Below the pieces are notes generated by a model, which saw only the letters and a list, made by a program, of their open reading frames with translations, ran no database searches and was not told the DNA's origin. A stretch of DNA of 64,000 bases from Gammaproteobacteria bacterium (lineage in GTDB: Bacteria; Pseudomonadota; Gammaproteobacteria; SZUA-229): contig JASBSR010000024.1 in the NCBI GenBank assembly GCA_030148865.1, positions 1 to 64,000 of the forward strand. The letters are read 5' to 3'. Position 1 is the first letter of the stretch. Each line of letters opens with the position of its first letter. A program made the position numbers and the translations under genes. Positions 1 through 64,000 of this stretch are shown here, piece by piece.

Positions 1-84
1 GACACCGTCCTTGCCAGTCAGGTCCTTGCCTTCACGCAGCGCCTTGAGTGCTGCGTCCGTATCAAAGTGAATATCTTTTTTCAT
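1..84 (-). CDS. IS256-family transposase, N-terminal 28 residues (cut by window edge)
   Basis: The reverse strand opens with ATG at 84 and stays open to the window edge. The 28 visible residues include the stretch LREGKDLTGKDGV, which is characteristic of the N-terminus of IS256-family (Mutator-like, DDE) transposases. A purine-rich Shine-Dalgarno-like AGAGATGA lies just upstream. The DDE catalytic residues are outside the window, so activity cannot be judged. The gene points away from the truncated restriction-enzyme-like gene at 139-552, whose start seems to have been lost to this insertion. Confidence 0.8.
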   Translation of the reverse strand, partial: MKKDIHFDTDAALKALREGKDLTGKDGV

Positions 85-110
85 GTATCATCTCTTTTGT
101 CTCAAGTTTA

Positions 111-140
111 AAGAAATGACACAGAATTCTGAACACTACC
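111..140. repeat. Probable terminal inverted repeat of the IS256-family element
   Basis: Read outward-in on the reverse strand, the sequence begins GGTAGTGTTCAGAATTCTGT. This resembles IS256-family ends and lies the expected short distance upstream of the transposase start. The exact outer boundary near 140 is inferred from where the neighbouring coding homology begins. The other inverted repeat is outside the window. Confidence 0.5.
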
Positions 141-552
141 ATCAAAATGCCACAAGGGTAATAGCCTGTCGTTCATATGTGTAAATAAATTCCCAGAAAT
201 GGATGTTGATAGAGACACCTATAAAACAATAACTCTTATTGATGCAATTTGGTTTGAAAAAGATTCAAATAAAATAACCTGCGCTTTCGAAGTAGAAAAA
301 AGCACGTCTATCTATTCAGGAATATTAAGGCTGATCGACCTTTATTATTCATTTCCAGATAATTCACCGTCTTTATACCTTGTTATACCCGATAAACGGG
401 AGAAGGAGGTAATCTTACAGCTTCAACGACCATCGATTAAAAATAGTGACATTGAAATCCACTATATCCTTTTCAGTGATCTAAGGAATGACTGTGATGC
501 AATTTGTAAGTTTGGTGAAGATAAAGATATCCTGAAAAAAATAGCAAACTAA
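139..552 (+). pseudogene. C-terminal fragment of a restriction-endonuclease-like protein, truncated by the IS element
   Basis: The frame is open from about 133 to the TAA at 550-552. The first ATG is at 199, but residues encoded before it (for example SLSFICVNKFPEM) look like the same protein. The fragment has LIDAIWF, then AFEVEKSTSIYSGILR and a conserved LYLVIPDKR stretch. This is the pattern seen in C-terminal domains of a group of restriction-endonuclease-like proteins. There is no Shine-Dalgarno before ATG 199. The 5' half is missing exactly where the IS256 end lies, so this is most likely an inactivated relic. The family assignment is from memory of the pattern. Base composition is more AT-rich than in neighbouring core genes, which fits a transferred gene. 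Confidence 0.55.
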
Positions 553-595
553 AATTGAACCACACAAGTGCCTTCGGCGGACGGATAAAAGCGCC

Positions 596-611
596 ACGAC
601 TTTTCAGTCGT
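596..611. other. Short perfect hairpin in the 553-722 intergenic stretch
   Basis: ACGACT-TTTC-AGTCGT forms a 6-bp perfect stem with a 4-base loop between the truncated gene and the convergent glutaredoxin gene. There is no clear T-run on either strand. It could be a weak terminator. Nothing else is recognisable in this 170-base gap. Confidence 0.3.
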
Positions 612-722
612 TGATAATAGTGCTAGAACAACAGCCAGGTCTTGCATTACCACATTATCGCGTTGTCTATACTCGTCAGGGCCGTCGCTAATCCGTAAAA
701 ACAGTAATGCCGCAAGCGCCGC

Positions 723-977
723 CTAGCCCATCAAATGGTCGAGCCTGTCTTCCATATGCAGCTCGGTGAGCTCGCTAAAACCACCGATCCATTCGCCATC
801 GATCAAAATCTGCGGCACGCTGCGGGCGCCGTTGGTTTTGGCGGTGAATTCGCGGCGCGCCGCCATATCCTGGTCGATACGGGCTGTTTCGTATGGAATT
901 CCCCATTTTTTTAGTAGGGTTTGGGTTTTATCACAGATCGGACAAATGCCGGTGCTGAACACTTTAACGCGCGCCAT
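723..977 (-). CDS. Glutaredoxin family protein (CPIC active site)
   Basis: 84-residue thiol-disulfide oxidoreductase with a single glutaredoxin fold. The redox motif CPIC is at residues 12-15 (classical glutaredoxins have CPYC). The cis-proline TVP-equivalent region reads RSVPQILIDGEWIGGF, which forms the glutathione groove. The start at MARVKVFSTG (977) has GGAG about eight bases upstream. A longer in-frame start at 1055 would add a non-homologous extension. It is divergent from the ferredoxin-reductase fusion at 1076 with about 100 bases between them. Cytosolic; it probably reduces mixed disulfides with glutathione, though the Ile in the motif makes the preferred substrate uncertain. Confidence 0.85.
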   Translation of the reverse strand: MARVKVFSTGICPICDKTQTLLKKWGIPYETARIDQDMAARREFTAKTNGARSVPQILIDGEWIGGFSELTELHMEDRLDHLMG

Positions 978-1075
978 AGAGTCTCCATATAAGGGGAATA
1001 CCATCAATAAAGGATTGTTTTCATTGCCGGTTAAATAGGCGAGAATGCATCTCACTCTGATTTGGGCAATTTTAC

Positions 1076-2122
1076 ATGAGTTTTAAAGTCAGCGTGCCCG
1101 GCAGCGGGCATGAATTTAGCATTGAAAACGATGAAAAAGTTCTGGATGCAGCGCTACGTCAGGGTGTGGGGCTGCCATACGGATGTCGTAATGGTGCTTG
1201 TGGCAAATGCGCGGGGGACCTGCTGGCCGGTGAGATCGAGTACGATAAAGAATTGCGCAGCCTGGCGAAGGACGCAGAAAAGCAGGGCAAGGCATTATTT
1301 TGTCAGGCACTGGCAAAATCGGATCTGAGTATTGCGGTGCGCGAAATATCAGCCGCCAGCGATATTGAACCGCGCATCATGCCCTGCCGGGTGGAAAGCA
1401 AGCAGCTGCTCAGCCACGATGTGATGCAAATTATGCTGAAATTACCCGAGCACGAACGCCTGCAATTTCTTGCCGGCCAGTACCTCGAATTTATTTTGAA
1501 AGATGGCAAGCGCCGCGCGTTTTCCATCGCCAATGCACCGCACGATGACAATTTGATCGAGTTGCAAATTCGGCATGTGCCCGACGGGCATTTTGGCGAT
1601 TATGTATTCGAAGGCATGAAACCCAAAACCATGCTGCGCATCGAAGCTCCATTGGGCAGTTATTATCTACGCGAAGACAGCGGTCGGCCGATCATTTTAA
1701 TGGGCGGTGGTACCGGCTTTGCTCCGCTCAACGGTATGCTGAAACATGCATTTCAGATTGGTTTGCAGCAGCCCATCCATTTATTCTGTGGCGTGCGCGC
1801 AAAACGCGATTTATACATGGACGACATTGCCAGCCGCTGGGCCGAGCAATACCAGAATTTTCAATACACACCGGTGCTGTCACAGCCCGCAGCCGAAGAT
1901 GGCTGGACCGGTAAAACCGGTTATGTGCACGCAGCAGTGGTCGCGGATTACCCCGAGCTCTCTGGTTACGATGTGTATATGAGTGGTCCGCCGCCGATGA
2001 TTAAGGCGGGCATGGAGCTATTTTATGCGCGTGGCCTGCCGCAGAGCCAGATTTATTCCGACTCGTTCGAATATTCGGACGATGCCTTGCTCGCCATGGG
2101 TATCACCAAGCCTGGATCATAG
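1076..2122 (+). CDS. 2Fe-2S ferredoxin/FAD-NAD(P)H reductase fusion (CDP-6-deoxyglucoseen reductase-like)
   Basis: 348 residues. An N-terminal plant-type ferredoxin domain has cluster cysteines C37, C42, C45 and C76. It is followed by an FAD-binding barrel (RAFSIANAP) and an NAD(P)H domain with GGGTGFAP and the C-terminal SGPPPMI motif. This domain order is that of CDP-6-deoxy-delta-3,4-glucoseen reductase-like proteins, which are common in gammaproteobacteria outside any sugar cluster. It should pass electrons from NAD(P)H through FAD to the iron-sulfur cluster and on to an unknown acceptor. No deoxysugar genes are nearby, so a role in CDP-sugar synthesis is unlikely. The MOSC gene follows 41 bases later on the same strand. 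Confidence 0.85.
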   Translation: MSFKVSVPGSGHEFSIENDEKVLDAALRQGVGLPYGCRNGACGKCAGDLLAGEIEYDKELRSLAKDAEKQGKALFCQALAKSDLSIAVREISAASDIEPRIMPCRVESKQLLSHDVMQIMLKLPEHERLQFLAGQYLEFILKDGKRRAFSIANAPHDDNLIELQIRHVPDGHFGDYVFEGMKPKTMLRIEAPLGSYYLREDSGRPIILMGGGTGFAPLNGMLKHAFQIGLQQPIHLFCGVRAKRDLYMDDIASRWAEQYQNFQYTPVLSQPAAEDGWTGKTGYVHAAVVADYPELSGYDVYMSGPPPMIKAGMELFYARGLPQSQIYSDSFEYSDDALLAMGITKPGS

Positions 2123-2163
2123 TCATGCCACATAGCGACTGGCAGTCACCGCCGTATTGATTC

Positions 2164-2652
2164 ATGAACAGCAACACCATCATAAACGACTTATTAAAAA
2201 TGCTGCCGCAGACTGGCAGCGTAGAATGGATTGGCCTGCGCCCGGCACGAAAAACAAATATGACTGTGGTGCAACAGGTCGAGCTGAATCACCAGGGTCT
2301 GGTGGGTGACCGCTATGCTGGTCGCAGCGACAAACGTGCAGTGACATTGATTCAGGCCGAGCATTTAATGACTATCGCCAGTCTGCTACACCGCGACCAG
2401 GTGAGCCCGGAAATGCTACGGCGCAACATCGTTGTCCGGGGTATTAATCTTCTCGCGTTTAAAAATAAACATTTTATGCTGGGCAGTGCTGAACTCGAAA
2501 TGACGGGTTTGTGCCACCCCTGCTCACGTATGGAAGACACTTTTGGTGCTGGCGGTTATAACGCAGTGCGTGGCCATGGCGGTATTACCGCCCGCGTTAT
2601 TGAACCGGGTGTGGTAAAGATGGGGGACAGGGTAAAACTTAAAAACCATTAA
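2164..2652 (+). CDS. MOSC domain protein
   Basis: 162 residues covering one MOSC (molybdenum cofactor sulfurase C-terminal) domain. The beta-rich core includes LVGDRYAGRSDKRAVTLIQ and the conserved cysteine in GLCHPCSRM. Stand-alone MOSC proteins such as YiiM-like enzymes bind the molybdenum cofactor and act in reduction of N-hydroxylated compounds or sulfur transfer. The neighbouring 2Fe-2S reductase on the same strand could be its electron donor, by analogy with YiiM-type systems, but this is an inference from proximity. The stop overlaps the convergent hemD stop by a few bases. Confidence 0.85.
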   Translation: MNSNTIINDLLKMLPQTGSVEWIGLRPARKTNMTVVQQVELNHQGLVGDRYAGRSDKRAVTLIQAEHLMTIASLLHRDQVSPEMLRRNIVVRGINLLAFKNKHFMLGSAELEMTGLCHPCSRMEDTFGAGGYNAVRGHGGITARVIEPGVVKMGDRVKLKNH

Positions 2653-3407
2653 CGCGTTTCAGCCCAGTGTATCAGGGCGTGCAACATAGCCTCATCACTG
2701 GCATTCTCCGCTCGGTGGATGTCACTAAAACCGAGTTGCGAGGCCAGACTGGCGGCCCGCTGCCCGGGAACAAATAGCGGCAGAGTCTTTAGTACCGCGA
2801 GGTCATCGCAGAGCAGCAACAAATGTTCGAGCCCCTGATTGCTGGTTATGCAAATGGCCTGCAGCTGTTTCAGGTCTGTGGTTTGTAGATGCACAACATC
2901 GGGCAGGCTGCGGCGGTAGATGTCGGCGTAATCAACCATAGCGCCCCGCCCTCGCAGACTGTCGGCGAGCAGGTCGCGACCGCCTTCGCCGCGAAAAATA
3001 ATAATGTTTTTACCGGTGACATGCTCGGTCTGCATGCTGGTGTGCGCGAGCAAGCCCTCGCTATCATGACTGTCTGCTGTGACAACAGCATGATAACCCT
3101 GTTGTTGCAATTCGTGCGCGGTACGACTGCCGATAGCCACCGGGGTAATAGTCTCGGGCAGCCTCGTGATGAGTGCTAACGTTGCTTCGACAGCGGTCGG
3201 GCTGATAAAAATTGCCATCTGATAGGCATCAAGTCTATCCAGTAACTGGTTGCGCCGGGTATGGTTCGTCGTGTTGGTGATCGTGATGACGGGATATCTG
3301 ACAGCTTTACCGCCCGCGCGCGTGACCATGCCGGCAAAATTAGCCGCGCGTTGTTGCGGCCGTGTCACCAGTACGCGTAGCTTGGCCAGCGGCGTCGGTT
3401 CAGACAT
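2649..3407 (-). CDS. hemD: Uroporphyrinogen-III synthase
   Basis: 252 residues of the HemD fold, which cyclises hydroxymethylbilane and inverts ring D in haem/sirohaem synthesis. Recognisable segments are LRVLVTRPQQRAANF at the N-terminus, FISPTAVEA in the middle, GEGGRDLLADSLRGRGA and the C-terminal ICITSNQGLEHL. The start MSEPTPLAK (3407) aligns best with the family. A longer start at 3452 exists, and neither has a good ribosome-binding site. In Pseudomonas-like genomes hemC sits directly upstream, between algR and hemD. Here only about 120 bases separate algR and hemD, so hemC is not at this locus. Confidence 0.88.
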   Translation of the reverse strand: MSEPTPLAKLRVLVTRPQQRAANFAGMVTRAGGKAVRYPVITITNTTNHTRRNQLLDRLDAYQMAIFISPTAVEATLALITRLPETITPVAIGSRTAHELQQQGYHAVVTADSHDSEGLLAHTSMQTEHVTGKNIIIFRGEGGRDLLADSLRGRGAMVDYADIYRRSLPDVVHLQTTDLKQLQAICITSNQGLEHLLLLCDDLAVLKTLPLFVPGQRAASLASQLGFSDIHRAENASDEAMLHALIHWAETR

Positions 3408-3526
3408 GCGCGCGGCCAGTCGTGGGTGTGAATCGTGCAGCCATGGCGGCATTGTAGTGAGTTTTAGTCACCAAATACCAGTGGCTTTCACTGCCACGCA
3501 AACCGCACAACAGTAAGCCATTCGGG

Positions 3527-4258
3527 TCAGGCGCGTTTACGCAGTCGTGAGCGTATATCGGGCAGGTGGCGGCGGCTGACTTCGAGCAGGTCTTCGACTT
3601 CAGTGAAGGTGATGCAGGCGTGGCCCTCCTTGTTTTTGGCCAGACCGTTGATACGATCAACTGCCACCAGCGCGTTGCGGTGAATCCGCAGAAAGCGGTT
3701 GGCGAATTCGGTTTCTAGCGATTTCAGCGCTTCCTCGATCAAATATTCGTGATCGGCGGTACGCAGAGTGACATATTTCTGGTCAGCCTTGAAATAGATA
3801 ATATCCTCAGCGGGCACCAGTTCCAGGGCGCCACGGGTTTTTACACAGATTTTACTGCGCGCGTTTTCATCGGTGCTGGTGCGCAGATTATTGAGCTGGG
3901 CGCGGGTGACGCGCTTTGCCGCTTCCAGGGCTTTATGCAATAAGTCCTGTTTGATGGGTTTTAGCAAATAATCCACCGCATGGCTCTCGAACGCGCTCAG
4001 CGCGTGGTCGTTATAGGCGGTGGTAAAAATAATGGCAGGCGGATTATCCAGACGATTGATATAGGAGGCGGCTTCCAGTCCATCCATGCCAGGCATACGA
4101 ATATCCATCAGTACCACATCGGGGTGGTTGAGCTGGGACTGCTTGAGGGCCTGTTCGCCGGTTTCGGCTTCACCGATCACCTTGCATTCCATGGTGCTTA
4201 ACATATGGCGCAGACGCTGGCGCGCTAGCTGTTCATCGTCGACAATCAAAACATTCAT
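3527..4258 (-). CDS. algR: LytTR-family response regulator (AlgR-like)
   Basis: 243 residues. The N-terminal receiver domain has the acidic pair D7-D8, phospho-acceptor D52 (VLMDIRMPGMDG) and the conserved lysine in LLKPI. A C-terminal LytTR DNA-binding domain starts near residue 140 (ICVKTRGALELVPAEDIIYF). It is translationally coupled to the sensor kinase upstream: the start overlaps the kinase stop by four bases (ATGA type). In Pseudomonas the orthologous pair controls alginate, type IV pili and virulence genes, but targets here are unknown. Position next to argH and hemD matches the conserved gammaproteobacterial locus. Confidence 0.88.
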   Translation of the reverse strand: MNVLIVDDEQLARQRLRHMLSTMECKVIGEAETGEQALKQSQLNHPDVVLMDIRMPGMDGLEAASYINRLDNPPAIIFTTAYNDHALSAFESHAVDYLLKPIKQDLLHKALEAAKRVTRAQLNNLRTSTDENARSKICVKTRGALELVPAEDIIYFKADQKYVTLRTADHEYLIEEALKSLETEFANRFLRIHRNALVAVDRINGLAKNKEGHACITFTEVEDLLEVSRRHLPDIRSRLRKRA

Positions 4259-5319
4259 AACTGATTACTCAGGGGTATCTTAAGAGTTACGGTATAGTCA
4301 GTTTTGGTCTCATTTGTGACGAACGCGGCATCCTCTCCGTATAACAGTGCCAGACGCCGGCGGATATTTTGTTGCGCCATCTGGTTACCGTGCTGACGGC
4401 CCTGAGCAGGCTCGGGTGCCAGCGGATTAGTCACTGTGAGTAACAATGACTGGTGGCGAGACTGAGCGCTGATTTTAATGCAGCCACCTCCCGCCAAAGG
4501 TTCGATACCATGATAAATAGCATTTTCTGCGAGAGGTTGCAGGCTTAGCGCCGGAATTTCTGTATCTTTTAGCGAATTATCGACATTCCAGTCCACCGTC
4601 AGGCGTTCCCCCAGACGCAGCGCCTCGATATTGAGGTAGCTCCGGGTCAGTTCCAGCTCTTCGCCCAGGCTGTGGCTATTTTTTTCACGCAGACTGGCGC
4701 GGAACAAATCCGAGAGATCTTCCACCGCTTTTTCGGCTTTATCGGGCATCAGGCCGATCAGGCTGGCGATGGTATTCATGCTGTTGAACAGGAAATGCGG
4801 CCGGATACGGGCGCGCAAGGCCTGAATTTCAGCCTCGGAATGGGCATTGAGATTGAGTTTCCACTGTTGCTGGATATAGAAAAAGCGCAGCACCAGCGCA
4901 TAAATCGCCGCGCTAATCAGCATGATTCGAACCAGAAAATGTTCGCCCAACGGTGAAGTTTCCGCATCCAGCTGCATCCATTGTTTTAGCTCGAGCAGAA
5001 TCAGACTAAAGCCCAGACTGACCAGCATCATCAGACAAAAACTGTAGACGATATTTTTGCGCCGTGGCAGGTGGTTCAGCCAGCCCCGGCTGCTGCACAG
5101 CAGGGCGGCATTGATCAGGCCCAGCCACTGCAGCATCATGGAAATAAAAGCCAGATAGTTCCAGAACTCATGCTGTGTCGAAGGAATCGCCATTGACAAC
5201 ACCAGCGCGAGCAGTTCCAGCACCAGAATCATCATAAAAATGACACGGACATCGCAAAAATTGGGCAGCAGTTCCACCGTTAATGCTTGCGCATGGCGCT
5301 GCGAGAGAGAGTTTTCCAT
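4255..5319 (-). CDS. algZ: Membrane sensor histidine kinase of the LytS/AlgZ (FimS) type
   Basis: 354 residues from the ATG at 5319. An upstream TTG at 5388 is possible, but the family usually begins near MENSLSQRH...LPNFCD. Four or more hydrophobic segments occupy roughly the first 140 residues. A His_kinase domain follows with [11 protein letters not shown] (phospho-acceptor histidine near residue 170) and a degenerate HATPase region ([13 protein letters not shown]) as in AlgZ/FimS. It pairs with the AlgR-like regulator by a four-base overlap. It is divergent from argH with about 107 bases between them, so the two promoters share that gap. Confidence 0.85.
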
Positions 5320-5426
5320 GCCTAAAAATAGTTCAGTGCAGGCGAAAAGCAAGCCAGAACAGACGGCATGCAGCAATAGAATCGGCAAAGCTTCTGATAT
5401 ACTCGTGCAGCACAGCCGAGACCACT

Positions 5427-6863
5427 ATGACTAAAGCGACAAAAAAATCCGGAACCAGAACCGCAAAGCCAAAACTCGCGCAGACCAATCAGGCCTGGGG
5501 CGGGCGGTTTACTGAAAAAACCGACGCCTTTGTCGAAACCTTCACCGCTTCGGTGGAATTCGATCAGCGTATGTATCAACAAGACATTACTGGTTCGCGT
5601 GCGCACGCGAATATGCTGGCAAAAATTGGCGTACTCTCCAGCAAAGATTTGAGTGCCATCTATCAGGGCCTTGATCAGATTGAGCAGGAAATCAGCAGCG
5701 GCAAATTCAAATGGTCGCACGCACGCGAAGATCTGCACATGAACATCGAAGCGCGACTCACCGAAATTATTGGTGATGCCGGCAAGCGTCTGCACACTGG
5801 GCGTTCGCGCAACGACCAGGTAGCGACCGACATCCGGCTTTATCTACGCGATCAGATTGACATTATTGTGCAGCAAATCGTGCATTTGCAAAGCGGTTTG
5901 CTCGATGTCGCCGAGCGCGAAGCCGATACTATCCTGCCCGGCTTTACCCATTTACAGGTGGCGCAACCGGTGACGTTTGGTCATCATCTGCTGGCCTGGT
6001 TTGAAATGCTGGTACGTGATGCTACGCGTTTGCAGGACTGTCGCGCGCGCCTGAATCAATGCCCACTGGGTGCCGCCGCGCTCGCTGGCACCACTTACCC
6101 GATCGATCGCAAAATGACAGCGACTGAGCTTGGCTTTGTGGCGCCCACAGCCAACTCGCTGGACTCGGTTAGTGACCGTGATTTTGCCATCGAGTTTTGC
6201 GCGGCGGCGGCGATTCTGATCACGCATCTCTCGCGCATGTCAGAGGAACTGATTATCTGGTCCTCGGCACAATTTGATTACATTGATCTACCGGATCGGT
6301 TTTGTACTGGCTCTTCGATCATGCCGCAGAAAAAAAATCCCGACGTCCCTGAGCTGGTGCGCGGCAAAACCGGGCGCGTCAACGGCAATCTGATTAGTTT
6401 ATTAACCCTGATGAAAGCCCAGCCACTGGCTTATAACAAGGATAATCAGGAAGACAAAGAGCCGCTGTTCGATACCATTGATACTGTGCAGGGGTGCTTG
6501 CGTGCCTTTGGTGACATGATTCCAGCGCTGCGCTGCAAACCCGACAAGATGTACGCTTCGGCACAACAGGGGTTTTCGACCGCGACTGATCTCGCCGATT
6601 ATCTGGTGCGCAAAGGCCTGGCGTTTCGGGATGCTCACGAAGTGGTGGGCAGGGCAGTGGCGTACGGAATTGAAACCCGGAAAGACCTGAGTGAGATGAG
6701 TCTCGCCGAGCTGCAAAAATTTTCCGGAAAAATCAGCGCCGACGTGACTAAAGCACTGACCCTCGAAGGCTCGGTCAGTGCGCGCAATCATATTGGTGGT
6801 ACGGCGCCGAAGCAGGTGCGTGCTGCAGTTAAACGCGCGCGGAAAAAACTCAGCTTGTCCTAA
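5427..6863 (+). CDS. argH: Argininosuccinate lyase
   Basis: 478 residues. It cleaves argininosuccinate to arginine and fumarate, the last arginine-biosynthesis step, in the cytosol as a homotetramer. The fumarase/aspartase superfamily signature [12 protein letters not shown] carries the catalytic serine loop. The substrate region [12 protein letters not shown] and the motif [13 protein letters not shown] are also clear. The start at MTKATKKSG (5427) is chosen because homology begins with [12 protein letters not shown] about 28 residues later. The upstream in-frame extension runs across the divergent kinase start and has no homology. The lysine-rich N-terminal tail is somewhat longer than usual. 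Confidence 0.95.
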
Positions 6864-6901
6864 ATCAAAGCTGCTTGTCTAAGACAGACCATTTTGGCGA
6901 G

Positions 6902-7135
6902 TCATTGGTTTGTCCAGAGTGTGTGTTTATCCGCCCAGCGCAAGCACAACCAGTACCACAGCCCCATCGGTAGCAGCGTGGCGGCCCAGCTCCAGTCTGC
7001 AAAATACAATGAAGCCGGAATTGAAAGCGCTGAAATAAAAATCATCAGGTAAACCAGAATCTGTGCGCCTTTGCGCGTTTCTATATTCATCAGTCCGAGA
7101 AAAACCCAGAGGGGCATGTTATTGCTGCGTTGCAT
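6902..7135 (-). CDS. Small two-helix membrane protein, conserved hypothetical
   Basis: 77 residues with a short N-terminal stretch (MPLWVFLGLMNIETRKGA) and two predicted transmembrane helices, about residues 25-45 and 48-66. A charged, tryptophan-containing tail follows. The N-terminal motif looks like that of a small gammaproteobacterial inner-membrane family, but no function is known to me. It is convergent with argH (38 bases between stops) and lies downstream of the Hpt/DUF pair on the same strand. Confidence 0.6.
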   Translation of the reverse strand: MQRSNNMPLWVFLGLMNIETRKGAQILVYLMIFISALSIPASLYFADWSWAATLLPMGLWYWLCLRWADKHTLWTNQ

Positions 7136-7201
7136 GCGATTACATCTTCTATATAAATAATAAACTGAAATAAGTACCCGGCAGCCTTGCCCGGCCCGAT
7201 G

Positions 7202-7546
7202 TTATACGATTGAGTCCTGTTTTAAAAATTCGACGACTTCGGAAAACTGATGTTGCAAAAGCTGGTAAAGCTGTGTTGTGCCAGTGGTAGTCTGCTGGCG
7301 ACCTAGCTGTTCAATTTGTTCTGCCGTGTTCGCCAGTCCGAGTGCGCCGATGCTGCTGCACGAACTTTTGATCGAATGCGCAAGATTAAAAATGTCGTCA
7401 CAGTTCGCGGCTTCGATGGCATGGTCGAGTTGATCGATCTGGCCCGGCACATAACCGAGAAAGGCATCGATAACGTCTGAAAATATTTCACCCACGGTGG
7501 TTTTCATGGCTGAATAGGCCGCCGGATCGATGGCTGCTGCTTGCAT
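7202..7546 (-). CDS. Hpt (histidine phosphotransfer) domain protein
   Basis: 114 residues forming one four-helix Hpt bundle. The phospho-accepting histidine is H57 in the motif LAHSIKSSCSSIGA, followed by the usual GxxxL helix (ALGLANTAEQIEQ). Stand-alone Hpt proteins relay phosphate between a hybrid kinase and a response regulator. The partner cannot be deduced here, because the nearby AlgZ/AlgR pair does not need an Hpt. The start is two bases downstream of the stop of the preceding small gene, so the two are co-transcribed. Confidence 0.8.
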   Translation of the reverse strand: MQAAAIDPAAYSAMKTTVGEIFSDVIDAFLGYVPGQIDQLDHAIEAANCDDIFNLAHSIKSSCSSIGALGLANTAEQIEQLGRQQTTTGTTQLYQLLQHQFSEVVEFLKQDSIV

Positions 7547-7548
7547 GT

Positions 7549-7905
7549 TTACTTTCCGTAAAGACGTGAGCCCATATCTCCGACCAGCAGGGCTTCCGGA
7601 ACGCTGCGTTTAACCGCCGTGGTTAATTCAGTAAAGGTGCCGGGTTTATTTTTGAACGATACCCACAGGGTGTTGAGTTTCATGTCGAGATTGGCGAACA
7701 CCACGAGATCACTAAACGGTTTCAGCGCTTTATCCAGGTCGTTCAAAGTCTGTTTAATATAGTGTTCGGGTTTTTTGCCAAGTCGGGGGATGATCATTAA
7801 AAAGTCACTCAGGCGATTACCGTGCTCATCACGGGTGGGTGCGAGCTTCCATAAAGGCTCCGCGGGCGAGATGCCCATGCTCAGTGTAATGTCGGTGTCA
7901 GCCAT
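7549..7905 (-). CDS. Conserved hypothetical protein upstream of the Hpt gene
   Basis: 118 residues from ATG 7905, which has GAGATGG ten bases upstream; a longer start at 7950 is less likely. No signal peptide or membrane segment is visible. The protein has a central basic/aromatic segment (LIIPRLGKKPEHYIKQ-like) and a C-terminal MGSRLYGK tail. I do not recognise a named domain. Its tight spacing with the Hpt gene suggests a joint role in a phosphorelay, which is only an inference. Confidence 0.6.
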   Translation of the reverse strand: MADTDITLSMGISPAEPLWKLAPTRDEHGNRLSDFLMIIPRLGKKPEHYIKQTLNDLDKALKPFSDLVVFANLDMKLNTLWVSFKNKPGTFTELTTAVKRSVPEALLVGDMGSRLYGK

Positions 7906-7980
7906 AGCGATGCCATCTCGCGGTAAATGCTCTGGCTTCGATGATAGCACGTTGTGGCGACAGTACCATGTTCGTGCCGG

Positions 7981-8643
7981 TCAGACTGCCAGGCCGAGGC
8001 TAGAAAGTAACCAGCGACGAATATCGATGATTTCAGCCATGCAGACACTGTGCTCCATATCGTATTGTTGCCATTCAGGGGTGTAACCCGCAGCGGTGAG
8101 TCGTTGCCAGCTTTCGCGGCCGCGAGCTATGGGTACCACGTGATCCCTGGTGCCGTGACCGAAAAACAGCGCCAGCGTGTGGTCGGCGTCGAGTGACGCA
8201 CAAGCGGGTAGATACGCTGATAGCGCCATCACTCCACCCAGTGCAGGCGCACTGCGCCGCAGCCCACAGTGCAGCGCAATCACCCCGCCCTGCGAAAATC
8301 CGGCGAGCAGGATACGTCCAGCTGTCATCCCCTGCGCCAGTTGTTGTGCGATCAGCTCGTCGATGGCGGCACTGGAAGCCTCGATACCAGCACCATCTTC
8401 GCTGGCGATAATGTCACTGTTGCGAATATCGTACCAGCCCGGCATGCGGAAACCCTGATTGATCGTGATCGGGATCACCGGTGCCTGCGGAAAAATAAAT
8501 CGACAGCGCACACTGATGGGTAACCGCAGGTGTTCAATGATGGGTAAAAAGTCGTCGCCGCTAGCACCGAGACCGTGCAGCCAGATCACGCAGGTGTCGA
8601 CGGTTTCAGCCGTGTCGTGCTGAAGAAACTCAAGTTCTGTCAC
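7981..8643 (-). CDS. Carboxylesterase/phospholipase (alpha/beta hydrolase, acyl-protein-thioesterase type)
   Basis: 220 residues from GTG 8643, which has AGAAGAA nine bases upstream; another GTG at 8697 would add 18 residues. The catalytic triad is visible: serine in GFSQGG, aspartate in GTRDHVVP and histidine in MEHSVCM. HGLGASGDDF forms the oxyanion loop. Length and motifs match bacterial carboxylesterases such as Pseudomonas EstB and eukaryotic APT1. No signal peptide, so probably a cytosolic esterase of broad specificity. It is divergent from the small lipoprotein and lysA. Confidence 0.85.
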   Translation of the reverse strand: MTELEFLQHDTAETVDTCVIWLHGLGASGDDFLPIIEHLRLPISVRCRFIFPQAPVIPITINQGFRMPGWYDIRNSDIIASEDGAGIEASSAAIDELIAQQLAQGMTAGRILLAGFSQGGVIALHCGLRRSAPALGGVMALSAYLPACASLDADHTLALFFGHGTRDHVVPIARGRESWQRLTAAGYTPEWQQYDMEHSVCMAEIIDIRRWLLSSLGLAV

Positions 8644-8748
8644 GCTTATTTCTTCTGGATGGTTTTTATCAGAGCCGATTATTGCAATAATCCACACTGC
8701 AGTACAAAAAACATGAGGCGCGCCGTGACCACACTACAATTCAGAGCC

Positions 8749-8883
8749 ATGATCAGCACCTGCGCCCTGCTCGCAGTGTTGGCGCTCGCCGCCTGTGGCA
8801 AAACCGGCGCGCTGTATTTGCCCGACACCAATCCCCCGCCGGCAGCCAGTTCTGCGCCCGGTGAGACCAGTACCAGCGAGTAA
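8749..8883 (+). CDS. lptM: LptM (YifL)-like small lipoprotein
   Basis: 44 residues from ATG 8749. It has a short hydrophobic signal and lipobox LALAAC with the lipidated cysteine at 16, followed at once by GKTGALYLPDTN, the hallmark of the LptM/YifL family (CGxKGxLYLP). A longer start at 8713 would give an unusually long signal. LptM assists maturation of the LPS translocon LptD. The location directly before lysA-dapF is conserved in gammaproteobacteria. The gap to lysA is seven bases, so the genes are co-transcribed. Confidence 0.8.
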   Translation: MISTCALLAVLALAACGKTGALYLPDTNPPPAASSAPGETSTSE

Positions 8884-8890
8884 CCCGCGC

Positions 8891-10138
8891 ATGGATTATT
8901 TTGAATATCGCGACGGCGCACTCTGGGCCGAGTCGGTCAATCTTGGCGAGCAGGTCGCTGGCTGGGGGACGCCCTGTTATGTTTACTCGCGTGCCACGAT
9001 TGAGCGTCACTGGAAAGCCTTTGATAGTGCGCTGGCAGCGCGGCCGCATTTAATCTGTTATGCAGTGAAAGCCAACTCCAGTCTGGCTGTGCTCAATGTG
9101 CTGGCCAGACTCGGCTCTGGCTTTGACATTGTTTCAGTCGGAGAGCTCGAACGCGTGCTGCGGGCGGGCGGGGATGCCGGCAAAATCGTATTTTCCGGGG
9201 TTGGCAAAAAAGCCGATGAAATCGCGCGCGCGCTCGAAGTCGGCATTCGTTGTTTTAACGTCGAGTCCAGCGCCGAACTGGAAGTGATTAATGCCGTCGC
9301 CAGCAAAATGCAGCGCCGTGCCGCCATATCTCTGCGCGTGAATCCCGATGTCGATGCCAAAACGCATCCTTATATATCGACCGGTCTGAAAGAAAACAAA
9401 TTTGGTATCGCGATCAAAGACGCGCACGCGGCGTACCAGCAGGCTGCCAACATGCCGGCGCTGGATGTGGTTGGCATCGACTGTCATATTGGTTCCCAGC
9501 TTACCGAAGTCGCGCCCTTCGTTGATGCGCTGGCGCGTGTGCTCGCGCTGGTCGACATTCTGGCAGCCAGCGGCATTCATCTGCAACATATTGACCTTGG
9601 TGGCGGTCTGGGGATTCAGTACAAAGACGAACAACCACCGCAGCCGGATGCGCTGGCGCGCACTTTGCTCAAAGGTCTGGGTTCGCGCGATCTGGAAATC
9701 ATGCTCGAACCCGGTCGCGCCATCGTCGGCAATGCTGGGGTTTTGCTCACCCAGGTGCTATATCTAAAACACAATGCGCACCGCAACTTTGCCATTGTCG
9801 ATGCCGCGATGAACGATCTGATGCGACCGGCGCTGTACGGTGCCTGGCAGAATATTATTCCTCTGCAACCGCGTAATGATGTGCCCGCGCAGACCTATGA
9901 TGTGGTCGGACCGGTGTGTGAAACCGGTGATTTTCTCGGCAAAGAGCGCGAGCTTAGTTTGCAGCAGGGAGATTACCTGGTCGTGCGTTCTGCTGGCGCG
10001 TATGGTTTTAGCATGAGCTCGAACTACAACAGCCGGCCACGCGCTGCCGAGATTATGGTGGATGGTGGTCACGCCGTGGTGATCCGCGAACGCGAAGACT
10101 TATCACAATTAATGCAGGGTGAAACCGTACTTGACTGA
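8891..10138 (+). CDS. lysA: Diaminopimelate decarboxylase
   Basis: 415 residues of the fold-type III PLP decarboxylase family. It converts meso-diaminopimelate to lysine. The PLP lysine is K60 in YAVKANSS, the glycine-rich phosphate loop is DLGGGLG, and the dimer active-site motif is VGPVCETGDFLG. The start MDYFEYRDG is seven bases after the lptM stop. A longer upstream frame overlaps lptM and is not homologous. It belongs with dapF, the preceding step of the same pathway, 0.7 kb downstream. Confidence 0.95.
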   Translation: MDYFEYRDGALWAESVNLGEQVAGWGTPCYVYSRATIERHWKAFDSALAARPHLICYAVKANSSLAVLNVLARLGSGFDIVSVGELERVLRAGGDAGKIVFSGVGKKADEIARALEVGIRCFNVESSAELEVINAVASKMQRRAAISLRVNPDVDAKTHPYISTGLKENKFGIAIKDAHAAYQQAANMPALDVVGIDCHIGSQLTEVAPFVDALARVLALVDILAASGIHLQHIDLGGGLGIQYKDEQPPQPDALARTLLKGLGSRDLEIMLEPGRAIVGNAGVLLTQVLYLKHNAHRNFAIVDAAMNDLMRPALYGAWQNIIPLQPRNDVPAQTYDVVGPVCETGDFLGKERELSLQQGDYLVVRSAGAYGFSMSSNYNSRPRAAEIMVDGGHAVVIREREDLSQLMQGETVLD

Positions 10139-10781
10139 GCCCCGTTTTAATTCAGCAACAGACGTTAGCGCCGCAAAAACCTTCAATGAACACGGCACGC
10201 TGATGTACTCGCGTGCACAAATACCTTTCAGCGCAGAAGAATGGCAACAGCTGGAAGCTTTGTTACAGGGACTACACTATGATCGCGTTGTCGCTGGTGA
10301 TGCTGCAGAAGCGCATGCGGTAAATGTCTGTCGATTTTATAATGATGTCGAAAAACCGATGGCTTTGCACGCCCGTGCCGCCGAGCTAGAGGCGCTGGTG
10401 ATGAGCCCCAAAATGCGCGCTTTTTATCGCCGTTTCGCCGGCACCGACAAACTATGCCTGCGCCGCTGTCAGGCAAATCTGATGTTGAACGGCGATTTTA
10501 TCGGTATTCATAAAGATCAGGACAGTAATCCGGATTATCTCGCCACGGTGGTATTTCATTTTGCTGATGATTACTGCGGTGGTGATTTTGTTACCCACGA
10601 TGCTCGCAGCGGTGCCGAGCATTTTCACCCACAGGCGTACAGCATGCTGGTCAACAGTTGCACCATTCCGCACGAAGTCGAGCCGGTGCAAGGAGGCCTG
10701 CGTCTCACCCTCGCCTGTTTTTTATCGACCGAGTTCGGCCCCAGCCGAAACATCCGCAAAGATTTCCAGCTCAGGCAGTAA
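10119..10781 (+). CDS. 2-oxoglutarate/Fe(II)-dependent oxygenase-like protein
   Basis: 220 residues from GTG 10119, overlapping the lysA end; TTG 10131 with AGGG ten bases before it is an equally plausible start. The Fe(II) facial triad is visible as H-x-D in IGIHKDQD and a distal H in TIPHEVEPV. The 2-oxoglutarate-binding arginine follows in GLRLTLACF. This is the 2OG-FeII_Oxy prolyl-hydroxylase-like fold. The substrate is unknown. It sits between lysA and dapF, which are adjacent in Pseudomonas, and is translationally coupled to lysA. Confidence 0.7.
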   Translation: MKPYLTEPRFNSATDVSAAKTFNEHGTLMYSRAQIPFSAEEWQQLEALLQGLHYDRVVAGDAAEAHAVNVCRFYNDVEKPMALHARAAELEALVMSPKMRAFYRRFAGTDKLCLRRCQANLMLNGDFIGIHKDQDSNPDYLATVVFHFADDYCGGDFVTHDARSGAEHFHPQAYSMLVNSCTIPHEVEPVQGGLRLTLACFLSTEFGPSRNIRKDFQLRQ

Positions 10782-10865
10782 GCCCCAATTTCTCTAGCCA
10801 GGCCGGGGTTAGTGGTGCCCCCACGGTGATTGCTGAACCAGGGAATTGCCAGTAGTATTCAGATC

Positions 10866-11696
10866 ATGCAGCTCAAGTTCAGCAAAATGCAGGGCATTGG
10901 TAACGATTTTGTCGTGATCGATGCAATTTCTCAGGATCTGGCACTAACGCGCGAACAAATTCGCCATATCAGTGACCGGCATTTTGGTGTTGGCTGCGAT
11001 CAGCTGTTGCTGGTGGAACCCAGCAAGCTACCGGAAGCGGAATTTCGTTACCGGATTTACAATGCCGATGGTGGCGAAGTCGAGCAATGTGGTAATGGCG
11101 CGCGCTGTTTTGCGCGCTTTGTGCACGACCAGGGCCTGAGCCAGAATCGCGAAATCGTGGTTGAAACTACTGCCGGCCTGATCCGCCTCATGCTCGAGGA
11201 TGATGATCGGGTCACGGTGGACATGGGGGTGCCGAATTTTGCCCCAGCGGCACTACCGTTTCAGGCGGAAAACGCTGCTGACACGTACAATATAGTGGTG
11301 AATGGTGACGAATATGCTATAGGTATAGTGTCGCTCGGCAACCCGCACGCGGTGTTGCAGGTCGCAGCCGTCGCCGATGCGCCGGTACGAACGCTGGGGG
11401 CTGCGCTCGAAAGCCATCCGCGTTTTCCGCAACGCGTCAATGTTGGCTTTATGGAGATCGTCAATCGTGAACGTATTCGCATACGCGTGTATGAACGCGG
11501 TGCCGGTGAAACCCTGGCCTGCGGCTCCGGCGCCTGTGCGGCGGTTGCCATCGGGGTGCGCTATCAGCAGCTGGATAACGAAGTGACAGTAGAACTCAGG
11601 GGCGGTGAACTCAGCATACGCTGGGACGGGGAAGGCGCGTCCTTGTTGCTGACCGGGCCAGCGCAAACAGTATTTCAGGGGCAAATAGAACTGTGA
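10866..11696 (+). CDS. dapF: Diaminopimelate epimerase
   Basis: 276 residues. It interconverts LL- and meso-diaminopimelate without a cofactor using two cysteines, seen here in EQCGNGARC and ETLACGSGACA. N-terminal MQLKFSKMQGIGNDFVVID fixes the start at 10866. Two related halves of the DapF fold are complete. The stop overlaps the GTG of the next gene by four bases (GTGA), so dapF, the DUF484 gene and xerC form one unit. Confidence 0.96.
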   Translation: MQLKFSKMQGIGNDFVVIDAISQDLALTREQIRHISDRHFGVGCDQLLLVEPSKLPEAEFRYRIYNADGGEVEQCGNGARCFARFVHDQGLSQNREIVVETTAGLIRLMLEDDDRVTVDMGVPNFAPAALPFQAENAADTYNIVVNGDEYAIGIVSLGNPHAVLQVAAVADAPVRTLGAALESHPRFPQRVNVGFMEIVNRERIRIRVYERGAGETLACGSGACAAVAIGVRYQQLDNEVTVELRGGELSIRWDGEGASLLLTGPAQTVFQGQIEL

Positions 11697-12418
11697 CAAA
11701 AACAACATTACAAAGCACACAGCAGAGTGACTTTCAACAGCCAGAGCTGGAACCGAGCGAACGCGAGTTGATTCGATTACTCGAACAGCATCCTGATATA
11801 CTGAGCCGTTACCCCGGCCTGCTTCATGATCTCGAAATTCCACACAGTACCGGCGATGTTGCTTCATTGATCGAGCGCCAGGTGTTCATGCTGCGCGACA
11901 AGCTCAAGGCGCACGATAAACGCATGCGCGATTTGATGGACATCGCGCGCGCCAACGAACGCCTCGCCAGTAGTCATCACCGGATTGCGGTGAATTTGCT
12001 CGCTGCACGTGATCTCAGTGATGTCATCAGCAGCGTTAATGCCGAGCTGGGCAACGAACTGAAAGCCGATTATGTGGTGGTGCGTCTGTTCAGTGATGAT
12101 GAAACCTTGCTCGCCCAAAAACCCGATTTATTCGTCAGCCGCAAAGCCGAAGCGCTGTCGGTCTTTTCGACCATGCTGAAACATCGCAACCCGGTGTGCG
12201 GGCGCAGCTCGCGCGAACAAAAAGCGTTTTTATTCGGGGAGCGTGCCGAGCAAATTGCCTCGGCGGCGGTGATCCCGCTGGTCGCGGGGGCTGATCTTGG
12301 CCTGCTCGGCCTCGGTGGTCACGAAGCCAGCCGCTTCACCAGCAGCATGGGCACTGAATTTCTCAACCAGATTGGAGAGATGGTCAGCATGGCGCTGGCT
12401 GTGCATCTCGAGTCATGA
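11693..12418 (+). CDS. DUF484 family protein
   Basis: 241 residues from GTG 11693. An N-terminal helical segment (LIRLLEQHPDILSRYPGLL, then about residues 60-90 likely coiled coil) is followed by a GAF-like domain (SAAVIPLVAGADLGLLGLGG). DUF484 proteins lie between dapF and xerC in most gammaproteobacteria. The molecular function is unknown. It overlaps both neighbours by four bases, indicating strict translational coupling with dapF and xerC. Confidence 0.9.
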   Translation: MTKTTLQSTQQSDFQQPELEPSERELIRLLEQHPDILSRYPGLLHDLEIPHSTGDVASLIERQVFMLRDKLKAHDKRMRDLMDIARANERLASSHHRIAVNLLAARDLSDVISSVNAELGNELKADYVVVRLFSDDETLLAQKPDLFVSRKAEALSVFSTMLKHRNPVCGRSSREQKAFLFGERAEQIASAAVIPLVAGADLGLLGLGGHEASRFTSSMGTEFLNQIGEMVSMALAVHLES

Positions 12419-13311
12419 AGCTGCAGGCCGATCTGGCTCGCTTTTACGAATATCTGGCAGCCGAAAAACGCTATTCCAGTCACACCGTGGCTGCCTACCG
12501 CCGAGATCTTGTCGCTTTCACCGAGTATTGCGCTGAAATCGCTTCCTGGGATGCCATCGACCAGCAGCGCGTGCGCGGGTTTGTCGCCAGCCAGCACCGC
12601 AAAGGTCTGTCAGGCACATCGCTGCAGCGCCAGTTATCGTCGATCCGTAGCCTGTACCGCTATTTATGCCGTCATCAGCTGGCCAGCACCAGCCCGGCGA
12701 CCGGCGTGCCGGCTCCCAAAGCCGGCAGACGCTTGCCCAAAACCCTGCAGGTCGATGAGCTGAGCTGCCTGCTCGACATCAAAGAGACCCGCCCGCTGGC
12801 GCGGCGCGATCTTGCCATGATGGAGCTGCTCTACGGCTGCGGTCTGCGTCTGGCCGAGCTCAGCGGCCTGAATCTGAATGCTGTCGACTGGCAACAAAGC
12901 GTGCTCACGGTCACCGGCAAGGGTCGCAAACAGCGCAGGGTTCCATTTGGGCGTAAGGCGGCGCTAGCTTTGAAAAACTGGCTACCCGAGCGCGTGTTGT
13001 TATTAAAGCAGGAAAATCCAGCATTGTTCATTAGCCAGCGTGGGCAGCGCATCAGCCACGCCAGCATTGGTCAGCGCCTGAAAAAATGGGCGCGGGTGCA
13101 GGGCGTGGCCAGCCAGGTTCACCCCCACAAGCTACGGCACTCGTTTGCCTCGCATATTCTGGAATCCAGCAGCGACCTGCGCGCCGTGCAGGAGCTGCTC
13201 GGTCATGCCAACCTTAGTACCACCCAGATTTATACCCATCTCGATTTTCAGCATCTCGCCCGTGTTTACGACCAGGCGCATCCGCGCGCGCGGAAAAAAA
13301 TCCGGTCCTGA
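12415..13311 (+). CDS. xerC: Site-specific tyrosine recombinase XerC
   Basis: 298 residues. The N-terminal SAM-like DNA-binding domain ([15 protein letters not shown]) is followed by the catalytic domain with arginine in [10 protein letters not shown], lysine in [21 protein letters not shown] and the nucleophile tyrosine in [10 protein letters not shown]. XerC works with XerD at dif to resolve chromosome dimers. The location after dapF-DUF484 is the conserved gammaproteobacterial arrangement. Confidence 0.95.
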
Positions 13312-13345
13312 GCGCCACTCGACAAAGCCCCACATCATGTGGCGC
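13312..13345 (+). terminator. Hairpin after xerC (possible terminator)
   Basis: GCGCCAC (13312-13318) pairs perfectly with GTGGCGC (13339-13345), with a competing inner palindrome CACATCATGTG. There is no T-run after it, so a rho-independent terminator is uncertain. It lies between the xerC stop and hslV. Confidence 0.35.
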
Positions 13346-13418
13346 GTTAAGCTCGCCAAATCGTGTAAAATCAGCCGCCGGTAGCACAAACACTGAATTC
13401 ACGGTTCTCGGAGGCAAA

Positions 13419-13955
13419 GTGGAAACATTTCATGGCACAACCATAGTCACAGTGCGTCGCGACGGCACAGTTGTCGTGGGTGGTGATGGCCAGGTCACGC
13501 TCGGCCACACGGTGATGAAAGGCAACGCCACCAAGGTACGCAAGTTGTATCACGATAAAGTCATCGCTGGTTTTGCTGGTGCTACTGCCGATGCCTTCAC
13601 CTTGCTGGAACGATTTGAAGGCATGCTTGAACGCCATAGCGGCCAGTTGCGCCGTGCTGCGGTCGAGCTCGCCAAAGACTGGCGCACAGATCGCATGCTG
13701 CGCAAACTCGAAGCCATGCTGATCGTCGCAGACCGCGACTCATCGCTGCTGATTTCAGGCACGGGTGACGTCATCGATACTGTGGATGATTTAATCGCAA
13801 TCGGTTCCGGTGGCCCGTATGCGCAGTCAGCCGCACGCGCCCTGTTCGACAACACTGAGCTTTCGGCGCGCGAGATTGTAGCAAAGAGTCTCAGCATCGC
13901 GGGTGACATCTGTATCTACACCAACCACAACCAGACCATAGAAGAACTTAGTTGA
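13419..13955 (+). CDS. hslV: ATP-dependent protease peptidase subunit HslV
   Basis: 178 residues from GTG 13419 with GGAGG just upstream. HslV forms the proteolytic dodecamer of the HslUV (ClpQY) protease. The proteasome-type nucleophile is the first threonine of [10 protein letters not shown]. Here it is residue 7, so METFHG would be a short propeptide that must be removed, whereas in E. coli only Met is removed. GGDGQVTLG and [11 protein letters not shown] are typical. hslU follows after 13 bases. Confidence 0.95.
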
Positions 13956-13968
13956 GACCCTATTCATT

Positions 13969-15294
13969 ATGTCGGAAATGACACCCAGAGAAATTGTTCA
14001 GGAGCTGGACAAGCACATCGTAGGCCAGAAGTCGGCGAAACGCGCGGTTGCGATTGCGCTGCGTAATCGCTGGCGGCGTTTGCAGGTGGATGAAAGCCTG
14101 CGTAACGAAATTACGCCGAAAAACATTTTGATGATCGGTCCCACTGGTGTGGGTAAAACCGAAATCGCACGGCGTCTGGCGCATCTCGCGCGTGCACCGT
14201 TTGTTAAAGTCGAAGCCACCAAGTTTACCGAAGTCGGATATGTTGGTCGTGAAGTTGACTCTATTATTCGCGACCTGGTCGATATGTCGGTAAAGACCAC
14301 GCGCGAGCAGGAGGTGGAAAAAGTCAAACACCAGGCAGAAGATGCTGCCGAAGAGCGCATACTCGATGCGCTGTTGCCACCGGCGCGCGACAGTTATGGC
14401 GAGCCCGTGCCCAGCGAAAGCGACACCCGCGAAAAATTCAGACAGAAATTACGCAATGGCAGTCTCGACGATAAAGAAATTGATATCGAAGTTGCACTGC
14501 CGCAGGTTGGTGTAGAAATTATGGCACCGCCTGGTATGGAAGAAATGACCAGCCAGTTGCAAAGCATGTTTCAAAATGTATCTGGTGACAAAAAGAAAAA
14601 TCAGAACATGCGCATCGCCCAGGCGCGCAAGGCATTAATCGAAGACGAAGCCGCGAAATTAATTAAAGAAGATGAGATCAAGGCGCGTGCGGTCGAAAAT
14701 GCAGAACAGAACGGCATCGTTTTTATCGATGAAATCGACAAAGTGGCCAGGCGCGCAGAACAGAGTGGTGCTGATGTTTCGCGTGAAGGTGTGCAGCGCG
14801 ATCTGCTACCACTGGTAGAAGGCTGCACCGTGAGCACTAAATACGGAATGGTGAAAACTGACCATATTTTATTTATCGCTTCGGGCGCGTTTCATTTGTC
14901 GAAGCCATCTGACCTGATTCCCGAATTACAGGGGCGTTTGCCGATACGCGTTGAGCTCACCGCGCTGAATGCGGATGATTTCCGACGCATTCTGACTGAG
15001 CCAGATGCCGCGCTGACCACACAATACAGCGCGTTGATGAAAACCGAAGGGGTCGAGCTGTTATTCAGCGAGGACGGTGTTAAACAAATTGCCGAAGTTG
15101 CTTACAGCGTCAATGAGCGCTCAGAAAATATCGGCGCGCGCCGATTGCATACAGTGATGGAACGTTTGCTCGAAGATATTTCATACGAAGCACCTGACAG
15201 GTCTGGTAGCCGCGTCACGGTCGATGCTGACTTTGTCCAGAACAGTCTCGGCGAACTGGTCGAAGATGAAGATCTGAGTCGTTATATTTTATAA
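13969..15294 (+). CDS. hslU: ATP-dependent protease ATPase subunit HslU
   Basis: 441 residues of the AAA+ unfoldase partner of HslV. The N-terminal [16 protein letters not shown] is typical. Walker A is [12 protein letters not shown], the pore loop is around EVGYVGREV, the I-domain spans about residues 110-230, and Walker B is [10 protein letters not shown]. The C-terminus ends LSRYIL, matching the conserved tail that inserts into HslV. Cytosolic. The hslVU operon is often heat-shock controlled, but I see no convincing sigma32 promoter here. Confidence 0.96.
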
Positions 15295-15385
15295 GACTAT
15301 TAATAAAGATTTGCCCCAAGATGAGAAAAACGAAGTCGTTGCTTTGTCCTCTGTGGCAAAAAACGTTTTAATCAGGAAATGAATT

Positions 15386-15745
15386 ATGCCTAAACCAACC
15401 AATATTAGCCTGCATCAGAAGAGCCGGGTGCTGGAAATCGAATACGACGACGGCAAGGCATTCAAGTTGCCGTGTGAATATTTACGCGTGTACTCACCGT
15501 CTGCTGAAGTTACTGGACACGGACCCGGCCAGGAAGTGCTGCAAAAAGGCAAGGAAGATGTGAATATTGAAGCCATCGAACCACAGGGTAACTATGCGGT
15601 AAAACTTTGCTTTGACGATCGCCATGACACCGGCCTTTATACCTGGGATTATTTATACGAGCTCGGCAGTGGTTACGAAGAAAAGTGGAAAGACTATTTA
15701 AAACGCCTCGAAGCTGCTGGTCACAAACGCAAAAGCCCGGGTTGA
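15386..15745 (+). CDS. DUF971 family protein
   Basis: 119 residues of the DUF971 (gamma-butyrobetaine hydroxylase N-terminal-like) domain, with the conserved [27 protein letters not shown]. The C-terminal [10 protein letters not shown] motif is family-typical. Related domains bind zinc in eukaryotic hydroxylases, but the stand-alone bacterial protein has no assigned activity. Its place between hslU and ubiE is conserved in many gammaproteobacteria. AGGAAATG precedes the start. Confidence 0.85.
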
Positions 15746-15776
15746 CTTGAGCACATTTGAATTAAGGAATACACAG

Positions 15777-16523
15777 ATGACAGATAATAAAACGCACTTT
15801 GGCTACCGGCAGGTGGAAACCGAAAAAAAGGCTGGTCTTGTCGCCGAGGTGTTCTCGTCGGTCGCTGGCAAGTACGATGTGATGAACGATGTTATGTCGT
15901 TCGGCATTCATCGCATCTGGAAAAGAATTGCGATCAGTCACACCGGTCTAAAAAAAGGCCAGCGCGCGCTCGACGTTGCGGGTGGCACCGGTGACCTGAC
16001 CCTGTATTTGTCTCAGCAGGTCGGCGACAGCGGGGAAGTGGTCATTTCTGATATTAATCCCGATATGCTGGAACAGGGGCGCCGACGCTTACTGGATAAA
16101 GGCTACGGTAGTAATATCAAATTTGTCGAAGCCAATGCCGAGGCACTGCCATTCGCAGATAATAGTTTCAACTGTGTCAGCATTGCTTTTGGTCTGCGCA
16201 ATGTGACCAACCAGCAAAAAGCACTGGCCTCGATGTACCGCGTGCTCAAGCCGGGTGGGCGATTGTTGATTCTGGAGTTTTCCAGGCCGGTGCTGCCGGT
16301 GCTAAATAAAGCCTATGACTTTTACTCATTCAATATACTGCCAAAGATGGGCAAGTTGATTGCCAATGACGAAGCCAGCTATCGTTATCTCGCTGAGTCC
16401 ATCCGCATGCATCCCGATCAAAAAACCCTGCAAAGCATGATGGAGACAGCCGGCTTCGAACGTTGCCGCTATTACAATATGAGCGGCGGTATTGTCGCGC
16501 TGCACAAAGGCTTCAAGCTGTAG
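15777..16523 (+). CDS. ubiE: Ubiquinone/menaquinone C-methyltransferase UbiE
   Basis: 248 residues from ATG 15777 (AAGGAA upstream; a TTG at 15747 is less likely). It is an SAM-dependent methyltransferase of ubiquinone synthesis. Motif I is [10 protein letters not shown], and the UbiE signatures [17 protein letters not shown] and [17 protein letters not shown] are clear. It is followed at three bases by ubiJ and then ubiB, the standard aerobic ubiquinone operon order. Confidence 0.96.
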
Positions 16524-16526
16524 GCC

Positions 16527-17159
16527 ATGAGCAGACTGCTTACGAGCGACTGGCTACAAGCTGCAATCAATGCGGCGCTCGCGCTAGACCCTGAAATACA
16601 CCAGAAAATCGCAGCGATGAATGGCCGTGTAATATGCATTCATTTAAAACTGATCGAGCAGGATCTGTTTTTGTTGCCGAGTGCTGAAGGTATCGACGTT
16701 AGCACGCAATACCAGGCCGAAGCCGATACCACCATTTCCGGTACGCCATTGGCCTTATTAAAAATGGGCCTGAGTAAACAGATCGCGCCATTGTTGCTAA
16801 AAGGTGAAATCAGTATCGAAGGCGACACCCAGCTTGGCCGGGCATTTAAAAAAGTGCTGGCCTCGCTCAACATTGACTGGGAAGAACTGGCTGCGAGAAT
16901 GGTAGGTGATGCGCCCGCGCACCATATTTTTAACACGCTTCATATTATGCACCGCTGGAGCAGGCAGTCACTACGCGCAGTTGCCGATGATGTCAGCGAA
17001 TATTTACAGGAAGAAAGTCGTGATGTAGTGAGCGGCGCAGAATTAAATCAGTTTAACCGGCAGGTGGATGCGCTGCGCGATGCTGTTGCCCGCATCGAAC
17101 AGCGTGCCGAACAATTGCTGGCATCTCCCATTAATTCAAATAACACGGGCAAGGCATGA
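16527..17159 (+). CDS. ubiJ: Ubiquinone biosynthesis accessory factor UbiJ
   Basis: 210 residues. The N-terminal SCP2 lipid-binding domain (about residues 15-115) includes [14 protein letters not shown] and [19 protein letters not shown]-terminal helical/coiled-coil segment follows ([17 protein letters not shown]). UbiJ binds the hydrophobic ubiquinone intermediates within the soluble Ubi complex. The stop overlaps the ubiB start by four bases. Confidence 0.92.
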
Positions 17160-18820
17160 GGTTTATCGGGCCGGGACAGTTCTTTCGCATGCTACGCATC
17201 AATATGGTGCTAATGCGACACGGTCTGGATGAGATTATTTTCGCCACACATTTATTCAGGCCGTTCCGATTTTTAATCTACCTGCTGCCGTGGAACTGGT
17301 TCCGGCGTAAACGCGCACCACGCGGCGAGCGTATACGCTGTGCGCTGGAAGATTTGGGGCCGATTTTTATCAAGTTTGGACAAATGCTGTCAACACGGCG
17401 CGATCTTTTGGCCGATGATATCGCAGATGATTTACAACGCCTGCAGGATGCGGTGCCGCCATTTCCCGGTGAACAGGCGGAAAAAATAATAGAAAAAGTT
17501 TACGGTAAGCCGGTACGCGAAGTCTTTGCCAGTTTTGAAACCCAGCCACTGGCCTCGGCGTCGATTGCACAGGTGCACGCCGCGATTTTGCACAATGGTA
17601 AAGACGTGGTGGTCAAGGTGCTACGCCCCGATGTTTTGCCGGTGATCAAGCGCGATATTGAGCTGCTCTATATTATTGCTGAGCTGGCAGCGCGCTATTC
17701 TTCGCAGTTGCGCCGTCTGCGGCCTGTCGAAGTCGTTGCTGAATATGAGAAAACCATTCTTGATGAACTCGATCTGCTACGCGAAGCTGCCAATGCCAGT
17801 CAGTTGAAGCGTAACTTCGAGGGTTCGAGTGATCTATACGTACCCGAGATTCACTGGGATTACACTCGTAAAAACATTCTGGTGATAGAGCGTATTTACG
17901 GCGTGCCGATACGCAATATCGATGAGCTCAAGCAGTGTGGCACCGACATGCAGCGCCTCGCCGAGCTTGGAGTGAAAATATTTTTTACTCAGGTGTTCAA
18001 GCACAACTTTTTTCACGCCGATATGCACCCGGGAAATATTTTTGTTGATATTGAAGAGCCATCAATGCCGAAATATGTTGCCGTTGACTTCGGCATCATG
18101 GGCACATTGAATGTAACCGACAAGCGTTATTTGGCTGAAAACTTCCTGGCATTCTTTCGCCGTGATTACTATCGGGTTGCAAAACTCCACGTGGAATCAG
18201 GCTGGGTTCCTGCTGGTACACGCGTCGATGAGTTCGAATCAGCAATCCGCAGCGTTTGCGAACCGATATTTGAAAAACCCCTGCGCGATATTTCGTTTGG
18301 TCAGTTGTTGCTGCGATTATTTCAGACCGCGCGCCGTTTTAATATGGAAGTGCAGCCGCAACTGGTCCTGTTACAAAAAACATTATTGAATATAGAGGGA
18401 CTCGGTCGCCAGCTATATCCGGATCTGGATTTATGGACAACAGCAAAACCGTTTTTAGAAAACTGGATGCAGGAACAGGTTGGCGCACGCGCCATGTTGC
18501 GTGGTATGAAAGACAACCTGCCACAGATGATAGAAAAGTTGCCAGAGATGCCGGGACTGATATATCAGGCCTTAAGACAATATTCGGATGGCGAGCAGCA
18601 ACAGCAGCAGATGCGAGCCATGCAGGATATTCGGCAGGAGATTCGTCGCGCCAACCAACGTTCTGTTATCAGCATGGCAGGGGCCAGTTTGGTATTGGGC
18701 GCGCTCATCGTATATGGTTTCGGCCAGCCGAACGATGCACTTGTTCTGGGTGCTCCGCTATTATCATGGCTACTCGGCGGGGCTGGTGGTTTAATGCTGA
18801 TCTATGCAACCCAGGACTAG
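17156..18820 (+). CDS. ubiB: Ubiquinone biosynthesis ATPase/kinase-like protein UbiB
   Basis: 554 residues of the ADCK/UbiB atypical kinase family. KxGQ motif is [11 protein letters not shown], the alanine-rich nucleotide loop [12 protein letters not shown], the invariant lysine [10 protein letters not shown], catalytic-type [11 protein letters not shown], and metal-binding VDFGIMG. Two C-terminal transmembrane helices (about residues 500-520 and 525-545) anchor it to the inner membrane. It is needed for ubiquinone hydroxylation steps. Its last 17 bases overlap the next gene. Confidence 0.95.
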
Positions 18821-21650
18821 TAGTAGAAAAACCAGCGGCAGGGTTTTTGTGCACCTGTTATGTGGCTACTGTGCACTGTTGTATAGCAACCCTGCGCTTG
18901 CAGTTGACCCTGCTCTGGACTGGCGCAGTATCGAATCACCGCATTTTCAAATACATTTCGATGCGCCGCATCAGTTCGCTGCTGAGCGCGCACGGGTGAT
19001 TGCCGAAGACGTGCACCAGCGCCTGAGCAAGGCGCTGGGCTGGACGCCGGTAGAGAAGACCCATCTTGTGCTCAGCGACGAAAGTGACTATGCCAACGGC
19101 TTTGCCACGGTGTTCAATTTTAATCGCAGTGTATTATTTATGGCGCCACCTTCGGGTGTTGCTGGCCTGGAAGATTTTGATAACTGGCTTGAGCTATTAA
19201 TTACCCACGAATATACCCACGTATTACATCTCGATAAAGCGGCGGGTGCGCCACTGCACATGCGCACAGTTTTTGGTCGTTTTTTATTATTGTTTCCCAA
19301 CGTATTCGAGCCGGGCTGGATCGTCGAAGGTCTGGCGACGTATAAAGAGTCTGATTTTAACCGTGGCATCGGTCGCGGCCAGAGCAGTCTTTATCAAATG
19401 CTGATGCGTATGGAGGTCGCACAGGGGATCAAGCCACTGTTACAGGTAAATTTACCCATCAGCACCTGGCCTGCGGGCACCACTCGGTATCTGTATGGTG
19501 TCTACTTCATGCGTTTCGTTAACGAGCGTTACGGGCAAGAGAGCTTTCAGACGTTTATCGATGCTTACAGCAACAATCTAATACCATTTTATCTAAACAC
19601 CACTTTCAAACAGGTGTTCGGCAAAGATGCTGGTGCGCTCTGGCAGGAATACGCGCAATGGCTGGATGAAAAGTTTCAGCCGCAGATCGCGATGCTGCAC
19701 CAGCAGGCGCGCGCGGACCAGGCGCTTCCTGTTACCAGCTCGGCCTACCTGACTGCACCGGTGCGTGCAGTGGGCGAGACGATATATTACGTTCGTAATG
19801 ACGGCAGCCATCAGCCAGAACTGGTGAAACAGGAAGCGGATGGAGGTGTGCAGGTACTCAGTGAAGTACATGCGAACGCAAGTTTTGATATCAACACGCG
19901 CAGGGAAATTATTGTTAGTCAGCCCGAGGTCTGTGATGAATATAATGTGTATAACGATTTATACCTATATAAGGGTGATGGCTTAAAACGCATCACGCAC
20001 TGCGGTCGCTATCAGCGTGCTGTGTGGAGCTCGGATGGCGAGCATCTGTTTGTTGTGCATCATGCCGCTGGCGTGTTTGAGTTACGTGAACTCGATGCCG
20101 AGGGCAAACAAATACAATCACTGTGGACTTCATCCGATGATGCAGTTCTGTCGCAGATTGATGCTGCACCCGATGGTAAACATCTGGTAGCAGCCATCTG
20201 GCGCAAAACCTACGGCTGGAATCTTGAGCTGTTTGACATCGAGCATCGGCAATGGAGCGCGTTAACACAGAACACTGTGATACAGGCCTATCCGGAATAT
20301 TCGGCTGATGGCAAAAGTATTTTTTACAGTTCCGATGCTGATAGCGTGTTTAATTTATACCGTTATGATATCGCTACACGCTCACATCATCAGTTGAGCC
20401 ATTTGCTGGGCGGCGGTTTCCAGGTTAGCCAGGGTGAAAGCAATGGACCGTTGTATTACATTGGCTACAGCGCGCGCGGTACCGATGTTTATAAACTTGT
20501 CAGACCAATGCGGAACAATGAAGTGCAGTTACATGCAACTGCGGTGCTGGCTGCAGATAGTTTTATTCCACAGGTATCGACAGCTCGTGATTATTCACCC
20601 TGGTCAAGTTTACGCCCACGCTGGTGGTTGCCGCAAATATTCATTGACAGTGATCGCAGTGAGCTGGGCGTGACAACGGCAGGTAATGATGCTCTGGGCA
20701 TACATAATTATTCATTGACAGCGAGCTACGATTTTAAAAATGACTTGCCCCTGGCTATGTTGGCGTACCAATACAGTAACAGGCTTGCAGCGTATGCCTC
20801 ACGCAAAAATTATTTTTATAAAAACCGCATTGGTGTTACGGACCGCATCCGCGCTGATGAAAAGCTGCAATTAATATACGCACTGCCAGACACAAAAATA
20901 TTGTCGTCGTCAAACTTTCTGCTGGCTATGTCGTGGGATCGAGAACGAGATATCGAATTACTCAGTGATGCGATCTCGGCGGCGGAGTATAACGACAATC
21001 TCGCGGGCCTGGCCTGGCTGTATCGCAATGCGCGCCGATACCCTTTGTCGATTAGTCTCAACGACGGTCGCCGGGTACGGCTGGTGGCAGAAGATAGCGA
21101 CCTGTTCAATAGTGATTTTAGCGGCGAGATATACACCCTGGACTGGCGGGAGTTTATCTCACTGGGTGGTGAGCATGTCCTGTCTTTGCGCGCACTGCAG
21201 GGCTGGGGCACCGAGCAACCTGCACGCTTTCGACTTGGCGGCGTAGGTGCAGGTCGTAACCTGAGCCTGTTTTTTGAAACCTCGGGTGAGGCGGTGTTTG
21301 CACAGCGTGAATATGCCTTGCGTGGCTATAGTGAAGGCTTACCGCAATTGCGCGGCCGTCGTGCACAGTTGCTCAGTGCAGAATACCGGTTCCCGATTCA
21401 GCGGGTTGAACGCGGCATTATGGTACCACCCGTGGGGTTGATGCAGTGGTACGGCAGTGTGTTTGTGGATTCTGGTGCGGCCTATGATGGAAGTCGACCT
21501 GATAAATATTACACGGGTGCTGGTGTCGAATTTAACGCGGATCTTAATCTGTTTTATTTGCTGCCATTAACGGCACGGGTCGGCTATGCCCATGGTTTCG
21601 ATAGTATCGGCGATGACCGCGCATACCTGAGTATTGGGGGCAGCTTCTAA
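18804..21650 (+). CDS. Large secreted protein: gluzincin-type peptidase domain, beta-propeller and outer-membrane barrel
   Basis: 948 residues with a signal peptide (about residues 1-33, ending PALA). The N-terminal domain has HEYTH at 135-139 and a downstream WIVEGLATY with E175, the zinc ligands of a gluzincin metallopeptidase. The middle region (about 310-590) carries repeated TolB-like propeller strands such as [24 protein letters not shown]. The last 350 residues resemble an outer-membrane beta-barrel of the BamA/Omp85-like C-terminal type, ending in aromatic YLSIGGSF. It is translationally coupled to ubiB (overlap) and touches the start of the helicase gene. Function unknown. It is probably surface-located. 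Confidence 0.75.
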
Positions 21651-23854
21651 TGCCAACAGATCCTTTCGACACCGCGATGTTAAACTCTGCCAGCATGGAT
21701 GTTTCACATATACTCGATGGCCTCAACCAGGCGCAGCGCAGCGCAGTTACTGCACCGCTGGGACACGCGCTGGTACTGGCGGGTGCCGGGAGCGGCAAAA
21801 CCCGGGTACTGGTGCACCGCATTGCCTGGCTGGCACAGGTCGAAAATATTTCACCTTTTAACGTGTTCGCGGTGACTTTCACCAACAAAGCAGCGGCAGA
21901 AATGCGGCATCGGGTGGAACAGTTGCAGGGTATACCCAGCTCAGGTATGTGGGTGGGCACGTTTCATGGACTCGCGCACCGTTTGTTGCGCATGCACTGG
22001 CAGGAAGCGAAACTGCCACAGACCTTCCAGATTTTAGATTCGGACGATCAGTATCGCTCGATCCGACGAGTGCTGAAAGCGCTGGATCTGGATGAGGCAC
22101 GGTGGCCGCCGCGGCAGGCGCAGGCATTTATTAATGCACGCAAGGACGAAGGCCAGCGACCAAAGCACATCGATACGTCGCGTAATCCGCTATACGTGCA
22201 GCTGGTGCGTATCTATAGTGCCTACGAAACCGCCTGCGAACGCGCCGGCGCAGTCGACTTTGCCGAGCTGTTGCTGCGTGCGCTGGAATTATTGCGCGAT
22301 AACGAATCGTTATTGAAGCATTATCAAAAACGTTTCCAGCATTTACTGGTCGACGAGTTTCAGGACACCAATACCATTCAGTACGCGCTGATCCGCTTGC
22401 TCGCCGGTAAAACCGGCAAGGTGTTTATTGTGGGTGATGATGATCAGGCCATCTATGCCTGGCGCGGTGCCCGCGTGGAAAACATTCAGTTATTCCAGAA
22501 ACATTTTTCGGGTTGTGATGTGATTCGCCTCGAGCAGAACTACCGCTCGACGACCACCATACTCGCAGCCGCCAATGCGCTGATTGATAATAACAGTGAC
22601 CGCATGGGCAAAAAGCTCTGGAGCAGCGGTGAAGATGGCGAGAAGATTGTATTTTACAACGCATTCAACGAGCTCGACGAAGCCCGCTTCGTGCTTGACC
22701 GCATCAAGCAATGGGTCGAGCATGGCAATCCGCGCGCTGAAGTCGCCATCCTGTACCGTTCCAATGCGCAGTCACGCGTGTTCGAGGAACGCTTTGTTTC
22801 CGAGGCTATACCCTATCGTGTTTACGGTGGTATGCGCTTTTTTGAGCGTGCCGAAATTCGCGATGCGCTTGCGTATTTACGTATGATCAATAATCGCAGT
22901 GACGATGCTTCGTTCGAGCGGGTAGTGAATACACCGACCCGTGGTGTAGGTGATCGCACTGTTGACAGGGTACGCGCGAGCGCACGCGAACAAGATATAT
23001 CAATGTGGCAGGCCGCGCAGCATATAATCGAAAACAATTTACTGGCGACGCGCGCGACGAACGCTCTCGGTGGCTTTATCAAGTTGATCGATAGCCTGGC
23101 TGCCGACACCGATGGCCTTGAATTATTTGAACGTGTCGGTCATGTCATACACGAAAGCGGTTTGATCGAATTTTATGGTAAGGAAAAACCTGAAAAAGCA
23201 CAGGCACGCGTGGAAAATCTGGAAGAGCTGGTGACCGCTGCGCGTGGCTTTGAGTTTGATGTCGTCGAGCACGAAAACATGGATGAGCTCACCGCATTTT
23301 TAACCCACGCAGCACTGGAAGCGGGCGAAGGCCAGGCTGCTGCCTGGGACGATTGCGTACAGATGATGACGCTGCACAGCGCAAAAGGCCTGGAGTTTCC
23401 ACTGGTATTCATCGTCGGTCTCGAAGAAGGCCTGTTTCCGAGTCAACGTTCGCTGGAAGAAGAAGGCAAGCTCGAAGAAGAGCGCCGCCTGTGTTATGTC
23501 GGCATTACCCGTGCACGCGAACAACTGGTGTTCACGGCCGCCGAGCATCGTCGTTTGTACGGCCAGGATTTATATCCCACGCCATCTCGATTTATCTCGG
23601 AAGTACCCGACCATCTAGTGCACGCAGTGCGCGCCAAACCCAGTGTCACATCGCCGCTGTATTCTCCCGCAGCATCACAGGCTGCCAGCCTGTACGGGTT
23701 CAGTGTTGGTCAGCGTGTCATTCATGGTAAGTTTGGTGAAGGCGTAGTCACCAATCTGGAGGGCAGCGGAGCGCACGCCAGGGTAGAAGTGAACTTTGAA
23801 TACGAAGGCAGCAAGTGGCTGGTAATGGCATATGCCAGTTTGCAGGCTGTTTGA
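21650..23854 (+). CDS. uvrD: UvrD/Rep-family DNA helicase II
   Basis: 734 residues of a superfamily 1A 3'-5' helicase. Motif Ia/Walker A is LAGAGSGKTRVLVHR, motif II VDEFQDTN, motif III VGDDDQAIYAWRGA, and motif VI VGITRAREQLV. The C-terminal tail with VGQRVIHGKFGEGVV is the UvrD-type tudor-like domain that contacts RNA polymerase. The gene acts in nucleotide excision and mismatch repair. The ATG at 21650 overlaps the previous stop by one base; homology starts at MDVSHILDGLN (21695), so the first 15 residues may be untranslated. Confidence 0.94.
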   Translation: MPTDPFDTAMLNSASMDVSHILDGLNQAQRSAVTAPLGHALVLAGAGSGKTRVLVHRIAWLAQVENISPFNVFAVTFTNKAAAEMRHRVEQLQGIPSSGMWVGTFHGLAHRLLRMHWQEAKLPQTFQILDSDDQYRSIRRVLKALDLDEARWPPRQAQAFINARKDEGQRPKHIDTSRNPLYVQLVRIYSAYETACERAGAVDFAELLLRALELLRDNESLLKHYQKRFQHLLVDEFQDTNTIQYALIRLLAGKTGKVFIVGDDDQAIYAWRGARVENIQLFQKHFSGCDVIRLEQNYRSTTTILAAANALIDNNSDRMGKKLWSSGEDGEKIVFYNAFNELDEARFVLDRIKQWVEHGNPRAEVAILYRSNAQSRVFEERFVSEAIPYRVYGGMRFFERAEIRDALAYLRMINNRSDDASFERVVNTPTRGVGDRTVDRVRASAREQDISMWQAAQHIIENNLLATRATNALGGFIKLIDSLAADTDGLELFERVGHVIHESGLIEFYGKEKPEKAQARVENLEELVTAARGFEFDVVEHENMDELTAFLTHAALEAGEGQAAAWDDCVQMMTLHSAKGLEFPLVFIVGLEEGLFPSQRSLEEEGKLEEERRLCYVGITRAREQLVFTAAEHRRLYGQDLYPTPSRFISEVPDHLVHAVRAKPSVTSPLYSPAASQAASLYGFSVGQRVIHGKFGEGVVTNLEGSGAHARVEVNFEYEGSKWLVMAYASLQAV

Positions 23855-23881
23855 AAGGCTTTGCCACAGAGGGCACAGAGA

Positions 23882-24034
23882 TTAATGGCACTCACTTGAG
23901 TACATAGTACTAAAATCCATCGTCATTCACGCGCGTTTTTGGCGGGAATCACGTGAATATAAAGCTGGATTCCCGCCAGAAGCATACGGGAATGACGAAA
24001 AAAACAAGAAATCTTTTTAAGTAAGTGCCATTAA
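23882..24034. mobile_element. MITE-like palindromic element (153 bp)
   Basis: Terminal inverted repeats TTAATGGCACTCACTT (23882-23897) and AAGTAAGTGCCATTAA (24019-24034) match at 15 of 16 positions. Inside are two nested palindromes: CGTCATTC/GAATGACG (23921-23928 and 23990-23997) and GGCGGGAATC/GATTCCCGCC (23941-23950 and 23968-23977). The flanks are near-identical 9-bp direct repeats, GCACAGAGA (23873-23881) and GCGCAGAGA (24035-24043). No coding capacity. This is the form of a miniature transposable element with target duplication. The family is not identified. Confidence 0.6.
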
Positions 24035-24074
24035 GCGCAGAGATAGTAAATATTTCCATAGTCACACAAGGCCA

Positions 24075-24130
24075 TCATTCCAGCGAAGCAGTGTCATCCC
24101 CGAATGCTTCTGTCGAGAACGGGAATCTAG
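24075..24130. repeat. Second palindromic repeat fragment before the TRAP gene
   Basis: GAAGCA (24085-24090) pairs with TGCTTC (24105-24110), flanked by CATTCC and GGGAATC-type sequences similar to those in the neighbouring MITE-like element. It looks like part of a dispersed GGAATGA-type repeat family. The rest of the 23855-24231 gap holds only AT-rich sequence leading to the dctP ribosome-binding site. Confidence 0.4.
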
Positions 24131-24231
24131 TGTTGTAAGCTTGTATTGAATAGATAAGACTAAAAATAAAAAAGTTTTAACTCCGGGCCCCTATGATCTC
24201 TGTGACTAAAAAAATAATTCGAGGAACTACC

Positions 24232-25308
24232 ATGAAACGTCGTGACTTTATTAAAACAGCTAGCATTGGTTCTGTAGCGGTAACGAGTTCAGCCATATCG
24301 ACAGAGGCGAACGCCAAAAAAGCCGAGCACAAATGGAAAATGGTGACGACCTGGCCAAAAAACTTCCCGGTGCTCGGCACGGGTGCAAACTTACTGGCAG
24401 ATAGCATCACCGAAATGAGCGGCGGTCGGCTCAAAGTCAAGGTCTATGGTGCTGGCGAACTGGTGCCCGCGTTCGAGGTGTTCGATACCGTGTCGCGTGG
24501 CACTGCTGAAATGGGACATGGTGCCGCCTATTACTGGAAAGGTAAAATTGAACAGGCCCAGTTTTTTTCAACCGTACCTTTTGGTATGAACGCCACTGAA
24601 ATGACGGCATGGTTGTATCACGGTGGCGGCATGGAGCTATGGCAGGAAACCTACCGCCCATTTGGTCTGATTCCAGCCGCAGCAGGCAATACCACGGTGC
24701 AAATGGCGGGCTGGTTTAATAGAGAAATCAACAGTGTCAAAGATCTCGAAGGCCTGAAAATGCGCATCCCGGGTCTTGGCGGTGAAGTGCTAAAGCGCGC
24801 CGGGGGTACCCCGGTCAATCTACCCGGCGGTGAATTATTCACCTCACTGAAAAGTGGTGCCATCGATGCCACAGAGTGGGTCGGCCCCTACAACGACCTG
24901 GCCTTTGGTTTATACAAGGCGGCAAAATATTATTACTACCCCGGCTGGCACGAACCCGGTACCACGCTGGAAGCCGTGATTAATGAGAAAGCATACAGTA
25001 GTCTGGATAAGGATTTGCAAAGTATTGTAATGAATGCCTGCAAAATTGTGAATCAGGAAATGGTGATGGAGTTTACCGCGCAGAATCAGGCGGCACTGGA
25101 TACGCTGGTCAACAAACACAAGGTGGATGTGCGCAAGCTGCCTGACGATGTGCTGACAAAATTAAAACAGTTGTCGCACGAAGTAGTCAACGATCTTGCT
25201 GGCTCAAACCCGGCCGCGAAAAAGATTTACGATTCATACGAAAAATTCAGCAAGCAGGTTAAAGCCTGGCATGATATTTCAGAAAGAATTTATTACAACG
25301 TGCGTTAA
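24232..25308 (+). CDS. TRAP transporter substrate-binding protein, DctP family (mannitol/chloroaromatic-type)
   Basis: 358 residues from ATG 24232 with GAGGAA upstream. The N-terminus MKRRDFIKTASIG has a twin-arginine motif, so export by Tat is likely. The binding-protein core includes MVTTWPKNFPVLGTGA, the conserved arginine/TRAP motif LKMRIPGLGGEVLKRAGG and ATEWVGPYNDLAFGLYKAAKYYYYPGWHEP. This resembles TakP-type binding proteins for 2-oxo or other monocarboxylic acids. The matching permease genes dctQ and dctM are not adjacent; a pair without a binding protein lies at 60056-61932. The substrate is not determined. Confidence 0.88.
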   Translation: MKRRDFIKTASIGSVAVTSSAISTEANAKKAEHKWKMVTTWPKNFPVLGTGANLLADSITEMSGGRLKVKVYGAGELVPAFEVFDTVSRGTAEMGHGAAYYWKGKIEQAQFFSTVPFGMNATEMTAWLYHGGGMELWQETYRPFGLIPAAAGNTTVQMAGWFNREINSVKDLEGLKMRIPGLGGEVLKRAGGTPVNLPGGELFTSLKSGAIDATEWVGPYNDLAFGLYKAAKYYYYPGWHEPGTTLEAVINEKAYSSLDKDLQSIVMNACKIVNQEMVMEFTAQNQAALDTLVNKHKVDVRKLPDDVLTKLKQLSHEVVNDLAGSNPAAKKIYDSYEKFSKQVKAWHDISERIYYNVR

Positions 25309-25328
25309 ATATGCAGCGCGGACGAGAA

Positions 25329-25511
25329 ATGCAGGACGTTAGTAAAGTAGCGTCACCCTGCGTTGACAATTGTTGCCTCGACGACCATGATATTTGCCTT
25401 GGCTGCTGGCGCCATGTCGATGAGATTATAGAATGGGGCAGTGCTTCGAATCAGCGCAGACGTGAAATCTTAAAGCTGGCGAAAGCTCGAAGCCTCGAAT
25501 GCAAAAAATGA
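25329..25511 (+). CDS. DUF1289 family small cysteine-rich protein
   Basis: 60 residues from ATG 25329, preceded by GGACGAGAA; an ATG at 25311 lacks a ribosome-binding site. The motif SPCVDNCCLDDHDICLGCWRHVDEI is the DUF1289 signature, with cysteines arranged to bind a metal or cluster. Family members are small cytosolic proteins often near Fe-S or oxidoreductase genes. Function unknown. It lies 20 bases after dctP and is probably read through from it. Confidence 0.75.
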   Translation: MQDVSKVASPCVDNCCLDDHDICLGCWRHVDEIIEWGSASNQRRREILKLAKARSLECKK

Positions 25512-25538
25512 GGCTTATGGTAATAGATAAAAGATAGA

Positions 25539-27992
25539 CTAAATACTCAGTTCGACAACGGCTGTTTCGGTTGCAGGATGATATTCGGGCTCGCAGACAG
25601 CAAGCCGGCTGGGTTTGATATTTCTATCGCCTACTAGATAATCTTTGACCGCCTGGGCGCGGAGTTCAGCCAGCGCCAGCAACCGCTGGTTTTGGGCTGG
25701 TGATAGCGGCTTCACTGTGCTGGTGTCAGTCTTGGGGTAGATGGTGTTGAAGTCGGTCCGGGTTGCGGTTGCGCACAAGCTTAAATTAACGGCGGGGTGT
25801 CTGACTAGCATACTGGCAATCTTATCCAGCCGTTGTTTTTGTTCACTATCAAGCGCGTAGTTGCCAGCAGAAAACCGCAATGGTTCAAAGCGTAGCGCAG
25901 TCGCCATACTATATAATTTATCAGCGACGAGCACAGCACCATAAGGCGTATAGTAATAAAGTGCGGCGGCAGTAATAGCTTTGGTCGTCGCCTGTCTGAT
26001 AGCATCGCGTGGGTTGAAACTGGGACTACTAATATCGCCAGTCACCGGTATCTTTAGCCGAATCTGGTTATTGTCATCGCGCAGCAGTGATAATGAACTA
26101 TCAAGTGGCAGGCCGAGAGATTTATCAAGTTGTTCAGCTTCCGCTTTACTCAATGCGCGTAGCTCAAAATGATTGAGCGTTAGATCCGCTTCGCTGTCGA
26201 GCATACCCTTATTTGCCCTGAGTTTAATGCTGGCATCCAGTTGACCGCTACGAATACTATGGCCAATGGCCTGCCGTGCAAGGGTAGAGAATGTTCTAAG
26301 ATCAAGGCTGGTAATACTGGCGCTGCCGTTTAGATCAGGGCGTTCCGCTAATGGCGTGGCATCGACTTCCAGTGAGATATCGGTGCTTTTATCATAAACC
26401 GTGCTGAGTTTCAGGTGAGAGTTCTGGTCCGGTCTGCGGCTGTCCAACTGTTGCAGCTGGAGATGGGTGTCGTGAAGGCGGGCAACAAAGGTAGTATTCA
26501 AACTATTATCAACATAGACCAGTGGGCCTGTACTGGTAAGGTCAAAGTTTTCGATCGAGTACTGAAAATCAGCGCTCTGCTTTGTTGTTGATGTCTGCGA
26601 CGAGGCATGCGCCTGCTCAGGAATCCAGTTGCGATATTCAAAAGCACCGTTTTTATTTCGCACCAGGTAAGCGGCGAGCCCATCGATAGTGAGTTGCTGA
26701 AGTTTTAGTTGATCGAGGTGGCTCAGAGTTGCCGCATCTATGGTCAGTGTGTTGATGCTGGTGATATGGGTCGAATCTGCTGCCACGGGTTTTTCGCGCT
26801 GCAGTAAATCCAGACCTGATAACCGAAGTTTGCTAAAACCAATCAAGTCCAGAGTGTCCAGCCTGAGTTCGCCCAGGTCAAAACGGGTCAGTGAGAGAAA
26901 TTGACGCTTGAGGTTGTTATTGGTAACAACAGTGTCGTTCAGTTCAAGCTTTCCTTCACCGTTAATTGCTGTCTGGCTGGTATCGGTTTGCTGAGCCAGG
27001 CTGTAGGCGAGTGTTCCCTGCCAGAAAATATCAGAACTACTGGCTTTATAGTCCAGCGGCATGGTATGGTTGTTGTTTGCTCGCAGCGCAACATTAACAG
27101 ACTTCAAAGAAAACGCACCCAGTTCGAGCTGTTCAAGATCAAGCAGTTTGATGCTGTCAATATTCAGAGACTCAAAATTTAATTTTTGTGTAGTGGTATC
27201 GGTGCGCAATTGCGCGTGGAAAGCGGACAGGTCCAACTTGTTGAGTAATATGTCAGTAACCGATTCCAGTTTGAGCTCACCGAGCTGTAAGGCACCAAGC
27301 TTAATGACAGGGCTTTTGAGAATATTGTCAGTTACACTGGCAGAGTCCATTCTGAGCTGGCCAGCAATTTGTAGTGGTAGATCATCGGTCGCTGACATTG
27401 CGGCAAAGAAATAGCTGATGTTGCCCCTCCAGTCGAGCTCACCGAGATTAAAACAATAGTCCTGTGTGAGCGTATTGCTGGAGTCATAGCCCTGGTAACA
27501 GGTTTGTAGTGCACCCAGATGCAGAGTTTTTAATTTGAGCGTAAACGGCTCTGGGTCTGAGTCCGTCCGGGCGGTGGTATCGCTGGTGTCGGGAAACGGC
27601 ATGCCAGCGATGCGGATAGTGCCGTCAGCAGTTCTGCTAAAGTCGGCAGAAAATTCATTTAAGGAAGCGTTGTCGATCACAAGGTTGCGCTGAGCAAGTG
27701 GTCGCCAGTGCCAGCTGAGACTGAGTTCGCTCAGGCTAAAGCCTCGACCCTGGTCATTTTTGGCGTCAACGCCAAAAACCCTGGCTTTACCCGCGAGCAG
27801 ATCCAGCTCAATATTATCGATGCTCGCCTGCATCCCGTGGTGTTCAAGCCAGCTGATGGCCATCTTGTGCGCAATCACAGGCAGGACGAGGCGAACGCCC
27901 ACCAGCAATATCGAGATCAGCAGCACACTCAGCAGGCCATAGGTTAGCCATGACTGCTGTTTAAATTTGCGTAAACGGGTTTGTGTGGCCAT
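25539..27992 (-). CDS. DUF748 (AsmA-like) envelope protein
   Basis: 817 residues from ATG 27992. One N-terminal transmembrane helix (about residues 18-40) anchors a long periplasmic region. That region is built of repeated amphipathic beta segments with LxLGxLxLxxL periodicity, as in AsmA/DUF748 proteins of the repeating beta-groove type thought to act in lipid traffic between membranes. The C-terminal about 110 residues (LDSEQKQRLDKIASMLVRHPAVNLSL) are OmpA-like. It is downstream of plsB on the same strand, which suits a lipid role but does not prove it. Confidence 0.8.
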   Translation of the reverse strand: MATQTRLRKFKQQSWLTYGLLSVLLISILLVGVRLVLPVIAHKMAISWLEHHGMQASIDNIELDLLAGKARVFGVDAKNDQGRGFSLSELSLSWHWRPLAQRNLVIDNASLNEFSADFSRTADGTIRIAGMPFPDTSDTTARTDSDPEPFTLKLKTLHLGALQTCYQGYDSSNTLTQDYCFNLGELDWRGNISYFFAAMSATDDLPLQIAGQLRMDSASVTDNILKSPVIKLGALQLGELKLESVTDILLNKLDLSAFHAQLRTDTTTQKLNFESLNIDSIKLLDLEQLELGAFSLKSVNVALRANNNHTMPLDYKASSSDIFWQGTLAYSLAQQTDTSQTAINGEGKLELNDTVVTNNNLKRQFLSLTRFDLGELRLDTLDLIGFSKLRLSGLDLLQREKPVAADSTHITSINTLTIDAATLSHLDQLKLQQLTIDGLAAYLVRNKNGAFEYRNWIPEQAHASSQTSTTKQSADFQYSIENFDLTSTGPLVYVDNSLNTTFVARLHDTHLQLQQLDSRRPDQNSHLKLSTVYDKSTDISLEVDATPLAERPDLNGSASITSLDLRTFSTLARQAIGHSIRSGQLDASIKLRANKGMLDSEADLTLNHFELRALSKAEAEQLDKSLGLPLDSSLSLLRDDNNQIRLKIPVTGDISSPSFNPRDAIRQATTKAITAAALYYYTPYGAVLVADKLYSMATALRFEPLRFSAGNYALDSEQKQRLDKIASMLVRHPAVNLSLCATATRTDFNTIYPKTDTSTVKPLSPAQNQRLLALAELRAQAVKDYLVGDRNIKPSRLAVCEPEYHPATETAVVELSI

Positions 27993-28123
27993 ATGCCAGC
28001 TCGAGGTGGAGTAAGCACCCATTATAAGGGGTTTAGAAAATGACTGACAGGTGAAAGCCGAGCAGTCCATCAGTGATTTGTCAGACGATAAAACGGCTGG
28101 CAGGTTGCATCCGGGACAAAAAA

Positions 28124-30583
28124 TTACTGATTAATTTTAAGCATTTGCAGAATATTGGTGCGCATTTCTTTATTGAGTAGCTGACGTGCATGTTTGTCCG
28201 CGCGCAGGAAAGCGTTACCAAAATGAAGATTTCCAGAGTCCGCGTCGCGCAAAAAACGTGTCTCAATTAAAGTTTCGATGAAGTTCGAGATTAGTTTTCG
28301 ATCATAAAAATCAGGTGAATTCAGTTCGTGTATCATCGAGATACGCTGCGCCATCAAATAGCAATGGTTTTCCAGTTCTTCGCGAGACAGCTGTGCTTCA
28401 CCGGTGCGTGACAATAAGGCAAGCGTTAGATAGTACACCTCCAGGGTAGGTGAAATTACGCGCGCCAGTAATTTTAGCTGAGAGTATTGTGCAGAACCCG
28501 ATCCCGGCTGGGTGAATACATCGAGCTGTTCATTCTTCAGTAACAGGCCGTGCTGAGCCATGTCATCGAGTATGCGATCAATAGTTAACAGCAGCTGATC
28601 CTCCGTCCAGGGTAAAAACAGCTCGGCGCGAATGAAAGGATATGCGAGTTCGAGTAGAGCGTGGATCTGATGGCGTGTCTGGCTGCGAATATTTAGAAAA
28701 CAGCAGGCAATCAATGAGGGCAGAGCCAGCAAATGCAAAATATTATTGCGGTAATATGTCAGCGAAACCGAATGTTTTGAATCGAGATAAATAATATCAC
28801 CCAGTTGATGCTTGCGGCGTTTGGCCAGACGCAGGGTCACTATCTGTTTGATTTGCTGTAGCGGCTCAAGTTCGGTGATCTGTACACGGTCAGAATAATC
28901 AAGCGCGCGAATAATTGAGCTGTAAACAGAAATCAGGCGGCACAGTTCCTGTTCGTCGATATGCTGTTTCGATGTGGCGAGCAGAATCGTTGAAATCAGG
29001 TTCACCGGGTTAACCGCAGCCGCCTGATTAATGTGCGTCATAATAGTGTTTGCGGTCTGCGAGACGGCGGCACGCAACCAGATCGGGCGCGCCGTTTCAT
29101 CAAACTCAGTACTAGCCCAGTTGGGGTGCTGGGTGTCTAGAATATCACTAAGATAGACCGGAGCGGCAAAGTTAGCGTAGACCTTTCCGTAATTGCCCCT
29201 GATATTAAACATCGCGCGTAAGGAGCTCAGTAGCGTCTCGTCTTTTTTGTCATTGCCGCTCAGTTCAGCAGCATAGGTTTTGCTTTCAAGTAGTTTTTCG
29301 TAGCCGATATATACCGGGATAAAAGCCACTGGGCGTTGTCGATAACGCAAAAATCCGCGCACTGTCATCGTCAGCAGACCGGGCCTGGGCTTAAGTAGTC
29401 GGCCCGTGCGACTTCGTCCGCCTTCGATAAAGTATTCAATCGGCATGCCGAGAGCTAATAACGAAGCGAGATACTCCTGCAGAACAGCAGAATATAACTT
29501 GTTATCCCTGAAACTACGACGAATAAAAAAGGCACCCCCACCGCGCATCACCGAACCTAATACTGGCATATTAAGATTCTTTCCGGCGGCGATGTAAGGA
29601 ATGGCGAGGCCGTCACAGTGGATGATATACGACAACAATAAATAGTCGATATGGCTTCGATGGCAAGGGACATAAACCAGCTCATGTGTTAATGCAAGAT
29701 TTTTGAGGTATTCATTACTAGAAATCACAATACCCGAATAAAATTTATTCCAGAACCAGGTCAGCACACGCTGCATCATCTGAATAGTGACGCTGGTACA
29801 GTCTGCAACAATCTCACTGAGGTAGCGGCGCGCCTGCAGGGTAGCCTGATATTCAGAAAGACTGTCGTCAGCGGCGCGGATCGCAATAGCATTTTTAACC
29901 GCAGGTTTTAGTAATAGCGTTCTAAGCAGTGTCCGGCGGTGAGAAATATCTGGCCCCAGTGTGGCGGTTTTCATTTCATCGAGACGATCAGCCAGATTCT
30001 GTTGGAGATGATCGATAATCGCGTCACTGTCAGTTTCCGGAAAAGCAGTTGAGTTATAGTGAATGACCTTAGAAAAAGTTAGTAAGGTTCTTTTGCCATG
30101 AAATAAAATAGTAAACAGGCGGCGTGTACGACCGGCAACGCCCCAGGAATCGGCAAACAGAATTTGTAACCAGTGTTTATGTTTAGCCACAGGTCGTCCC
30201 CAAAATGTTGTGACTGGAACGAACTGGATTTCGATATCAGGGTGTTCGCGCAACTTGTCCACCAGGCCGCGGAGCTTACGCGAGCGTTTAGGCTGCTTTA
30301 GCAGCCAGGCCTTAAAGGGCTGGCGCGGCGCTATGGCATAAACGGATTGCCAGCGCTTAAGCTCGGGATGGTTGATTGGGTCCAGCGGTGATGGCAGGCC
30401 AAGACGTTTGCACTCGTGCTCAAGCACAAGCAAACACGACCAGGCACGTGCATGCAGCACATATACTACCGGCTTCCCGGGATCCAGATTAAAGCTTTCT
30501 GGCCGATCTGGCAGAGCACTGGAGCGCACCCATAAATACAGGATTTTACGCGCAACAAAGTTGATCGACTGACGGACAGTCAT
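28124..30583 (-). CDS. plsB: Glycerol-3-phosphate 1-O-acyltransferase
   Basis: 819 residues. It makes lysophosphatidate from glycerol-3-phosphate and acyl-ACP/CoA at the inner membrane, the first step of phospholipid synthesis. Catalytic HX4D block is PCHRSHIDYLLLSY (near residue 310). Further acyltransferase motifs are GGAFFIRRSFRDNKLY and FIEGGRSRTGRLLKPRPGLL. Length is that of the E. coli-type enzyme. A phospholipase-D-type synthase gene ends 93 bases upstream on the same strand, so both are phospholipid genes. Confidence 0.95.
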   Translation of the reverse strand: MTVRQSINFVARKILYLWVRSSALPDRPESFNLDPGKPVVYVLHARAWSCLLVLEHECKRLGLPSPLDPINHPELKRWQSVYAIAPRQPFKAWLLKQPKRSRKLRGLVDKLREHPDIEIQFVPVTTFWGRPVAKHKHWLQILFADSWGVAGRTRRLFTILFHGKRTLLTFSKVIHYNSTAFPETDSDAIIDHLQQNLADRLDEMKTATLGPDISHRRTLLRTLLLKPAVKNAIAIRAADDSLSEYQATLQARRYLSEIVADCTSVTIQMMQRVLTWFWNKFYSGIVISSNEYLKNLALTHELVYVPCHRSHIDYLLLSYIIHCDGLAIPYIAAGKNLNMPVLGSVMRGGGAFFIRRSFRDNKLYSAVLQEYLASLLALGMPIEYFIEGGRSRTGRLLKPRPGLLTMTVRGFLRYRQRPVAFIPVYIGYEKLLESKTYAAELSGNDKKDETLLSSLRAMFNIRGNYGKVYANFAAPVYLSDILDTQHPNWASTEFDETARPIWLRAAVSQTANTIMTHINQAAAVNPVNLISTILLATSKQHIDEQELCRLISVYSSIIRALDYSDRVQITELEPLQQIKQIVTLRLAKRRKHQLGDIIYLDSKHSVSLTYYRNNILHLLALPSLIACCFLNIRSQTRHQIHALLELAYPFIRAELFLPWTEDQLLLTIDRILDDMAQHGLLLKNEQLDVFTQPGSGSAQYSQLKLLARVISPTLEVYYLTLALLSRTGEAQLSREELENHCYLMAQRISMIHELNSPDFYDRKLISNFIETLIETRFLRDADSGNLHFGNAFLRADKHARQLLNKEMRTNILQMLKINQ

Positions 30584-30675
30584 TCAAAGCGGTCCTTTAT
30601 AGAGATCAGGGCAGTGATAAAAGTACCAGTACCGGCATAGACTATGCATAGCCTTAGTTTAGCAGGCGGACAAGT

Positions 30676-32115
30676 TTACAGGTGCCGCTTTATCGGCAAT
30701 AGCGAGAATAACCAGTTACTGATGGTCTGGGCTATGCCGCGACTGGGCTGGTGATGCTGCAGGTGACTATCGTGATGCCACTGCATACGGTTTTCCGCGT
30801 CGTACTGTAGCTGCCAGAAAGTATGCTGATCCTGCTGTATACGCCGGTTAATGTGGGTGGCAAGTGCCTGACTGTTAATTAGCAGGCCGATTTCTGTGTT
30901 CAGTTTGGCAGAACGTGGGTCAAGATTCAGTGTGCCAACATATACCCAGCACCTGTCATAGACAATGCATTTGGTGTGCAAAACATTTCGGCTGTCAGTG
31001 GCGCCCGCCGCCGAGCTTTGGTTGCGTAATTCATATAGCTCAACACCCATGTTAAGGAGCCTTTGTCGATAACGCTGGTAACCAGAAAAGGCTACGGTGA
31101 CATCAATGGACTCCAGCGAATTAGTATAAAGCTTTATACAGACGCCATGATCAATAAGCTGCTGCATTGTTCCGAGCAGTCGCTCGTCGGGGACAAAGTA
31201 CGCGCTGACAATGATGAGTTGTTCCTGAGTTTGCTGTGAACTGCGATAAAGAGTATTTACAGTCGGCTTGCCCGTGCTGTAGTCAAACTCAGGTGCATCA
31301 TAGAGCACATCAACACGAGCTGATACTGGTAGCAAATCATCACTGTGCTCGCCGGCGCATAGATTATCAACCAGATTCAGAGACTGTTTGAGCAGCGGGG
31401 GCTCTGGTTCGAGGCGTTTCTGAATTTGTCCGCGTAAATGTGCAAGATCTTTTGCCCCCGGGCGAAGCGCTATAAGCTTATGTATGGTGTACGAGAGTCG
31501 GTGACTCCAGTAAAGGTCAAAGCTTTCAGAAAGTGCTGCTACACATGCGCCGGTAATCATCAAATCCAGATCGCGGAACGTCAATGAGCGATGCAGGCCC
31601 AGATACTCATCACCAATATTACGCCCGCCGATGATTGCGACCAGGTTATCAATCACCAGTAGTTTGTTGTGCATGCGATGGTTTAATCGACTCAGTTTGA
31701 ATAATAGTTCTAATATCCGGATAAGTTTGAAGCGCGAACGATAAGTAAAAGGATTGAATAAGCGCAGTTCTATATTTTTGTGACGATTGAGAGTTGCGAT
31801 CTGGCGGTCAAGACCAAAGGTATGAATGTCGTCGAGCAGAATGCGAACGCGCACACCACGATCTGCGGCAGCGATTAATCTGTCAATCAACACCAGGCCT
31901 GAAGTGTCGAGGTGCCAGCTGTAATATTGCGCGTCGATGCTATATTCAGCCTGTTCAATCAGACGAATACGCCAGGCCAGTGCTTCTGCATTGTCGTGCA
32001 CCGCGCGTATCCGGGATAACTCGGTTTCCCGGCACAGGGCGAAACTGCGAGCAAGCCCTGAGTTGTAATCGGGTTTTAACGCAGTGGATTGATTAGCCGG
32101 TTTACGCAGTCGCAT
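30676..32115 (-). CDS. Phospholipase D-like synthase (ClsC/YmdC cardiolipin synthase type)
   Basis: 479 residues with two HKD motifs: HNKLLVIDNLVAIIGGRNIGDEY and HTKCIVYDRCWVYVGTLNLDPRS. No transmembrane helices are evident, which fits ClsC-type enzymes rather than ClsA. The core SIDAQYYSWHLDTSG is family-typical. It probably condenses phosphatidylglycerol with another phospholipid to make cardiolipin. In E. coli ClsC needs the partner YmdB, which is not seen here. It lies upstream of plsB on the same strand. Confidence 0.85.
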   Translation of the reverse strand: MRLRKPANQSTALKPDYNSGLARSFALCRETELSRIRAVHDNAEALAWRIRLIEQAEYSIDAQYYSWHLDTSGLVLIDRLIAAADRGVRVRILLDDIHTFGLDRQIATLNRHKNIELRLFNPFTYRSRFKLIRILELLFKLSRLNHRMHNKLLVIDNLVAIIGGRNIGDEYLGLHRSLTFRDLDLMITGACVAALSESFDLYWSHRLSYTIHKLIALRPGAKDLAHLRGQIQKRLEPEPPLLKQSLNLVDNLCAGEHSDDLLPVSARVDVLYDAPEFDYSTGKPTVNTLYRSSQQTQEQLIIVSAYFVPDERLLGTMQQLIDHGVCIKLYTNSLESIDVTVAFSGYQRYRQRLLNMGVELYELRNQSSAAGATDSRNVLHTKCIVYDRCWVYVGTLNLDPRSAKLNTEIGLLINSQALATHINRRIQQDQHTFWQLQYDAENRMQWHHDSHLQHHQPSRGIAQTISNWLFSLLPIKRHL

Positions 32116-32182
32116 GCACGGAATATATCAGACTTGCTGAACAATCGCGCTGTGGCAAAAATATGCGCAGCGCTGGTGTTGG

Positions 32183-32617
32183 CTAATGTTTACTATGATC
32201 CGAGATAAAACTGTCGCCGAGATATTGCGCCAGCGCGGCACAGATGTTCCGCACCGCAGCGGCGGCATAGAGTTCGCGCTGTGGGCTGCTCCAGACTGTG
32301 TTCGGCCATGCGGCATCGCTCTGCTGGCGACCCACAATATGGATGTGAAGCTGGCTGACGATATTGCCGATGCTGGCAATATTGAGTTTTTCGCTGGCAA
32401 AATGTTGCTTAATAAAGGCAGAGAGCTGATTGATAGCGCTTAACAGAATTTGCTGTTCGCGCGCCTCCAGCTGGTAAAGCTCGGTGTGCGCGCAGTGTGG
32501 AACCAGTATCAGCCAGGGATAGAGCGCATTATTCATCAGCAACAACTCTGCCCCGGCAAACTGACCGAGTCGGATGCAGTCATTTGCCAGGCCCTGGTCA
32601 AGCTGAAATTGAGGCAT
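32183..32617 (-). CDS. HIT family nucleotide-binding protein
   Basis: 144 residues with the histidine-triad core QLHIHIVGRQQSDAAWP, where HxH matches the catalytic part and the third histidine position is replaced (R/Q). Other family positions are LVPHCAHTELYQL and IGNIVSQ. HIT proteins hydrolyse or bind nucleoside phosphoramidates and dinucleotides. It lies 3 bases after the small membrane-protein gene on the same strand. Cytosolic, substrate unknown. Confidence 0.82.
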   Translation of the reverse strand: MPQFQLDQGLANDCIRLGQFAGAELLLMNNALYPWLILVPHCAHTELYQLEAREQQILLSAINQLSAFIKQHFASEKLNIASIGNIVSQLHIHIVGRQQSDAAWPNTVWSSPQRELYAAAAVRNICAALAQYLGDSFISDHSKH

Positions 32618-32620
32618 GGT

Positions 32621-32908
32621 TTAAACCGGCCAGAGCTCGATGCCCTGCAACAGCAGGCTGACCGCGAGCACCGCGCACAGCAGGGTCAGCGTCGCACCGG
32701 TGGCAGAAAAGCCAGACCTGAGTTGTTGCATGGCGGCGACATAGGCACCGATCAGGGCGACGACAAAGCCAAACTCGGCAATCACCAGCAGAGTCAGTAA
32801 GGGCAACAAGGTGTCGCCCTGGCTGTCAGGCACACTGGCCAGCGGCAGTAGTAATTGCACAAACACAGCCAGCGCGAGCGCGAGTACGGGAAAATTTTTA
32901 ATGGCCAT
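32621..32908 (-). CDS. Small membrane protein, hypothetical
   Basis: 95 residues with three hydrophobic segments, about residues 5-25, 33-58 and 72-92. A central loop is short and weakly charged. No domain recognised. It is tightly packed with the HIT gene (three-base gap) and the DUF2288 gene, forming a compact cluster of small conserved genes on the reverse strand. Confidence 0.6.
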   Translation of the reverse strand: MAIKNFPVLALALAVFVQLLLPLASVPDSQGDTLLPLLTLLVIAEFGFVVALIGAYVAAMQQLRSGFSATGATLTLLCAVLAVSLLLQGIELWPV

Positions 32909-32929
32909 AGCGATTCCTGTTTGTGCTGG

Positions 32930-33256
32930 TCATTGTTGACGGCGACCCTGGGTATCATCCTGCACCAGCACCCATGGTTTTACCACGACGGCCCAGACCA
33001 GGGCGTTAGATTTGTACCAGTCACGCGCCTGGTCATTGCTCACATGGATCACTTTGCCGCTCTGCATCCAGCCTTCGACAATGTCCTTGTCATCATCGGC
33101 GATGTGGTGAGCAACGCTGATCAGGTCGAGTTCAGCGGAAACATAGACCGCGTGACCGGCGGCAAAAAAATACTGCAGCTCCTTCCACGATATTTTTGCG
33201 GTTTCCAGCAACAGGTTTTTGGGCGAATTAATTTCGGCTTCGGAATCTTCGATCAT
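32930..33256 (-). CDS. DUF2288 family protein
   Basis: 108 residues. The motifs TAKISWKELQYFFAAGHAV, DLISVAHHIADDDKDIVEGW and a C-terminal VWAVVVKPWVLVQ match DUF2288, a small protein common in gammaproteobacteria and cyanobacteria. No catalytic residues are evident and the function is unknown. It lies upstream of the small membrane protein and HIT genes on the same strand. Confidence 0.8.
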   Translation of the reverse strand: MIEDSEAEINSPKNLLLETAKISWKELQYFFAAGHAVYVSAELDLISVAHHIADDDKDIVEGWMQSGKVIHVSNDQARDWYKSNALVWAVVVKPWVLVQDDTQGRRQQ

Positions 33257-33333
33257 GGTTCTGGCGGTAGTGAACAGGCGGTCATTCTAACGCGTTCGCT
33301 GGCGCAGGCACAGATGGCTGGCGGGGCCTGTGC

Positions 33334-33699
33334 TCAGTCTGGCTCCAGTGTGCTGGCGAGCAGGTCAAAGCCTTGCTGGTAGCTGCTGAAGGTGACCTTG
33401 CTCAGGCAACACTGGGCAAGTACGGCAAGATGCGTTTGCACCAGTTCGGAGAACCGGGCCAGTGAAATCTGTTTGTGCGCCGGACTAATGGTGACAGTAT
33501 TGTGACTACGGCTGTAAAAGAGTTCAAATATATAACCCTGGGCGTCGATCAGACAGTCGGCATCCTGATAGGGGCAGGCATTCAGATCCGGGCTGTCCAG
33601 CCATTGTTGTGAGGATGCCACATAGCTTAATTCATCGTCGCCTTCGTGCTTAATGATCGCGGGCCAGACAAGAATGCCGGGCAGTGGTGGGCGTATGCT
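33334..33699 (-). CDS. DUF4144-like conserved hypothetical protein
   Basis: 121 residues from GTG 33699; an in-frame GTG at 33819 would add 40 residues of non-conserved sequence. The core ILVWPAIIKHEGDDELSYVAS and CPYQDADCLIDAQGYIFEL looks like DUF4144. No signal peptide or membrane helix. Function unknown. The family call is from memory of the pattern. Confidence 0.6.
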   Translation of the reverse strand, partial: SIRPPLPGILVWPAIIKHEGDDELSYVASSQQWLDSPDLNACPYQDADCLIDAQGYIFELFYSRSHNTVTISPAHKQISLARFSELVQTHLAVLAQCCLSKVTFSSYQQGFDLLASTLEPD

Positions 33700-33834
33700 C
33701 ACAGCAGGAGCACCCGCTGGCGTGTGGCGTGTGAAAAATCTGCGGCAATAGCGACAAACGACTTCATAACCCAAGCATACTACTGCGAGATGTTCGGCGA
33801 AACCAGTTAGAGGAGCCACCCGCCCATCAGTTGA

Positions 33835-34233
33835 TCAATCTGGGTTGATGCGAAAATTTTGCTGTTGGTGCCGGCTCATATCGACGCTCAGGCGCTGCCT
33901 GGCCCAGCCGTGACGCTTGTCATGCGCCTCAAGGTAAATAACACCGCTATCGGGTAACCTGATGTGACTCTGGCTGCGGGTAAACGGCTGCTCGTCAATG
34001 TGTGGGTGAGCGAGTACGCGGTTGGCGATTACTTTCCCGTTGGCATCGACAATGCGCCAGTCATCAGCGTAGTGATCCCAGCCAGAGTCTGCGTGTTTCA
34101 GGGTGACACTCACGGCCCAGTGCTGGTCACCAGTGTTGTTAAAATCAGCCGCGACAATTTTCACCTCACCGGCGAAAGCAACGCTGCCCGAAACGAGCGC
34201 AAGTACAAAAAGACTGCGTGCGAGAAGGTTCAT
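33835..34233 (-). CDS. Secreted/periplasmic hypothetical protein
   Basis: 132 residues from ATG 34233, preceded by AGGTG about nine bases upstream. Signal peptide about residues 1-21 (LFVLALVSGSVAFAG). The mature part is a small beta-rich domain with HAPHIDEQPFTRSQ-like and VIYLEAHDKRHGW segments. No named domain is recognised. It may be a conserved periplasmic protein of marine gammaproteobacteria, but I cannot confirm that. Confidence 0.6.
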   Translation of the reverse strand: MNLLARSLFVLALVSGSVAFAGEVKIVAADFNNTGDQHWAVSVTLKHADSGWDHYADDWRIVDANGKVIANRVLAHPHIDEQPFTRSQSHIRLPDSGVIYLEAHDKRHGWARQRLSVDMSRHQQQNFRINPD

Positions 34234-34288
34234 AATAGGCACCTATGGTTCAGGCATACCGTCCCTTGATCGTTGGGCACACAGCATC

Positions 34289-34501
34289 CTAAGTAAGTGA
34301 AACCCGGATGTTTTCGTCGCCAAAGCGAACCGTATCACCCGCGACAATTTTTTTACGTTTACGGATTTCGATCACGCCGTTAACCTGTACCCGACCCGCA
34401 GCAATCACTGATTTGGCCTCACCGCCGCTGGCCACCATGCCTTCGAACTTCAGTAATTTGTAAAGTTCGACCGGCTCATGAGTGAGCACGACCTCTCTCA
34501 C
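34289..34501 (-). CDS. S4-domain RNA-binding protein (YbcJ-like)
   Basis: 70 residues, a single S4 fold with the core KLLKFEGMVASGGEAKSVIAAGRVQVNG followed by a short beta extension. Such proteins (E. coli YbcJ) bind RNA, probably during ribosome or tRNA quality control. The ATG overlaps the stop of the upstream DUF3622 gene by four bases, so the two are translationally coupled. Confidence 0.85.
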   Translation of the reverse strand: MREVVLTHEPVELYKLLKFEGMVASGGEAKSVIAAGRVQVNGVIEIRKRKKIVAGDTVRFGDENIRVSLT

Positions 34502-34722
34502 TTGTCTTTGGCGCGGCGTTTGGCCAGTTCTTTCAGATTAGTCGTTTTCAAAAGCGCAGCGACTTCATGCTGGCCCCAGGCCAGCGCTTCAGTCTCGGAA
34601 GCAAAGCCGGCCTGAGATTTAGTAATAACAGATCGCTTGCTAGTGACTCGGCGGACAACTTCAGCCGTCCAGCCGGCACCGTCCTGGACTAGCTGACAGT
34701 TGTATTTTTTACTCGGTTTCAT
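34498..34722 (-). CDS. DUF3622 family protein
   Basis: 74 residues from ATG 34722. The pattern KYNCQLVQDGAGWTAEVVRR then SVITKSQAGFASETEALAWG and a basic C-terminus is DUF3622, a small gammaproteobacterial protein. No known function. Longer in-frame starts upstream have no homology. It is coupled to the S4-domain gene. Confidence 0.75.
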   Translation of the reverse strand: MKPSKKYNCQLVQDGAGWTAEVVRRVTSKRSVITKSQAGFASETEALAWGQHEVAALLKTTNLKELAKRRAKDK

Positions 34723-34877
34723 GGCAGGCTCTGGCGTGAAAAATAATCGAATACGGGTGAGACACACAATTCTACAGACGATACCAGACAAAGTCCTGTT
34801 ATTTGTGTGAGCAGCGACAATGCCGCCACTAGTCGGCTGCCATCGCGATTCCAGCCAGTGATTACATCAGGTTGAAA

Positions 34878-35093
34878 TCAGGTACGAAATTCGTCACGAC
34901 GGTAAATCACCATGATGATAAACAGCATACAGGCAATTCCAGTTGCCGCCGGGAACAGCATAGTCGTTAGCGAATTAAGCCAGGAAAACACGTGTGGTCG
35001 GGGTTCACCACAGCGGATGAACTGGATGTAAGGCAAAAATGCGTACAGCGTCAGACCAATCGCAATTGCGCCAGATATTTCCTTGTAGGGCAT
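34878..35093 (-). CDS. Small membrane protein, possibly a shortened SemiSWEET/PQ-loop-like protein
   Basis: 71 residues with two or three hydrophobic segments. The N-terminus IAIGLTLYAFLPYIQFIRCGEPRPHVFSW recalls small PQ-loop membrane proteins that carry a FxPY...PHVFSW stretch. Those proteins are usually longer, with another helix between the tryptophan and the last segment. Here the sequence passes almost directly to the final helix (AATGIACMLFIIMVIY), as if an internal part were missing. No function is assigned. The intergenic 35094-35366 downstream holds nothing recognisable. Confidence 0.5.
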   Translation of the reverse strand: MPYKEISGAIAIGLTLYAFLPYIQFIRCGEPRPHVFSWLNSLTTMLFPAATGIACMLFIIMVIYRRDEFRT

Positions 35094-35366
35094 CGCACAG
35101 CAAAGATCGTGGATGAGTGTCCCGTCATATTAGCGGAAGAGTCGCCCTTGATACACTCAGGCAGAAACCAGTGTGTTGTTTCGGCGTGGTCGCAATCTCG
35201 GCTGGTATATCAGAGCGCCGGGAGGCAGTGCTGGTGGCAGATCGATTCATTTCAGTTATAACAACGACAATAAAATAACAAAGTTGCGGCAGAGTGCCGT
35301 CTGGGTTGTAACACAGAAAAGACCGGGCACTCAGACCGTGCGTAGCTTACCTGGAATAACCGGAAG

Positions 35367-35648
35367 CTAGTCGGTCACATGAATGCCTTTCCAGAAGGCT
35401 ACCATGCCTTTGATGTTTAGCGCAGCATCTTTCGGCGCAGGATAATATCAGGCTGCGTCTACGTTCACATCATCGTTGATGCGGATGTTGTTATAACTTG
35501 CAACCCCTTTCCAGTGGCAGGTGGTGTGTGTGCCGCTGGGTTCAAGATACTGTATCTGCACCGAGCTGATGGGGAAATAATGATGGTCTTCAACAACAAC
35601 CGTGTCGTCACTATCGGCGATAGTCGTATTATTCCAGATGGCTTTCAT
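35367..35648 (-). pseudogene. DUF427 family protein with an in-frame TGA at codon 67
   Basis: Reading from ATG 35648 gives a normal DUF427 start, MKAIWNNTTIADSDDTVV, with HYFPISSVQIQYLEPS and CHWKGVASYNN. Codon 67 (35450-35448) is TGA. Beyond it the same frame continues with YYPAPKDAALNIKGMVAFWKG to a TAG at 35367-35369, for 93 sense-or-TGA codons. In this family the position after ADAA is tryptophan (AWYYPxPK). The lesion is therefore a single TGG-to-TGA change with no frameshift. It is probably a recent nonsense mutation or a sequencing error. TGA read-through or recoding is possible but unsupported, because other TGA codons in the window act as stops (argH's neighbours, lysA, hslV). Confidence 0.8.
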
Positions 35649-35670
35649 AAGAGCGCCCTGCCTGCATGGT

Positions 35671-36222
35671 TTAACCCGGTGGTTTGCTGTAGCGGTCAAT
35701 CTTGATAAGTGCAGATTCGGGAATAAAGGTTATATCCTCACCTGCGGCAGCCAGGTTGCTACGATAGAGCGTAAAAACCGCCTTGATAAAAGATAGCTCG
35801 TCGCTGGAGTACTGAGACCAGAACGGAGCCAGTTTTTTTAAGTATGGACTGCCATTTTTGAACTGCCCGAGCTCTGCGTACGAGGCTGCCAGAGCGATAT
35901 AACGACGCCCCATTTCCTGATCAGAAAACGAATCGGCTTTACCGGCATAGGTAATCGAATGTTTTAAAGCCTTAATGGCAGCGTCATAGTTGCTCTGTTG
36001 CCTGTAGAACGTACCCATATTGTATAAGGCTATGGATACTTCTCGGGCAGTCAGGTGTTGTTTGGCGCGAGTCACTGCAGAAACATAGCTTTGTTCCGCA
36101 GCTTTTATGTTACCCGAGCGCGCCTGTTCTGTCGCCACGGATAAATCTGAGTCATAGTAAGTTTGCTGTATGCTACACGATATAAGAATAATACTGGCGA
36201 ATAATGCAAATATGAATTTCAT
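35671..36222 (-). CDS. Tetratricopeptide-repeat lipoprotein
   Basis: 183 residues from ATG 36222 with GGAG upstream. A lipobox LISC (cysteine near residue 16) follows a hydrophobic signal, so an outer- or inner-membrane lipoprotein is likely. Residues 30-150 form TPR-like helical pairs (ALYNMGTFYRQQSNYDAAIKAL; YIALAASYAELGQFKNGSPYL). TPR proteins scaffold protein complexes. No specific partner is suggested by the neighbours. Confidence 0.75.
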   Translation of the reverse strand: MKFIFALFASIILISCSIQQTYYDSDLSVATEQARSGNIKAAEQSYVSAVTRAKQHLTAREVSIALYNMGTFYRQQSNYDAAIKALKHSITYAGKADSFSDQEMGRRYIALAASYAELGQFKNGSPYLKKLAPFWSQYSSDELSFIKAVFTLYRSNLAAAGEDITFIPESALIKIDRYSKPPG

Positions 36223-36602
36223 AAAACACTCCATTGTTGGCCCTAATGCTCGTTCGTATTTGCGGGAGGCTCAATGCCTCATGCAGAGTGCCTGACCAGC
36301 GCAGCCGGGTAAACATATTGCCGTGTCTGGCTGATAATCTATTACTGTTGATTAGATGTATCGGAGGGATTCGACAGGTAAAGTCAGCATGAGTTTCCGG
36401 AAGAATCTGGCATCCTATCTCGGTCACATAAACAGGTCGTGGCAACTCAGGCAGGTGTGCCGCTACGCAGTGGCTTACGTCGATACTCGTGCCACCATGA
36501 TAAGAAAGCCTGAATGAAATTTTACAGGGCGCGCGGAAGAGCGTTTATCTTTTGGTAAGCAAGCAATGATGGTACTGCTGGTGCAGAGACGGGCCTGTCA
36601 TA
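36223..36602. other. Intergenic region without recognisable gene
   Basis: About 380 bases between the TPR lipoprotein and the ferritin-like gene, both on the reverse strand. No open frame with homology, no tRNA-like cloverleaf and no clear terminator hairpin with a T-run were found. It should contain the lipoprotein promoter. Confidence 0.5.
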
Positions 36603-37580
36603 TTATTGACGGGTACGGCCTGGCTGGTCGTCCAGGTCGCTCGCCAGGTAGGCATTTTTATACTCCTGTTTCAATACGCTAATGCGATCGAGAGCGGCGT
36701 TGGCCAGCTTTTGTGCGGTCAGCATAACGGTTTCATCGCTGGCAGTAGCAACGACGGCATCATAAAGCGAAAAACTGCGGTCGGCACAGGCACAGAGCTG
36801 TTGAATACACGCCTCTGGACTGTTGTTAGCCTGCGCCAGTTGTGTGTGGTAGGCATCGCGTAGTTGCAGATATTGCTGGACAGCCTCGCTGGGCCCGTTA
36901 CTGGCGTCCAGGCTATTTTTATGAGCGATGATGCCCCGGCGTGTTTTAGTGACCAGCACGACTAGCTGGGCAGAATCTGTGGCGAGTCTGTCGATCTCAT
37001 TGGCGAGCTGCTGATCAATATGAATCGCAGTGGCCAGTAGATCAGCCTCGTGCTGGATGACCCTGGGGTCGAGCCGTGGTTCGGCGATCACCGCTTTATT
37101 TTCAGCGTGATAGGCGTGGCGACGTTCGGCTCTGAGCAGGGCGGCGTGGCCGAGTTCTTCACGCGCAAGAATTTCAGCATAATGGCGCACTGCCGCGTTA
37201 TCTGAGTCTGCTGCTACGTGAGTGTAAAAACGAAACGCAATTTCCTCATTATGCACAGCAAAGGCCAGTGCCCGGTAGGGGCTACTGTAATATGGGTCGC
37301 GCGCTTCAGCATCGTAGATCGACGAAACCTGCGGGTCGTGCCAGCTGATCGGGCCGAGGTTGCTATTCGCTTCGATTTTTTCCTGCGCCATCCATTCCAG
37401 TAACAGGCGTTCGTGTTCTTTTTCTTCGTGTACCATGCGTTCAAACAGGGCGGCGGCCGAGTGGTTGTGGCCCGCGTGCATGGTGCTGGCCAGCTGGGTA
37501 TAACGCCGGATAGCCTCGCGTTCCGCCTGGAGCGCGATAGACATTAAATCACCGGTACTGCTCACTCTGTTTGACAGCAT
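36603..37580 (-). CDS. Ferritin-like/rubrerythrin-type diiron protein
   Basis: 325 residues. The N-terminal ferritin-like four-helix domain carries two E...ExxH-type sets: EREAIRRY with HEEKEHE, and EEIAFRFY with REELGHAALLRAE, which would bind a diiron centre as in rubrerythrin. The C-terminal 150 residues are helical (SEAVQQYLQLRDAYHTQLAQ) and may form a second bundle, perhaps a DUF2383-like segment. It may detoxify peroxide or store iron. It is divergent from nosR with only 178 bases between the starts, which contain Fnr-like sites, so co-regulation with denitrification is plausible. Confidence 0.75.
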   Translation of the reverse strand: MLSNRVSSTGDLMSIALQAEREAIRRYTQLASTMHAGHNHSAAALFERMVHEEKEHERLLLEWMAQEKIEANSNLGPISWHDPQVSSIYDAEARDPYYSSPYRALAFAVHNEEIAFRFYTHVAADSDNAAVRHYAEILAREELGHAALLRAERRHAYHAENKAVIAEPRLDPRVIQHEADLLATAIHIDQQLANEIDRLATDSAQLVVLVTKTRRGIIAHKNSLDASNGPSEAVQQYLQLRDAYHTQLAQANNSPEACIQQLCACADRSFSLYDAVVATASDETVMLTAQKLANAALDRISVLKQEYKNAYLASDLDDQPGRTRQ

Positions 37581-37630
37581 ATGATCGCTTCCTCATCGAC
37601 GCATTATCTGAATATTGTCGTGGTTGTTGC

Positions 37631-37656
37631 TTGATTTGAGTCATGACCCGGATCAA
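37631..37656. promoter_or_regulatory. Two overlapping Fnr/Dnr-like boxes between the ferritin-like gene and nosR
   Basis: The left box TTGAT-TTGA-GTCAT and the right box ATGAC-CCGG-ATCAA share two bases and together form a 26-base dyad around the palindrome GTCATGAC. Each box has one perfect outer Fnr half-site (TTGAT or ATCAA) and a degenerate inner one. The position is about 100 bases before the nosR ATG and 51 bases before the divergent gene's start. CRP/FNR-family regulators (Fnr, Dnr, NnrR) commonly control nos genes. Confidence 0.55.
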
Positions 37657-37758
37657 GCAGAGCACAGATAATCATGAACATGCAACAGATTAGACCAAAT
37701 CAGCCAAATAACCTATGTAATTTATGGTTTTATACTTACTTGTTTTGTATGCATATTC

Positions 37759-39954
37759 ATGTCCATACTGCCTGAGATGGATGCTCACAGAACGATACGA
37801 TGGCTGATTTTACTGCTACTGATGCAGTATCTGGCAGTGGGCAGTGCATTTGCGGGTTCAAAGCTGCCGTATTTTCTTGGCACACACAGTGTCGAGGAGG
37901 TTTTCCCGGGAGCCGATAGCCTGGGCGAGCCAACGGGAGAGCCCCCGGTGGCGCTCGCTTATAAACAGGGAGAGCAGCTCGGTTTAGTGTTTCTGACCTC
38001 CGATTTTATGAACACGACGGGGTATTCGGGTAAACCGATACACCAGCTGGTGGCCATGGATATGCAGGGTCGGATCCAGAAAGTGCTGCTGGTTGAACAT
38101 CACGAACCTATTGTACTGGTCGGTATTCCCGAAACGCGGATTACGGCTGTGCTCAAGAACTATATCGGGCTGGATGTAGCTAAGCTGGTGAGCGGAACAG
38201 AAGATCATCAGATCGATGTGGTGTCTGGCGCCACGGTGACGGTCATGGTGATGGATGACACGATTTTACGTAGCGCCATCAAAGTGGCGCGCAATCAGGG
38301 TCTGGCCGGGCTTACGCCCAAACGTAAACGAACTGGTCCGGTGGCATCGATAAATCCCGATATTGATCAGCATGCGGATTGGGCAACGCTGGTCAGGGAA
38401 GGCTCGATCGCGCATCTTAAAATCAGCCTGCAACAAATCAATGATGCGTTCAAAGAATCAGGTAATCCACGGGCGCTGGATTTTCCCGAGGCAGGCGCAG
38501 CCGATGAAACCTTTGTCGAGCTTTACGCTGCGGTGGTCTCCATCCCCAGCATCGGCCGTAGCTTGCTGGGTGAAAACGAATATCGTAATTTAATTCACCA
38601 GCTGCAGCCGGGTGAGCAGGCAATTTTACTCGCGGGTGATGGTCGCTTTTCATTTAAAGGGTCGGGGTATGTGCGCGGCGGTATTTTTGACCGCTTTCAG
38701 ATTATTCAGGGTGACAGCTCAATCCGTTTTCATGACCGTTTTCACAAGCGCTTAAATCGCATCGCCGCCGAAGGTGCACCCAGGCTGAAAGATGTGGATC
38801 TGTTCAGAACGCCGGCAGATTTGAAATTCAATGCGGCGGCGCCATGGAAACTGGAATTGCTGGTTGGCCGGAATATCGGTCCGACAAAAAAAGCATTTCT
38901 GACCTTTGACCTGAACTACAGCGTACCAGAAAAATATCTAAGCTTCACCAAAACACCACCCGCTAATGGTGCAATGACGCGTACGTCTGAGAAGGCAGTG
39001 CCCGTGTGGAAAAAAATGTGGCAACTGAAGCTTACCGAAGTTGTTGTACTGGGACTGGCGCTGAGCGTACTTACGTGTCTCTTCTTTTTTCAGGACTGGC
39101 TGGTGCAGCGACCGAGGCTCACTTTCTGGGCGCGTATCGGGTTTTTAAGTTTTACCTTGTTTGGTCTCGGCTGGTATTTCAATGCTCAGTTATCGGTAGT
39201 CAATATTCTGGCTATGTTCAGCGCCATAGTGAATGGTTTTGACTGGAATTATTTTCTCATGGAGCCACTAATTTTTATTCTCTGGGGGTCAGTGGCAGCT
39301 GCATTATTGTTTTGGGGACGCGGCCCATATTGCGGCTGGTTGTGTCCATTTGGTGCGTTACAGGAATTACTCAATCGCATCGCTAAACTCTTTCGGCTTA
39401 AACAGTTCAGCGTGCCGTGGGCGATTCACGAACGCATCTGGACTTTTAAGTATTTAATTTTTCTTGGTTTGTTTGGCCTGTCATTGTACTCGCTGGAATG
39501 GGCCGAGCGTCTGGCCGAAGTCGAGCCGTTTAAGACGGCGATTATTTTAAAATTTGTCCGTGACTGGCCCTATGTGCTTTTTGCACTGGCGGTACTGATA
39601 CCGGGTTTATTTATCGAGCGGTTTTATTGCCGCTATTTATGCCCTCTGGGAGCAGCATTGGCAATACCCGGCAGAATGCGCATGTTTGCCTGGCTCAGGC
39701 GTTATCGGGAATGCGGCTCGCCCTGCCAGCGATGCAGTAACGAATGTATGGTACAGGCGATTCATCGTGATGGTCACATCAATGTTAATGAGTGTCTCTA
39801 TTGTCTGCATTGCCAGGTGGTGTATTCAGATGACCATGCCTGTCCGGTGTTAATACAGAAGCGCTTGAAGCGTGAGCGCCGCGATGCGCGTGCAGCGGTG
39901 TTTAATGGCGCACCTGAGTCTGCCATTGCAAAACAGTTAAAGCAGAAAAAATAG
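37759..39954 (+). CDS. nosR: Nitrous-oxide reductase maturation/electron-donor protein NosR
   Basis: 731 residues. Signal peptide, then a periplasmic FMN-binding domain with the covalent flavin-attachment motif SGATVTVM. Five or six transmembrane helices (about residues 420-640) carry the motifs CGWLCPFGALQE and CRYLCPLGAALAIPGR. Two cytoplasmic 4Fe-4S clusters follow (CGSPCQRCSNECM and CLYCLHCQV). NosR is thought to deliver electrons from quinol to NosZ. It is the first gene of the nos operon. No apbE/nosX flavin transferase gene is in the window, so flavin loading must be done from elsewhere. Confidence 0.95.
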   Translation: MSILPEMDAHRTIRWLILLLLMQYLAVGSAFAGSKLPYFLGTHSVEEVFPGADSLGEPTGEPPVALAYKQGEQLGLVFLTSDFMNTTGYSGKPIHQLVAMDMQGRIQKVLLVEHHEPIVLVGIPETRITAVLKNYIGLDVAKLVSGTEDHQIDVVSGATVTVMVMDDTILRSAIKVARNQGLAGLTPKRKRTGPVASINPDIDQHADWATLVREGSIAHLKISLQQINDAFKESGNPRALDFPEAGAADETFVELYAAVVSIPSIGRSLLGENEYRNLIHQLQPGEQAILLAGDGRFSFKGSGYVRGGIFDRFQIIQGDSSIRFHDRFHKRLNRIAAEGAPRLKDVDLFRTPADLKFNAAAPWKLELLVGRNIGPTKKAFLTFDLNYSVPEKYLSFTKTPPANGAMTRTSEKAVPVWKKMWQLKLTEVVVLGLALSVLTCLFFFQDWLVQRPRLTFWARIGFLSFTLFGLGWYFNAQLSVVNILAMFSAIVNGFDWNYFLMEPLIFILWGSVAAALLFWGRGPYCGWLCPFGALQELLNRIAKLFRLKQFSVPWAIHERIWTFKYLIFLGLFGLSLYSLEWAERLAEVEPFKTAIILKFVRDWPYVLFALAVLIPGLFIERFYCRYLCPLGAALAIPGRMRMFAWLRRYRECGSPCQRCSNECMVQAIHRDGHINVNECLYCLHCQVVYSDDHACPVLIQKRLKRERRDARAAVFNGAPESAIAKQLKQKK

Positions 39955-40012
39955 AAGTGCCAGAAATGTAATGTAGTAACCGATTCCGACATTGAGCCGG
40001 AGTTCTTGATTC

Positions 40013-40030
40013 ACCTGCAACGATGCAGGT
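40013..40030 (+). other. Perfect 7-bp hairpin between nosR and nosZ
   Basis: ACCTGCA-ACGA-TGCAGGT, directly before the nosZ ribosome-binding site (AAGGAG, 40038-40043). There is no T-run, so it is not an intrinsic terminator. It may protect or process the nosZ message, or be a DNA-binding dyad. Confidence 0.4.
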
Positions 40031-40051
40031 ACATTGTAAGGAGAAGACGTT

Positions 40052-41977
40052 ATGACAGACGAAAGTAAAAAGCTTGAAACAGAAGGTGTCACCCGGCGTG
40101 CATTGCTCACCGGTTCAGCCAAACTGACAGCGCTGGCAGGGGTGGGTACCCTGGCGGGGCTGACGGGGCTGGCAGGGATGACACCTGAAACTGCAGTAGC
40201 CGCAGCAGGGAATAAGGCTGTTGTGGCACCGGGCGACCTCGATGACTATTATGGTTTCTGGAGCAGCGGTCAGACAGGGGAGCTGCGTATTATGGGGGTG
40301 CCTTCTATGCGTGAACTGGTGCGCATACCGGTCTTCAACCGTTGTAGTGCCTCGGGCTGGGGGCTCACTAATGAGAGCCGCAAGATTCTACGCGAAGGTC
40401 TGCTGCCAGAAACCAAAAAGTTTCTTGATAGTGGTAACCGTGGTGGCGTCTGGCTCAACGGTGATCTGCATCATCCGCACATGTCATTCACCGACGGAAC
40501 GTATGATGGCCGTTATATATTCATGAATGACAAAGCTAATACCCGCGTTGCACGCGTGCGCTGCGATGTGATGAAGTGCGACAAGATCATTGAAATCCCC
40601 AATGCGGCGGATATCCATGGTTTGCGCCCGCAAAAATATCCACGTACCGGCTATGTGTTCGCCAACGGTGAGCATCGTGTGCCAATCCCTAATGATGGCA
40701 GTATTCTGGATGAACCAGAAAAATATCATGCTATTTTTACTGCGATTGATGGCGATGAAATGAAAGTCGCATGGCAGGTGATAGTCGATGGTAATCTGGA
40801 TAACTGTGATGCTGATTATCAGGGGCTGTATGCGTTCTCTACCTGTTACAACAGTGAAGAGGCGACAAACCTGGTCAATATGATGGCGAACGAACGTGAC
40901 TGGGCGGTGGTGTTCGATCTCAAGGCCATCGAAGCTGGCGTTAAGAAAGGTGATTTCAAAAAAATCAATGGTGTGCCTGTGCTGGATGGCCGCAAAGGTT
41001 CGAAATACACACGTTATATACCTGTGCCGAACAGCCCGCATGGCTGTAATACCGCACCGGATGGGATTCATGTGGTATTCAACGGCAAGTTATCACCCAC
41101 AGTGACTGTCATCGATGTTAGAAAATTGCCTGACCTGTTCAAGGACAAGATCAAACCGCGTGATACAGTGGTCGCCGAACCCGAGCTTGGTCTGGGGCCA
41201 TTGCACACCGCTTTTGATGGCAAGGGCAATGCTTACACCACGCTGTTCCTCGATAGCCAATCGGTAAAATGGAATATCCAGAAAGCCATCGACGCTTACA
41301 ATGGCAAAAAAGTGAATCCTGTTCTCGATAAAATCGATGTGCATTATCAGCCCGGCCACAATCACACCAGCATGGGCGAAACCAAAGAGGCCGACGGTCA
41401 GTGGCTGGTCTCGCTTAATAAATTTTCCAAAGACCGTTACATCAACGTTGGTCCATTAAAACCAGAGAATGACAGTTTGATTGATATTACGGGCAGTAAA
41501 ATGAAACTGGTTCATGACGGTCCAACCTATGCTGAGCCACACGACTGTATTATTGTGCGTACTGATATCGTCAACCCTGATTCAATATGGACCAAAGGTG
41601 ACCGGATGTGGGCGGATGCCAGTGCCCAGGCGAAAAAGGATAACATTGAGCTGGGAGTGACTTCCAAAGTGATACGCGATGGCAAAAAAGTGCGTGTCTA
41701 CATGTGGTCGATTGCACCCAACTTTAGCATGGAAAAATTCACGGTTAAACAAGGTGATGAAGTCACGGTTTACATCAGCAACAGTGATTCTATCGATGAT
41801 CTGACGCATGGTTTTACCCTGGCGAATTACGGCGTGGCGATGGAAATAGGGCCACAGCAAACCTCATCAGTTACTTTTACGGCTGATCGTGCCGGTGTTC
41901 ACTGGTTCTATTGTCAGTGGTTTTGTCATGCATTGCACATGGAAATGCGCGGTCGTATGCTGGTTGAGCCTGCGTAA
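40052..41977 (+). CDS. nosZ: Nitrous-oxide reductase NosZ, clade I (Tat-exported)
   Basis: 641 residues. It reduces N2O to N2 in the periplasm as a homodimer. The N-terminus carries a twin-arginine signal ([19 protein letters not shown]). A seven-bladed propeller holds the CuZ histidines ([28 protein letters not shown]). The C-terminal cupredoxin domain has the CuA motif [12 protein letters not shown]. The Tat signal and the company of nosR place it in clade I. It is the second gene of nosRZDFYL. Confidence 0.98.
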
Positions 41978-41986
41978 TTTGGTATT

Positions 41987-43300
41987 GTGACATTTATTCA
42001 GCAAGTCATGGGTCCGTCTGTCAGTCGTGTGCTGGCAGGCGGGCTCCTGCTATGGGGGACCCTGTTTTCAGCGCAGGCCAGAGAATGGCAGGTGGCACCG
42101 GGTCACGGTGTATTACAGGCCGCGATCAATGCGGCGCATAGCGGTGACACGCTGATTCTGTCTTCGGGGATTTACTATGGTCCGGTGAATATTCACCGGA
42201 GTCTGAGTATGCTGGGCAATAACGCCAGTGTGATCAACGGCGAAGACTCGACACATGTGATAACAGTATCAGCCCCTGATGTGCTGATTAAAAATCTGCA
42301 TATCGAGCATTCCGGTAACGACCCGGTCAGCGAGGACAGCGGCATCTTTGTGACCGATGCCGGTGATCGTTCGCGGATTGAAGCCAATTATTTTGAAAAT
42401 AACCTCATTGGTATTTATTTAAAAGGACCAGAGTCAGTCGTGGTCAGCCATAATATTATTGTGGGCAGTCGTGATCAGCGGATAAATGATCGTGGCAATG
42501 GCATCTATTTATGGAATACTCCGGGATCCGTGATTGAAGGTAATACGGTTCGTTACGGTCGTGATGGTATTTTTGTAACCAGCAGTCGTAACAATGTGTT
42601 CCGCGGCAATCAGCTGCGCGATTTACGTTTTGGCATACATTATATGTACACTAACGATAGCGAAGTGAGCAATAATATCTCGATCAATAATCATGTTGGC
42701 TATGCCCTGATGTTTTCGCATCGTTTACAAATTAAAAATAACCGCTCACTGGATGATCATGAGCGCGGCATGTTTTTTAATTTTGCAAACTATTCGGAGA
42801 TAGACGGCAATCAGGTCATCAGTGGCGAAAACGGCATTAACGAAAAATGCGTGTTTATATATAACAGTAATTTTAATCAAATTGCTAATAACAGATTCGA
42901 GGGCTGTCAGATCGGAATTCACTTTACGGCTGGTTCAGAAAGCAATGAGATTTATGCAAATGCATTTATCGATAATCGGCATCAGGTGAAATACGTGGGG
43001 ACACGACATATCGAGTGGTCAAAAAACGGTCGCGGCAATTACTGGAGCGATAATCTCACGTTTGATATTGATGGCAACGGCATCGCTGATCAACCATACC
43101 GGCCTAATGACCTGGTAGACCAGATTATCTGGCGGCATCCGTTGGCCAAGCTGCTACTGAATAGTCCGGCAGTGCAGATATTAAAATGGGCGCAGTCCGA
43201 ATTTCCCGGCATTCACCCCGGTGGCGTAACGGACAGCGCGCCGCTGATGCTGGCGCCACCAGTGAGCTTCGCTGTGCCAACAGCAATGTCGGGTGGCTAA
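41987..43300 (+). CDS. nosD: Copper-maturation protein NosD
   Basis: 437 residues from GTG 41987; ATG 42008 is an alternative, and neither has a good ribosome-binding site. A signal peptide ends near AQA. The mature protein is a right-handed parallel beta-helix of CASH repeats (NNVFRGNQLRDLRFGIHYMYTNDS, NNHVGYALMF). NosD delivers copper/sulfur to apo-NosZ for CuZ assembly together with NosF and NosY. The stop overlaps the possible GTG start of nosF. Confidence 0.94.
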   Translation: MTFIQQVMGPSVSRVLAGGLLLWGTLFSAQAREWQVAPGHGVLQAAINAAHSGDTLILSSGIYYGPVNIHRSLSMLGNNASVINGEDSTHVITVSAPDVLIKNLHIEHSGNDPVSEDSGIFVTDAGDRSRIEANYFENNLIGIYLKGPESVVVSHNIIVGSRDQRINDRGNGIYLWNTPGSVIEGNTVRYGRDGIFVTSSRNNVFRGNQLRDLRFGIHYMYTNDSEVSNNISINNHVGYALMFSHRLQIKNNRSLDDHERGMFFNFANYSEIDGNQVISGENGINEKCVFIYNSNFNQIANNRFEGCQIGIHFTAGSESNEIYANAFIDNRHQVKYVGTRHIEWSKNGRGNYWSDNLTFDIDGNGIADQPYRPNDLVDQIIWRHPLAKLLLNSPAVQILKWAQSEFPGIHPGGVTDSAPLMLAPPVSFAVPTAMSGG

Positions 43301-43307
43301 ACTAAAC

Positions 43308-44234
43308 ATGGCAAATAAGCGTGTGATTTCATTGCACAGTGTTGCCAAACAGTACGGCAATGAAACTGTGGTGCGCGATCTTAGCCTGAGCGTGCAGGCC
43401 GGTGAATGTGTTGTGCTGGTTGGCCACAATGGCGCAGGCAAGACCACATTGATGAAGTTGATGCTGGGGCTGACACGACCGACGTCGGGCAAAGTCGAAG
43501 TGCTGGCAGGCAATCCCGCCCTGAGAACTGCGGTCGCGCAGCGTAAGGCACTGGGGTATTTGCCCGAAAGCGTGGCCTTTTATGAAGCCATGACGGGACG
43601 CGAAGTGCTGACATTTTATGCGCGCCTGAAAAGCGTAGCCAATACACAAACAGAGAAGCTGTTGCAGCTGGTGGGGCTTGGTGCTGCGGCGCAGCGACGC
43701 GTGGCCACCTATTCAAAAGGTATGCGGCAACGCCTGGGTCTGGCGCAGGCCTTGCTCGGTGAGCCGCGGCTACTGTTTCTCGATGAGCCTACCACCGGGC
43801 TTGACCCTTCATTACGCCAGGATTTTTACCAGCTGATTGATGCCATGCACCAAAAAGGCGTGACCTCGCTGATTTCATCGCATGCGCTCAACGAAGTCGA
43901 AGCCAGAGCCAGTCGTTTCGTAATTATGAAAGCCGGTACCATGGTCGCCTGCGGTAGTCTCGATGAGCTTTATGCGCAGGCGGCCTTGCCAGCACAGGTG
44001 CGCATCAGCGTGACACCGGGTCAGACGACTCGGGTGGCGGAACGTCTGGGCACAGCCGTTAACATTGCCGAGCTGAACCACCAGAGCCTGAGTCTGTGGT
44101 GTAGCAATGGTGAAAAAATGCCGTTGATCCGACGCATTAGCGAACTTGGTGAAGTGGTATGTGATATCCAGATCACGCCACCACGGCTGGATGAAGTGTA
44201 TAAATATTTTATGCGCGGAGATTCAGCATCATGA
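43308..44234 (+). CDS. nosF: ABC transporter ATPase NosF
   Basis: 308 residues from ATG 43308; a GTG at 43293 is possible. Walker A is GHNGAGKTT, the signature TYSKGMRQRLGLAQ and Walker B LLFLDEPTTGLD, followed by an H-loop in SSHAL. It pairs with NosY to energise the NosD maturation step. The stop overlaps the nosY start by four bases. Confidence 0.95.
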   Translation: MANKRVISLHSVAKQYGNETVVRDLSLSVQAGECVVLVGHNGAGKTTLMKLMLGLTRPTSGKVEVLAGNPALRTAVAQRKALGYLPESVAFYEAMTGREVLTFYARLKSVANTQTEKLLQLVGLGAAAQRRVATYSKGMRQRLGLAQALLGEPRLLFLDEPTTGLDPSLRQDFYQLIDAMHQKGVTSLISSHALNEVEARASRFVIMKAGTMVACGSLDELYAQAALPAQVRISVTPGQTTRVAERLGTAVNIAELNHQSLSLWCSNGEKMPLIRRISELGEVVCDIQITPPRLDEVYKYFMRGDSAS

Positions 44235-45058
44235 GACTGTTGTGGGTACTGGCACTCAAGGAACTGCGTGATGGTTTGCGCAATCGCTGGATTGCCGCCA
44301 CGATCCTGTTGCTGGGCGCACTGGCGCTGGTGTTGTCCATGCTGGGTTCAGCGCCAATCGGATCGGTGCGCGCGAGTGCACTCGACATCAGTGTGATTAG
44401 CCTGGCGAGTTTGAGCGTGTATCTGATCCCGCTGATTGCTCTGATGCTGTCATTTGATACGCTGGTTGGTGAGTTCGAACGCGGCACCATGCTGTTGTTG
44501 CTAACCTATCCGGTAACACGCGGGCAGGTCATTCTGGGCAAGTTTATGGGGCACGTCATGATTATACTGGTTGCCATCCTTGCCGGTTATGGTGGTGCCC
44601 TGCTCATCATGATTGCCGTGAACGGTGGCAGCACAGAAGGCTGGCAGGCGTATCTTCTGATGATGCTGAGCTCACTGCTGCTGGGCGCAATTTTTATTGC
44701 GCTGGGCTATCTGGTCAGTGTGCTGGTGAAAGAACGCGCTACCGCGGCAGGGTCGGCAATCGGTCTATGGCTGGTGTTTGTTGTGCTCTACGATTTATTG
44801 CTGTTCGGTGCGCTGATGCTGGATCAGGGCCAGATGCTTGGTCAGCAACTGTTTGCCATGCTGATGCTGGTCAGTCCGACAGATACCTACCGCATACTTA
44901 ACTTGAGTGTATTCGAGGGTGTCAGTCAGGCAGCGGGGATAGCGGGAGTTGCCAGTGGTGCTGGGATGAGCAGTTATTTGCTAATCAGCGTTATGTTGTT
45001 GTGGTTGATCGTGCCCTTAACAACAACAGCGCTGGTATTTCAACGTCGGGAACTTTAG
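44231..45058 (+). CDS. nosY: ABC transporter permease NosY
   Basis: 275 residues, an integral membrane protein with about six helices and the typical NosY opening LRDGLRNRWIAATILLLG. The segment FERGTMLLLLTYPVTRGQVILGKF is characteristic of ABC-2-type permeases. Forms the membrane part of NosFY. It is coupled to nosF by a four-base overlap. Confidence 0.93.
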   Translation: MRLLWVLALKELRDGLRNRWIAATILLLGALALVLSMLGSAPIGSVRASALDISVISLASLSVYLIPLIALMLSFDTLVGEFERGTMLLLLTYPVTRGQVILGKFMGHVMIILVAILAGYGGALLIMIAVNGGSTEGWQAYLLMMLSSLLLGAIFIALGYLVSVLVKERATAAGSAIGLWLVFVVLYDLLLFGALMLDQGQMLGQQLFAMLMLVSPTDTYRILNLSVFEGVSQAAGIAGVASGAGMSSYLLISVMLLWLIVPLTTTALVFQRREL

Positions 45059-45076
45059 TGTCGGATAAAACCGCGT

Positions 45077-45562
45077 ATGCGTAAATCATATTATCTTGTG
45101 TTTGTTCTGGCATTAGCCGCCTGCGAAAAAAATCAGCCTGCCGCAGTGCCGCTGCCGCAAACCCTGACGCGCGACGCCAATGGTTATTATTGTCTGATGA
45201 CTGTGCTTAACCATAGCGGGCCCAAGGCGCAGATAATTCTTGATGACCGGCAGCCAGCGCTATGGTTTACCTCGGTGCGAGACATGATTGCATTCACCCG
45301 GTCGGCCGAAGAACCCAAAAACATCGCGGTGATCTACGTCAATGACATGACTGACGCCGACTGGGATCATCCGGGAGTCGATAACTGGATAGACGCACAT
45401 AAGGCCTGGTACGTGCTGGGCAGTGGTCGCGCAGGTGGTATGGGCGCAGCAGAGGTCGTGCCTTTTGCGACAGCCATCAGCGCCGAGCTGTTTGCCAAAA
45501 AGCAGGGCGGGGTGGTGTATACGTTTGCCGCTATTCCGCCGGGAGCGGTGCAGTCAGAATAA
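45077..45562 (+). CDS. nosL: Copper-chaperone lipoprotein NosL
   Basis: 161 residues. Signal and lipobox LALAAC give a lipidated cysteine at residue 16. The copper site of NosL is normally a C-G-M motif; here the equivalent is NGYYCLMTVL, which keeps the Cys and Met but has Leu for Gly. The segment SGRAGGMGAAEVVPF is family-typical. NosL binds Cu(I) and hands it to the NosDFY machine. It is the last recognised gene of the nos operon. Confidence 0.92.
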   Translation: MRKSYYLVFVLALAACEKNQPAAVPLPQTLTRDANGYYCLMTVLNHSGPKAQIILDDRQPALWFTSVRDMIAFTRSAEEPKNIAVIYVNDMTDADWDHPGVDNWIDAHKAWYVLGSGRAGGMGAAEVVPFATAISAELFAKKQGGVVYTFAAIPPGAVQSE

Positions 45563-45872
45563 TTCCGGCCAGGTACCAGTATTGATTAAGAGTGCTGGTT
45601 ATGGTTTGGTCACGCCTCAGCATTGGGCAAGATTAAATCTCTCCAGCATCTTTTATCTGGATGGCAGTGTCATAGTCCGGGTGCGAGTTCCATGGCTTTG
45701 CGAGAAAAATATTGTGCTGCTCAATAGTGCGGTATAAGCAGGAGTGCAGAAAAAACGGGAGCCTGGCGGCCAGGTAAGTCCCTGAGCAAATAGCGATGTG
45801 TTTTTTTACTCCCCACCTGTTCTGATTGCAAGCGATGGGGCAGTTGAGCGATGACAAATGTTGCGGTTTGAT
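45563..45872. other. Intergenic region after nosL, no gene recognised
   Basis: About 310 bases between nosL and the convergent small gene at 45873. Open frames here lack homology and coding-like structure. No T-run terminator hairpin was recognised. It probably includes the end of the nos transcript. Confidence 0.4.
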
Positions 45873-46205
45873 TTATTCAGCTATTACGCTACAGCTGGCT
45901 TCGGCGCTGTTGCTGTCTAGTAGCACTAGCAACAGAGCGTAGCCACTGGTTTCCAGTGGCGGATCGCTGCAGTTACAGCCGGCGATGATTTCGGTGAAAA
46001 ACACACTGACCCGAATCTGGATGCAGTTATCGTTGGTTGTGCTGCTGAGGATGGAGACGGAAATCTGGCTGTCATCGACGATGCCGCCCTGGCTGGTGGC
46101 GAGATGCAATGGCAGGCTGCCGGTGGGAAGGTTTTCCAGCTCGGCTTTCAGGCTGGTGGCGAAATCGACAGTGCCCCAGTGTTTGAGTGCCTTGTGTAGT
46201 TGCAC
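45873..46205 (-). CDS. Conserved hypothetical protein with CNCSDPP motif
   Basis: 110 residues from GTG 46205. Central LPTGSLPLHLATSQGGIVDDSQI and the C-terminal VFFTEIIAGCNCSDPPLETSGYAL look like a small conserved proteobacterial protein with a CxC-type motif, but I do not recall its function. No signal or membrane helix. Just upstream lies a relic of a glutathione S-transferase gene. Confidence 0.6.
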   Translation of the reverse strand: MQLHKALKHWGTVDFATSLKAELENLPTGSLPLHLATSQGGIVDDSQISVSILSSTTNDNCIQIRVSVFFTEIIAGCNCSDPPLETSGYALLLVLLDSNSAEASCSVIAE

Positions 46206-46246
46206 GGTGATCTCGCGGCGGTGGTGTCTGGCCAGTTTAACAGATG

Positions 46247-46354
46247 CTACGGGCGAGTTATTTTATGCGGCCTGCAATGCTTCATCAGTAGCCAGGAACG
46301 CAGCGACCAAGATGAGTGGTTGCTGCTGCCAATAATCAGGCCCGCCTGTGTCAT
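46247..46354 (-). pseudogene. N-terminal relic of a glutathione S-transferase
   Basis: Translation from ATG 46354 begins MTQAGLIIGSSNHSSWSLRS and ends after about 35 codons. This matches the N-terminal thioredoxin-like strand of GSTs (LVIGNKNYSSWSLRPWLLL), including the glutathione-contact serine region. The homology then stops and a termination codon follows, so the C-terminal 170 or so residues are gone. It is a degraded gene remnant. Confidence 0.55.
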
Positions 46355-46483
46355 CAGATAATAAGGTGGTGCGTGGGCGCACAAAGTCAATGCAAAAATC
46401 GCCTCAGGATGCTCGGAGAAAAACATAGAGAAGCCATCCATGGCCATGGGGGAGTCTCATCCCTGCATAGAAACAACACTCGC

Positions 46484-46530
46484 TGAGCTGGCGGCGCAGC
46501 TGGGGAGAGAAAGAGAACGCCGCCAGCTCA
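46484..46530. other. Perfect 13-bp inverted repeat downstream of the porin gene
   Basis: TGAGCTGGCGGCG (46484-46496) and its exact complement CGCCGCCAGCTCA (46518-46530), with a 21-base loop. There is no T-run, so this is a stable hairpin rather than a classic intrinsic terminator. It may end or protect the porin transcript, which runs leftward toward it. Confidence 0.45.
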
Positions 46531-46569
46531 TAGACTATGAAGCAAGCACTGTGCCAGTCCTGTGTTGTG

Positions 46570-47751
46570 CTATTGTTTAAGCTTCATTTCCAGTTGTAAC
46601 CAGATTTTTCTGGTGTCGGCGGAAAAGGTATCAGCATCGTAACTGGCATATTTGGCTAGCACGGTAAATGTATCGTCGAGCTTTTTAGACGCCAGCAGGT
46701 CCAGCTCGGTGCCATAGTCAGCGCTGCTCTGGTCAGCACTGAAGCTGTGGTAGATACCGACCAGGCCAATACCGGCAACTTTAGTGACAGCTTTCAGGTA
46801 AGTATCGACCAGGCCATTTGCCGGTGTCGCAAGAAACTTGTCAGCCCAGCCATTGAAAGCGTGTTTGGTGGCAAGTGGTGTCTGGAAGGCGGCAGTGCCG
46901 TTGTCACTGCCCAGGGTTTCCATAGCAACAAACAGTTTTGTTGTGTCATCAACTGTGTAGCCTAGTTCGATCATGCTGTAACTGGCATCGAAGCTGGTGG
47001 TTCTATCTGCATAGTCAGCTTGTTTGGCGTATTCGAGTCGATATAACAGGTGATTGAACGCGCCGCTGTAATAACCGCCTAGTGTACTGGTTGCGGTATT
47101 CGGTGTGGCAGCATCATCGAGTAAATACGCATACGTCACCAGCTTGCCAGCGCCGATATTGGCAAAGCTGGCATTGAACAGACTGGTATTGGTATAGATT
47201 TCTTTGCCCAAAATGTTGTTGATTTTCTGAATATTCACCGCATCGAGCGAAACATCTTTTGTCGGCGTTATGCTGAAGCGCAGCGCATCAAAGGTTTGTT
47301 CATTCTGCCGCCAGCCGACATTGCCAACAAAGCGTGCATTGTCATAGATGATACGTTGCCGACCGTATTTTGCGGTGATTGCAGCAGAAATTTTATAGTT
47401 TATATATGCCTGATTAACTTCTGTACCTGCCGGGTCGGCCACGGTGGCAAACTGGGTTTGGCCATTGTTCGTGGAATTATAATCAGGCTCGCCGAGTCGT
47501 GTGATATGATCAAAATCAATATACGCGAAGACAGGGAATGCTGTCGAAGTTGAAAAGCCAAAACGGGTTCGCAAAGTTGAAGCGGTTGCATCCTGTTTGA
47601 CGCTGTCATCTACGGTTTCGTAGCGGTAGCGCGCATTGAGAGAGGCGTTGCCTTCGCTAAAAGCCTGTTCAAGTGTTCCGGCGGTAGCGAGAAAAGATTG
47701 ACTGCCCAGTAACAGTGCGGGCACGAGTGCATAAAAGTGCGATGAATTCAT
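46570..47751 (-). CDS. Outer-membrane porin of the alginate-export type, in the nitrate island
   Basis: 393 residues from ATG 47751. A signal peptide (about residues 1-24) precedes a beta-barrel with repeated amphipathic strands (LNARYRYETVDDS, KYGRQRIIYDNARFVGNVGWRQNEQTFDAL), the Alginate_exp pattern. It ends in a C-terminal strand (WLQLEMKLKQ). Such porins occur next to nitrate-assimilation genes in marine gammaproteobacteria and are likely a nitrate or organic anion channel. It is divergent from the ANTAR gene. A sigma54 promoter (47966-47980, reverse strand) and a roughly 200-base leader precede it. Confidence 0.8.
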   Translation of the reverse strand: MNSSHFYALVPALLLGSQSFLATAGTLEQAFSEGNASLNARYRYETVDDSVKQDATASTLRTRFGFSTSTAFPVFAYIDFDHITRLGEPDYNSTNNGQTQFATVADPAGTEVNQAYINYKISAAITAKYGRQRIIYDNARFVGNVGWRQNEQTFDALRFSITPTKDVSLDAVNIQKINNILGKEIYTNTSLFNASFANIGAGKLVTYAYLLDDAATPNTATSTLGGYYSGAFNHLLYRLEYAKQADYADRTTSFDASYSMIELGYTVDDTTKLFVAMETLGSDNGTAAFQTPLATKHAFNGWADKFLATPANGLVDTYLKAVTKVAGIGLVGIYHSFSADQSSADYGTELDLLASKKLDDTFTVLAKYASYDADTFSADTRKIWLQLEMKLKQ

Positions 47752-47935
47752 ATTTGTAGATCCTGCATTATGGCAATAATGTGTTCTGTACATCAGCAAG
47801 TTGCTGTGAACAGGCTAAATCCGTTCTCTGCCGGTAATCAGAAACACAGTTAAATCAATCATTAGCCGAAAGAGAGGCACGCTCTAACTCTGATGGTTTA
47901 ATCAACTACGTCGTAAGGGGCTCGGCATCGAATGG

Positions 47936-47953
47936 TCACGCGACGTTGCGTGA
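47936..47953 (-). ncRNA. Hexaloop hairpin at the start of the porin leader (ANTAR-like)
   Basis: In the reverse-strand RNA, TCACGC pairs with GCGTGA around the six-base loop AACGTC. The loop has A at position 1 and G at 4, the signature recognised by ANTAR proteins. It starts one or two bases after the predicted +1 (about 47954). No second hexaloop stem or terminator was found downstream. The same 18 bases are also a DNA dyad and could bind a regulator such as NtrC. Confidence 0.4.
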
Positions 47954-47965
47954 GCAGGAATTACT

Positions 47966-47980
47966 GCAAACAATATGCCA
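47966..47980 (-). promoter_or_regulatory. Sigma54 promoter for the porin gene
   Basis: Reverse strand: TGGCAT-ATTGT-TTGC, matching the -24/-12 consensus TGGCAC-N5-TTGC at all but one of the core positions. It points at the porin gene. With C at -12, +1 falls near 47954. Confidence 0.65.
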
Positions 47981-48047
47981 GTTAGGAGGGTCTGTTACCA
48001 CGCGACCGACAGATGAGCATGAACATCACACAGTAACGCTGCAAGAG

Positions 48048-48062
48048 TGGCATCGAAATTGC
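48048..48062 (+). promoter_or_regulatory. Sigma54 promoter for the ANTAR regulator/globin pair
   Basis: TGGCAT-CGAAA-TTGC, correct -24/-12 spacing, with predicted +1 near 48074, 26 bases before the ATG. It is divergent from the porin promoter, so a shared enhancer-binding protein is likely. Confidence 0.65.
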
Positions 48063-48099
48063 TTAGTTAATGCATAGATGACTAGTGTGAATTAATCGT

Positions 48100-48675
48100 A
48101 TGAATATAATTGTAATCGCCGATAGTCTCGAATATTCGCAACCACTACTGCAGGCGGCTGGCGAAAGCGGGTATCGGATTGTAAAATTTATCAGCCAAAA
48201 CGAAGAAGCTGCGCCATTTGTAAAAACGGCAAATGCAGATGCGGTCATCATGGTGAGTGCTGAAATTGCTCACGATGAGCTCCGTATCATGCGGTCTATA
48301 GCGCAAACCTGCCCGATGCCAGTGCTGGTGCTCACCTGTGATGCAAAGCCGGAGTCAGTGGAATCTGCTCTCAAAGCGGGCGCTTCTTCGTATGTGATCA
48401 ACGGTCACGATCTTGCCGCCCGGCTGGGGTATTTATTGCAGGTGGCGATGGTGCGCTTCAAGCATCAGTTGTTGCTGGAGAATGAGCTGGAAACTATGCG
48501 CACAGCACTGGTGCAAAGAAAGATCATTGAAAAGGCAAAAGGCATCATTATGAAGCAGCGCAACCTCGATGAGGACAATGCGTATAAAGCAATTCGTAAG
48601 CTGGCGATGAATCACAATAAAAAAATAGGCGAAGTCGCGGGTCAAATTGTGACAGCAGCAGAAATTTTACTTTAA
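48100..48675 (+). CDS. ANTAR-domain regulator (NasT-like) with a degenerate receiver
   Basis: 191 residues. The N-terminal receiver-like domain lacks the phospho-acceptor aspartate: position 52 is valine (ADAVIMVSAE) and the acidic pair is A7-D8. The C-terminal ANTAR RNA-binding domain is intact (LVQRKIIEKAKGIIMKQRNLDEDNAYKAIRK). NasT-type proteins bind two-hexaloop RNA motifs and prevent transcription termination in nitrate-assimilation leaders. In other species NasT is held inactive by the nitrate sensor NasS, but no nasS lies next to it here. A globin gene follows 21 bases later in the same unit. Its likely target is the nrtA leader at 51377-51462. Confidence 0.8.
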   Translation: MNIIVIADSLEYSQPLLQAAGESGYRIVKFISQNEEAAPFVKTANADAVIMVSAEIAHDELRIMRSIAQTCPMPVLVLTCDAKPESVESALKAGASSYVINGHDLAARLGYLLQVAMVRFKHQLLLENELETMRTALVQRKIIEKAKGIIMKQRNLDEDNAYKAIRKLAMNHNKKIGEVAGQIVTAAEILL

Positions 48676-48696
48676 TCAATTATCGGGAGTGAGAGC

Positions 48697-49116
48697 ATGA
48701 CACCACGACAAAAAGAACTGGTAAAAAGCACCTGGGTTAATGTGGTGCCGATATCAGAACAGGCAGCTGAGCTTTTTTATGGCCGCCTGTTTGAGCTGGA
48801 CCCTGGTGTGAAGTCGATGTTCAAGGGGGATATGAAAGCGCAGGGCGCAAAGCTGATGAAAACCATCGGCCTCGCGGTTAGCGCGCTGGATAACCTGGAA
48901 CCGTTAGTAGAAACACTGAAAGACCTGGGTGCCAATCATGTTGTCTACGGGGTGAAAGACGCCGATTACGACACGGTGGCAGCGGCGCTGTTATGGACTC
49001 TGGAACAAGGTCTCGGCGCTGCGTTCACTGACGAGGTGAAAAATGCCTGGGCGGTAGCGTATACCACGCTGGCTGATGTGATGAAAGCGGGTGCGGCAGA
49101 AGCGCAGGCTGCCTGA
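48697..49116 (+). CDS. Single-domain globin
   Basis: 139 residues of a bacterial haemoglobin-like globin. The proximal haem histidine is H81 (LGANHVVYGV). Tyr28 (LFYGRLFELDP) fits the B10 and Gln49 the E7 distal positions, which suits O2/NO chemistry. There is no reductase domain, so it is not a flavohaemoglobin. Its place after a NasT-like regulator under a sigma54 promoter suggests protection from NO or nitrite stress during nitrate assimilation. The ribosome-binding site is GGGAGTGAG. Confidence 0.85.
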   Translation: MTPRQKELVKSTWVNVVPISEQAAELFYGRLFELDPGVKSMFKGDMKAQGAKLMKTIGLAVSALDNLEPLVETLKDLGANHVVYGVKDADYDTVAAALLWTLEQGLGAAFTDEVKNAWAVAYTTLADVMKAGAAEAQAA

Positions 49117-49141
49117 TTATGGTTGATTGCGATAAATTCCC

Positions 49142-49163
49142 GTGCATTTCTTACGAGATGCAC
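49142..49163. terminator. Hairpin between the globin and antiporter genes
   Basis: GTGCATTTC pairs with GAGATGCAC (nine pairs, one G-T wobble) around the loop TTAC. It lies between convergent gene ends and could stop transcripts from either side. No T-run follows. Confidence 0.4.
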
Positions 49164-49193
49164 AGTGCGGATGGAGCAATGCTGGCGGGGAGG

Positions 49194-50150
49194 CTAACCA
49201 GTCGAGAGCACGGTGAATGTTATGTAGGCAGCATAACAAGCGAGTAATAGCATAGCTTCGGCCCGACTCAGTCGGCGACCGGTGGACAGAAACAATAACA
49301 GCAGTATCGCGGTCGCCAGCATCACCCACTGATCAAAATGTAGAATCTGTGCGGGCAGTGTGAGCGGCTGGAGCGCCGAGGCAGCACCCAGTATGCCGAG
49401 CAGGTTGAATATATTGCTGCCCAGAATATTCCCGACAGCCACATCGGCATGTTTTCGTAGTGCAGCAATCACGGAAATAGTGAGCTCTGGTAGTGAAGTG
49501 CCAACAGCGACCAGGGTTAAACCAATCATGGTGTCAGAAACACCAAGAGCTGTTGCAATGCTGATGGCAGCAGTAAGAAATAACTGCGAGCCGCCAATGA
49601 GAGCGGCAAATCCCGCAGCGATCATGAACATGGTTAAGATCATCGGGGTTGGTACAAGTGTAACTTCGACAGCCTCGGCACAGTGCATCTCGGCTGCGGC
49701 AAGATATTTTTCGCCCCGGTATGCCCAGATTAAATATAGCGTTAATGCTGCCAGTAAAATGAAAGCATCAAAGTATGACAGTAAGCTATCATTGCTGAGG
49801 ATCACAAATAAAACGCTGGCGAAGATTACAGTAACCGCGTCACGCCTGAGCGCCAGAGGTGTCACATTCAGTGGTGAGATTAGTGCTGTAATGCCGAGAA
49901 TTAATAATATATTGGCAATATTGCTGCCGACCACATTGCCAATAGCAATATTTGGCTGAGCACTAAGAGCAGCATTCACCGACACCACCAGCTCGGGTGC
50001 TGAAGTGCCAAAGCCGACGATGGTCAGCCCCATTAACAATGGTGAAACTCCAAGCCGTCTGGCGGTACCGATAGCGCCGCGGATCAGTGATTCACCTCCG
50101 AGAGTTAGTAGCGCCAGTCCTACGAACAAAATCGCAAGGTTGTATAACAT
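49194..50150 (-). CDS. Calcium/sodium antiporter of the CaCA family (YrbG-like)
   Basis: 318 residues with ten predicted helices in two inverted repeats. Each repeat has the alpha-motif, GFGTSAPELVVSVNAAL and AVGTSLPELTISVIAAL, and a GNVVGSNIANILLILG / GNILGSNIFNLLGILG segment. It exchanges Ca2+ for Na+ or H+ across the inner membrane. It is upstream of nothing obvious in its pathway and convergent with the globin gene. Confidence 0.92.
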   Translation of the reverse strand: MLYNLAILFVGLALLTLGGESLIRGAIGTARRLGVSPLLMGLTIVGFGTSAPELVVSVNAALSAQPNIAIGNVVGSNIANILLILGITALISPLNVTPLALRRDAVTVIFASVLFVILSNDSLLSYFDAFILLAALTLYLIWAYRGEKYLAAAEMHCAEAVEVTLVPTPMILTMFMIAAGFAALIGGSQLFLTAAISIATALGVSDTMIGLTLVAVGTSLPELTISVIAALRKHADVAVGNILGSNIFNLLGILGAASALQPLTLPAQILHFDQWVMLATAILLLLFLSTGRRLSRAEAMLLLACYAAYITFTVLSTG

Positions 50151-50155
50151 AAGTG

Positions 50156-50707
50156 TTAATCCTTCCTGGGCAGCAAACAGTCTTGCAACAGGGCCTGCAT
50201 TACACCTGATCCAAGTTTATTTAGTTGTGCGATATTATTGTCAGGAATTTCCAGCGTGTCAGGATGACTGGCAATTGCGTGTTCGAGGCTGGCTTCCCTT
50301 AGCAAATGCAGTATCGGATACGGAGATTTATTGCTGTAGTTCTCGACGTCATCCTGGGCGGTATCGCTAAACTGATAGTCGGGATGAAAACTGGCAACCT
50401 GGTAAATGCCATCCAGTTTCATTGACAGCAGCAGTTCGTCTGCGGTATTTAAAAAATCGTTGTAATCATAAAAGTCCTGCAGAATGTATGGATGTATCAG
50501 TAAAGTGGTTTCGATGAGGTCGGAAACGTTGAGTCGTTCCAGCTCGGATTGCAGTGCAGCTAACAGCTGAATTTCTGTGGTTGCATCGCTGACAGTAAAG
50601 CGAATTCTGTTTTTAATCAGTTCACGTTTTGCAAAAGGGCACAGATTAAGATCAATCACCATGGTTTGCAGCCAGCGCTGAACCGAATCAATAATATTAT
50701 TTTCCAT
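50156..50707 (-). CDS. DUF1415 family protein
   Basis: 183 residues. Motifs VIDLNLCPFAKRE, ETTLLIHPYILQDFYDYNDFL and the C-terminal SPYPILHLLREASLEHA are the DUF1415 pattern. The conserved Cys-Pro suggests a metal or redox role, but none is established. It lies five bases from the antiporter gene on the same strand, so they may be co-transcribed. Confidence 0.85.
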   Translation of the reverse strand: MENNIIDSVQRWLQTMVIDLNLCPFAKRELIKNRIRFTVSDATTEIQLLAALQSELERLNVSDLIETTLLIHPYILQDFYDYNDFLNTADELLLSMKLDGIYQVASFHPDYQFSDTAQDDVENYSNKSPYPILHLLREASLEHAIASHPDTLEIPDNNIAQLNKLGSGVMQALLQDCLLPRKD

Positions 50708-50767
50708 AATGCAAGATCGTTTTGTGCGACAGGGGGATACTGCGGCTATTAATAAATGGCCGTGGTA

Positions 50768-51106
50768 TTACAGCAACCTGGTACCCAGGGGGATAGCCTT
50801 ATCTGGAACACAGAGTGCGACATCACCGTTTGCATCATGAAAACCCGTGACCAGACACTCAGATTTCATGGGTCCAATCTGTTTGCTAGGGAAATTCACC
50901 ACAGCGACAACCAGTTTACCTACCAGTTCTGCACAGTCATACAGCTGGGTGATCTGGGCACTGGACTTGCGCACGCCGAGCTCGCTACCAAAATCCACGT
51001 GAAGGATATATGCGGGTTTGCGTGCCTCTGGAAAAATTTCAGCACCTATAATTTTGCCAACACGTAGCTCAATTTTTACAAATTCATCCCAGGTAATGGT
51101 CGTCAT
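50768..51106 (-). CDS. csaA: tRNA-binding/chaperone protein CsaA
   Basis: 112 residues, one OB-fold tRNA-binding domain like the C-terminal part of methionyl-tRNA synthetase. Key segments are FVKIELRVGKIIGAEIFPEARKPAYILHVDFG and NFPSKQIGPMKSECLVTGF. CsaA has secretion-chaperone activity in Bacillus, but its bacterial role elsewhere is uncertain. It is divergent from nrtA with a long intergenic control region between them. Confidence 0.9.
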   Translation of the reverse strand: MTTITWDEFVKIELRVGKIIGAEIFPEARKPAYILHVDFGSELGVRKSSAQITQLYDCAELVGKLVVAVVNFPSKQIGPMKSECLVTGFHDANGDVALCVPDKAIPLGTRLL

Positions 51107-51247
51107 TGCAGGGCCAGCCGTTGTAAGCGAATAAAATACCCAGGGTCAGCAGGACTGGACAGGTGAGTGCGCGGAAACATAGTTGTTCACCTGTCATGGG
51201 CGTGTGAAAGCCGATTATCCTGCCGCGCAGGTGTGAAAACAAGTCTG

Positions 51248-51264
51248 TGCACCATCGACGTGCG
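51248..51264. promoter_or_regulatory. NtrC-like binding site upstream of nrtA
   Basis: TGCACC-ATCGA-CGTGCG: the left half-site is perfect and four of six bases of the right half match the NtrC consensus TGCACC-N5-GGTGCA. It lies about 80 bases before the -24 element at 51346, a normal distance for an enhancer. Confidence 0.45.
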
Positions 51265-51345
51265 CGCATTCCAATTACGAACATAAATAGTGCGTAGATC
51301 TCGCCACATCAGATTAAAGTCCTGTGATATCAGTCGCCTGCAGAT

Positions 51346-51361
51346 TGGCACAGCATTTGCT
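51346..51361 (+). promoter_or_regulatory. Sigma54 promoter for nrtABC
   Basis: TGGCAC-AGCAT-TTGCT, a full match to the -24/-12 consensus with exact spacing. With C at -12, +1 is near 51372, giving a leader of about 115 bases before the nrtA ATG. Confidence 0.8.
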
Positions 51362-51376
51362 TATATACCACTAACA

Positions 51377-51420
51377 CGACTAATGGTGGTCGCTATTGAG
51401 TTCCTCGGGTAGCGGCACCC
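51377..51420 (+). ncRNA. ANTAR-type dual-hexaloop RNA element in the nrtA leader
   Basis: P1: CGACT (51377-51381), loop AATGGT, GGTCG (51388-51392), with one T-G pair next to the loop. P2: GGGT (51407-51410), loop AGCGGC, ACCC (51417-51420). Both loops have six bases, with A first and G fourth, the signature of the ANTAR-binding RNA motif. A 14-base linker separates them. The ACCC arm of P2 is also the 5' arm of the terminator at 51413-51462, so binding at P2 would block the terminator. Confidence 0.7.
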
Positions 51421-51462
51421 TGTTACTGGTTTATGGTTTCCAGTGATGGGGTGTCGTTTTTT
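51413..51462 (+). terminator. Intrinsic terminator/attenuator in the nrtA leader
   Basis: 5' arm GGCACCC (51414-51420) pairs with GGGTGTC (51449-51455); the upper stem TTACTGG (51423-51429) pairs with CCAGTGA (51440-51446) around a 10-base loop. Six T follow at 51457-51462. It lies before the nrtA ribosome-binding site, so it would stop transcription unless antitermination occurs. Confidence 0.75.
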
Positions 51463-51487
51463 CGGCGAGGAGATTGGAGTATTTAGA

Positions 51488-52903
51488 ATGAGAGCTGTAT
51501 TCTTCAAACCACACACTGCTAACACTGGCGCTGTTTCAAAATCGCTTACCTGTATTCAAATCATTGTAATGCTGGCTGGCATCATGAGTATGGGGCTGGC
51601 TGGAGCTGAAACCAAGGGCCTCGAAAAAGAAGAGCTGAAATTTGGCTTTATCAAATTAACCGACATGGCACCGCTGGCAATTGCCTATGAAAAAGGTTAC
51701 TTCGAAGATGAAGGCCTGTACGTTACCATCGAGCCACAGGCAAACTGGAAAATATTACTGGATCGCGTCATCACCGGTGAGCTGGATGGTGCACACATGC
51801 TGGCGGGTCAGCCGCTGGGTGCGACCATCGGCTTTGGTACCAAAGCTCACATCGTCACTGCATTTTCGATGGATTTGAATGGCAATGGTATTACGGTATC
51901 GAACGCCGTCTGGCAGCAGATGAAACCCAATATCCCAAAAGACAAAAACGGTAAAGTTGTTCACCCAATCAAGGCGGATTATCTCAAGCCAGTCGTTGAC
52001 AAATTCAAGCGCGAAGGCAAACCGTTTAAAATGGGTATGGTGTTTCCGGTCTCGACACATAACTATGAACTACGCTACTGGCTGGCAGCCGGGGGCATTA
52101 ATCCGGGTTACTATGCGCCGAAAAAAGGCGATACTTCTGGCACCCTCAACGCAGACGCCCTGTTGTCTGTGACCCCGCCACCGCAAATGCCTTCCACCAT
52201 GGAAGCGGGTACGATCTATGGTTATTGTGTCGGCGAACCCTGGAATCAGCAGGCCGTGTTTATGGGTATAGGTGTGCCAGTAATTACTGACTATGAAATC
52301 TGGAAAGATAATCCAGAAAAAGTATTTGGTGTAACTGATGAATGGGCGAAAAAATATCCTAACACGCACAAAGCCGTATTAAAGGCATTGATACGTGCGG
52401 CCATGTGGCTAGATAAAAATGGTCTGGAAAATCGCAAAGAAGCCGCGAAAATTCTGGCTCGTCCCGAATATGTGGGCGCGGACTATGATGTTATCGCGAA
52501 TTCGATGACCGGCACCTTCGAATATGAAAAAGGCGACAAGCGGTCAGTACCCGACTTTAATGTTTTTTTCAGAAACAACGCAACGTATCCGTATTATTCA
52601 GATGCCATCTGGTATCTCACCCAAATGCGCCGCTGGGGACAGATTGCAGACGAGAAGTCGGATAGCTGGTATGTCGATACCGCGAAAAGTGTGTATCGCC
52701 CGGATTTATACGCTGAAGCTGCAAAAGAACTGATCAAAGAAGGTAAGGCAAATGCCAAAGACTTTCCGAATTTCGACAAAGAAACTGGATTTAAACCGCC
52801 ACAAAGTGAGTTCATCGACAATATTACTTACGACGGAACCCAGCCGAACGCGTATCTGAAGAAATTCAAGATAGGTTTGAAAGGCAAAGACACCGTTAAA
52901 TAG
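51488..52903 (+). CDS. nrtA: Nitrate ABC transporter substrate-binding protein
   Basis: 471 residues from ATG 51488 with GGAG upstream; an in-frame ATG at 51443 lies inside the leader terminator and is not used. A signal peptide ends near GLAGA. The mature protein is a NrtA/SsuA-type periplasmic binding protein with [26 protein letters not shown] and [18 protein letters not shown], the segments forming the nitrate/nitrite site. It is the first gene of nrtABC and is controlled by the sigma54/ANTAR leader above. Confidence 0.93.
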
Positions 52904-52972
52904 CGTAATGATTTTTCGATAAGACCTGATCTGTGTAAGCCTGCGCTAGCACAGATCAGGCCAGGAGCAACG

Positions 52973-53971
52973 ATGAAAACTTTGATACTAAATATGTTGG
53001 CTAAATCTATAGCAGCGTTACAGGACAGAGTGAGCAAGCTTGATCGCCAGAAGTTGATACGGAACATTATGTTGCCGTTGTCTGCTTTTTTTATATTCCT
53101 GTTGTTGTGGGATGGTGCGGCGTCTCATATCGACACATCTTTGGGCAAACTGCCCGGCCCGGTACAGGTCTGGCAACAGGCGACTAATCTGGTCGCAGAG
53201 CACGAACGAGAACGAGACAAAGAAAGCGCGTTTTACCTGAGGCAGGAAAAACGAAATGCAATAAAACTTGAAGCTGACCCAGATGCCGAGGTTAAAATTA
53301 GGCCTTACACTGGCAAGCCGACATTTTTTGATCAGATACTCACTAGCCTGGGAACTGTGTTTGCCGGTTTTATGCTCGGTATCATAATCGCGATACCGGT
53401 GGGTATTGTCACCGGCCTGAACCAGTCGGTATATCGTGCGATTAATCCTATTGTACAAATATTGAAGCCGGTGTCGCCATTAGCATGGCTGCCCATAGTA
53501 ACCATGGTCGTCAGCGCGGTGTATGTTTCTGACGCCCCGTTTTTTGCCAAGTCGTTCGTGACGTCTGCTTTTACAGTGATGTTGTGTTGTTTATGGCCAA
53601 CCTTAATCAATACAGCCGTTGGTGTATCGTCTGTCAATAAAGATTTAATCAATGTTTCAAAAGTGCTGAGACTGGGATGGTTTACTCATGTCTGGAAAAT
53701 TGTATTGCCGTCATCGGTGCCCATGATATTTACAGGTCTGCGTCTCTCGCTGAGCATTGGCTGGATGGTATTAATTGCGGCTGAAATGCTGGCGCAGAAT
53801 CCAGGTCTGGGCAAGTTTGTCTGGGATGAGTTTCAGAACGGCAGTTCAAACTCATTGGGAAGAATTATGGTGGCGGTGTTCGCCATAGGCATTATTGGTT
53901 TTGCACTCGACTGGATGATGCTGATGTTGCAGAAAAAAGTGAGCTGGGACAAGACTGCTGTGCTGCGTTAG
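52973..53971 (+). CDS. nrtB: Nitrate ABC transporter permease
   Basis: 332 residues, about six transmembrane helices, with the inner-membrane EAA-type loop AAEMLAQNPGLGKFVWDEF that contacts the ATPase. The segment KPVSPLAWLPIVTMV is typical of NrtB/SsuC permeases. The hydrophilic N-terminal region (about residues 55-115, DKESAFYLRQEKRNAIKLEAD) is an insertion found in many nitrate permeases. A short hairpin-prone gap of 69 bases separates it from nrtA. Confidence 0.93.
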   Translation: MKTLILNMLAKSIAALQDRVSKLDRQKLIRNIMLPLSAFFIFLLLWDGAASHIDTSLGKLPGPVQVWQQATNLVAEHERERDKESAFYLRQEKRNAIKLEADPDAEVKIRPYTGKPTFFDQILTSLGTVFAGFMLGIIIAIPVGIVTGLNQSVYRAINPIVQILKPVSPLAWLPIVTMVVSAVYVSDAPFFAKSFVTSAFTVMLCCLWPTLINTAVGVSSVNKDLINVSKVLRLGWFTHVWKIVLPSSVPMIFTGLRLSLSIGWMVLIAAEMLAQNPGLGKFVWDEFQNGSSNSLGRIMVAVFAIGIIGFALDWMMLMLQKKVSWDKTAVLR

Positions 53972-54011
53972 CGCGCCTTATACACATCAATAGAACATTG
54001 GAGTTGTTGCT

Positions 54012-54911
54012 ATGAGCAAAGATCATTTATCAATTGACCATGTGTCAATGGAGTTTCCGCTACCAGCTGGCGGTGCGTTCAAGGCGCTGGATAGTGTCAA
54101 TATAAAAATTAAAAAAGGCGAGTTTGTCTCTTTAATCGGGCATTCCGGTTGTGGTAAATCAACCGTGCTCAATATTGTCGCTGGTTTATACCAGGCCAGC
54201 GCCGGCGGTGTGATACTCGATGGCCTGGAGGTTAATGAGCCGGCACCGGATCGTGCAGTGGTGTTCCAGAATCATTCTTTGTTGCCGTGGTTGACCGCGT
54301 ATCAGAATGTCGAGCTGGCGGTCAAACAGGTTTTTAAGAAACAAAAATCGAAAGCCGAAACACGTGAGTGGATTGAGCATAACCTCAGACTGGTACACAT
54401 GGATCACGCTATGAACAAACGCCCTGACGAATTGTCCGGAGGCATGAAGCAACGCGTCGGCATTGCGCGCGCACTGGCGATGCAGCCAAAAGTGCTGCTA
54501 ATGGACGAACCCTTCGGCGCGCTCGATGCCTTAACGCGTGCGCATATGCAGGATTCGTTGATGGAAATCCAGGCAGAATTAAAAAATACTGTGATCATGA
54601 TTACGCACGATGTTGATGAAGCCGTATTGTTGTCAGATAGAATTGTGATGATGACGAACGGTCCGGCTGCAACCATCGGTGAGGTGCTGGAAATTGATCT
54701 GGCGCGACCACGCGAGCGCGTTACCATGGCTGACACCCCGGAATACAATCATTATCGTGCGCAGGTACTGAAATTTTTATATGAGCGTCAGCGCAACCCG
54801 GAAGCCCGGCATGCAGGTGGTAGCAGCGATATCGGAAAAAAGCCTCAGGCTGAAGCTGGTGCAACGCAGGCAGATGCCGCAACACACGCCGAAAATCAGG
54901 CCGCAGCCTGA
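54012..54911 (+). CDS. nrtC: Nitrate ABC transporter ATPase (single domain)
   Basis: 299 residues. Walker A GHSGCGKST, signature LSGGMKQRVGIARAL, Walker B VLLMDEPFGALD and the switch histidine in MITHDVDEAV are intact. It lacks the C-terminal NrtA-like domain of cyanobacterial NrtC and so resembles NrtD. The C-terminal 35 residues are Ala/Gln-rich and probably disordered. It completes the nitrate importer. Confidence 0.93.
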   Translation: MSKDHLSIDHVSMEFPLPAGGAFKALDSVNIKIKKGEFVSLIGHSGCGKSTVLNIVAGLYQASAGGVILDGLEVNEPAPDRAVVFQNHSLLPWLTAYQNVELAVKQVFKKQKSKAETREWIEHNLRLVHMDHAMNKRPDELSGGMKQRVGIARALAMQPKVLLMDEPFGALDALTRAHMQDSLMEIQAELKNTVIMITHDVDEAVLLSDRIVMMTNGPAATIGEVLEIDLARPRERVTMADTPEYNHYRAQVLKFLYERQRNPEARHAGGSSDIGKKPQAEAGATQADAATHAENQAAA

Positions 54912-54919
54912 AGCTTTAA

Positions 54920-56197
54920 TTATTTATTGTCAGCAGACGATTCGTTGATCATGCTGGTGATGGTAGAAACCATTTCAGGGGCATCCCACTCGACGCTGCC
55001 GAACAGGGCGTAACGTATCCTGCCCTGTTTGTCGATGAGATAGCTGGTCGGGAAGGCAAACACGCCCCAGCGTTTTAGAGCCAGACCTTTACTGTCCATG
55101 ACAACAGGAAAATTAACTTTAACTTTTGTGTCCAGAAATTCCTGAATGGTCTGCTTATCCTCGGCCATGTTGACACCGAGGATGGCAAAATCCTGTTGTT
55201 GCATTAAATCCTGCAAACGTTGCATGGAGGGCATTTCGTGTACGCAGGGGGGGCACCAGCTTGCCCAGAAATTAACCAGCACCACCCTGCCTCTGACGTC
55301 TTTCAGGTCGATGATGACAGTATTCAAGTTTGGCAGACGCAGCTCGGGCGCCTGTGGCTTCCCTTTGTAAGTCTGTAAGCGGTGATCCTTTTTTTCAGTC
55401 CTGACACGGGGTGTTGCTGTGGTTTGTGCAACTGCTGTGCGCGGTGTCCGGCTATAGTCCGCCAGCAATTTGGCTGCCTGCATTAGCAGTGCGGGTAATG
55501 CAGTACTCAATTTGTGCTCAGCCTCACTGGCGTCAGGTCGGAAATTAAAACGATCGCGCACCCCGGGCAAACGACGAATAAAAACATCGCTGCCACCATG
55601 TTCGAGTGCGGTAGTGGTGTCATTCAGTTTCCAGAACCAGGGCGATTGCTCGGGTTGCAGAATAAACAGTGGCAGGTTGGTTGCACTGACCACAGGCATC
55701 AACGCTGCTGCTTCGCCGGGATCTGGTGTTTCAACATAAAACTTGGGACTCATGAGTATGGCACCGGCAAGCCCGAGTGCGCCCGGGTGCTGTTGTTGCC
55801 AGAGGTGTGCCCCGCGCAGCATCGGAATCGCGCCGCGACCAGTGCTGACCAGATACACCCGTTTGCCGGTTTTTGTAATCGCTTGCTGAATCAGGTCGCG
55901 CACCGTACTTGCCGGGATTTGTTCCAGGCTGCTGGCGACCGTGGGTAAAAAATAATCTTCGACCAGATTAAGTCGCCAGACCTCGATACCGTGACTGGCC
56001 AGGCGATCTGCGGTGCGGGTTTCAGAAACATGCGGGCCGGCCTCCGAGGGTAGCCAGAGGAAGAGCACAGCGCCATTGGCAGCGTGCTCAACAATGTTAA
56101 TTTCATCGCCCGCCTGAGTGGTGACGACGTGCGGGCGTTGTTCAGCATGAATCGTAAACGAGAGTAACAGTAAGGGCAGGCAGCGCAACAGACTCAT
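54920..56197 (-). CDS. Fusion of an alpha/beta-hydrolase-like domain and a TlpA-type thioredoxin
   Basis: 425 residues with a signal peptide (about 1-18). Residues 20-245 resemble an alpha/beta hydrolase, but the nucleophile elbow reads YLVSTGRGAIPM instead of G-x-S-x-G, so catalysis is doubtful. A linker rich in Thr/Arg/Lys (about 250-275) leads to a periplasmic TlpA/ResA thioredoxin domain. That domain has the active site WCPPC (C315, C318) in VNFWASWCPPCVHEMP and the cis-Pro FPTSYLID. The TlpA part reduces disulfides in the periplasm, for example for cytochrome c or copper-centre assembly. The N-terminal domain's role is unknown. Convergent with nrtC, eight bases apart. Confidence 0.8.
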   Translation of the reverse strand: MSLLRCLPLLLLSFTIHAEQRPHVVTTQAGDEINIVEHAANGAVLFLWLPSEAGPHVSETRTADRLASHGIEVWRLNLVEDYFLPTVASSLEQIPASTVRDLIQQAITKTGKRVYLVSTGRGAIPMLRGAHLWQQQHPGALGLAGAILMSPKFYVETPDPGEAAALMPVVSATNLPLFILQPEQSPWFWKLNDTTTALEHGGSDVFIRRLPGVRDRFNFRPDASEAEHKLSTALPALLMQAAKLLADYSRTPRTAVAQTTATPRVRTEKKDHRLQTYKGKPQAPELRLPNLNTVIIDLKDVRGRVVLVNFWASWCPPCVHEMPSMQRLQDLMQQQDFAILGVNMAEDKQTIQEFLDTKVKVNFPVVMDSKGLALKRWGVFAFPTSYLIDKQGRIRYALFGSVEWDAPEMVSTITSMINESSADNK

Positions 56198-56234
56198 GAC
56201 ATTACTCTGTCGGATATGAAGGTACGCGCGCAGC

Positions 56235-56444
56235 TCAAACTTTTTTCAGAAAACAGGTTTTGAGCACGATGGTAGCCTTGCGTTTCCCACATTCGACTTC
56301 TTCGTCTTTGCTGGTCAGGCGCATTCCTTTATAGGTGGTGCCGTGTTTCAGGGTAGACGATGTGCCTTTGACTTTTAAATCTTTGATCACCTGCACGCTG
56401 TCGCCATCGCTTAGTTCGGTGCCATTACTGTCTCGTGTGCTCAT
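56235..56444 (-). CDS. PhnA C-terminal-domain-like small protein
   Basis: 69 residues covering only the C-terminal SH3-like domain of PhnA/YjdM, with DGDSVQVIKDLKVKGTSSTLKHGTTYKGMRL. The usual N-terminal zinc ribbon is absent and there is a clear start (MSTRDSNGTELSDG), so this is a natural short form. Function unknown; PhnA itself has no proven role in phosphonate use. It is followed by pirin on the same strand. Confidence 0.8.
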   Translation of the reverse strand: MSTRDSNGTELSDGDSVQVIKDLKVKGTSSTLKHGTTYKGMRLTSKDEEVECGKRKATIVLKTCFLKKV

Positions 56445-56479
56445 GAAGTTTCCGGCCAGATTGTCTGTTAAATATACAC

Positions 56480-57364
56480 TCAGCTGAGATGGCCCATCTT
56501 ACCAGACTGATAATCGACTATCGCCTGCTGTATTTCTTCGCTGCTGTTCATGACAAAGGGTCCGTGGCCAACAATTGGTTCGGCAATCGGTTCGCCGCAG
56601 AGCAATAAGGCGGTGAGGTGGGCGGCATGGTCGATGCAGACGGTATTGCCCGTACGATCAAACACCGCAGTTTCAGCGGCGTTGATGACGTGCGTATGGT
56701 TAATGCGTGCGCTGCCTTTGAGCACGACCAGCGCAGTAGTCCAGCCGTCAGGAACCGGGAGTATGGTTTTGCTGGCGCAATTGAGCCGTATATCGAGCAC
56801 ACTCATCGGCGTAAACGTTTTGCTCGGGCCTGTGCTGCCTGCGAACTCGCCAGCGATGACGCGCACTCGACCTTCGCCATTTGGCAGCTTCACACTCGGA
56901 ATGTGTTTGTCTGAAATACCCTGATAATGCGGCGGGTTCATTTTGTTTTTTGCCGGCAGATTGATCCAGAGCTGCACCATTTCGAATTTGCCACCGCGGC
57001 GGGCGTAGTTGCGGCCATGAAACTCTTCGTGCACCAGCCCCGATGCGGCGGTCATCCATTGCACGTCGCCGGGGCCGATACTGCCACCGCCGCCAGAAGA
57101 ATCGCGATGCTCGATTTCACCATCATAGACTATCGTGACGGTTTCAAACCCGCGATGCGGGTGCTCACCGACACCGAGGCGTTTTTCGGTGGCCGGAAAT
57201 TCAGTGGGACCGGCGTAATCCAGCATCAGGAACGGACTGAGTTTTGCCCCCAGCTGGGGATAGGCGAATAGTGTGCGCACCGGAAAACCATCGCCCACCC
57301 AGTGGCAGGCGGGGCTGCGCAGTAGACTACGCAATTGTTTACTGGAGTTTGAGCCGGTTTTCAT
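56480..57364 (-). CDS. Pirin family protein
   Basis: 294 residues of the bicupin fold. The N-terminal cupin holds the metal site: HPHRGFETVTIVYDGEIEH and the downstream VHEEFHG, with histidine and glutamate ligands. MLDYAGPTEFPATEKRLGVGEHPH is the pirin signature. Bacterial pirins can act as quercetinase or as partners of other enzymes. No partner is evident here. The start MKTGSNSS fits the family length. Confidence 0.9.
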   Translation of the reverse strand: MKTGSNSSKQLRSLLRSPACHWVGDGFPVRTLFAYPQLGAKLSPFLMLDYAGPTEFPATEKRLGVGEHPHRGFETVTIVYDGEIEHRDSSGGGGSIGPGDVQWMTAASGLVHEEFHGRNYARRGGKFEMVQLWINLPAKNKMNPPHYQGISDKHIPSVKLPNGEGRVRVIAGEFAGSTGPSKTFTPMSVLDIRLNCASKTILPVPDGWTTALVVLKGSARINHTHVINAAETAVFDRTGNTVCIDHAAHLTALLLCGEPIAEPIVGHGPFVMNSSEEIQQAIVDYQSGKMGHLS

Positions 57365-57504
57365 GTGAAGATTTTATCTCCCGGGGACAGGTATACACGG
57401 TAATCGAGTCTCTGGAACCTATATCTATGTGGACAAATGGCTCCCAATACCAGGCCATAATCTGTAAAATTTGATTTTTCACCATACCAAAGAGTCATAA
57501 TTAA

Positions 57505-58221
57505 ATGGGTAGAGCCTACCAGAACCGCAAACTGTCGATGGCGAAAACCTCCGACGCCAAGGCGAAGGTGTACAGTCGTTACGGTCGTGAGATCTATGTC
57601 TGCGCCAGGTCGGGCGGCCTCGATCCTGCGGGCAATCTGGCGCTGCGGGGTCTTATCGAACGCGCCAAAAAAGATCAGGTGCCCAGCCATGTTATCGAAA
57701 AGGCGGTCAACAAGGCTAAAGGCAGCGGCGGGGAAGATTATTCACCCGCGATCTACGAGGGCTATGGCCCCGGCGGCTGCATGGTGATGGTGGAGTGTCT
57801 CACCGATAACCCCAACCGTACCTTCGGTGATGTGCGCCAGTGTTTCACCAAAACCAAAGCTAAGATCGGCACTCAGGGTAGTGTCAGCCACATGTTTGAT
57901 CACAGCGCGATTCTGGTATTCGCCCACAACGATGATGACGCCGTGCTCGAAGCCCTGCTGGTGGCGGATGTCGATGTCGCCGATATCGAAGACGACGACG
58001 GCAAGATCACAGTGTTCACAGCCAACACCGATTACTTCAGGGCAAAGCAGGCACTGGCTGACGCCTTTGGTGAAATTGATTTTGAAGTCGATGAGATTCA
58101 GTATTTGCCAAAAGCGAATTCAGTCATCAGTGGCGTAAATATCGAGATGTTCGAAAAATTTATCGACATGCTCAATGATCTTGATGATGTACAAAACATT
58201 TATCACGATGCGCAGTATTAG
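57505..58221 (+). CDS. YebC/PmpR family protein (YeeN type)
   Basis: 238 residues. [30 protein letters not shown] is the start typical of the YeeN subgroup. The core [32 protein letters not shown] and the C-terminal [23 protein letters not shown] match. Some family members are transcriptional regulators and some act as translation factors for proline-rich stretches. It is divergent from pirin. Confidence 0.92.
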
Positions 58222-58358
58222 ATACAGACATCAAACCGCGACAGGCAAAGGTATAAACGCACCAGGAATAAAACGCTTTGTCGCAAAGCCCGGCTGGCGC
58301 TGAACCCATATCTAGATATCGCTGTCACATGGGCTAATATCTGCAATACGGACTATCG

Positions 58359-58964
58359 GTGACCATGGTGGATGGCGTGATACTAGACCCGCGAATACAG
58401 GCCAGCCTGGACTTCATTGAGCGCAATACGCTGGCAATGGCGGCTTCAGCCATTTTTCTGATTGCACTTCTGGTACGCAAAAAAATCAGACATGGCTGGC
58501 TCAATCTTAAAACTCGCTATTGCCTCAATCATCTCGGTCACAAACGCATCGCACATTTCAAATGGCCGGATGGACTGGGGCACTATTTCACAGTCGACCG
58601 ATTGATTTTGCACGCCGAGGGCATCAGCCTGTTAATGCTGACACCCTATCCGGGAAGGATTTTTTGTGCCGACGGCATCGATGAATGGACGCAAATGATT
58701 GGACAAAAAAGCTTTCGTTTTGCAAACCCGCTGCACGAACTCGATTTTCGTATCAAAGCTATCGCCACCGCCGTGCCCAACGTCAATGTAAATGGCTATC
58801 TGTTTTTTGATTATCAGGCCGAGTTTCCCAAAGGCCACCCTGAGCGCGTGATTTATCTTGGTCGTTTGCCGGATATGCTCAGGTTTGATAAAGACGCATC
58901 ACCGAGTGAAAACCTGTTGGCGGCCTGGGACAGTTTGCTGTCAAAAGCTCAGCAGACTGCCTGA
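58359..58964 (+). CDS. NERD-domain membrane-anchored protein
   Basis: 201 residues from GTG 58359; ATG 58365 is equally good. One transmembrane helix is predicted at about residues 25-42. The rest resembles a NERD domain: YFTVDRLILHAEGISLLMLT, then a W-centred stretch (DEWTQMIGQKSFRFANPLHE) and a final LFFDYQAEFPKGHP. NERD domains are related to nucleases, but the full metal-ligand set is not clear here. Function unknown. The sulfotransferase gene converges eight bases after it. Confidence 0.65.
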   Translation: MTMVDGVILDPRIQASLDFIERNTLAMAASAIFLIALLVRKKIRHGWLNLKTRYCLNHLGHKRIAHFKWPDGLGHYFTVDRLILHAEGISLLMLTPYPGRIFCADGIDEWTQMIGQKSFRFANPLHELDFRIKAIATAVPNVNVNGYLFFDYQAEFPKGHPERVIYLGRLPDMLRFDKDASPSENLLAAWDSLLSKAQQTA

Positions 58965-58971
58965 CGTCCGA

Positions 58972-59874
58972 TTAAGGCATGGCTCCAGTCGCCAGCCAGC
59001 GTGCGCATTCGGGGTCGAGATTATCCAGCGTGAACTGCTCGTATTTTGCAACTTCAGCGGTTGTCAGAGTGTCACGCCAGCGCCCATTGGTTCCCTTGTT
59101 GATAAACGTCTGCGCGCCGCCGTCCCAAAAAGCCCCGCCGAGCGGCACGCTTTTAGTGGCATGGGCTTTCATGTAATCGAAACTGCAGTGCTCCAGAATC
59201 GACTGCCACTGATCTTCATTGATGGGTATCTCCAGAAACTGAGCCAGACGACGAATTTCACCCGGCATATCTTTTTTTAGACTCTCGAAGTGCAGCATAA
59301 ATACATTCGGTAACTCGCGAATCCGCCACCAGGAGCGAATGTTCTCCCAGAACGGCCACCATGGGTGGCCATCGCCATCAAGCCATTCATGAAAATATTG
59401 CTGGATGCTTTCTGGTGGTGATTCAATTGGCGGGCCGATTCGACCCGGTGTGTCGTTGAGTGCGCCGTACCAGGTGTCATTCGCCGTGGCATGATGGTGG
59501 TACATGCTCCAGAGCACATCACGACCATCGCGACCGATGTAAATGTATTTGGCCTGCGGCGAGAACACCAGCGCATCGACCGGCAAATGCGTTTTGATAA
59601 ATCTGCGGTGAGTTTGTGCATCAATGAAAGGAAGCTTGATGTCTTTGGGTGGAATACGCAGATCCATCCACGGCGACATTTCGGCCACTTCCAGATTCTC
59701 GGCACCATCAAATAACAGCTGGGAAACAATTTGCTGTACCCATGTCGTGCCTGATTTGGCATAAGTCGCAATGACAATATCATCATCACGAAACTGAAAA
59801 TCATTCCAGATGGTCGAGTCGAAATGGTGGTTGTGCAGCTCTCTGGTTTTACGCGGTAAGTCTGGTGTGCTCAT
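58972..59874 (-). CDS. Sulfotransferase domain protein
   Basis: 300 residues. The 5'-phosphosulfate-binding loop is ATYAKSGTTWVQQ, and the 3'-phosphate region is around YIYIGRDGRDVLWSMYHH. The catalytic histidine is probably the one in KTHLPVDALVF. It transfers sulfate from PAPS to an unknown acceptor alcohol or amine. Cytosolic-type (no signal peptide). Confidence 0.88.
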   Translation of the reverse strand: MSTPDLPRKTRELHNHHFDSTIWNDFQFRDDDIVIATYAKSGTTWVQQIVSQLLFDGAENLEVAEMSPWMDLRIPPKDIKLPFIDAQTHRRFIKTHLPVDALVFSPQAKYIYIGRDGRDVLWSMYHHHATANDTWYGALNDTPGRIGPPIESPPESIQQYFHEWLDGDGHPWWPFWENIRSWWRIRELPNVFMLHFESLKKDMPGEIRRLAQFLEIPINEDQWQSILEHCSFDYMKAHATKSVPLGGAFWDGGAQTFINKGTNGRWRDTLTTAEVAKYEQFTLDNLDPECARWLATGAMP

Positions 59875-60055
59875 ATAAGTCCCTCGCTGGCTGGTTATGC
59901 CGGTAGCCAGCTCTGCGGGACAGACTGTGCAAGATAGCGACGGACAGAGAAGAAAAAACGTTACGCCATAGGCACAGCTGTGGAGATGACTACATCAGTG
60001 AATCATGCTTGATAGAGCGTACTTTTTACACCCGGCAGTGGAATAGTTCAAGCGC

Positions 60056-61429
60056 TCAGGAAATCTGCGTCGGCAGCCAGGTGGCCAGCGCTGGCCAGTA
60101 TGCCAGCAGCGCCATCACAATCAGCTGGATCACAATAAATGGTGCGACCCCGAGATAGATTTGTGAGGTTTTGATCTCCGCCGGGGCCACCCCGCGCAGA
60201 TAAAACAGCGCGAAGCCGAAGGGTGGGGTTAAAAACGAGGTCTGCAGGTTGATCGCGATCATGATGCCCAGCCAGACTGGATCGACCCCCATGGTGAGAA
60301 GCACCGGGCCAACGATGGGTACCACAACAAAGGTGATTTCGATAAAGTCGAGGACAAAGCCAAGCAAAAACATCACCAGCATGACCACAAACACTGCGGT
60401 GTATACCCCACCGGGCAAACTGTGCAACAGTTCGTGCACCAGATCATCGCCACCAAAACCGCGGAACACCAGCGAGAACAAGGACGCGCCGATGAAGATC
60501 ATGAACACCATACTGGTAATCCGCGTGGTGCTGTACACCACGGCGCGTAAATTGGTGAGCGTTAACTGTTTTTTGAAAGCCGCCAGCAACATGGCGCCGA
60601 CAGCACCGATGGCGGCGGCTTCGGTCGGCGTCGCCAGTCCGGCAATAATTGAACCGAGCACGGCGACGATCAAAGCTATTGGCGGCAGCATGCTAAGCAG
60701 GACATCTTCGATAATATGGACAGAATCATCGTGTGCGTCTTTCGGAATCGCGGGCATCGCTGCGGGTTTGAGCCAGGCGACGAGTGCGATATAGAATATG
60801 TAGAACGCGACTAATAAAATGCCGGGAATCAGCGCACCGACAAATAAATCACCCACCGATATGGTGTCGGGTGAAAAAATGCCCAGCGCCAGCTGGGATT
60901 GCTGATACGCTGATGACAGCACTTCACCGAGTAGTACCAGCACAATCGAAGGCGGAATAATCTGGCCGAGGGTTCCCGATGCACAAATCAGACCGCTGGA
61001 AATTTTCGGATCATAACCGCGTTTCAGCATGGTGGGTAAAGACAGCAGCCCCATGGTTACCACCGTGGCACCGACAATGCCAGTGCTGGCCGCCAGCAAC
61101 ATACCCACCAGCGTGACCGAAATGGCAATGCCGCCGCGCAAGGGGCCGAATAGTCGCGCCATGGTGTTAAGCAGGTTGTCGGCTATTTTTGAACGTTCCA
61201 GCATCACGCCCATAAAGACAAACAAAGGCACCGCGATCAAAATCTGGTTGATCATAATGCCATAGAGCCGATTCGGCAGTGCTTCCAGAAACACAGAGTC
61301 AAAGCTGCCGTTGCTGATGCCGATAAAACTAAAGATTAAGGCGGTACCACCGAGTGCGAACGCCACCGGGTAACCGCTGAGCAACACGACAAAAACGGCG
61401 GCGAATAATATAAACGGCATCCACTCCAT
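60056..61429 (-). CDS. dctM: TRAP transporter large permease (DctM)
   Basis: 457 residues with about twelve helices. The motifs FVFMGVMLERSKIADNLL, AASTGIVGATVVTMGLLSLP and the central GTLGQIIPPSIVLVLLGEVL are of the mannitol/chloroaromatic TRAP group. It forms the ion-coupled channel of the import system. The dctQ stop overlaps its start by one base. The binding protein is not in this operon. Confidence 0.93.
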   Translation of the reverse strand: MEWMPFILFAAVFVVLLSGYPVAFALGGTALIFSFIGISNGSFDSVFLEALPNRLYGIMINQILIAVPLFVFMGVMLERSKIADNLLNTMARLFGPLRGGIAISVTLVGMLLAASTGIVGATVVTMGLLSLPTMLKRGYDPKISSGLICASGTLGQIIPPSIVLVLLGEVLSSAYQQSQLALGIFSPDTISVGDLFVGALIPGILLVAFYIFYIALVAWLKPAAMPAIPKDAHDDSVHIIEDVLLSMLPPIALIVAVLGSIIAGLATPTEAAAIGAVGAMLLAAFKKQLTLTNLRAVVYSTTRITSMVFMIFIGASLFSLVFRGFGGDDLVHELLHSLPGGVYTAVFVVMLVMFLLGFVLDFIEITFVVVPIVGPVLLTMGVDPVWLGIMIAINLQTSFLTPPFGFALFYLRGVAPAEIKTSQIYLGVAPFIVIQLIVMALLAYWPALATWLPTQIS

Positions 61430-61932
61430 CAGTGGCGGCCTTGCAGCACAATGGCGGCGCGCAGGGTTTTAGCCATGGCCTGCAGGATTAATAAAATGGC
61501 CATGGTCGGGATTAAGGTTTTGAGCAAAAATACCCCAGGCAGGCCGCCGGCTTCGCGCGAGCCTTCGTGCACACTCCAGCTGTCGGCGACATATTGCAGA
61601 CTGATCCCGGCGATGAATAGCATGAAAGGTAATAACAGAAACACACTGCCGAGCAGGTCGATCAGGGCGCGGGCTTTCTTACTGCAACGGCAATATAAAA
61701 TATCAACCCGGACGTGCGCATCCTGTTGCAGCGTCCAGGCACTGCCGATTAAAAATACCGCCGCGTGCATGTAGATCACGGATTCTTGCATGGCGATCGA
61801 GCCAATATCGAACCAATAGCGCAGTACCAGCACACCAAAGGTGATCAGTACCATGGCGAGGGTTAACCACGACACCAGGCGTCCGGTGAAATCGGTAAAG
61901 CGCTCGATGATATTGGCAATACTGAGTAGCAT
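61429..61932 (-). CDS. dctQ: TRAP transporter small permease (DctQ)
   Basis: 167 residues with four transmembrane helices and the typical RFTDFTGRLVSWLTLAMV and ALIDLLGSVFLLLPFMLF segments. It supports DctM and couples to it through the DctQM complex. Directly upstream of dctM (one-base overlap). The only TRAP binding-protein gene in the window is at 24232-25308. Confidence 0.9.
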   Translation of the reverse strand: MLLSIANIIERFTDFTGRLVSWLTLAMVLITFGVLVLRYWFDIGSIAMQESVIYMHAAVFLIGSAWTLQQDAHVRVDILYCRCSKKARALIDLLGSVFLLLPFMLFIAGISLQYVADSWSVHEGSREAGGLPGVFLLKTLIPTMAILLILQAMAKTLRAAIVLQGRH

Positions 61933-61999
61933 AAGCTTTATCCGCTCGGTGAATATCCGTGGTGTTGTGGTGTATGGTTAAAACTGGAATTGAGTATAG

Positions 62000-62953
62000 T
62001 TAGATCCAGAATGTTTCGTACGCATCGTGCTGGTCGATGCGGTCCACCATAATCGCTCTGAACTCATCCGGGTTTTTAGTGTGCACAAGTTCGCCGGCGC
62101 GAGGAAAATGTTTGTCGTAGAGACGCGATAACCAGAAACGCAGTGCTGCTGCACGTAACATTGTGGGCCAGTAGTTTTGTTCAACGGCTAACAGCACGCG
62201 GTGCTGATGATAGGCCTGCAATAATGCAGTCACTTTTTCCCGGTTCAGGCTGAAGTCCGAATCGCAGCACCAGTCATTGGCAGCGACCGCAAGATCGTAG
62301 AGCAGGGCGTCGCTGCAGGCATAATAAAAATCGATAATACCGCTGAGAGTGTCGTGATTCCACAGGGCATTATCGCGAAACAGGTCAGCGTGAATAATAC
62401 CGCGGGGAATGTCGGCATCACGTTTGCCGCGTTGAAAAGTCACTTCAGCATTGAGTATGGCCTGATCGGGCTGGGCGAGTTTGTTCAGCACCTGATGCGC
62501 CGTGTTTTTGCACCATAATGGGCCGCGCGGATTCACCTGACTGTGTTCAAAGCTCAAACCGGCACTGTGCAGCTTGCCCATGGCGGCGCCGATTTGTGCG
62601 CAGTGCTCGACCTCGGTGTCGACAATGCTGCCGCCAACCAGGCGTTCGACCAATGCTGCGGGTTTGTCCTTGAGCATGCGCAAATACTGGCCGTCACGAT
62701 CAGCGACCGGATTCGCACTGGGCACCCCATGATCGGCGAGATGGTGCATGAGATTGAGAAAAAATTGCATTTCTGCAAAATCGTGGTGCTCAAATATGGT
62801 GAGCACGAAGCGCTGGCCGGATTTGCAGTCGACAAAATAATTGGTGTTTTCGATCCCCTCGGAAATCCCGGCGTAGGCATCCAGCTCGCCCACATGATAA
62901 TGGGTCAGGAATGATTCCAGTTCGAACTGCTCGATAGTGGTGTAAACCGACAT
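62000..62953 (-). CDS. thrB: Homoserine kinase (choline-kinase fold)
   Basis: 317 residues. HADLFRDNALW is the Brenner-type catalytic motif and DFYYACSDALLYDLAVA the metal-binding one. GISEGIENTNYFVDC is the usual N-terminal nucleotide region. It phosphorylates homoserine in threonine synthesis. This non-GHMP form of ThrB is typical of Pseudomonas and relatives, where it also lies next to polA. It is divergent from polA with a 166-base gap. Confidence 0.9.
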   Translation of the reverse strand: MSVYTTIEQFELESFLTHYHVGELDAYAGISEGIENTNYFVDCKSGQRFVLTIFEHHDFAEMQFFLNLMHHLADHGVPSANPVADRDGQYLRMLKDKPAALVERLVGGSIVDTEVEHCAQIGAAMGKLHSAGLSFEHSQVNPRGPLWCKNTAHQVLNKLAQPDQAILNAEVTFQRGKRDADIPRGIIHADLFRDNALWNHDTLSGIIDFYYACSDALLYDLAVAANDWCCDSDFSLNREKVTALLQAYHQHRVLLAVEQNYWPTMLRAAALRFWLSRLYDKHFPRAGELVHTKNPDEFRAIMVDRIDQHDAYETFWI

Positions 62954-63119
62954 GGCGGTCAGGTCTTTGTCCTGTGTCGCAAAATGCGGGCAATTCTAGC
63001 TTAAACCCGCTGAATAGTCAGGTTTGCAGATTCGTCGCGGCGCGCAGCAGTGCCGCCGGGGTTAGCCAACAGCGCGGTGGTTTGCGATAATCGCTGGCAA
63101 TCTCTGAGCTGGAATTCGC

Positions 63120-64000
63120 ATGTCCGATAAAACCGCCCCTGTCATTCTGGTCGATGGTTCGTCCTATCTCTATCGCGCCTATCACGTGCCGCAGTTGCAG
63201 CACCTGACTAACAGTCGTGGCGAAATGACCGGTGTGATCTACGGTGTGGTCAACATGCTGCGCAAACTGCGCAATGACTACCAGCCGGAATACATGGCAG
63301 TGGTGTTCGATGCCAAAGGCAAAACCTTCCGTCACGACATGTATCAGGACTATAAGGCGACGCGACCGCCGATGCCGGATGAGCTGCGCCGCCAGATCGA
63401 ACCGTTGCACGCTCTGGTGAAAGCCATGGGTTTTCGCCTGATCTCGGTTCCCGGGGTTGAAGCCGATGATGTCATTGGCAGTTACGCCACGCTGGCCAGC
63501 CAGCAAAAACGCGAGATGCTGATTTCAACCGGTGATAAGGACATGGCGCAGCTGGTGAGTCCGCAGGTGACGTTGATTAATACCATGAGCAATACCGTGC
63601 TTGATGCTGATGGCGTGGTGGAAAAATTTGGCGTCAAGCCCGAGCAGATCATCGACTATCTCGCGCTCATGGGCGACACTTCGGACAATATTCCCGGTGT
63701 ACCCAAAGTGGGCCCGAAAACGGCGAGCAAGTGGCTGAGTGAATATAAGACGCTGGATAATCTGGTGACGCACGCTGATGAGATCAAGGGCAAGGTCGGT
63801 GAGAGTCTGCGCGAATCGCTGGGTCAGTTGCCTTTGTCACGCGAGCTCACCACCATCAAATGCGATCTTGCGCTGGAAGATAGTATCGACGATTTAAAAA
63901 TTGCCGAACCGGATACTGCAACACTAAAAGAACTTTATACCGATTTACAGTTTCGTAGCTGGCTGGATGAGCTCGCTGGTGATGCCACAGAAAAAGCTCA
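63120..64000 (+). CDS. polA: DNA polymerase I, N-terminal part (cut by window edge)
   Basis: ATG at 63120 opens a frame that runs to the window end (about 293 codons). The sequence starts MSDKTAPVILVDGSSYLYRA. The 5'-3' exonuclease domain has EADDVIGSYATLA, STGDKDMAQLV and GDTSDNIPGVPKVGPKTA, the metal-binding acidic motifs. The 3'-5' exonuclease-like and polymerase domains are beyond the window. Confidence 0.96.
   Translation, partial: MSDKTAPVILVDGSSYLYRAYHVPQLQHLTNSRGEMTGVIYGVVNMLRKLRNDYQPEYMAVVFDAKGKTFRHDMYQDYKATRPPMPDELRRQIEPLHALVKAMGFRLISVPGVEADDVIGSYATLASQQKREMLISTGDKDMAQLVSPQVTLINTMSNTVLDADGVVEKFGVKPEQIIDYLALMGDTSDNIPGVPKVGPKTASKWLSEYKTLDNLVTHADEIKGKVGESLRESLGQLPLSRELTTIKCDLALEDSIDDLKIAEPDTATLKELYTDLQFRSWLDELAGDATEKA

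Follow-up and report, generated by a model that had tools for sequence, protein, structure and literature searches.

How nitrate is signalled, if at all, to the antiterminator of a nitrate-transport operon is the question raised by a locus in which an ANTAR-type switch appears to have been kept without the usual nitrate sensor, NasS. The window, that is, the whole stretch of 64,000 nt that was analysed (contig JASBSR010000024.1 of assembly GCA_030148865.1, positions 1-64,000 of the forward strand), comes from a Gammaproteobacteria bacterium (SZUA-229) with a 2.68-Mb, 93% complete assembly; features are on the forward strand unless stated otherwise. The operon downstream of the leader is nrtABC. 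nrtA (51488-52903, with an ATG at 51488) codes for a nitrate-binding protein (PF13379) with a signal-peptide-like N-terminus, nrtB (52973-53971) for a permease that matches TIGR01183 with a score under the cut-off, and nrtC (54012-54911) for an ATPase that matches TIGR01184 with a score over the cut-off. About 2.8 kb 5' of the leader is nasT (48100-48675), the only ANTAR gene found in the genome. As in the NasT family, its product has a receiver-like domain followed by a C-terminal ANTAR domain (residues 131-184; PF03861, 70.1 bits), in which the conserved positions are kept in the alignment.

A pair of hairpins with "A" and "G" at loop positions 1 and 4 (A1/G4) constitutes an ANTAR target (PMC3369931), and the overlap of such a dual-hairpin target with a terminator has been described for EutV, NasR, and AmiR (PMC3369931, PMC7496416). 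In Paracoccus, NasT binds the nasA leader and is inhibited by NasS, and nas expression becomes constitutive once nasS is lost (PMC3795266); nasT of Paracoccus is nitrogen-controlled (PMC5424462). In Bradyrhizobium, NasT is an antiterminator that acts on nos genes (PMC6759348).

A putative sigma54-type -24/-12 promoter, TGGCACAGCATTTGC (TGGCAC-AGCAT-TTGC), which matches the pattern exactly, is located at 51346-51360. Taken by itself, the pattern has no significance in the window (eight sites with up to one mismatch versus 9.1 expected); the site carries weight because of its position and its conservation, as most related nrtA leaders have a sigma54-like sequence at a similar position. Transcription would be expected to start near 51372. 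An NtrC-like site, GCACCATCGACGTGC (51249-51263), lies 97 bp upstream of the -24 element and has one mismatch to GCACYN5RGTGC. By itself, this pattern is also at chance level in the window; such sites (up to two mismatches, up to 200 bp upstream of the -24 element) were found in 75 of 91 nrtA leaders, with about 10 expected.

Two hairpins follow, P1 (51377-51392, CGACT-AATGGT-GGTCG) and P2 (51407-51420, GGGT-AGCGGC-ACCC), separated by a 14-nt linker (51393-51406). Each has a hexaloop with A1 and G4, as a preliminary description had claimed, and this is the dual-hairpin form of an ANTAR target. An intrinsic terminator (51413-51462) shares bases with P2, so that only one of the two can form, another feature of such targets; it consists of a 17-pair stem (51413-51429/51440-51456) and six T residues (51457-51462). 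Direct reading agreed in every position and base with what had been assigned to the promoter, both hairpins, the terminator, the T-run, and the nrtA start. The earlier statement that the terminator reuses the ACCC of P2 is right but incomplete, in that its 5' arm starts with the P2 loop bases CGGC, followed by the ACCC of the P2 3' arm. Loop bases 4-6 of P2 were captured by the terminator in 34 of 35 leaders (window included). Formation of the terminator would therefore conceal the recognition base G4 besides disrupting the P2 stem. The region 51372-51487 has a predicted folding energy of -46.6 kcal/mol (z -4.7), and no shuffled sequence was equally stable.

A descriptor comprising two A..G.. 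hairpins and a terminator that reuses P2 gave a single match on both strands of the 64 kb, at 51382/51411/51457, and one match in 400 Markov-1 random windows. At both gathering and permissive thresholds, no Rfam family reached its cut-off at the window leader or at 16 related loci. The narK RNA (RF03032), the 5' part of which resembles the window promoter region, scored 18.8 bits at the leader against a cut-off of 43.2, a score mostly driven by the promoter, and the leader is not a member by this score. Covariance model R1, built from 12 relatives with the window left out, detected the leader with 19.0 bits (E 0.0099 in 64 kb), which is among the lower scores of the leaders scored. A second model, R2, for which all training loci came from outside the set of 30 from related genomes, missed the site with filters on; switching the filters off gave 8.3 bits. 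Another match, at 5522-5556 (12.3 bits with a covariance model), was at chance level and was dropped. The best match for a second target in the genome (14 bits) falls inside the murG-murC region and was taken as chance, in a search that is insensitive because it did not rank the known leader either.

The nrtA leaders compared came from 80 named loci and from related whole genomes, which supplied 30 loci including that of the window. Many of those from Gammaproteobacteria share the same order of elements: an NtrC-like site, a sigma54 site, P1, P2, an overlapping terminator, and nrtA. The typical P2 of relatives is GGAC-AAAGGC-GTCC, and apparent P1-P2 linkers range from about 4 to 75 nt. The alignment of related leaders suggested in the preliminary description revealed compensatory changes in both P1 and P2. 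In the seed alignment, the rows of which were partly selected for pairing, 98.3% of the cells pair and both-side changes numbered 35, compared to 8.6 in shuffles. When loci were instead selected irrespective of pairing (by a loop A..GGC and a T-run), stems of at least 3 bp were present in 28 of 41 loci, versus 13.2 when the flanks were dealt among loci and 3.0 when they were scrambled. The leader appears to be part of a large, sequence-diverse natural set of ANTAR targets before nrtA, which no Rfam family recognised here and which may be useful for mapping recognition by NasT.

The motif also tends to occur together with ANTAR genes. R2 found a leader in 18 of 23 nrtA genomes carrying an ANTAR gene, while none of the six readable nrtA leaders of ANTAR-less genomes had the motif or a convincing terminator; five of those six genomes belong to one genus, so they represent about two independent losses. 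At five loci of one genus (L004, L008, L009, L022, and L024), nrtA and a sigma54-like promoter are kept and the ANTAR gene, the motif, and the terminator are absent; L004 retains a P1-like stem that has lost the loop G4. Because the layout is rare, R1 matches the leader, relatives conserve it with compensatory changes, and the six readable leaders of ANTAR-less genomes lack the motif, the ANTAR-type reading offered earlier is well supported, and we consider it highly probable that the leader before nrtABC is a NasT-dependent ANTAR antitermination leader.

Nonetheless, the leader is unusual, and possibly weak, since it lacks C:G closing pairs and prediction favours a different fold for its bare P1-P2 segment. 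P1 is closed by U.G and P2 by U-A where C:G is usual, and the window has the only U-A closer among 28 P2 stems, the other 27 being C-G. C:G closing pairs were preferred in NasR SELEX (PMC7496416), while the published search definition of ANTAR targets demands stems of at least 3 bp and A1/G4 (PMC3369931); a preference that lies outside the definition lowers confidence in tight binding and leaves membership intact. The 14-nt linker is of a length that impaired induction by EutV (PMC3369931). In addition, when the bare 51372-51424 RNA is folded, the predicted ground state is not P1 plus P2 but a hairpin at 51385-51419 (-16.4 kcal/mol), which disrupts both of them and is 4.8 kcal/mol better. In 39 of the 42 leaders compared, P1 plus P2 lay within 1 kcal/mol of the lowest-energy fold, and the window is the strongest exception. 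In G024, the relative whose NrtA is closest (84%), an ANTAR gene is lacking, and the leader retains a P1-like stem without the loop G4 but shows no clear terminator. Together with the low covariance-model score, these features might suggest a leader in decay, that is, one derived from an ANTAR target but now weakly or no longer recognised, with the terminator mainly attenuating nrtABC. We consider such decay improbable. The leader retains A1/G4, P2, the terminator, and the promoter, nasT is intact, and both alternative stems accommodate the atypical closing position of P2: A51417 pairs with either U51410 (P2) or U51452 (terminator). This fits a single substitution pattern at the closing position that would satisfy both folds, a match that decay would not be expected to keep. 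The site may be weak, or it may be matched to a divergent NasT. The phrase "full switch" in the preliminary description therefore holds in that all parts are present, but is slightly strong, as the closing pairs are atypical and NasS is missing.

It is less probable still that a plain intrinsic terminator simply lies between the promoter and nrtA, with hairpins that arose by chance and with no ANTAR control. The hairpins are indeed short (5 and 4 bp), and a genome-wide model search left the site unranked at first look, when 150 of 593 candidates had been scored. The one match in 400 random windows, the conservation and covariation over many genera, and the co-occurrence with NasT all argue against chance. 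Least probable is that the hairpin at 51385-51419 is functional as a third, ligand- or protein-controlled state masking both loops until released: prior to synthesis of the terminator, it is the fold predicted to be most stable, but it is no more stable than dinucleotide shuffles (z -1.2), a competing fold is better by at least 1 kcal/mol in only 3 of 42 leaders, and the hairpin may be incidental.

With a NasT-dependent leader as the preferred reading, its setting without NasS becomes the point worth following. NasS is a cytoplasmic paralogue of NrtA that scores about 240-325 bits with PF13379 in genomes possessing it; none was detected in the 93% complete assembly, where NrtA is the sole PF13379 protein found. 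When 12 genomes with a NasS-less locus were searched whole, 11 had one strong PF13379 protein each and the remaining one had two nrtA copies and a fragment, while all five NasS-bearing controls had two PF13379 proteins; in some relatives, the absence of NasS rests on a score threshold set post hoc. The receiver-like domain of the window NasT scores 22.8 bits with PF00072, under the cut-off, and its DxxSPxRD motif is lost, with VSAEIAHD at residues 52-59 and a valine (V52) in place of an aspartate at the expected phospho-acceptor position. Of the two marks of a NasS-NasT system, a NasS gene (usually a neighbour of nasT) was thus not detected, and the receiver motif is lost. SPxRD was present in 30 of 30 NasT proteins accompanied by NasS and in 3 of 33 without it (Fisher p 7e-15), a motif defined on the same data that were tested. 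The rows are also related, with nine label changes on the tree, only two of which are forced by supported branches, and an independent-pairs test had only two supported pairs, too few for significance. Judging from these sequences, NasT without NasS appears to recur in many genomes, nearly always with loss of the receiver motif. No mention of NasS-free NasT systems was found in the literature searched, which is not proof of novelty; the combination of NasS-free NasT and receiver-motif loss is the newest part of this analysis, and the leader itself joins an already known kind.

A working model can be proposed as follows. Under nitrogen limitation, NtrC and sigma54 would initiate transcription at about 51372. 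If NasT is absent, the growing transcript would fold into the terminator, the 5' arm of which claims the P2 3' arm together with loop bases 4-6, and transcription would end at the U-run. A NasT dimer gripping the A1/G4 loops of both hairpins would keep P2 and block the terminator, such that nrtABC is transcribed. The sequence parts, their conservation and covariation, the co-occurrence with NasT, and the lack of a detectable NasS were observed directly; NasT binding, antitermination, and the signal are deduced. With no NasS detected, what gates NasT is probably its own synthesis under NtrC/sigma54, forming a feed-forward AND gate, or some other partner, rather than a classical nitrate-sensitive NasS-NasT complex. 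A sigma54-like promoter, TGGCATCGAAATTGC, matches the pattern before nasT at 48048-48062, and sigma54-like sites precede nasT at 5 of 29 loci with NasS and 13 of 30 without, with about 0.1 or fewer expected per group. These sites would fit a feed-forward gate with both NasT and its target under the control of NtrC. Given that Paracoccus without nasS expresses nas constitutively (PMC3795266), NasS-free species should have either lost the nitrate signal or replaced the sensor. There is perhaps an even chance that NasS-free NasT recurs in Gammaproteobacteria as a second type of ANTAR control, in which SPxRD, perhaps a NasS-facing surface, erodes after NasS loss, while the leader stays under selection and NasT is controlled either through its NtrC/sigma54-dependent production (a coherent feed-forward loop) or by another sensor.

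As in the NasS-NasT systems of Azotobacter nasAB, Paracoccus nasA, and Bradyrhizobium nos, a receiver plus ANTAR protein is encoded near its target, and leader hairpins precede nitrate-assimilation genes; unlike in those systems, the target is nrtABC, NasS was not detected, and the DxxSPxRD motif is eroded. Klebsiella NasR-nasF combines Ntr-controlled initiation (NtrA/sigma54 and NtrC) with ANTAR antitermination through a dual-hairpin leader at a nitrate-assimilation operon, as is predicted for the window. However, NasR senses nitrate via a NIT domain, to which the window protein has no match, and the C:G closing pairs that NasR prefers are absent. The RNA architecture and the presumed recognition by a dimer are the same as in EutV/eut leaders, but EutV is activated by phosphorylation, whereas the window NasT lacks the phospho-acceptor aspartate and its leader has the 14-nt linker.

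Several neighbouring features may also be recorded. Elsewhere in the same genome (L156, 6158-13128), nirB and nasA-like genes are followed by an iron-sulfur/NrfD-like fusion gene, and the region upstream of this nirB-nasA operon has neither a sigma54 site nor ANTAR tandem hairpins. In the window, a reverse-strand porin gene (46570-47799) has an exact sigma54-type site upstream, at 47966-47980 on the same strand, and in relatives, porin genes of the same type again lie beside nasT or nrtC. The region 41987-45562, upstream of the porin gene, contains genes that give the impression of nos accessory functions (nosD, nosF, nosY, and nosL). A single-domain bacterial globin gene (48697-49116; PF00042) begins 21 nt past nasT and may have a role in NO protection; a globin gene between nasT and nrtA is also found at the relatives' loci L148 and L149. 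In both of these, a second ANTAR leader (L148, 1513-1550; L149, 1335-1390) is located immediately 3' of nasT and precedes an FAD-dependent reductase and a cytochrome block, of which the globin gene is the last. The adjacency of nasT and the globin gene in the window looks as if the reductase/cytochrome block had been lost.
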